In this document: one piece after another, positions 1-22,461 of the stretch | Layout: every line of letters begins with the position of its first letter | Position numbering within the stretch: position 1 is the first letter of the stretch | IMG/VR virus record: IMGVR_UViG_3300010354_000733 | Location: 1-22,461 of that record | DNA: 22,461 nt | Source: a virus | Direction: 5' to 3' (one strand) | Made by a program: the position numbers and the translations under genes | The notes under the pieces: generated by a model | Seen by the model: only the letters and a program-made list of their open reading frames with translations | Database searches by the model: none | Told to the model about the DNA's origin: nothing

Positions 1-945
1 ATGGACGGGTACAATATTTATTCCGCCATTCTTCAGACCAAAACAAAGGTTGACACATTTTGTGTTGGCATTGCCGCAAGCATTGCCGCCGTTATATTTC
101 AAGCCGGACGAAGCCGAATCATGTCCGATTATGGCGTATTGATGTATCATAACCCATACGGCGGAAATGATGAACAACAATTGGCCAAAATGCGCGAAAG
201 TATTGCCGTAATGGTTGCAAGCCGTGCCGGAAAAACAAAAGATGATGTGTTGAAATTAATGGACAAAACATCATGGATTGATTCGCAAGAAGCAATGGAA
301 GTTGGATTGTGTGATTCAATAATGGATTCCGCCGATTCTAACAAAAAACGCAAAATTTCAATATCCGAACCCGTTGCCATGTGGCGCGAATGTTCAAAAA
401 TAGTCAATACAATTCTTAACATAAACCAAATTCAAATGATTAACGTCATCAACAAATTGGGGTTAGACGGCAAAGCGGGAGAAAAGGAAATCCTTGATGC
501 CATTGACGCCCTGAACAAAAAAGGTTCAGACCTTGACGCAATGAAATCCGAACTTGAAAAAATGCAAGCGGAATGCGACGAACTGAAAAGAAAGTACATT
601 GAAGCCAAGGAAGAAGCCGAAGCGAAAAACAAAGCCAAGGAAGAAGCCGAAGCAAAGGCAAAAGAAGAAGCCGAAGCGAAGGAAGAAGCCGAATGCAAAG
701 CAATGGTTGAAAATTTTGCCAAATCCGGCCGCATCAAAAACGACGCGCAAGTCATTGAACAATGGGTAAAAACTGCAAAAGCACAAGGAATTGCCGAAAC
801 AAAAGCAATGATTGAAGCATTGCCGTTGAACAAGCCGGCAAACGTTATTCCGACAACATCCGGAACGATTGCAGACCCACACACAACGCCAATGAACGCC
901 GTTCGTCTTATGGCTGAAGTAATGAACAAAAACAAAAAAAAGTAA
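1..945 (+). CDS. ClpP-like prohead protease with C-terminal scaffold-like domain (5' partial)
   Basis: This is probably the serine protease that matures the phage head, fused to a scaffold-like region. Visible residues 1-110 match the ClpP/S14 fold: GIAAS at 23-27 carries the nucleophile Ser27, MYHNPYGG at 48-55 carries His50, and the segment around 90-108 resembles the EA-x-GL-x-D region that ends the ClpP core. The reading frame is open from base 1 and the residues normally before Ser (an SPGG-type strand and oxyanion region) are missing, so the ATG at base 1 is probably an internal Met and about 60-70 residues lie upstream. Residues about 145-240 are highly charged, with repeated Glu-Glu-Ala-Glu-Ala-Lys units that predict a long coiled coil. 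The major capsid gene follows 24 bases later, the usual order for protease, scaffold and capsid. The assignment to a prohead protease is from motif plus position. Confidence 0.85.
   Translation: MDGYNIYSAILQTKTKVDTFCVGIAASIAAVIFQAGRSRIMSDYGVLMYHNPYGGNDEQQLAKMRESIAVMVASRAGKTKDDVLKLMDKTSWIDSQEAMEVGLCDSIMDSADSNKKRKISISEPVAMWRECSKIVNTILNINQIQMINVINKLGLDGKAGEKEILDAIDALNKKGSDLDAMKSELEKMQAECDELKRKYIEAKEEAEAKNKAKEEAEAKAKEEAEAKEEAECKAMVENFAKSGRIKNDAQVIEQWVKTAKAQGIAETKAMIEALPLNKPANVIPTTSGTIADPHTTPMNAVRLMAEVMNKNKKK
601..700 (+). repeat. Degenerate tandem repeat encoding EEAEAK coiled coil
   Basis: Four imperfect copies of a unit reading roughly AAGGAAGAAGCCGAAGC lie within the protease-scaffold gene. 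They encode alternating Glu and Lys heptad-like segments. The repeat probably reflects selection for a coiled coil with slippage, not a DNA-level site. Confidence 0.6.
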
Positions 946-969
946 TTTAATAACCAACAATAATCAATT

Positions 970-1980
970 ATGTCACTGATAATTAATGACACCACCTACG
1001 CCGGAACATTCGCATCCTATTTTTGGCTGCCCGCCACCTTCGGCATGGACACAATCAAAAAAGGCGGCGTGTATGTTCAAGACGGAATCAAGAAAAAACA
1101 CACCATTGGACGGATTGATTTTTCCAATCCATTACAACCACGTCAAGCCACGCCAACATCAAGTGGTAATTTTACCATTGACGGCAAAGTGCTTGAACCT
1201 CAAGACCTTATGTTGTATACCGAATTTAACCCACGTGATTTTGAGGCCCATTGGCTTAGTGAACAATTAAGTCCAACATTGTTGGCGCGTGAAGTACCCG
1301 TGACCGCCGAAAACTACATGATTCAAATGGGATTGAACAGGATGTTTGAGCAAATTGAAACCGCAATTTGGATGGGTTCAACAACCTACACCGCAACGCC
1401 CGGTTCATCCGGAAACGGACAAATTTGTTTCTTTGACGGATTTTTGAAGAAAATGGTTGCCGACGGAAACATTCAAAAAGTCCCTTCACCACTTCCATTG
1501 TCCGCCGCCGCGTCTTCCGTATCTGTTTACAACGTTGTTGATGCAATGAACGCCCTGTTGGACCTTGCCGCACAATACAAAAAGGCCCTTTTGGCCCGCG
1601 CAAATAGATATGAGCGTTTGAAGTTTTTTGTGTCAATTAAGACCGAACAAATCTATCAAACATTCATCACAACATCATTGACATATAAGGGTGTGAACAC
1701 TACCGACAGAGGTATCAACACCTTCAAAGGATATGAGATTGTACCACTTGCCGGTTTCCCGGATGACACCATTCTGTTTTGCGAAGGACTGCCCGACACG
1801 TCATCAAATCTTTACGTTGGTATGAACTCAACAGAGGACAACCAACTGCAACTGATGCGTCTTCAAAACAATTCCGAATTGTTCTTCCTGAAAGGACTGA
1901 TGAAGTACGATGTTCAGTACGGATTCTCTGAAGAAGTGTTCCTGTTCACTACCCTGACAACCGGAAGTTTTAATGCTTAA
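970..1980 (+). CDS. Major capsid protein (HK97-fold type)
   Basis: This 336-residue protein is probably the major head subunit. It lies directly after the protease-scaffold gene, has the usual size, and has the mixed alpha/beta composition of HK97-like capsid proteins. The N-terminal part has an extended arm-like stretch, the middle (about 85-130) resembles the E-loop to spine-helix region with EVPVTAENYMIQMGLNRMFE, and the C-terminal third (about 225-300) contains KGYEIVPLAGFPDDTILFCE, typical of the P-domain/A-domain part where an epitope is followed by a 'value' strand. There is no obvious long N-terminal delta domain, which fits scaffold function being supplied by the upstream fusion. The start ATG follows an A-rich leader; the stop overlaps a possible upstream start of the next gene. 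The family is inferred from context and pattern, not from a database match. Confidence 0.85.
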   Translation: MSLIINDTTYAGTFASYFWLPATFGMDTIKKGGVYVQDGIKKKHTIGRIDFSNPLQPRQATPTSSGNFTIDGKVLEPQDLMLYTEFNPRDFEAHWLSEQLSPTLLAREVPVTAENYMIQMGLNRMFEQIETAIWMGSTTYTATPGSSGNGQICFFDGFLKKMVADGNIQKVPSPLPLSAAASSVSVYNVVDAMNALLDLAAQYKKALLARANRYERLKFFVSIKTEQIYQTFITTSLTYKGVNTTDRGINTFKGYEIVPLAGFPDDTILFCEGLPDTSSNLYVGMNSTEDNQLQLMRLQNNSELFFLKGLMKYDVQYGFSEEVFLFTTLTTGSFNA

Positions 1981-1999
1981 TCTTAAATTGAAAATTGAA

Positions 2000-2425
2000 A
2001 TGAAAAATTTGTTTTTATTTATTGCCTTGTGCATTGGCGTGACCGCGTTTGGTCAAAGCACATCCCCGCGTTTTGGAACACTAAAAAACCAAGACAACAC
2101 GTACCGCGTATTGACCCTGAAGAAATCCGCCATTGTGGATGACGCCGGAAATGACACGTTGAGTGTATCACCCAACGCATATTTTTCGTATGTGACATGT
2201 ACCGCCGTTGATTCCTTCAGCGTGAAAATTGGAAGCGTTGCCAATTCTTATTTTGGCGACAACATTCAACTGATTGTAAGTGGTGTATCCGGAAACAAAG
2301 TGAAATTTGTTGGTTCCAATTTATTGACCGCCGGGACCGCAACATTATCATCAAATGGACGTGCCGTTGTCACTTTAGTTTTTGACGGCGCAAAATGGGT
2401 TGAATCCGCCCGCGTTGTACAATAA
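2000..2425 (+). CDS. Small protein with signal peptide, next to capsid gene
   Basis: The 141-residue product starts with a typical Sec signal peptide: MKN, a hydrophobic core LFLFIALCIGVTAF, and a cleavage-like site after AFGQ. The mature part of about 120 residues is rich in Ser, Thr, Val and Asn and looks all-beta. I chose ATG 2000 over the in-frame ATG at 1973, which overlaps the capsid stop, because the later Met gives a clean signal peptide and follows an A-rich leader. By position it could be a head decoration protein or head fibre, but such proteins are not normally exported; a secreted or surface-anchored virion-related protein is an alternative. I do not recognise a family. Confidence 0.75.
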   Translation: MKNLFLFIALCIGVTAFGQSTSPRFGTLKNQDNTYRVLTLKKSAIVDDAGNDTLSVSPNAYFSYVTCTAVDSFSVKIGSVANSYFGDNIQLIVSGVSGNKVKFVGSNLLTAGTATLSSNGRAVVTLVFDGAKWVESARVVQ

Positions 2426-2427
2426 TT

Positions 2428-2631
2428 ATGAACCCAACGGATATTGCCAAATTAGCGTTTGACGCCCTTCCGCGCGTGAACGAAATATGGGTTGACAACA
2501 AGGGCAATTTTCACCTTCATCCCAACAATGGGGGCGTTTGCATACAAAGAAATGCCCCCGTTGTTTCAAACACGGATAATGAGGAAACAGAAAAGCGGAA
2601 AAGTAAAAAAACCAAGAAAGGGGGGTTGTAA
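2428..2631 (+). CDS. Small hypothetical protein
   Basis: This 67-residue product lies 2 bases after the preceding gene and ends inside a hairpin-like terminator. The first 45 residues look folded (MNPTDIAKLAFDALP then a short beta segment NEIWVDNKGNFHL), while the last 20 are almost all Lys, Glu and Asn. The place between capsid and tail sheath is where head completion or adaptor proteins often lie, but it is much shorter than those and I see no specific motif. It has the same compositional style as its neighbours, so it is probably a real gene. Confidence 0.6.
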   Translation: MNPTDIAKLAFDALPRVNEIWVDNKGNFHLHPNNGGVCIQRNAPVVSNTDNEETEKRKSKKTKKGGL

Positions 2632-2645
2632 TATCCCCCTTTTTA
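2617..2645 (+). terminator. Rho-independent terminator-like hairpin between head and tail genes
   Basis: AAAGGGGGG pairs with CCCCCTTT across a 9-base loop (TTGTAATAT region), and the hairpin is followed by a T-run to 2644. It overlaps the end of the small gene at 2428-2631 and lies just before the tail sheath gene, so it may partly separate head from tail transcription. The A-run that follows is the sheath gene leader. Confidence 0.65.
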
Positions 2646-2659
2646 TTAAAAAAAAAAAA

Positions 2660-4189
2660 ATGGCACTAAACGACATTACATTCATAAAGGGCCAAGGGGG
2701 ATTGGGAAGACCAATTGCCGGCCAAGATTATATTTCCGGTCTGTTGCTATTTTGCGACAATGCGGACCTTCCGTCAGGTTGGACCACATCAAGCCGGGTG
2801 CGTTTGATTTCATCATTAGAAGACGCGGAAAACAATGGAATCACAAATGATTCAAGTGACGCAACGGCGGCAACATTCACTTATTTAATCACGGCATTTG
2901 GTGCAACCGGCGACGGATTGAAACTTGTGTACAACGGAATCAACGGCCCGGTGACAATATGTGATTACAAAGTTGCGGCCGGTGTGAACACAATTGATTT
3001 GCAAGGCGCGGCAATTGCGGCCCTTATCAACGCAAGCACATACACCAACAACATTTCCGCCGCATATAACACAGGGACGAACACGTTGACAATCACGTTG
3101 CCAAAAAGCGAAGGAATATACCCAACGACCGGAACGACAATTGTGAAGACAGAAACAGGCACATTTGCCGGCACATTATCACAACCGACCGGCGGAGCGT
3201 ATTCAATCAAAGATAGATTTCATTACCAAATTAGCGAATTTTTCCGTGCCAATCCAAAAGGATTGTTGTACGTTGGATTTTATGAAATTCCTGTTTCATA
3301 CGATTACACGGAAGTCACATTGATGCAAAATTACGCGGACGGAAAAATACGTCAAATTGGGGTATTTGTAGATTCCCAAGCGTTTGTTGTTGGTGATGTT
3401 CAAGTGTTGCATGATGAAATTGTGACCAATTGTGACGACAACCACAGACCATTGTCCGCCCTTTACGCCGGTGATTATGCCGCCGTAACGGATTGGTCAA
3501 CATTGGCAAATCTTAACACATACGACGCAAACAAAGTGAGTGTTGTGATAAGTCAAGACGGAGCGGCACAAGGATACAAATTATTCCAAGCATCCGGCGT
3601 AAGTTGTCCAACATTGGGCGCGGCATTGGGAGCCGTATCTTTTGCATCTGTTTCGGATGACATTGCATGGGTTGCCAAATTTAACGTATCAAACGGACGT
3701 GAATGTGATACACCCGCATTGGGAAATGGTGATTTGATTAAAAATCTATCCGTCAATTTATTGACATTAATCAACAACTACCGGTATATTTTCCTTCGCA
3801 AATACGTTGATTTGGCGGGAACATATTGGAATGATGACCATGCCGCAATCACACAATCATCCGATTATGCGTATATAAGCAACAACCGGACAATTGACAA
3901 AGCAATTCGCGGGGTGTATTCTTCAGTTCTTCCGGCCCTTGCAAGTCCCTTATTGCTGAATGCAGACGGAACGTTGACAGACACCACAATTGCATATTTC
4001 ACATCATTGGCGCAAGTCAATTTGTTTGAAATGTTAAGAAATGCGGAAATAAGCGCGCAATCCGTTACAATTGACCCAACGCAAAACGTGTTGGCGACAA
4101 ATACATTGGAAATTTCCATTGCAATTGTTCCCGTTGGTGTAGCGCGTCAAATCATTGTTAAAATAGGATTCACAACTTCAATTGCATAA
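2660..4189 (+). CDS. Contractile tail sheath protein (DUF2586-like)
   Basis: This 509-residue protein probably forms the contractile sheath around the tail tube. The N-terminus MALNDITFIKGQGGLGRP and the following AGQDYISGLLLF look like a family annotated DUF2586 in Bacteroidota and Firmicutes prophages, which occupies the sheath position. The C-terminal half contains the segments YRYIFLRKYVDLAGTYWND and the terminal region NTLEISIAIVPVGVARQIIV, which fit the conserved sheath C-terminal domain that contacts the tube. A longer reading frame starts at 2492, but it overlaps the preceding gene and a terminator; ATG 2660 follows a 12-base A-run that is a typical start context here. The tube gene follows 2 bases later. 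The sheath role is well supported by that pairing. Confidence 0.85.
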   Translation: MALNDITFIKGQGGLGRPIAGQDYISGLLLFCDNADLPSGWTTSSRVRLISSLEDAENNGITNDSSDATAATFTYLITAFGATGDGLKLVYNGINGPVTICDYKVAAGVNTIDLQGAAIAALINASTYTNNISAAYNTGTNTLTITLPKSEGIYPTTGTTIVKTETGTFAGTLSQPTGGAYSIKDRFHYQISEFFRANPKGLLYVGFYEIPVSYDYTEVTLMQNYADGKIRQIGVFVDSQAFVVGDVQVLHDEIVTNCDDNHRPLSALYAGDYAAVTDWSTLANLNTYDANKVSVVISQDGAAQGYKLFQASGVSCPTLGAALGAVSFASVSDDIAWVAKFNVSNGRECDTPALGNGDLIKNLSVNLLTLINNYRYIFLRKYVDLAGTYWNDDHAAITQSSDYAYISNNRTIDKAIRGVYSSVLPALASPLLLNADGTLTDTTIAYFTSLAQVNLFEMLRNAEISAQSVTIDPTQNVLATNTLEISIAIVPVGVARQIIVKIGFTTSIA

Positions 4190-4191
4190 AC

Positions 4192-4614
4192 ATGGCAAAT
4201 CCACTAATAAACGGCGTCAATTATTCATGGTCCAATGTCAAACTTGTATTGTTTGGCGTTCCGGTCATTGGAATCACACAAATTGAATACAAACGCAAGC
4301 AGAACAAAGAAAACAACTATGGAATGGGAACGGAACCCATTTCCCGTGGATACGGCAACAAAGAATATGAAGGCAAAATCACCTTGTATCGTGAAGAATG
4401 GAATTCAATAATCATTGCGGCCCCAAGCCGGGACCCACTTGAAATTGCGCCATTTGACATTCAAGTTGCATTTGCCGGAACCCGCGTTGCGCCCGGATTG
4501 GACATCCTTCGTGCATGTGAATTTTTGGAAGACCCATTCACAATTGCACAAGGTGACACAAAAGTGTTGGTTGAAATTCCCTTGATTATTGGGTTGATTG
4601 ACCATGTGGCATAA
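4192..4614 (+). CDS. Tail tube protein
   Basis: The 140-residue product probably forms the inner tail tube. Size and position directly after the sheath are as expected. Sequence cues are MANPLINGVNYSWSN, then GVPVIGITQIEYKRKQ, a segment with basic and polar residues, and the C-terminal beta strands KVLVEIPLIIG, all of which fit the two-sheet tube fold seen in contractile systems. No signal peptide or membrane segment is present. It is followed by a strong hairpin terminator, so sheath and tube may form the most heavily transcribed unit. The family name is inferred from order and size. Confidence 0.8.
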   Translation: MANPLINGVNYSWSNVKLVLFGVPVIGITQIEYKRKQNKENNYGMGTEPISRGYGNKEYEGKITLYREEWNSIIIAAPSRDPLEIAPFDIQVAFAGTRVAPGLDILRACEFLEDPFTIAQGDTKVLVEIPLIIGLIDHVA

Positions 4615-4642
4615 ATATTTGCGTATCGTTGTTTGAGCGATT

Positions 4643-4670
4643 GGGGGGGGAAATATTTTCCCCCTTTTTT
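4643..4670 (+). terminator. Rho-independent terminator after tail tube gene
   Basis: GGGGGAAA pairs perfectly with TTTCCCCC across the 3-base loop TAT, and six T bases follow. It lies 29 bases after the tube gene stop. This is one of the clearest intrinsic terminators in the window. Confidence 0.85.
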
Positions 4671-4683
4671 GTTTGAATTTATT

Positions 4684-4691
4684 TATTTTTG
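4684..4691 (+). promoter_or_regulatory. Possible -7 promoter element before tail chaperone gene
   Basis: TATTTTTG matches the TAnnTTTG box of Bacteroidota promoters and is followed by CAT as in the two repeated promoters at 17633 and 22416. A TTTG box at the usual 18-base spacing is missing; the nearest is 12 bases upstream. Position just after a terminator supports a restart of transcription, but the evidence is weak. Confidence 0.3.
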
Positions 4692-4695
4692 CATT

Positions 4696-5031
4696 ATGGA
4701 AATACAAGAAAAAATCAACGAAAGAGCGCAAGAATTAAGCAAGATTCACGGATGTGTTGTTCATCCTTTGTATTTTGTGGATGAAGAAGGAAATGCCGTC
4801 ATTGGATATTTCAAGGAACCGCCGCGTTTTGTAAAAATGAAAATGTTGGACAAAAGCGTTACAAATCCAATAAGCGCGGCAAGTGACATCATTGACGGGT
4901 ATCTTATCAAGGAAGAATCCGACGTGCGCATATATGATGAAAGACCTGAAAATGACAAATACTACATTGGCGCAACGATTGAAGCATCAAAAAAAATTGA
5001 AGCGGCAATAAATCAATTCAAAAAAAAATAG
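4696..5031 (+). CDS. Tail assembly chaperone, short form (gpG-like position)
   Basis: The 111-residue product lies between tube and tape measure, where tailed phages encode tail assembly chaperones that coat the tape measure during tail growth. The protein has a helical N-terminus (MEIQEKINERAQELSKIHG), a central beta segment with VVHPLYFVDEEGNAVIGYF, and a Lys-rich end. The last codons are Phe and three AAA Lys codons in a 9-base A-run, followed directly by TAG at 5029-5031. That context makes a -1 frameshift to the extension at 5028-5189 likely. I chose ATG 4696; an in-frame ATG at 4633 lies upstream of the terminator and is unlikely. The role rests mainly on gene order and the frameshift layout. 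Confidence 0.75.
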   Translation: MEIQEKINERAQELSKIHGCVVHPLYFVDEEGNAVIGYFKEPPRFVKMKMLDKSVTNPISAASDIIDGYLIKEESDVRIYDERPENDKYYIGATIEASKKIEAAINQFKKK

Positions 5032-5066
5032 TTGACGCATTGAGTGAGGAATTGGACCCACTCAAT
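5020..5066 (+). promoter_or_regulatory. Programmed -1 frameshift signal: slippery A-run plus stem-loop
   Basis: A run of nine A (5020-5028) supplies the heptamer A AAA AAA in the zero frame, with the TAG stop immediately next. Eleven bases after the A-run is a stem of ATTGAGTG (5039-5046) with CACTCAAT (5059-5066), which may be lengthened by GG-CC pairs with a bulged A. Slippery site, stop and stem are the standard parts of a -1 frameshift. Polymerase slippage on the A-run is an alternative with the same outcome. Confidence 0.7.
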
Positions 5067-5189
5067 AAACGTGCAGCGTTGGCAATGTATTTTTTTGGGA
5101 TTGATGTTGACAAATGTTCGGACGACGATTACGCAAAATATATCAAATGGGCGGACTATGTACAAACCACATTCAATAATCAAAAGTAA
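5028..5189 (+). CDS. Tail assembly chaperone -1 frameshift extension (gpT-like)
   Basis: This reading frame has no useful start codon of its own near its beginning, yet is open from the A-run to TAA at 5187-5189 and encodes about 53 residues, starting IVDALSEELDPLNKRAAL and ending with YVQTTFNNQK. Composition (Asp, Lys, Tyr, Trp) is like a real small helical protein, and the frame fills the otherwise unexplained 170-base gap before the tape measure gene. Shifting -1 at 5022-5028 would join it to the short chaperone and yield about 164 residues, the size and structure expected of a G-GT type product. The extension probably binds the tape measure or tube, by analogy with lambda gpGT. The frameshift itself is inferred. 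Confidence 0.65.
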   Translation: MVDALSEELDPLNKRAALAMYFFGIDVDKCSDDDYAKYIKWADYVQTTFNNQK

Positions 5190-5201
5190 AGAATTGCCGG
5201 C

Positions 5202-6713
5202 ATGCCAATAAACAACGAAGTCCAATACACCCTTAGTTTGCGTGACCTGATTTCAAAAGGGATTGAAGGTATTGAAAAGAAGGCGCAATCACTTGACAAA
5301 CAATTAAACACGTTAGTCAAGGGAAGCATTGCGGCCATTGGCGCATATGAAATATACGAATTTGCGAAAGGTTCGGTTGAAGCGTTTGGCGAAGCAGAAA
5401 GGGCAAGCGTAAAATTGGACAATCAATTGCAGAATAGCGGACGCGCGTCCGACCAATTACGCAAGGCATTGGACGACCAAGCCGAAAGTTTAATGAAAGT
5501 GTCATTGTTTGATGATGATGCAATCACGGGAGCGCAAGGAATCATTGCCGGGTATAAAGGAATAAGCAATGAATTGATGAACAATTCAATTCCCGCAATT
5601 GTTGACGCGGCGTCCGCAATGGGTGTTGATTTGGCAAGTGCGGCCAACGCCGTTGGTGCGGCATTGGAAGACCCGGAACAAGGGTTAAGAAAACTGAAGG
5701 GATTGAATATCATTCTTTCTGAAGAACAAAAAGAATACGTCAAATCATTGACCGACGCGGGGAAAAAACAACAAGCACAAGCATATTTGTTGGACATCAT
5801 AAAAGACAAATATAAAGGTGCGGGACAGGCAATGGCGGAAGCCGGCACGGGTCCAATGGTTGTGTTGGGGAATCAATTGGGAAATGTGAAAGAAAGTATT
5901 GGCGAATTGATTGTTGACATTATTCAAGGCCTTCAACCCGCAATCCAAGTTGTTGGCGAATTGATGAAAAGTTTTACCGAATTTTTAACAAATAATAAGA
6001 CAGAAATTAAGGCCGTAGCATTTGGCGTGGCATTGGCCGCCGGCGCATTTGCCGTGTACAAAGTTGTGACAATGGCGTCCGCGTTGGCTACCACAATAAT
6101 GACAACATCCATTTCAAGTTTGACGGCGGCAATGTTGGCGAATCCTGTTGGGTTGTTTGTCGCGGCAATTGCGGCCATTGGCGTTGTTTTGTATGAAGCG
6201 TGGGAGCGTTCCGAAACATTCAGGAAAGGCGTATTGGCCGTTTGGGAAGTTGTCAAAACGTATGTTGGAATGATGATTGACTACTTCAAAAATTTGGGAA
6301 CAATTGTCATGGGCGTATTCACTTTTGATGCGTCAAAAATCAAGGAAGGATTGTCAAACATGGTTGATTTGGCAAAGGGTGCGGGGGAAAAATTTTCCAA
6401 AGCGTGGGACAAAGGGAAAAAAGAAGGAGCAACAAGTTGGGCGGCAAGTGAACTTGAAAAAAAAGAAGGCGTCATCCCTAAAGGTGGACCAACAACACAA
6501 GGACCGACAGGGCCGCCAACGGCAAAAGTATCCGAACCCAAAGGAGCAACAGGAAACAAGGCAACCACTATCAACATAACAATCAACAAATTGGTTGAAA
6601 ACTTTAGTGTATCCACCACAAATGTTACAGAAAGCACGTCAAAAATACGGGAATTGGTTGCGACCGCATTGACAGACGCATTGAATGATTCACAAATTAT
6701 TGCCGGTGTCTAA
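5202..6713 (+). CDS. Tail tape measure protein
   Basis: This 503-residue protein probably sets the tail length and passes through the tube. It is helical for most of its length, with an N-terminal Lys/Glu-rich coiled coil (about 1-60), Ala- and Gly-rich middle parts, and hydrophobic segments around residues 270-335 (GVALAAGAFAVYKVV and NPVGLFVAAIAAIGVVLYEAW) typical of tape measure proteins that reach the host membrane. A Pro/Gly/Thr-rich linker lies at about 428-450. At about 1.5 angstrom per residue the helical length would suggest a tail of about 75 nm, short for a myovirus; this is an estimate from a general rule. It directly follows the chaperone frames, as expected. Confidence 0.85.
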   Translation: MPINNEVQYTLSLRDLISKGIEGIEKKAQSLDKQLNTLVKGSIAAIGAYEIYEFAKGSVEAFGEAERASVKLDNQLQNSGRASDQLRKALDDQAESLMKVSLFDDDAITGAQGIIAGYKGISNELMNNSIPAIVDAASAMGVDLASAANAVGAALEDPEQGLRKLKGLNIILSEEQKEYVKSLTDAGKKQQAQAYLLDIIKDKYKGAGQAMAEAGTGPMVVLGNQLGNVKESIGELIVDIIQGLQPAIQVVGELMKSFTEFLTNNKTEIKAVAFGVALAAGAFAVYKVVTMASALATTIMTTSISSLTAAMLANPVGLFVAAIAAIGVVLYEAWERSETFRKGVLAVWEVVKTYVGMMIDYFKNLGTIVMGVFTFDASKIKEGLSNMVDLAKGAGEKFSKAWDKGKKEGATSWAASELEKKEGVIPKGGPTTQGPTGPPTAKVSEPKGATGNKATTINITINKLVENFSVSTTNVTESTSKIRELVATALTDALNDSQIIAGV

Positions 6714-7380
6714 TTACATAATTGATTCAAAATTTCTTCCCCCGGCATTGACCGGATTGGGGCGTATTCCCGTAATTATTGCCAATCAAATTGCGTCCGC
6801 CGTTAATTTGAAATACAATCCATACGAAGGGCGTCCGGAATTGATACAAAAATATGCCAAAGATGCGCCCATTGGAATGTCTATTTTGGGAACCCCAATA
6901 TACACGGATTTGTCATTGTTGGGGTGTCAATATACGGACAACATTACGAACGAAATTGTCACCTTAGCCAATGAAAGGTTCAGGGCCGGCGGGACCAATG
7001 CATCCGCATTTTACATGAATTTAGAAAGCATCATTTGCACAATCAACCAAGTCCAAAGAATAATCAAAACAGAAATACAAGGCAGAAACGGAACAATCAA
7101 AGAATACATTGGCGCGGATGACATGCAAATCACAATCAACGGGGTCATAACCGGGAAAAACGGCGTGCATCCGAAAGAAGAAGTGATAAGATTGAAAAAA
7201 TGGTTGGATGCCCCCGTTGCCAAAGGCATCACATCATGGTGGACGAATAACTTAGGGTTGAACAATATTGTGGTTGAAAATTATTCCTTCCCACAAACGC
7301 CGGGGGGATATTCATACCAACAATTCACAATCAATGCAATTTCGGATATGCCCGTGGAATTAAGAATACAAGGACAATGA
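6685..7380 (+). CDS. Baseplate or tail protein (DUF6046-like)
   Basis: The product is 231 residues from ATG 6685, which overlaps the tape measure gene by 29 bases; a GTG at 6706 would give 224 residues and a smaller overlap. It has an early motif LTGLGRIPVIIANQI, a central GADDMQITINGVITGK, a KKWLDAP segment, and a C-terminal beta-rich end with SYQQFTINAISDMPVELRIQ. I associate this pattern with the DUF6046 family of Bacteroidota phages and prophages, located right after the tape measure. The function is probably a structural protein joining tail tube and baseplate, as LysM-bearing gp53-like proteins do in T4; that last part is inference from order. Confidence 0.65.
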   Translation: MIHKLLPVSNYIIDSKFLPPALTGLGRIPVIIANQIASAVNLKYNPYEGRPELIQKYAKDAPIGMSILGTPIYTDLSLLGCQYTDNITNEIVTLANERFRAGGTNASAFYMNLESIICTINQVQRIIKTEIQGRNGTIKEYIGADDMQITINGVITGKNGVHPKEEVIRLKKWLDAPVAKGITSWWTNNLGLNNIVVENYSFPQTPGGYSYQQFTINAISDMPVELRIQGQ

Positions 7381-8540
7381 AAACAAACATGGTTCGTTGT
7401 GTCACGGAAATTGGCATTTCGGCGTCGCCCGAAAGTCACCGCGACATTAAAATGACATTCAACTTTGTGAATGAATTTGAAGCGGCGGACACATGGGTTG
7501 ATTTGACGAATCAAGCGCGTATTGTGTTTCCCAAAAATTTCTATGTACGGGATGAATGGAATAGGTTGTTTCCATTGGGCGGCACAAATTCATCAAAATA
7601 CATTGATTATTTGTTTCGCCGGGGGGATAGTGTGACAATCAATTATGGATATTATACATATGATGAATTGGGGCGTGAATTTTTGGATATGCCGGCGGAC
7701 CCTGTATTCACCGGGTATATTAGCAAAGTAAATTCAAAGATTCCAATTGAATTGGAATGTGAAGACAACATGTGGTTGTTGAAACAAATACCATGCAAAC
7801 CACAAGTGTGGCCCAAAAACAAAAGTGTTGAAGAACTTTTGAAATCATTATTGGTTGGGACAGATTTCAGCGTAAGCGCATCCGAAAATACAAATGTTGG
7901 AAGTATAACAATTCAAAAAGAAAGCGTTGCGCAATTGCTTGTCCGTCTTCAAAAAGATTATGGATTGGAAAGTTATTTTAAGAACAACGAATTGCGTATT
8001 GGATTTTCAATATATAAAACGGAAGAAGCAAAAGAACACACGTTCATATTCCAACAAAACATCATATCCGACAATTTAGAATTTCAACGCAAAGATGACG
8101 TGAAATTGTCCGCCGTTGTCACATCCAACATTGAAAAGGTTGAAGGGACCAACAAAAAAGGGCAACAAAAAACCAAAACGGAAAAGATTGAATTGCTTGT
8201 GTACAACGAAGATGATGTGTGGAAATTTGAAGAAAAACAAGCCGGGCAAAATTTTCCGGAAAATTTGGAAGGGGAACGCCGGTCCCTTAATTATGTAAAT
8301 GTGACCGACAAACAAGTGTTATTTGAAAGGGCCAAAAATGATTTGACAAAATATTACTATACAGGATTCAAGGGGACATTTACAACATTTGCAATTCCAT
8401 TGGTTCGCGTTGGCGACCATGTCACAATCAATGACCCAATACTTCCGGACCGAAACGGAAAATATGTTGTCAAATGCGTAAAATATACCGGCGGAATAAA
8501 TGGTCACAGACAGGAAATTGAACTACATTACAAGTTATGA
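7377..8540 (+). CDS. Baseplate hub protein (gpD/gp27-like)
   Basis: The 387-residue protein sits between the post-tape-measure gene and the spike gene, the place of the hub (P2 gpD or T4 gp27). Features that agree: a beta-rich N-terminal domain with FRRGDSVTINYGYY and DPVFTGYISKVNSKIPIELECED, a central helix-rich segment with the 'stable binding' pattern VAQLLVRLQKDYGLESYF, and a C-terminal domain with PLVRVGDHVTINDP and GKYVVKCVKYTGGINGHRQEIEL. The VxVGD-x-V motif near the end is typical for late-control/hub proteins. ATG overlaps the previous stop as ATGA. The central Lys-rich stretch at about 250-275 looks like a surface loop. Confidence 0.8.
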   Translation: MKTNMVRCVTEIGISASPESHRDIKMTFNFVNEFEAADTWVDLTNQARIVFPKNFYVRDEWNRLFPLGGTNSSKYIDYLFRRGDSVTINYGYYTYDELGREFLDMPADPVFTGYISKVNSKIPIELECEDNMWLLKQIPCKPQVWPKNKSVEELLKSLLVGTDFSVSASENTNVGSITIQKESVAQLLVRLQKDYGLESYFKNNELRIGFSIYKTEEAKEHTFIFQQNIISDNLEFQRKDDVKLSAVVTSNIEKVEGTNKKGQQKTKTEKIELLVYNEDDVWKFEEKQAGQNFPENLEGERRSLNYVNVTDKQVLFERAKNDLTKYYYTGFKGTFTTFAIPLVRVGDHVTINDPILPDRNGKYVVKCVKYTGGINGHRQEIELHYKL

Positions 8541-9154
8541 GCGCACGACAAACAAGTGACAGGGCAATAAGGGCCGCAATACAATCAATGGCCGGAACGT
8601 TTGGACAGGATGTTGTCAAAATTGTTGTGGGGAAGGTTGAAAGTGTAGATGAAGACGCATCAACATGTGATGTTTTGATATATGGAACGGATGAATCCCT
8701 TATCATACCGGATGTGAATTTGCAAGTTGGGGTGTGTGACGGCCTTCAAATACTTCCCGTTGTTGGTTCGGACATACTTCTTATCACATCAACATACAAT
8801 AAGCCATACATTATTGGGTATAGTGATGTTGACAAATATTATTTGCAAATTGGTGATAGTCAAATGACAATCAACAATGACGGGACCATGCAATTCAATG
8901 ACGGAAGTTATGAGGGATTGGTAAAGGTTCAGGAATTGACTGACAAATTAAATAATTTGGAAAACGACATCAATGATTTGAAGACAATATTGCAGAGCGT
9001 TTTGACAACCCCCGTAAATGAACCCGGAAATGGTGCGCCAAGTGTGTTTCAACAAGCCATGAACGCGGCATTGTCTTCTTATTACGGCCAACAATTAACA
9101 CCAACACAACAACAGGATATTGAAAACCCCGACATAACCCATGGCACGATTTGA
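8537..9154 (+). CDS. Baseplate spike protein with OB-fold (gpV/gp45-like)
   Basis: This 205-residue protein probably is the membrane-piercing spike on the hub. The N-terminal part (about 20-110) has the OB-fold alternation of strands with VGKVESVDEDASTCDV, followed by IIPDVNLQVG and ILPVVGSDILLITSTYNKPYIIGY; this resembles gpV and Mu gp45-type spikes. A stretch with QMTINNDGTMQFNDG suggests a short beta-helix turn region. The end (about 125-205) has a coiled-coil part, LTDKLNNLENDINDLKTIL, that may trimerise the protein. No lysozyme domain is visible. The ATG overlaps the hub stop as ATGA. Confidence 0.75.
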   Translation: MSARQTSDRAIRAAIQSMAGTFGQDVVKIVVGKVESVDEDASTCDVLIYGTDESLIIPDVNLQVGVCDGLQILPVVGSDILLITSTYNKPYIIGYSDVDKYYLQIGDSQMTINNDGTMQFNDGSYEGLVKVQELTDKLNNLENDINDLKTILQSVLTTPVNEPGNGAPSVFQQAMNAALSSYYGQQLTPTQQQDIENPDITHGTI

Positions 9155-9440
9155 CATTAAATTACAAGACAATGAACCCGTCGCAGTAAACGGAGATTTT
9201 GTATTGGCAGAAAGCGACGCCCAACACATTGAAGATACAATCCGGGCATTTCCAGGAACGTGGAAACAATTTCCGTTGGAAGGCGTTGGAATAGGAGCGT
9301 ATCAATTTAGTCCAATGGAAAAACAGGCCTTGCAAAAAAGCATCCGTCTACAATTGACGGCGGACGGGTATAGCGTTGGTAACCCAATTATTGAAATGGA
9401 TTCTTCAGGAAATGTATTAATAAACCCCGACGCACAATGA
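9141..9440 (+). CDS. Baseplate wedge protein (gpW/gp25-like)
   Basis: The 99-residue product overlaps the spike gene by 14 bases. It carries NGDFVLAESDAQHIEDTIRAFPGTWKQ and the segment EGVGIGAYQF, which correspond to the gp25/gpW layout: a small strand with source residues, a conserved helix, then a glycine-rich loop. In T4 and P2 this protein starts sheath assembly at the baseplate. The size is right (about 95-135 residues). Identification rests on these local patterns and on gene order. Confidence 0.7.
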   Translation: MARFDIKLQDNEPVAVNGDFVLAESDAQHIEDTIRAFPGTWKQFPLEGVGIGAYQFSPMEKQALQKSIRLQLTADGYSVGNPIIEMDSSGNVLINPDAQ

Positions 9441-9757
9441 TAAAAGAATTTTCAACATACAATGGACAATCATTTTCGGATGTAGTCATAAACACATACG
9501 GAAGCATGGATTTTTATGCACAATTCTTAAATGACAACAATTTAAGTCCAACGGACATCCCCGCATCCGGACAAATTGTGGTGTGGGACACAAATGAAGT
9601 TGTGGACCAATCCATTCAACGTTTTATTTCGGATAATAACGTTATTTTTGCTACAAATCCAAGTGAAGAAGAATTCAATAATTTACTTCTTCCAAGGATA
9701 AAAATGGAAGACGACAATTATATATTACAAGAAAACGGAAGGTTCATATTGTTATGA
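9437..9757 (+). CDS. LysM-like small tail protein (gpX-like position)
   Basis: The first 60 residues have the LysM pattern: NGQSFSDVVINTYGSMDFYAQFLNDN, then a pair of residues before GQIVVW. In P2-type phages a LysM protein (gpX) sits at the tail/hub interface and binds other tail proteins or peptidoglycan. The C-terminal half, NYILQENGRFILL, is beta-like. Start and stop overlap both neighbours (ATGATAA and TTATGAG). Confidence 0.65.
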   Translation: MIKEFSTYNGQSFSDVVINTYGSMDFYAQFLNDNNLSPTDIPASGQIVVWDTNEVVDQSIQRFISDNNVIFATNPSEEEFNNLLLPRIKMEDDNYILQENGRFILL

Positions 9758-10980
9758 GTTTAGACAAGAAAATTTCACAACTTCCGGCGGCGACCGGCCC
9801 GGTTCCCGGAAATCTGTTTGCCATTGTTCAGAACGGGGAAACGAAAAAAATTGATTATTCCGATTTGTTTGCACAACAATTGGCGGATTTGTCAACATTG
9901 AACGCCGCAATTTCGGCCGGCACATTGATACCGGGGGCAATTTATTATTTGACCAATGTACAAGTGACAATGGCGGAAACAATACCGGCAAAAATATACC
10001 TTCAGGCCGCCGGCGTTGACAAACTGAATCCGAATGCGTTGCGTCTTCAATTGGTTCCCGATTATTCCACGCCATTTTGGTCATCCGGTGGTTCGTATTC
10101 TATTGGCGACAAAGTCATTTGGGGTTCGCGTGTGTGGGAAAACTTGAATGGAAATGTTGGAACAAGTTTGGATGCTTTGACGTTGGATTCAGAATGGAGC
10201 GAAGTGCCGTATGTTGCCGGTGTTGATTATTCCGAAATCATCATACCTTGTGTGTACGACATAAACAACGACATAATTGTGTCCCAAGAATTAAACGGAA
10301 TCAAAACACAAACAAGCGTTGATTTGATTACAGGCGTTGGACATTCGTGTTGTGATTATTCCGATTGGGGACAAAGTTTTGATATTTGCGGCAAAGTGTC
10401 TTTGTTGGGAATAGGATTTCTGAACAATCCAAATTTGACAACTTTTGCAAACGTAACCGCCGTTGGTGTCATCAACAATTTGTGTGTTGCAATTACGAAT
10501 TGTCAAGCAATTTCAGACAAGTTGACGACCGCCGGCGGGGACGCAAGCATTGTTGGAAACGAATGTCAAGATATTGCCAACATCACTAATTTTACGTCAA
10601 TAAAAAATATTCCTTCTTCAGTCACATCATATGTATGGGTAACGGATGAAGAAACAGGATACATTGAATTTGATTTGGACACATATCCAATTTTGATTGG
10701 AACAATTGTTATTGGTTGCATTACCGATACAGACAAGGCAATATGCGAAGTGACAATGAATTGCGACGGCGGATTGCCCGGCGGCGTGACATTTGATTTT
10801 GGAATTGACACAGACGACCCAACACACGTCACAATGACGTCAAACAACATTAATTCAGCACCACAAAGGGATACAACCATTTCAGCACGCACAACGGCAT
10901 TCAATAGAGAATTGGTGTTAAGCGTAACGGGTGGGGATGCGAATTCCGGAAAATTGTGGTTAACATACAAATACATATGA
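9754..10980 (+). CDS. Tail fibre or tail tip protein with KISQLP N-terminus
   Basis: The 408-residue protein begins with the motif DKKISQLPAATGPV and continues with IVQNGETKKIDYSDLF; this N-terminal module is common in phage tail fibres and tip proteins where it anchors the protein to the baseplate. A segment at about 106-130 (SYSIGDKVIWGSRVWENLNG) resembles carbohydrate-binding modules of the chitinase-binding type. The middle is rich in Cys and Asn (GHSCCDYSDWGQSFDICG), and the end has beta repeats. The protein is probably extracellular and may bind the host surface. The position between the LysM-like gene and the BppU-like gene would normally include a baseplate J protein, which I cannot find. 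The start overlaps the preceding stop. Confidence 0.65.
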   Translation: MSLDKKISQLPAATGPVPGNLFAIVQNGETKKIDYSDLFAQQLADLSTLNAAISAGTLIPGAIYYLTNVQVTMAETIPAKIYLQAAGVDKLNPNALRLQLVPDYSTPFWSSGGSYSIGDKVIWGSRVWENLNGNVGTSLDALTLDSEWSEVPYVAGVDYSEIIIPCVYDINNDIIVSQELNGIKTQTSVDLITGVGHSCCDYSDWGQSFDICGKVSLLGIGFLNNPNLTTFANVTAVGVINNLCVAITNCQAISDKLTTAGGDASIVGNECQDIANITNFTSIKNIPSSVTSYVWVTDEETGYIEFDLDTYPILIGTIVIGCITDTDKAICEVTMNCDGGLPGGVTFDFGIDTDDPTHVTMTSNNINSAPQRDTTISARTTAFNRELVLSVTGGDANSGKLWLTYKYI

Positions 10981-11303
10981 TTTCAGCCGGCACATACAAC
11001 ATTGTTGTCCAAGAAGGGGACACCGGAACGTTGACGTTCAATTTTCCCATTACATTTTCATTAGTTGGATTTGACGCAAAAATTCAGGTCCGGGACGAAC
11101 CAATGTTGAATGTGATTTGTGAATTTTCAACAGATTTGGGAAACATAAACATATCCGGTCAAGATTTGATTGTTTCAATTCAAAATGAAGACACGGAATA
11201 CAAAGCGGGGAAATACAAATATGACCTTCAATTAAATGGCAACAATCAAGTCATCACAATTGCCAAAGGAAATTTTGAAATACAACCCACAATCACCAAA
11301 TGA
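10977..11303 (+). CDS. Small beta-rich tail protein, similar in layout to BppU N-terminal domain
   Basis: The 108-residue product has a BppU-like layout: EGDTGTLTFNFPITFSLVGF, a strand with IQVRD, a central turn, then EDTEYKAGKYKYDLQL and VITIAKGNFEIQP. In lactococcal and Bacteroidota phages this kind of domain connects fibres to the baseplate. I used ATG 10977 (ATGA overlap) and not the in-frame ATG 10956, which lies within the upstream gene. It directly precedes a large fibre gene, so it may be an accessory or adaptor for that fibre. Confidence 0.6.
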   Translation: MISAGTYNIVVQEGDTGTLTFNFPITFSLVGFDAKIQVRDEPMLNVICEFSTDLGNINISGQDLIVSIQNEDTEYKAGKYKYDLQLNGNNQVITIAKGNFEIQPTITK

Positions 11304-12931
11304 ACCAATATTTTGTAATTTCAATTGACCAAGGGGATGAATTTAACATTGTTGTCAGTCCGCAAGAATCAATTGTCATAACTACAAAACAGAATGTGAC
11401 ATCCGTCGCATTGCAATCCGGCGAAACGGGAACGGATGTAAATGTTCAAGGTAGTCCAATAACAAGCACGGGAACGTTTGTCATCAATATTCCGGTTGCA
11501 GACGCAAACAAAACCGGCAAATTAAGCAATGAAGATTGGCAGACGTTTAACAACAAACAAGACGCATTGGGTTATACGCCGGAAGACGAAGCAAACAAAA
11601 GCACGGATGTTGACGCGGACCAAACAAGTGATATAAAATATCCAAGTGTCAAAGCAGTGTATGATTGGGCGACGGGTTTGTTTACCACGGCCGCGCAAGT
11701 TGCCGCGCAAATATCAACGGCGTTAACAGGATACGCAACCGAAGCATGGGTGTTGGCGCAAGGGTACATCACTTCTTCTTCTTTGATAAATTATGTACCA
11801 TATACCGGAGCAACGGCAAACGTTGATTTGGGGGAGCGCAAAATAAAAGCAGACGCCGTTGAATTTGATTTGAATCCGGTTCATTCGCCCGGTCCGGGTC
11901 AAATAGCATACAAAGGGACAACCGGCGCATTGGCGTACTTAATGAATAGCAGTGCTGTTGAGTGCGAAATTGGTCAACAATTGTTTGCGTATGTACACAA
12001 TGCAGATTCCGCACAAATTAACAAAGGGGATGCCGTGTATATATTTGGAGCATCCGGAAATAAAGTTGCCGTCAAAAGAGCGTACAACACAAGTGAACTG
12101 ACATCCGCGCGGACATTGGGATTGGCCGCCGAAAATATTGCCGTCAATCAAAAGGGATTTGTTGTGTGTCAAGGCGTTTTGGAAAACATAAACACCGGAG
12201 CGTATTTGGACGGAACGCCGTTATTTTTAGGAGCAACGCCCGGCAGTTGGACATCAACATTTCCCAATGCACCAAGTCATTATGTACAATTGGGTGTTGT
12301 TGAACAATCAAGCGTTGGCAATGGAACCATATATGTAAAGATTCAAAACGGATTCCAATTAGACGAATTAAGTGATGTGGATATTGTAAGCGTTCCGCCG
12401 GTCAACAATGATGTGTTGACGTACATCACAGGAACAAACAATTTGTGGAAACCAAGAAGCATTGGAACAATTTTAGGATATACGCCACAAGAAAAAATTG
12501 TCATAACAAAAACAGGCGTCAATCAAACAACAACGTCCGCAACGGCCCAAGACATTACGGAATTAGTCATTGGCACATTGGAAGCGAATACAACATATAT
12601 GTATTTTGCAAACATACGCGCGGCGTGTAATAATACCGGCGGGATAAGAATTGGATTCAATGTTCCCACAGGCGCAACCGGAACAATGTGTGTAATAAAC
12701 CAAACAACAAGCACGACAACATTGATTATTGCATTGGCAGACCAAAATCAATTGATTGCGTCTTCCGTTATTCGTCAAGCCACAACGCGGGATTTGTTTG
12801 TACACGGAAGAATAACAATTGCGGGAACAACCGGAAATGTTCAATTCACATTTGCAAGCGCAACCGCCGGGCAAACATCAACAATTTTTGGCAGCAGAAC
12901 ATCATCAATAACATTCATAAAAATTCCGTGA
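11300..12931 (+). CDS. Tail fibre protein (receptor binding candidate)
   Basis: This 543-residue protein has features of a phage tail fibre: a beta-like N-terminus similar in style to the preceding BppU-like protein, then KQDALGYTPEDEANKST and SDIKYPSVKAVYDWATGLFTT, the repeat unit known from many tail fibres. It continues with TEAWVLAQGYITSSSL (the pattern of collar-like fibre segments), and a long beta-rich shaft. The C-terminal 140 residues contain Thr/Ala-rich strands with a possible jelly-roll-like tip (TYMYFANIRAACNNTGGIRIGF) that may bind the receptor. The GYTP motif recurs at about residue 393. Function as the receptor binder is inferred. Confidence 0.75.
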   Translation: MNQYFVISIDQGDEFNIVVSPQESIVITTKQNVTSVALQSGETGTDVNVQGSPITSTGTFVINIPVADANKTGKLSNEDWQTFNNKQDALGYTPEDEANKSTDVDADQTSDIKYPSVKAVYDWATGLFTTAAQVAAQISTALTGYATEAWVLAQGYITSSSLINYVPYTGATANVDLGERKIKADAVEFDLNPVHSPGPGQIAYKGTTGALAYLMNSSAVECEIGQQLFAYVHNADSAQINKGDAVYIFGASGNKVAVKRAYNTSELTSARTLGLAAENIAVNQKGFVVCQGVLENINTGAYLDGTPLFLGATPGSWTSTFPNAPSHYVQLGVVEQSSVGNGTIYVKIQNGFQLDELSDVDIVSVPPVNNDVLTYITGTNNLWKPRSIGTILGYTPQEKIVITKTGVNQTTTSATAQDITELVIGTLEANTTYMYFANIRAACNNTGGIRIGFNVPTGATGTMCVINQTTSTTTLIIALADQNQLIASSVIRQATTRDLFVHGRITIAGTTGNVQFTFASATAGQTSTIFGSRTSSITFIKIP

Positions 12932-13296
12932 TGATTAAAGTAAACAACATAAACGGAACGCCGGAATACGAACCAAAAGATTACGTTGGTATTCATTCAG
13001 ATGACAAATTCTTTTATTTTTTTGAAACACCTGAAGAATGTGATAAATTTTACACAGAAATCCCCACAAATCCGGAATGGAAAAAAGAAGAAATTGAACA
13101 ACAGGCGGAAGAATTAATGGACAAAGCGTTGGAACAAAATTGGTATTCCCGGTTTGATGTCCAATTTTATGCGCAGAAAGGTGAACCACAAGCAATCAAA
13201 GTATTGAAATATTATGAAAATTTGTGGCGTATAATTGAAGACAATTTTTCAAACGGAAATTATGATTTCAAACTTCCTGAATATGACATTGATTAA
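12931..13296 (+). CDS. Hypothetical protein, possibly fibre-associated
   Basis: The 121-residue product starts at ATG 12931 and shares one base with the fibre stop. It is acidic, with a short beta N-terminus (SDDKFFYFFETPEECDKFY) and a helical part (EEIEQQAEELMDKALEQNW, then VLKYYENLWRIIED). Because a small protein right after a fibre gene is often a fibre assembly chaperone, this role is possible, but no named family is recognised. A longer frame opening at 12688 lies inside the fibre gene in another frame and is not believed. Confidence 0.5.
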   Translation: MIKVNNINGTPEYEPKDYVGIHSDDKFFYFFETPEECDKFYTEIPTNPEWKKEEIEQQAEELMDKALEQNWYSRFDVQFYAQKGEPQAIKVLKYYENLWRIIEDNFSNGNYDFKLPEYDID

Positions 13297-13588
13297 ATTG
13301 ATTGCCGCAATCAAATTTTGTTTGTTTGTTTTTCCGTATGCCTTTTACAAGGCGACACATAAAGACACGTTGACGTTCAAAGAATTTGTTTCAACGCACG
13401 CGGAAGAAGTGACCGGGGGAACTTTTGCCGGCGCAACGGGAATCTTTGAAATTTTTTGGTTGAGCAAATCCGAATTGCACGACATATATGTTGGAATCCT
13501 GAAGGCCTTAATTATGTCCGCCGTTGGTTATTTTTCAGCGTGGGCCGTTAAAAAATTGACCGCGTGGATAAAGAGCAAGTCAAAGTAA
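13283..13588 (+). CDS. Small membrane protein, candidate holin
   Basis: The 101-residue product has a hydrophobic segment at about 5-25 (LIAAIKFCLFVFPYAFY) and a second around 65-88 (YVGILKALIMSAVGYFSAWAV), with a Lys-rich C-terminus. Two transmembrane segments, length near 100 and a place before spanin- and lysin-like genes make a holin plausible. I chose the Met at 13283, which overlaps the preceding gene by 14 bases, because the listed longer frame begins inside that gene. The protein at 14160 is a competing holin candidate. Confidence 0.5.
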   Translation: MTLIKLIAAIKFCLFVFPYAFYKATHKDTLTFKEFVSTHAEEVTGGTFAGATGIFEIFWLSKSELHDIYVGILKALIMSAVGYFSAWAVKKLTAWIKSKSK

Positions 13589-14163
13589 GCAAAGACATTT
13601 TTGTTGTTGTTGCCATTTTAGTTGTTGTCATATTGTGTTTGGTTGCATTAGAAAGATGCGGCACAAAACCGATTGTCAAAACAAAGGTGACATACATCAC
13701 CAAACACGACACAATCCGGATTGTTGATGTGAAAATTAAGCCGGTCCCAAGATACATTGTGAAACACGACACAACGGAATTAACATATAAACTTCCTTCA
13801 GACACAACGTACAATTGTTTGGACACATTGGTGTATTCAGACACAATAAAAAACCCAAACGGCATTGTGTTTCTGAATGAAAAAATAAGCAAAAACGCAA
13901 TACAAGAAAGGATTTTGCGGGTTGATTGTTTCAACACGGACACAATAATAAAAATTGAAAAGGAAACAATTATCCGGAAAAATGCATTAGTCAAAGTCAT
14001 TCCGGGAATATTTGCATGGGGCAATCCGCGCGGAATGTGGGGTGCGGGAATCAATTGTCAATTGTTGTTTGCGGACAGATACTTGTTGGGCGGAGCGTAT
14101 GACATAAAAAACCAAGGTATTCAAGGCAATTTTGGTGTAAAAATATCAATCAAAAAAAGATGA
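13564..14163 (+). CDS. Spanin-like membrane-anchored protein
   Basis: The 199-residue product uses a GTG start at 13564, as no suitable ATG exists upstream of the transmembrane helix. It overlaps the preceding gene by 25 bases. Residues about 11-30 (DIFVVVAILVVVILCLVAL) form one membrane helix with a positively charged N-terminus; the rest should be periplasmic. Two similar segments, ITKHDTIRI and IVKHDTTEL, form a short internal duplication. The C-terminal 60 residues contain GMWGAGINCQLLFADRYLLGG, a pattern of amphipathic beta strands like those of Bacteroidota outer-membrane-facing proteins. This architecture resembles Rz-like proteins of Bacteroidota phages next to lysin genes. No lipobox is seen, so it would be an inner-membrane spanin; no separate o-spanin is visible. 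Confidence 0.55.
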   Translation: MDKEQVKVSKDIFVVVAILVVVILCLVALERCGTKPIVKTKVTYITKHDTIRIVDVKIKPVPRYIVKHDTTELTYKLPSDTTYNCLDTLVYSDTIKNPNGIVFLNEKISKNAIQERILRVDCFNTDTIIKIEKETIIRKNALVKVIPGIFAWGNPRGMWGAGINCQLLFADRYLLGGAYDIKNQGIQGNFGVKISIKKR

Positions 14164-14381
14164 AAAAAATACATTCTTCAAAGACAATATGGTCCAATAT
14201 TTTGTTGTTTGCGTTGTTGTTTGTTCCTGAATTAAACCACGATTTTTTCCGGTCTGTTGGGTTAAATGAAAAAACCACCATTGTTGTGGTTGCATATTTG
14301 ACAAAAATATTGGTTGTCCTCAACATTTTATTGCGTTTCAACACAAATAAAAAATTGGAATACCCGAAATGGAAGCGTTGA
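14160..14381 (+). CDS. Small two-helix membrane protein, candidate holin
   Basis: This 73-residue protein has a start overlap (ATGA) with the spanin-like gene and itself overlaps the lysin by 13 bases. Two hydrophobic segments (SNILLFALLFVPEL and TTIVVVAYLTKILVVLNILL) are connected by a short polar loop. The start motif with SKTIW and the end with NTNKKLEYP match small proteins in phage lysis cassettes that I associate with holins. Which of this and the 13283 product is the actual holin cannot be decided. Confidence 0.55.
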   Translation: MKKIHSSKTIWSNILLFALLFVPELNHDFFRSVGLNEKTTIVVVAYLTKILVVLNILLRFNTNKKLEYPKWKR

Positions 14382-14878
14382 AATCAATGGTCAACATTGC
14401 GGCGTCACAAGTTGGGGTAAGGGAAGAAGGGGGGAATAATCAAGGGCCGCAAATTGTAGAATACCAAAAAGCAACATGGTTGAAACCGGCGGCGTGGCCG
14501 TGGTGCGCGGCCTTCGTTTGTTGGGTGATTCGCGAATGGTTGACCCGGGACATCAACGCGGCGGACAATATTGGAATCACAGAAATAGAACAATGGCGAC
14601 CCAAGACGGCAAGCGCATATGATTTTATCAATTGGGCCAAAGAAAGAAATTTGCAAGTGTTTGACAGGAAAACACCGGCAAAATTGGGGGATATAGTTGT
14701 GTTTGATTTCAGTCACATTGGAATTGTGGAAGCAGACCAAAAACCCAATTCAAAGATAATACAAACAATTGAAGGCAACACAAACGGCAAAGGGGAACGG
14801 GATAGTTTGGCGGGGGACGGCGTTTGGAGAAAAAAAAGGGGAACAAATTTGATACGCGCATACATACGAATAGCATGA
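14369..14878 (+). CDS. Endolysin with CHAP-like catalytic domain
   Basis: The 169-residue protein probably cleaves host peptidoglycan at the end of infection. It shows the CHAP-type amidase/peptidase signatures: WPWCAAFVCW with catalytic Cys46, SHIGIVE with His116, and EGNTN with Glu135/Asn137 as the third polar residue. A predicted start helix KSMVNIAASQVGVRE with a following NNQG is the standard start of these domains. There is no signal peptide, so export would need a holin, in agreement with the flanking membrane proteins. There is no separate cell wall binding domain. Whether it is an amidase or an endopeptidase cannot be told from sequence. Confidence 0.85.
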   Translation: MEALKSMVNIAASQVGVREEGGNNQGPQIVEYQKATWLKPAAWPWCAAFVCWVIREWLTRDINAADNIGITEIEQWRPKTASAYDFINWAKERNLQVFDRKTPAKLGDIVVFDFSHIGIVEADQKPNSKIIQTIEGNTNGKGERDSLAGDGVWRKKRGTNLIRAYIRIA

Positions 14879-15858
14879 CGAAAACAGAAATTTGCAGAAA
14901 ATACCGGGCCAAACATCCGGATATGCAACTTAGGACATTGGCGAAACTAATTTACAACAAGGAATCATTGATGTTTGCCAACGTTGAATCCGTCCGGTCC
15001 ACGTTAAAATACGTTACGGGCAAAAGTGGAGCAAAAGACAGAAAATACATACCGGCGGAAGACGTTGAACCAATGCGGGAAAGCAAACCATTGGACATTC
15101 CAATGCCCGATAGTGATGACCTGAAGCCATTTGTCCTTCCTGTTGGGTTCAACAATTTTGTGTTGGCGGGTGATTTTCACATCCCAAATCACCGGGTAAA
15201 GCCAATACAAGCAATGGTGAATTATTCCAAAGAAAACGGAATCACGCAATTATTCATCAACGGGGATTTTCTTGACAATACCCCATTCACCCGTCATTTG
15301 CGCAAACCAATTGGGAAAACCGATGTGTTTGATTTCTTTCAAATGGCGGAAGACATGTTGATGTATTTGAAACAATTTTACAAAGAAATCTATTGGTTGG
15401 AAGGAAACCACGATTTTTGGTACACAAGGTGGTTGATAAGTAAGGCCCCGGAATTGTTTGGGGACCCGCATTATGATTTGGAAACGCGTTTGAAATTGAT
15501 TGATAAAAAAGTAAAATATATCAAGCAAGATTATTTGGTGAAGGCCGGACACCTGAACATTGTTCACGGCCACATTGTATTGCGCGGCGGGGGGTATGCA
15601 AACGCGGCCCGTCAACTTTACCTGAAGACGAAAGCAAACACAATATGCAGCCACGTCCACGTTGAATCAAGCCACACAGAACCGGACCTGAACAATAAGA
15701 TGACCACTACATTTACAACCGGATGCATGTGTACGTTAGAACCGGAATATCAACCATACGGCGGGAAAGCGTGCCACGGATTCGCGCACATCAAAGTTGA
15801 GCGCAACGGAAATTTCAAAGTCAGAAATTACAGGATTGAAAACGGAATCATATATTGA
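14875..15858 (+). CDS. Calcineurin-like metallophosphoesterase with N-terminal HTH-like region
   Basis: The 327-residue product carries all metal-binding motifs of the calcineurin-like family: GDFHIP (D100, H102), NGDFLD (D131), GNHD (N178, H179), and downstream His clusters VHGH (near 231) and CSHVH (H260, H262). Residues 1-50 are separate and basic, with the helical pattern LAKLIYNKESLMFANVESVRSTLKYVTG that resembles an HTH or nucleic acid-binding head seen on similar phage proteins. Substrates of such phage enzymes are mostly unknown; DNA nuclease or phosphatase are possible. I used ATG 14875 (ATGA overlap with lysin stop), not the in-frame ATG 14824 inside the lysin gene. Late position after lysis genes suggests packaging or late DNA processing, but this is inference. 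Confidence 0.8.
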   Translation: MTKTEICRKYRAKHPDMQLRTLAKLIYNKESLMFANVESVRSTLKYVTGKSGAKDRKYIPAEDVEPMRESKPLDIPMPDSDDLKPFVLPVGFNNFVLAGDFHIPNHRVKPIQAMVNYSKENGITQLFINGDFLDNTPFTRHLRKPIGKTDVFDFFQMAEDMLMYLKQFYKEIYWLEGNHDFWYTRWLISKAPELFGDPHYDLETRLKLIDKKVKYIKQDYLVKAGHLNIVHGHIVLRGGGYANAARQLYLKTKANTICSHVHVESSHTEPDLNNKMTTTFTTGCMCTLEPEYQPYGGKACHGFAHIKVERNGNFKVRNYRIENGIIY

Positions 15859-16073
15859 TGTTCACCTTTACTTTTGAAGTTGTTGGCGACGTGATAAAAT
15901 TTAGTGACACCCAAATTGGGGTGATTGCAAACAATTATCCCGCCGCAATCAAGAAAGTGAAATCATTAAAACTTCCGGAATTCCGCGCATATGATGACAT
16001 CACAGAAATGTTGAAATTAATTTCCGTTGAAGAATGGGAAGGGGGTACGGATGAAGACGATTTGGAATTGTAA
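15858..16073 (+). CDS. Small hypothetical acidic protein
   Basis: The 71-residue product starts at ATG 15858, which shares one base with the preceding stop. N-terminal beta strand residues (MFTFTFEVVGDVIKFSD) are followed by a helix-like part (NYPAAIKKVKSL) and a very acidic end (EGGTDEDDLEL). No family recognised. It is the last rightward gene before the convergent terminator region. Confidence 0.55.
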   Translation: MFTFTFEVVGDVIKFSDTQIGVIANNYPAAIKKVKSLKLPEFRAYDDITEMLKLISVEEWEGGTDEDDLEL

Positions 16074-16076
16074 ATA

Positions 16077-16095
16077 AACCCCAAAAAATGGGGTT
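16077..16095 (+). terminator. Hairpin after last late gene, plus strand (weak)
   Basis: AACCCC pairs with GGGGTT across a 7-base AT loop. The T-run after it is poor (CAAATCTT), so it could slow but may not stop transcription. It lies 4 bases after the gene ending at 16073. Confidence 0.4.
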
Positions 16096-16113
16096 CAAAT
16101 CTTAACTGAATGT

Positions 16114-16142
16114 AAAAAAAGGGGAGCATTTGCCCCCCCTTC
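16114..16142 (-). terminator. Terminator of leftward cassette (minus strand)
   Basis: Read on the minus strand, GGGGGGGC-AAAT-GCTCCCC forms a hairpin with one mismatch, followed by seven T (the A-run 16114-16120 on the plus strand). This is a good intrinsic terminator for the leftward genes that end at 16162. Confidence 0.75.
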
Positions 16143-16161
16143 GTTGTTTGTGCGGGAAAAA

Positions 16162-16356
16162 TTACATTGCGTCTTTCTGAACCAATATCATTTCCATTCC
16201 CAATGCGTCCGCAAGGCGTATGAAATTTTTGGTTGAAAAATCCTTTTTGCCTTCTTCATATAGTTTGATTTGGTGCGATTGAATGTCACACAATTTCCCC
16301 AATTGATAATGATTCAGGCCTTTTTGAATCCTAAGTTGTTTGATTGTTTCGTTCAT
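16162..16356 (-). CDS. Xre/Cro-type helix-turn-helix regulator
   Basis: The 64-residue protein is almost entirely one HTH domain: MNETIKQLRIQKGLNHYQLG, then the recognition helix part DIQSHQIKLYEEGKKD, then a supporting helix FIRLADALGMEM. Pattern and size fit a stand-alone Cro/Xre-type DNA-binding protein. It is the last gene of the leftward cassette, with 3 bases between it and the preceding gene. It may control the divergent promoter region near 17030 or the repeated promoters, but the sequence shows no operator that I can tie to it. Confidence 0.85.
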   Translation of the reverse strand: MNETIKQLRIQKGLNHYQLGKLCDIQSHQIKLYEEGKKDFSTKNFIRLADALGMEMILVQKDAM

Positions 16357-16359
16357 ATG

Positions 16360-16590
16360 TCAATATTTTGGCATTTTACCCACTTTGACAACTTTGTACG
16401 TAAACCGGTTGGGGGAAATTTCAACGGAAGAAATTTTCCACCCGTACGTCTTCCGAAGCGACATAATGGTGTCCGCCGGATTGTTTTTGAAAAACCGGCG
16501 TTGCAGTTGATACACGGATGATTCGCGGCGTTCCTTCAGAAACGTTGCAATTGACAAAATTTTGCTTGCCTTTCTTTTTTTTGTTTGCAT
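16360..16590 (-). CDS. Small winged-helix-like DNA-binding protein
   Basis: The 76-residue basic product has a helix-turn-helix arrangement, with ILSIATFLKERRESSVYQLQ, a next helix DTIMSLRKTYGW, and a strand pair KISSVEISPNRFTYKVVKV, as in small winged-helix proteins of phages. ATG 16590 follows a leader with CTAAACAAAACAAT that resembles other start contexts in this genome. An upstream in-frame ATG at 16644 overlaps the preceding stop as ATGA and would add 18 residues; the possible -7 box at 16633-16640 favours the shorter form. A role in regulation is inferred. Confidence 0.65.
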   Translation of the reverse strand: MQTKKRKASKILSIATFLKERRESSVYQLQRRFFKNNPADTIMSLRKTYGWKISSVEISPNRFTYKVVKVGKMPKY

Positions 16591-16632
16591 ATTGTTTTGT
16601 TTAGTGATTGATGATTGATAACGTGGAAATGA

Positions 16633-16640
16633 CAAAGGTA
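16633..16640 (-). promoter_or_regulatory. Possible internal -7 promoter box, minus strand
   Basis: On the minus strand TACCTTTG matches TAnnTTTG exactly. No TTTG box lies at the expected 18-base spacing. Transcription from here would give a short leader before ATG 16590. Confidence 0.3.
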
Positions 16641-17006
16641 TCATACAAAAAATGATTTGATACGTTGTTTCAAAATGGAAAAAAACGTGGGTTGTTTACG
16701 AATTGCTTTGAACTTGATTTTTGTTTGTCCTGAATTCTTTGTCCAATTCCTCATAATTTCATTTTGAGCGCGGCGGACGTTCCGAATGATTTGCGCATTG
16801 GAATGGCCGTTGTCTGAAAACACCCAAGTTGATTCAGATTTGTCATACACAAAATAATTTTGAACAATGAAGGCCCGCATTGTTGCTGAAGATACCTTGT
16901 TGTGTTTGTACAAGGCCTGAATTGTGTGAAATTTTGGGTTGTTTTTTACATGTTCAATAAGGGTTGCCAAACGTTGTTTGTAATCATTGCGAATTTGTCT
17001 TTTCAT
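16641..17006 (-). CDS. Hypothetical basic protein of the leftward cassette
   Basis: The 121-residue protein is very basic and mainly helical. Segments KQRLATLIEHVKNN and HTIQALYKHNKVSSATMRAFIVQN may form an HTH (QALYKHNKVSSATMRA is close to that pattern), with a beta pair NYFVYDKSESTWVFSD like a wing. The Lys/Arg-rich C-terminus is probably disordered or contacts DNA. It is the first gene of the leftward cassette and lies 22 bases from a consensus promoter. DNA binding is likely, but no family name can be given. Confidence 0.6.
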   Translation of the reverse strand: MKRQIRNDYKQRLATLIEHVKNNPKFHTIQALYKHNKVSSATMRAFIVQNYFVYDKSESTWVFSDNGHSNAQIIRNVRRAQNEIMRNWTKNSGQTKIKFKAIRKQPTFFSILKQRIKSFFV

Positions 17007-17028
17007 GATGTTTTTGTTTTATTTACGG

Positions 17029-17058
17029 CAAAAATAATAATATTTTTATAGTACCAAA
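17029..17058 (-). promoter_or_regulatory. Consensus Bacteroidota promoter for leftward cassette
   Basis: On the minus strand, TTTG (plus coordinates 17055-17058) is followed by 18 bases and TATTTTTG (17029-17036), a full match to TTTG-N18-TAnnTTTG. Start of transcription would be around 17022-17026, about 18 bases before the ATG at 17006. This is in the divergent gap with the NinG-like gene. Confidence 0.75.
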
Positions 17059-17064
17059 AAAATA

Positions 17065-17610
17065 ATGTTAAAAATGCCCGTGTGTGAAAAACATAATAAA
17101 TATTATCCGGCGGATTCAATATGTGTTGAATGTTGGCGGACTAAAAAACAACCATTCAAGAAAAAATTTTATGCAGCCAATCCCACACGATTGAATAATT
17201 TGCGGAAACGGGTCAATTCAGAATTCAGTAAATTAATCAAATTGATGTATGCGGCCAAAGGATATGCGCATTGTTTCACGTGCGGAAAGTTGGTTGGGAC
17301 ATCCGGATTGTTTGGAGCGCATTGCGGCCATTATTTCACCAAATCAACATATTGGGGAATGGCGTATGATGTGCGAAATGCCGGAATACAATGTTTCAAT
17401 TGCAATGTCAACAAACAAGGGGACATCCCGGCCATGCGTCGCAAATTGATTGAAATATGGGGTGAAGAAGAAATCAAAGAATTGGAAGACCAAGCACATG
17501 AATTCTTCCAAAAAAAGAAACAAAAATTTGTTGGATTGAAACCGGATGAATCATTTTTACGTGAAAATCTGAAAATAATTCAATTGAAAATCAAAGAGTT
17601 AGCAAATTAG
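17065..17610 (+). CDS. ninG: NinG/Rap-like recombination nuclease
   Basis: The 181-residue product resembles lambda NinG (Rap), an endonuclease acting on recombination intermediates. It has an N-terminal Cys/His knuckle (VCEKH and ICVECW), a helical basic middle (PTRLNNLRKRVNSEFSKLIK), then the core with HCFTCGK, GAHCGHYF, and IQCFNCNVNKQGD, forming the HNH-like zinc site, followed by MRRKLIEIWGEEEIKELE. The GHYF and CNxxKxGD parts are the clearest NinG marks. Start: ATG 17065 or the second Met at 17074. Its place next to recombination and replication genes agrees with this. Symbol by similarity only. Confidence 0.8.
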   Translation: MLKMPVCEKHNKYYPADSICVECWRTKKQPFKKKFYAANPTRLNNLRKRVNSEFSKLIKLMYAAKGYAHCFTCGKLVGTSGLFGAHCGHYFTKSTYWGMAYDVRNAGIQCFNCNVNKQGDIPAMRRKLIEIWGEEEIKELEDQAHEFFQKKKQKFVGLKPDESFLRENLKIIQLKIKELAN

Positions 17611-17666
17611 ATAATTTTTTAACAATTTAGTACTTGACATTGTTATTTTTTTAGTAATCTTTGCAT
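17609..17666 (+). repeat. Dispersed promoter repeat, copy 1
   Basis: The region is similar over about 58 bases to 22392-22448. Positions 17634-17656 equal 22417-22439 over 23 bases without mismatch. Upstream, both copies contain TTTTTAACAA. Confidence 0.8.
17633..17663 (+). promoter_or_regulatory. Promoter of the small zinc-protein gene (repeat copy 1)
   Basis: CTTG (17633-17636), 19 bases, then AATCTTTG (17656-17663) is one base off in each box from TTTG-N18-TAnnTTTG. Its near-identical copy at 22416 has perfect boxes. The expected transcription start (about 17667-17670) lies before ATG 17692 and argues against ATG 17668 as the start codon. Confidence 0.65.
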
Positions 17667-17691
17667 CATGAATAACGCAAAACAAAACACA

Positions 17692-17961
17692 ATGGAAAAC
17701 ACAAAACCACTTTACGAATCCCCTTCAAGGGAAAGAAATTTAGAAAAGTATGGCGAACAAGGGGAACAATGTATTTGCTGCGGCAAGTTAATGAAGGAAG
17801 GCGAAAAGTTGTACGTCCATATGAATACTAATTGGGAAGCAGTTAATCCGACAATTAGCGAAGAAGATTGTTTAGAGATGACAGGCGCTGAATCTCAGGG
17901 TTCTTATCCAATTGGAAACGATTGCGCCAAAAAAATGTTAGGGTTTACTTTTTTAGCATAA
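17692..17961 (+). CDS. Small Cys-rich, probable zinc-binding protein
   Basis: The 89-residue product has CICCGK (Cys27, Cys29, Cys30) near the middle and IGNDCAKKM near the end, a pattern of small phage proteins that probably bind one zinc ion. Other Cys at the centre (EDCLEM). ATG 17692 is preferred over ATG 17668 because the latter coincides with the predicted transcription start and because AAAACAAAACACA directly before 17692 matches the leader at the window end. Leu codons here are mostly TTA or CTT, unlike most of the window where TTG dominates. Function unknown. Confidence 0.6.
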   Translation: MENTKPLYESPSRERNLEKYGEQGEQCICCGKLMKEGEKLYVHMNTNWEAVNPTISEEDCLEMTGAESQGSYPIGNDCAKKMLGFTFLA

Positions 17962-17970
17962 AAAAATCGG

Positions 17971-18000
17971 GGTGCAGTATCCGACCAACTGCAATTTTTT
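17971..18000 (+). terminator. Terminator-like hairpin after zinc-protein gene
   Basis: TGCAGT (17973-17978) pairs with ACTGCA (17988-17993) around a 9-base loop and is followed by ATTTTTT. The stem is only 6 pairs, so it is moderate. Confidence 0.6.
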
Positions 18001-18005
18001 AATCA
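17989..18005 (+). repeat. 17-bp direct repeat, copy 1
   Basis: CTGCAATTTTTTAATCA occurs here and, without mismatch, at 18190-18206. Each copy lies 13-21 bases before a start codon, and copy 1 is part of a terminator hairpin. Confidence 0.75.
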
Positions 18006-18026
18006 CAAAACAAAACGCTTTAACTT

Positions 18027-18185
18027 ATGACTTTAATTGAGGCAAAAAACAACGGATATAAAATCGTAATACTTAATGGATTTAAGGAAAGCATTGATTA
18101 CGTAATGAGTTTAAGCAAAGTAACTTGGGTTGGAGAAACTAAAAGCGATGATGGTTATTCAATGATTCAATGTTATGTTTGCTAA
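18027..18185 (+). CDS. Very small hypothetical protein
   Basis: ATG 18027 opens a 52-residue frame starting MTLIEAKNNGYKIVILNGF and ending MIQCYVC, flanked by two copies of a 17-bp repeat. A leader with CACAAAACAAAACGC precedes it. Composition looks protein-like (a helix, then three strands). All Leu codons are TTA or CTT, unlike most of the phage but like the gene before it. The function is unknown. Confidence 0.55.
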   Translation: MTLIEAKNNGYKIVILNGFKESIDYVMSLSKVTWVGETKSDDGYSMIQCYVC

Positions 18186-18189
18186 CTAT

Positions 18190-18206
18190 CTGCAATTTTT
18201 TAATCA
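18190..18206 (+). repeat. 17-bp direct repeat, copy 2
   Basis: Exact copy of 17989-18005. Here the preceding TTGC and the GCAA inside the repeat could form a 4-bp stem ahead of the T-run, a very weak terminator. Confidence 0.75.
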
Positions 18207-18219
18207 AACACAACACACC

Positions 18220-18426
18220 ATGACACAACAAATCACAATTTACAAAGGCAAACAAGCCGACACATTTGATTTCAGCAATCCAATTGAAGCACAATCATTC
18301 TTCCATGAATTGTGTGACCAACACAACATTCCGGATGAAGACATAAGCAAAACCCCGCAACAATGGGAAACCACCTTTATTGGACATGATGTAATTATCG
18401 TATTCACAAAAATTCAAATACCATGA
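18220..18426 (+). CDS. Small hypothetical protein
   Basis: The 68-residue product starts at ATG 18220 after AACACAACACACC; the longer in-frame start at 18175 lies inside the preceding gene. It reads MTQQITIYKGKQADTFDFSN, a helix EAQSFFHELCDQHN, and beta segment TTFIGHDVIIVFTKI. This small alpha/beta pattern is common for accessory phage genes. No function is visible. Stop overlaps the next ATG (ATGA). Confidence 0.55.
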   Translation: MTQQITIYKGKQADTFDFSNPIEAQSFFHELCDQHNIPDEDISKTPQQWETTFIGHDVIIVFTKIQIP

Positions 18427-18611
18427 AAATTTTTATCATCAATTTTTTGTTTTACGTCCTGTTGGGCGTGGCAATACGGGCCGCATTGATATACGCCGGT
18501 TATGAGTGGGAAACCACCGGAAAATTTACCGAATTGACAATATCAATTGGGTTGTGGACGTCCTTCATTTTTTTAATTCTTAAAACTTTGACCGATGATG
18601 TTCAGAATTGA
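18423..18611 (+). CDS. Small two-helix membrane protein
   Basis: The 62-residue product has two hydrophobic segments, FIINFLFYVLLGVAIRAALIY and LTISIGLWTSFIFLILK, with a short polar part between. Its role is not evident; small early membrane proteins of phages may modify the host envelope or block superinfection, but nothing here decides this. Coupled to its neighbours by overlaps at both ends (ATGA and 17 bases). Confidence 0.55.
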   Translation: MKIFIINFLFYVLLGVAIRAALIYAGYEWETTGKFTELTISIGLWTSFIFLILKTLTDDVQN

Positions 18612-18828
18612 AATATGGATGCCCGGCGGCACAAAACCCGAAATTGTTGAACATTATTCATTTGCAACAATTGCCCGTTCAAGGTTTGAACAAATGATAA
18701 AACATTACAATATTGACCCGTCCACATTATTTTTGGACCAAAATACCAACAATATATTTGCCGGGACCAAGGGTGACATATACATATGTATGATATGGAT
18801 TTCTAATGAAGAAAATGATTGCGCATGA
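18595..18828 (+). CDS. Small hypothetical protein
   Basis: The 77-residue product starts with two adjacent Met codons (18595 and 18598). It reads as a strand (FRIEIWMPGG), a helix (FATIARSRFEQMIKHY), then a strand region (GDIYICMIWIS). No motif of known function. Overlaps the next gene by the ATGA quartet. Confidence 0.5.
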   Translation: MMFRIEIWMPGGTKPEIVEHYSFATIARSRFEQMIKHYNIDPSTLFLDQNTNNIFAGTKGDIYICMIWISNEENDCA

Positions 18829-19046
18829 TAGTCAGGTTAAAAAAAGAGAATTTCAACGCATTATGCAGAGCAATCAAACCAACATTGATTCGTCCAATAT
18901 TGCTAAATACATACATAATTGGTGAAGAAACATATTATGTATTGCATGTCAAAAAAAATGATTTGTTGGGCCTTCTTCAGGCAACAACAACACAAAACGA
19001 TTATTTCAAACAATTATCAATCACATTAAAACAAATTAGGCCATGA
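18825..19046 (+). CDS. Small hypothetical protein
   Basis: The 73-residue product starts at ATG 18825 (ATGA overlap); an in-frame TTG at 18819 would add two residues. Sequence: basic helix LKKENFNALCRAIK, a strand TYYVLHVKK, and helix DYFKQLSITLKQI. Function unknown. Confidence 0.5.
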   Translation: MIVRLKKENFNALCRAIKPTLIRPILLNTYIIGEETYYVLHVKKNDLLGLLQATTTQNDYFKQLSITLKQIRP

Positions 19047-19315
19047 GAATTGCAACAACAAAAGAAACCAAACATTTGTATGAAGAAGCATTCCAAACGT
19101 TTCAGATTCCTTATTCCGTTGAATTTTACGAATACGACAACAAGAAATTTGTTATGTTTGAATTTGCTGAAGACGGAATTGAACCAAACAAAAACGTTCA
19201 AAACATAATGCATTATTTTATGTACAAGGTGTTTTTTCAGAAACAGGAAATTGCCGAATTACACGAAAAATTAATCAATAACACATACGAAAAAATCAAA
19301 AAATCAAATTTATGA
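19043..19315 (+). CDS. Small hypothetical protein
   Basis: The 90-residue product has helix ETKHLYEEAFQTFQ, a strand pair VEFYEYDNKKFVMFEFAED, and a long C-terminal helix VFFQKQEIAELHEKLINN. Overlaps both neighbours by ATGA. No family recognised. It directly precedes the gene for the DIPF-tailed protein. Confidence 0.5.
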   Translation: MRIATTKETKHLYEEAFQTFQIPYSVEFYEYDNKKFVMFEFAEDGIEPNKNVQNIMHYFMYKVFFQKQEIAELHEKLINNTYEKIKKSNL

Positions 19316-19719
19316 ACAACTTACATTTCGCTCCAGGCGCAAATTATTATCCCGCCCCACCTCATGCATTGCTATATGGCATATACGGAAATTTGGTGTT
19401 GGATATTGACAAATTTGAACAACAGGAAGGTCACATGACATTGCAATTTGGCAAAGAAAAGTATTATTTGACCATAGACAACAAAACCACCAAATTCAAA
19501 ATATCCGGAAACGACGTATTCCCGGACGGGTTGAGAGCATTTGTTAAAGAAGACGGAACGTTGACGGCGGACATTTACTTTAACACCAACATTTTGTTGG
19601 ATTGGTCCAAAGGAATCAAAAAATTGCGTTTCACGTTGCGCAAATCCAAGAACGGAAATTTTTATTTGATGTTAAACACCAACAAAAAAGAAGAACAAAC
19701 ACAGGATATTCCATTCTAA
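19312..19719 (+). CDS. Protein with SSB-like acidic DIPF C-terminus
   Basis: The 135-residue product ends in KKEEQTQDIPF, the tail that in bacterial SSB proteins (consensus DDIPF) binds many DNA repair and replication partners. The body is rich in beta strands (LVLDIDKFEQQEGHMTLQF, YYLTIDNKTTKFKISG, LRFTLRKSKNGNFYLML), compatible with a DNA-binding beta fold, although I cannot recognise a standard OB motif. It is coupled (ATGA) to the upstream small gene and ends 26 bases before the Rad52-like gene. A phage SSB is a reasonable inference; an alternative is a protein that uses an SSB-mimic tail to recruit host proteins. Confidence 0.6.
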   Translation: MNNLHFAPGANYYPAPPHALLYGIYGNLVLDIDKFEQQEGHMTLQFGKEKYYLTIDNKTTKFKISGNDVFPDGLRAFVKEDGTLTADIYFNTNILLDWSKGIKKLRFTLRKSKNGNFYLMLNTNKKEEQTQDIPF

Positions 19720-19723
19720 TTTC

Positions 19724-19731
19724 TAAATTTG
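19724..19731 (+). promoter_or_regulatory. Possible -7 box before annealing-protein gene
   Basis: TAAATTTG matches TAnnTTTG, with a C next as in many such promoters. No TTTG is found at the expected distance upstream. Start of transcription would be about 10 bases before ATG 19746. Confidence 0.3.
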
Positions 19732-19745
19732 CTAAAATTTTAACC

Positions 19746-20405
19746 ATGAAAAAAACACAAACACAAAAAAGGGGGATTGATGTATATGATTCCCTTAGAA
19801 CACCCGACCAACGGGCATTGAAAACAATTGGCGGCGGACGTCTGAAGGGGATGACCGACATCAAACCACAATGGCGCATCCAAAGAATGACGGAAATATT
19901 TGGATTGTGCGGATTTGGTTGGAAGTATGATTCCCCCACATTCACATATCAAACAATTGGTGATGAAACCAATGTCATTTGTGTCACTAATTTGTATATA
20001 AAATTGGACAATGAATGGTCCGCGCCCATTCCCGGCGTTGGGGGTTCAAAAGTAGCAACAAAAGAAAGGACCGGCGTGTATGTATCCGACGAAGCGGAAA
20101 AAATGTCTTTGACGGATGCATTAAGCGTGGCAATGAAATCAATTGGTGTTGCCGCCGACATTTACATTGGTTATTCAGATTCAAAATATGACAATGAGCC
20201 GGTAAAACAACCGGAAGTTGAACCAATTGAATACAATGGTTTCAAAATTGACGTTGATGACCTTCAGGGCCTTGAAATACTTTTGGATAGCATTACATCC
20301 ATTGAAGAATTGAGGGGCCTATATGCGGCTAAATTTGCAAAATTGAAAGGGGGTCATTGGGTGGAATTATTTACGGCAAGGGCCAAGGCAATTTCCGGGG
20401 AATAA
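19746..20405 (+). CDS. Rad52-like single-strand annealing protein
   Basis: The 219-residue product probably anneals complementary single strands in phage recombination. It has GGGRLKGMTDIKPQWRIQRM, GLCGFGWKYD, then a strand region NLYIKLDNEWSAPIPGVGGSK, and SLTDALSVAMKSIGVAADIYIG, the end of the core with conserved 'TDALS...A.K.LG.A'. This is the pattern of a Rad52/Sak-type family frequent in phages. The C-terminal 60 residues (after about 160) are a separate linker and helix bundle. ATG 19746 follows TAACC; the longer frame from 19602 overlaps the preceding gene. Neighbours with an SSB-like tail and NinG-like nuclease support a recombination module. Confidence 0.75.
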   Translation: MKKTQTQKRGIDVYDSLRTPDQRALKTIGGGRLKGMTDIKPQWRIQRMTEIFGLCGFGWKYDSPTFTYQTIGDETNVICVTNLYIKLDNEWSAPIPGVGGSKVATKERTGVYVSDEAEKMSLTDALSVAMKSIGVAADIYIGYSDSKYDNEPVKQPEVEPIEYNGFKIDVDDLQGLEILLDSITSIEELRGLYAAKFAKLKGGHWVELFTARAKAISGE

Positions 20406-20540
20406 AACAGGCCACAAATTAATTTTTGCAAGGCAATTCAATATTTTTGTCATTGGAAGTGCAATTCCATATTGTAAAACATATACGGGGGTGGGGTAGG
20501 TGGTTGCACACATCTACTTCCACACCCCATTTTTTTTTCA
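20406..20540 (+). promoter_or_regulatory. Non-coding leader before replication operon
   Basis: The 135-base gap has no gene. It holds TATTTTTG at 20442-20449 (a possible -7 box without a matching TTTG), two similar 15-base parts starting GCAATTC at about 20433 and 20461, and the hairpin with T-tract at 20487-20538. If transcribed from the -7 box, the hairpin would lie in the leader. Confidence 0.35.
20487..20538 (+). terminator. Strong G-rich hairpin with T-tract before replication genes
   Basis: GGGGTG near 20488-20493 pairs with CACCCC (20523-20528), with further GG-CC and GTAG-CTAC pairs above small bulges, and then nine T up to 20538. The next ATG is only 3 bases downstream. It may terminate the recombination transcript or act as an attenuator of the replication operon. 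Confidence 0.65.
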
Positions 20541-21317
20541 ATGAATACAGGGTGGATAAAAATTGACCGGGCCATTACGGAACATTGGATATTTGATGAC
20601 CCGTGGAAATTTCGCGCATGGATTGATTTGTTATTGCTTGCAAATCATGAAGACAAATTGGTCAATATTGACAATGTTGTATATAATTGTGGACGGGGTG
20701 AATTGTTGAGGTCATACGATAGTTTGGCGCGACGTTGGCGCGTGGAACGTAGCAAAATAAGGCGTTTTCTCTTATTGTTACAGGACCATGACATGTTGCG
20801 TATCAAAAACGAAAAAAAAACGACACGCATAAGTATCTGTAAATATGAGAGTTACCAAGGTGAGCGAAACGCAGATGAAACGCAGATGAAACGCAAACGA
20901 AACGCAAATGAAACGCAAGTGAACACAAACAAGAATGTAAAGAATGTAAATAATGAAAAGAATATTATTTATGGTCCTTCGGATTTCCTGAATGATTTGA
21001 TTTCAATTGGTGTTGAAGAAAATTTGGCGAATGATGTAATTGAACACAGGAAGAAATCAAAAGGGATATTCACCAAACGTTCATTCCAAGGATTGAAAAA
21101 AGAACTTGATATTTTTGTTGAAACAGAAAAACAACCATATTCATCCGCATTGACATGGTTGATTGAAAAAACAACATGGCGCACATTTACATACGAATAT
21201 TATTCAAACAAATTAAATTTTCACAAATCAAAAAATGAACATGAGTACAAACAAATCAAAGAATTTGGCGAATTGGATTCAAAGTGGAATATACAAAACG
21301 GATTCAACCCGGATTGA
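20541..21317 (+). CDS. Replication initiator, O-like, with internal iterons
   Basis: The 258-residue protein probably binds the origin and starts phage replication. Residues 1-105 form a winged-helix region: GWIKIDRAITEHWIF, FRAWIDLLLLANH, a start of HTH LRSYDSLARRWRVERSKIRRF, and wing strand MLRIKNEKKTTRISI. This N-terminus is typical for phage O/DnaD-like initiators. Residues 109-127 are encoded by five 11-bp DNA repeats. The C-terminal part (about 140-225), with FLNDLISIGVEENLANDVIEHRKK and SALTWLIEKTTWR, is helical and may bind the helicase or loader. The helicase-loader gene follows with an 83-base overlap. The layout is like lambda O, where the origin is inside the gene; function is by pattern. 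Confidence 0.75.
   Translation: MNTGWIKIDRAITEHWIFDDPWKFRAWIDLLLLANHEDKLVNIDNVVYNCGRGELLRSYDSLARRWRVERSKIRRFLLLLQDHDMLRIKNEKKTTRISICKYESYQGERNADETQMKRKRNANETQVNTNKNVKNVNNEKNIIYGPSDFLNDLISIGVEENLANDVIEHRKKSKGIFTKRSFQGLKKELDIFVETEKQPYSSALTWLIEKTTWRTFTYEYYSNKLNFHKSKNEHEYKQIKEFGELDSKWNIQNGFNPD
20866..20920 (+). repeat. Five 11-bp tandem iterons, putative replication origin
   Basis: Five contiguous units of consensus GAAACGCARAT start at 20866, 20877, 20888, 20899 and 20910; units 1 and 2 are identical, and units 3-5 differ at the last three bases. The 11-base period is close to one helix turn, so an initiator bound at each unit would be on one face. As 11 is not a multiple of 3, the repeat is not explained by a peptide repeat. 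AT-rich DNA follows (20921-20972). Confidence 0.75.
20921..20972 (+). other. AT-rich segment beside iterons, possible unwinding element
   Basis: The stretch is very A/T-rich, has AAGAATGTA twice (20931 and 20940), and runs to AATATTATTTATGG. In iteron origins an AT-rich unwinding region lies next to the repeats. Inference from position. Confidence 0.4.
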
Positions 21318-21903
21318 ACCTAAATGTGACCCCCAAGAATTATTCCAAAACTTCATCCGGATTGCGCAACGTATTCCGGGGGGATATGAAATAAACAAGC
21401 AAAATGAACAAATATTGTACAAACTTTGTATGTATTTTTCAAATTCCCCGGAATTGGACCAATCAATTTTGCGTAAAGGAATTATGTTGGTAGGCAATGC
21501 GGGTTCGGGAAAAACAACCATAATGCGCATATTTTCACAAATTGTTCCATTTTCAATGTTGTATGTTGATTCAATATGTGACAATGTCAGAAAAGAAGGA
21601 CAGGAAGCAATTGACCGATTATATTCACGCCCTCATGATGAATTTTGTTATGATGATTTGGGAAGTGAACAAAAAATCAAATTTTATGGTTCCCAAATGG
21701 ATGTCATGCATGATGTCATTATTAAACGTTGCCGAAATTTGGTGATGCATGGAACCCGGACGCATTTCACCACCAACATGTCAATGGGTGAAATATCCAA
21801 ATTATATGATTTGCGGGTTGAAAGCAGATTGAACGAAATGTGCAACGTGTTGGTATTGGGCGGAAATAAAGAATACAAAGATTTCAGAAAACAAACATCA
21901 TGA
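21235..21903 (+). CDS. DnaC-like helicase loader ATPase
   Basis: The 222-residue protein is a P-loop ATPase: Walker A GNAGSGKT (87-94), Walker B FCYDDLG (137-143, with Asp140/141). Sensor-like FTTNMS and a final arginine region SKLYDLRVESRLNEMCNVL match the DnaC/IstB-type loaders of the AAA+ class. It probably loads the host replicative helicase on the origin bound by the upstream initiator, as no helicase gene is visible here. The N-terminus (1-60) lacks a zinc finger. ATG 21235 and ATG 21241 are both possible; the overlap with the initiator gene is about 80 bases, long for this genome but without a later good start. Confidence 0.8.
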   Translation: MNMSTNKSKNLANWIQSGIYKTDSTRIEPKCDPQELFQNFIRIAQRIPGGYEINKQNEQILYKLCMYFSNSPELDQSILRKGIMLVGNAGSGKTTIMRIFSQIVPFSMLYVDSICDNVRKEGQEAIDRLYSRPHDEFCYDDLGSEQKIKFYGSQMDVMHDVIIKRCRNLVMHGTRTHFTTNMSMGEISKLYDLRVESRLNEMCNVLVLGGNKEYKDFRKQTS

Positions 21904-22385
21904 TTGAAAAGGAAATATTGAAATTAAAAAACCGGCGGAAGGCCTTATTGCAAGAAATTGACAAGGCCATTGTTGAAATCAAAGAAATTCATCACACATT
22001 GGTGCAATACGAAGAATTCAACCCAAATGACCATGGGAAATATTTTGATTTGGTTGTATTTGATTTGTGCAAAATTTGGAACATCAATCCGTCCGAAATC
22101 AAATCCAAATCCCGGCAAATTGATTTGAGCATGAAAAAACACATCATCCGGTGGGTTGCAAGGGAAAAATTGCACATAACATGTGTATTGACAGGAAAAT
22201 TGACCGGTGTGGACCATTCAAGTGTGATTCATTCATGTCAGGTAGTTGACCAACAACGCCAATTCCCGTGTATTGCCTTCCAACGTTCATGGAAACCAAT
22301 TCAAGAATACATCAACAAAATCCATTGTCGTTTTCCTGAATTAGCAAACAAAGAAATGTACAAATTGGCCGGGGTCAATTTTTAA
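21900..22385 (+). CDS. Protein with DnaA domain IV-like DNA-binding region
   Basis: The 161-residue protein has an N-terminal coiled coil (about 1-35, EILKLKNRRKALLQEIDKA) and a C-terminal half like DnaA domain IV: VVFDLCKIWNINPSEIKSKSRQ, then KKHIIRWVAREKLHIT, and the signature TGVDHSSVIHS (102-112), the part of DnaA that reads the DnaA box. The AAA+ domain of DnaA is absent, so the protein probably binds DnaA boxes without using ATP. It is coupled to the helicase-loader gene by ATGA. It might direct loading to the phage origin or compete with the host DnaA; both are inferences. Confidence 0.8.
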   Translation: MIEKEILKLKNRRKALLQEIDKAIVEIKEIHHTLVQYEEFNPNDHGKYFDLVVFDLCKIWNINPSEIKSKSRQIDLSMKKHIIRWVAREKLHITCVLTGKLTGVDHSSVIHSCQVVDQQRQFPCIAFQRSWKPIQEYINKIHCRFPELANKEMYKLAGVNF

Positions 22386-22391
22386 CAATTT

Positions 22392-22448
22392 AGATTATTT
22401 TTTAACAAATCTATATTTGACATTGTTATTTTTTTAGTATCTTTGCAT
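22392..22448 (+). repeat. Dispersed promoter repeat, copy 2
   Basis: This is the second copy of the sequence at 17609-17666. It is preceded by TTTTTAACAA at 22379-22388 and contains the same word again at 22399-22408. The repeat ends with TTTGCAT. Confidence 0.8.
22416..22445 (+). promoter_or_regulatory. Consensus Bacteroidota promoter (repeat copy 2)
   Basis: TTTG (22416-22419), 18 bases, then TATCTTTG (22438-22445) gives a full match to TTTG-N18-TAnnTTTG. The window ends in AAACAAAACACAA, which in copy 1 is followed by ATG, so a gene probably starts at or just after 22462. Confidence 0.8.
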
Positions 22449-22461
22449 AAACAAAACACAA

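Follow-up and report, generated by a model that had tools for sequence, protein, structure and literature searches.

The locus studied here raises the question of why a phage replication initiator gene should carry in its middle a short tandem array whose unit length is not a multiple of the codon. The stretch of DNA analysed (the window) is a linear virus record of 22,461 bases, and the initiator gene occupies positions 20541-21317 on the plus strand, as do all the features within it. According to its open reading frame, a match to PHROG 2514 and an AlphaFold2 model, the gene encodes a product of 258 aa composed of a winged-helix N-terminal domain (NTD), an array-holding linker and a C-terminal domain (CTD). 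The array starts 325 bp into the gene and consists of five 11-bp units with the consensus GAAACGCAnnn, located at 20866-20920: GAAACGCAGAT at 20866-20876 and again at 20877-20887, GAAACGCAAAC at 20888-20898, GAAACGCAAAT at 20899-20909 and GAAACGCAAGT at 20910-20920. TRF reports 5.3 copies with 91% matches and a score of 88, the top score in the window. The core GAAACGCA occurs seven times in the window, five of them within the array, and dinucleotide shuffles of the window hold it 1.5 times on average and five times at maximum. A degenerate sixth unit (GAACACAAACA, 20921-20931) forms the junction to an AT-rich 9-bp array (AAGAATGTA, 20931-20966; 3.7 copies, TRF score 52), which we propose to be an unwinding element; the AT content of the 45 nt from position 20924 is 80%, and 1.7% of the stretches of the window are as rich in AT. 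The array is very probably the initiator-binding part of the phage replication origin, placed, as in lambda, inside the initiator's own gene.

The NTD (residues 1-100, 20541-20840) is delimited as a winged-helix DNA-binding domain by the AlphaFold2 model and by an alignment of 18 sequences, in which it is conserved. In the model it contains, with high pLDDT, helices at residues 59-66 and 70-82 and wing strands at 86-90 and 95-99. The model is of low confidence between this domain, where pLDDT is mostly above 90, and the C-terminal helices, and the array lies in that segment, so that TRF and the model together bear out the arrangement described in the earlier note, namely five 11-bp repeats with an AT-rich flank between the winged-helix and C-terminal parts. 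The PHROG 2514 profile match (E 9.8e-31) covers residues 1-141 only, leaving outside the helical CTD (20970-21314, helices 146-210 in the model). No domain was found in this CTD in Pfam or NCBIfam, and the DnaD CTD (PF07261, TIGR01446), present in the relatives L029 and L154, has no match in the window initiator. A Foldseek search of the initiator against PDB returned generic winged-helix regulators only (best E 0.012) and therefore points to no specific structural family. The exchangeable CTDs of the relatives suggest that the window CTD may serve as the helicase or loader contact.

In regard to the neighbouring genes, the end of the initiator gene is overlapped by a gene for an AAA+ DnaC-like helicase loader (21235-21903, plus strand; PHROG 50, E 2.6e-13, and PHROG 3277, E 1.2e-6). 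Positions 21900-22385 encode a 161-aa protein that contains DnaA domain IV only, without the AAA+ part (PF08299, 1.8e-9; NCBIfam DnaA, 2.5e-10), and that may bind DnaA boxes of the host or of the phage. The earlier note had pointed to the adjacency of initiator, loader and DnaA-like protein, and all three are indeed present in the window. The DnaA-like protein was, on the other hand, rejected as a part of the module, as a similar protein was found near only one of 100 relatives (L083). A helicase, primase or loader gene stands next to the initiator in 8 of 10 relatives, and the downstream partners differ among them, including DnaC-like and lambda-P-like proteins, DnaB helicase, a primase-helicase and a RecA-like ATPase, in keeping with a recognition module that stays the same and recruitment modules that can be exchanged. 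The RecA-like ATPase (PHROG 5482, of unknown function) follows the initiator directly in L003, L006 and L115, in the place of the loader or helicase; it shows distant similarity to phage primase-helicases and may be the partner of the CTD type found in these three sequences. Upstream of the initiator, the gene at 19737-20405 matches PHROG 7838 (exonuclease, 9e-33) and PHROG 7792 (unknown), and its product is possibly a recombination protein. Just before the contig end, at 22386-22461, there is a promoter-like motif, TTTGAC...TAGTATCTTTGC, which we read as being of the Bacteroidota type, and judging from this motif the host of the phage is probably a member of Bacteroidota.

Relatives of the initiator were drawn from viral contigs, GTDB genomes, phages and plasmids by single-protein queries, and the array was counted in 131 non-redundant sequences, window included. 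At least three exact 5-mer cores at steps of 11 or 12 bp were present at the same place in 124 of them. When other step pairs were used, at most 14% of the sequences reached this count from 12/13 upward; higher values for pairs that include 9 or 11 are due to the 9-bp array and to the 11-bp array itself. The remaining seven sequences look degenerate or respaced, and relatives with a conserved protein but no repeat were looked for and not found. Of 97 unique linkers, 95 had sufficient length for scoring, and 79 showed 11 bp as the best non-codon period, 4 showed 22 bp and 10 showed 23 bp. The period of 11 bp was also the best non-codon one in 30 of 32 held-out relatives; alignment with related phages had been suggested in the earlier note as a check. 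Sequences L028, L030 and L036, as well as L089 and the near copies of L089, have cores spaced by 12 bp or by alternating 11 and 12 bp (L028 being an example of the former, and L036 of the latter, which gives the period of 23 bp). Judged by their sequences, such arrays are spacing variants of the same array, again with about one helical turn per unit.

The low-GC element past the array is likewise found in the relatives, where the 45 nt that follow the array have a mean GC content of 24%, compared to 44% within it, and a codon bias towards AAG, AAT, GAA and GAT. In the group of initiators with Gln or Arg at residue 71, AAGAATG follows the last core at a distance of 10 nt in 45 of 48 sequences. 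The junction C(A/T)AACAA(G/T)AATG (CACAAACAAGAATG) is common to the window and to Staphylococcus and Vibrio phages, and within the window's own group, characterized by Ser71/Arg75 and GAAACGCA, the AT-rich array varies widely. Considered apart from the 11-bp units, the 9-bp array could be no more than repeated codons, as nine is a multiple of three. Codon choice in this region across the relatives counts against it: compared to other parts of the gene, AAG is favoured over AAA with an odds ratio of 2.7, and AAT over AAC with an odds ratio of 5.7.

In a blind scan of 90 NTD columns against iteron sequence, controlled for overall NTD identity and performed without any structure, residue 71 ranked first (0.45) and residue 75 second (0.35), with a permutation maximum of 0.237. 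With one sequence per cluster (n=42), 71 and 75 again led, followed by 94, 91, 76 and 96. In the AlphaFold2 model, residues 71 and 75 lie one turn apart in the helix 70-82 (20748-20786), which the model and this covariation mark as the recognition helix, and residues 91-96 are located at the wing. Arg71 goes with GAC and Gln71 with AAC in all 50 of 50 sequences, 21 of them held out. At the level of single units, Arg71 sequences have G before AC(C/A)A in 44 of 45 cases, and Gln71 sequences have A there in 67 of 67; newly fetched relatives gave G in 25/25 units for Arg71 (6 sequences) and A in 59/59 units for Gln71 (15 sequences). Arg-G and Gln-A are classic major-groove pairs. In four held-out cases the nearest training sequence carried the other residue, and in all four the base matched the sequence's own residue. 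When column 71 is left out of tree building, the tree shows seven changes of the residue and seven of the base, and the independent pairs of residue and base changes all agree, five of five on supported branches (p 0.0625) and seven when all branches are used. This single-base rule covers Arg71 and Gln71 only; the window itself has Ser71 (codon AGC, 20751-20753) and Arg75 (codon CGT, 20763-20765) with GAAACGCA, a pairing found in 36 of the 77 sequences compared. Initiators with Lys71 (L051, L059, L243 and L244) have iterons with GGGCAA or GGGCGA, and their sequences suggest a possible third entry of the code.

From the sequences we infer binding, melting, helicase loading and a start of replication at this locus. 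Winged-helix NTD monomers would occupy neighbouring iterons on one face of the DNA, all oriented alike and each taking one 11-bp unit per helical turn, and the iteron core would be read by the wing and by residues 71 and 75 of the recognition helix. Such directional assembly would end beside the AT-rich 9-bp array, which would melt, and the helicase would then be delivered by the initiator CTD together with the DnaC-like loader from the next gene. At the protein level, the array would supply only a flexible linker. Alternatively, binding of the initiator could serve mainly self-regulation, the array being an operator or roadblock within the gene that keeps down transcription of the initiator-loader operon, and replication would start elsewhere. 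The covariation, taken by itself, speaks to recognition of the iterons by the NTD and not to what the bound array does, and iteron-bound plasmid initiators often autoregulate as well. However, an operator would hardly be expected 325 bp inside the gene, the low-GC element after the array with its fixed 10-nt register in one large group is expected of an origin, and the precedents of the same layout are origins, which makes the regulatory explanation improbable.

Some further signs of an origin were inspected in the window and in known phages. The GC skew, suggested in the earlier note as a check, rises almost steadily along the 22-kb fragment and does not turn at the array. For 80alpha and KLEP17-4, the minimum of the detrended skew is located 1.8 kb and 0.9 kb, respectively, from the in-gene origin or array, which is weak evidence, since the direction of transcription changes nearby in KLEP17-4. 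DnaA boxes (TTWTNCACA) number four in the window, compared to three for a reversed-pattern control, and none is at the array. The recognition element of DnaD is TnnT (PMC10201434); it occurs 15 times on the lower strand of the 9-bp array, compared to a mean of 13.2 in same-letter shuffles (p 0.22), which gives no support for a DnaD element there. The strand folds into a hairpin no better than shuffles do (z -0.06), and Rfam and tRNA scans found nothing.

The reading of the array as the binding part of an origin also agrees with the way in which the domains of these initiators are combined. Iteron similarity follows NTD similarity (Mantel r 0.59, p 0.001) and, when the NTD is controlled, is unrelated to CTD similarity (r -0.05), with the note that Mantel permutations leave shared ancestry in place. 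Related NTDs joined to unrelated CTDs have an iteron similarity of 0.71, compared to 0.57 overall. Natural exchanges are found as well. In the pair L006/L115, 98% of the CTD score is common and NTD identity is only 29%, the iterons being GAAACGCAAAT and CGACCAACAAA, and DNA identity resumes 8 nt past the array; the pairs L081/L119 and L107/L120 represent further exchanges of NTD plus iterons of this kind. The exchange between orf46 of phage PVL and a plasmid-borne relative in Staphylococcus aureus (L029/L154) has a less sharp boundary, with a change point 24 nt past the array. Altogether, DNA identity resumes between -6 and +15 nt from the array end in 62 of 69 non-independent pairs, behind which we infer about three to four separate exchanges. 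As read from these alignments, NTD and iterons are swapped as one unit next to a near-identical CTD, with the DNA junction at the array end. It is likely that, across the family, residue 71 sets one iteron base (Arg with G, Gln with A), and that NTD and iterons travel as a matched cassette recombined onto unrelated helicase-recruiting CTDs, with exchange at the junction of iterons and AT-rich array, in phages of distant bacteria.

The clustering of exchange points at the array end, together with the mosaic nature of phage initiator genes, could also be explained if the repeats were a recombination joint between the domains, maintained for the exchange of N- and C-terminal parts that it allows among phages. 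Such a joint does not predict that iteron bases follow residue 71, and the exchanged partners bear different arrays and thus offer little homology in which to recombine. We regard this explanation as very improbable, and the clustering is better seen as a consequence of the cassette layout.

Concerning the level at which the repeat is maintained, the codon position at which a unit begins shifts along the array (2, 1, 3, 2, 1 and 3), so that one and the same DNA word appears in each of the three frames. In 3000 synonymous recodings, with the protein fixed and the codons redrawn, the 11-bp autocorrelation did not exceed 33, compared to 39 in the actual gene, and among the relatives period 11 exceeds the per-sequence synonymous null (z > 2) in 89% of 99 sequences, other periods from 7 to 16 doing so in at most 18%. 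Unit-to-unit match within arrays is 0.80, 0.82 and 0.84 at codon positions 1, 2 and 3, hence there is no relaxation at the third position; the core is kept in every frame across the relatives, and the 3-bp spacer is more variable. The suggestion that a repeat out of codon phase likely reflects selection on DNA is thereby upheld. A neutral tandem repeat, or a repeat kept at the protein level in a disordered linker, would agree with the low predicted confidence of the encoded segment, but a period that is not a codon multiple, the 0/3000 recodings, the unrelaxed third position and the family-wide conservation leave it practically no probability, and the synonymous nulls already refute it as the main explanation.

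To the few model phages and plasmids with a known in-gene origin, the family described here adds more than 100 natural pairs of initiator and origin. Their common geometry is that of one unit for each turn of the helix, to which one large group adds a fixed register to the AT-rich array. The residue-base rule predicted held-out sequences without error. Such natural sequences make the joint change of initiator and origin, as well as the split between recognition and helicase recruitment, directly testable. Furthermore, origins in uncultivated phages can be located simply by such arrays, and it can be predicted which phages share origin specificity.

Within the open-access literature searched, in which no binding or replication experiment on this initiator family was found, the one-turn arrays, the fixed junction and the residue-base code are apparently new, while origins of this kind are already known from lambda O, 80alpha ORF20 and pSK41 Rep. 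The winged-helix NTD of pSK41 Rep binds boxes located centrally inside its own gene, with a dispensable linker, and in pPR9 the NTD and origin were exchanged as a block, the pPR9 minireplicon being functional (PMC5703833). The window protein differs from RepA_N initiators such as pSK41 Rep and from the hybrid Rep of pPR9 and pUSA03, as the RepA_N profile PF06970 has no match in it at E up to 1. The rep gene of pUSA03 (L292, 101-1060), which encodes a hybrid plasmid Rep, contains 3.8 copies of a 23-bp tandem unit and, after them, a 15-bp array, and the origin of this plasmid type is likely to lie here, within the gene; the rep gene shows no match to the NTD profile of the window family.

Among phages, lambda O and SPP1 gene 38 are established cases of an in-gene origin. 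Such an origin has also been proposed for Staphylococcus phage 80alpha, where deletion of ORF20 is not complemented in trans and ORF20 with ORF21 is sufficient for replication (PMC5499656). The SPP1 G38P-like ORF20 resembles the window initiator in holding the origin inside the gene, with mid-gene repeats and an AT-rich stretch, and in having a DnaC-like loader next to it. Its NTD and CTD are different (PHROG 428, Phg_2220_C), and its repeats of 15/30 bp are codon multiples, unlike the 11-bp units of the window. On the other hand, orf46 of phage PVL (PHROG 2514 / PHROG 186 'DnaD-like helicase loader') belongs to the NTD family of the window and has, at the same place, 7.9 units of 11 bp and an AT-rich 9-bp array. 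Unlike the window initiator, it carries a true DnaD CTD (TIGR01446), and its iteron is CAACATCAAAA; the public name of the family describes the role of the CTD and not the origin.

Finally, lambda O and the window share iterons placed in the initiator gene between NTD and CTD, an AT-rich stretch downstream and a helicase-loader gene next to it. The two differ in NTD type and in spacing, lambda having four 18-bp iterons 20-24 bp apart and the window 11-bp direct units that follow each other at one helical turn. The match of lambda O to PHROG 2514 (E 2.8e-37) runs through residues 96-297, and the window protein was not among the matches when relatives were searched for the lambda-O CTD, which sets its CTD apart from the lambda O family proper. 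Still, the comparison supports the earlier proposal of an in-gene iteron origin as in lambda O, because in Vibrio phage 1.276.O (L031) the NTD of this family and an 11-bp array are joined to a lambda-O CTD (50% identity over 82 aa), an arrangement that, at the level of sequence, is a direct bridge for the lambda analogy.
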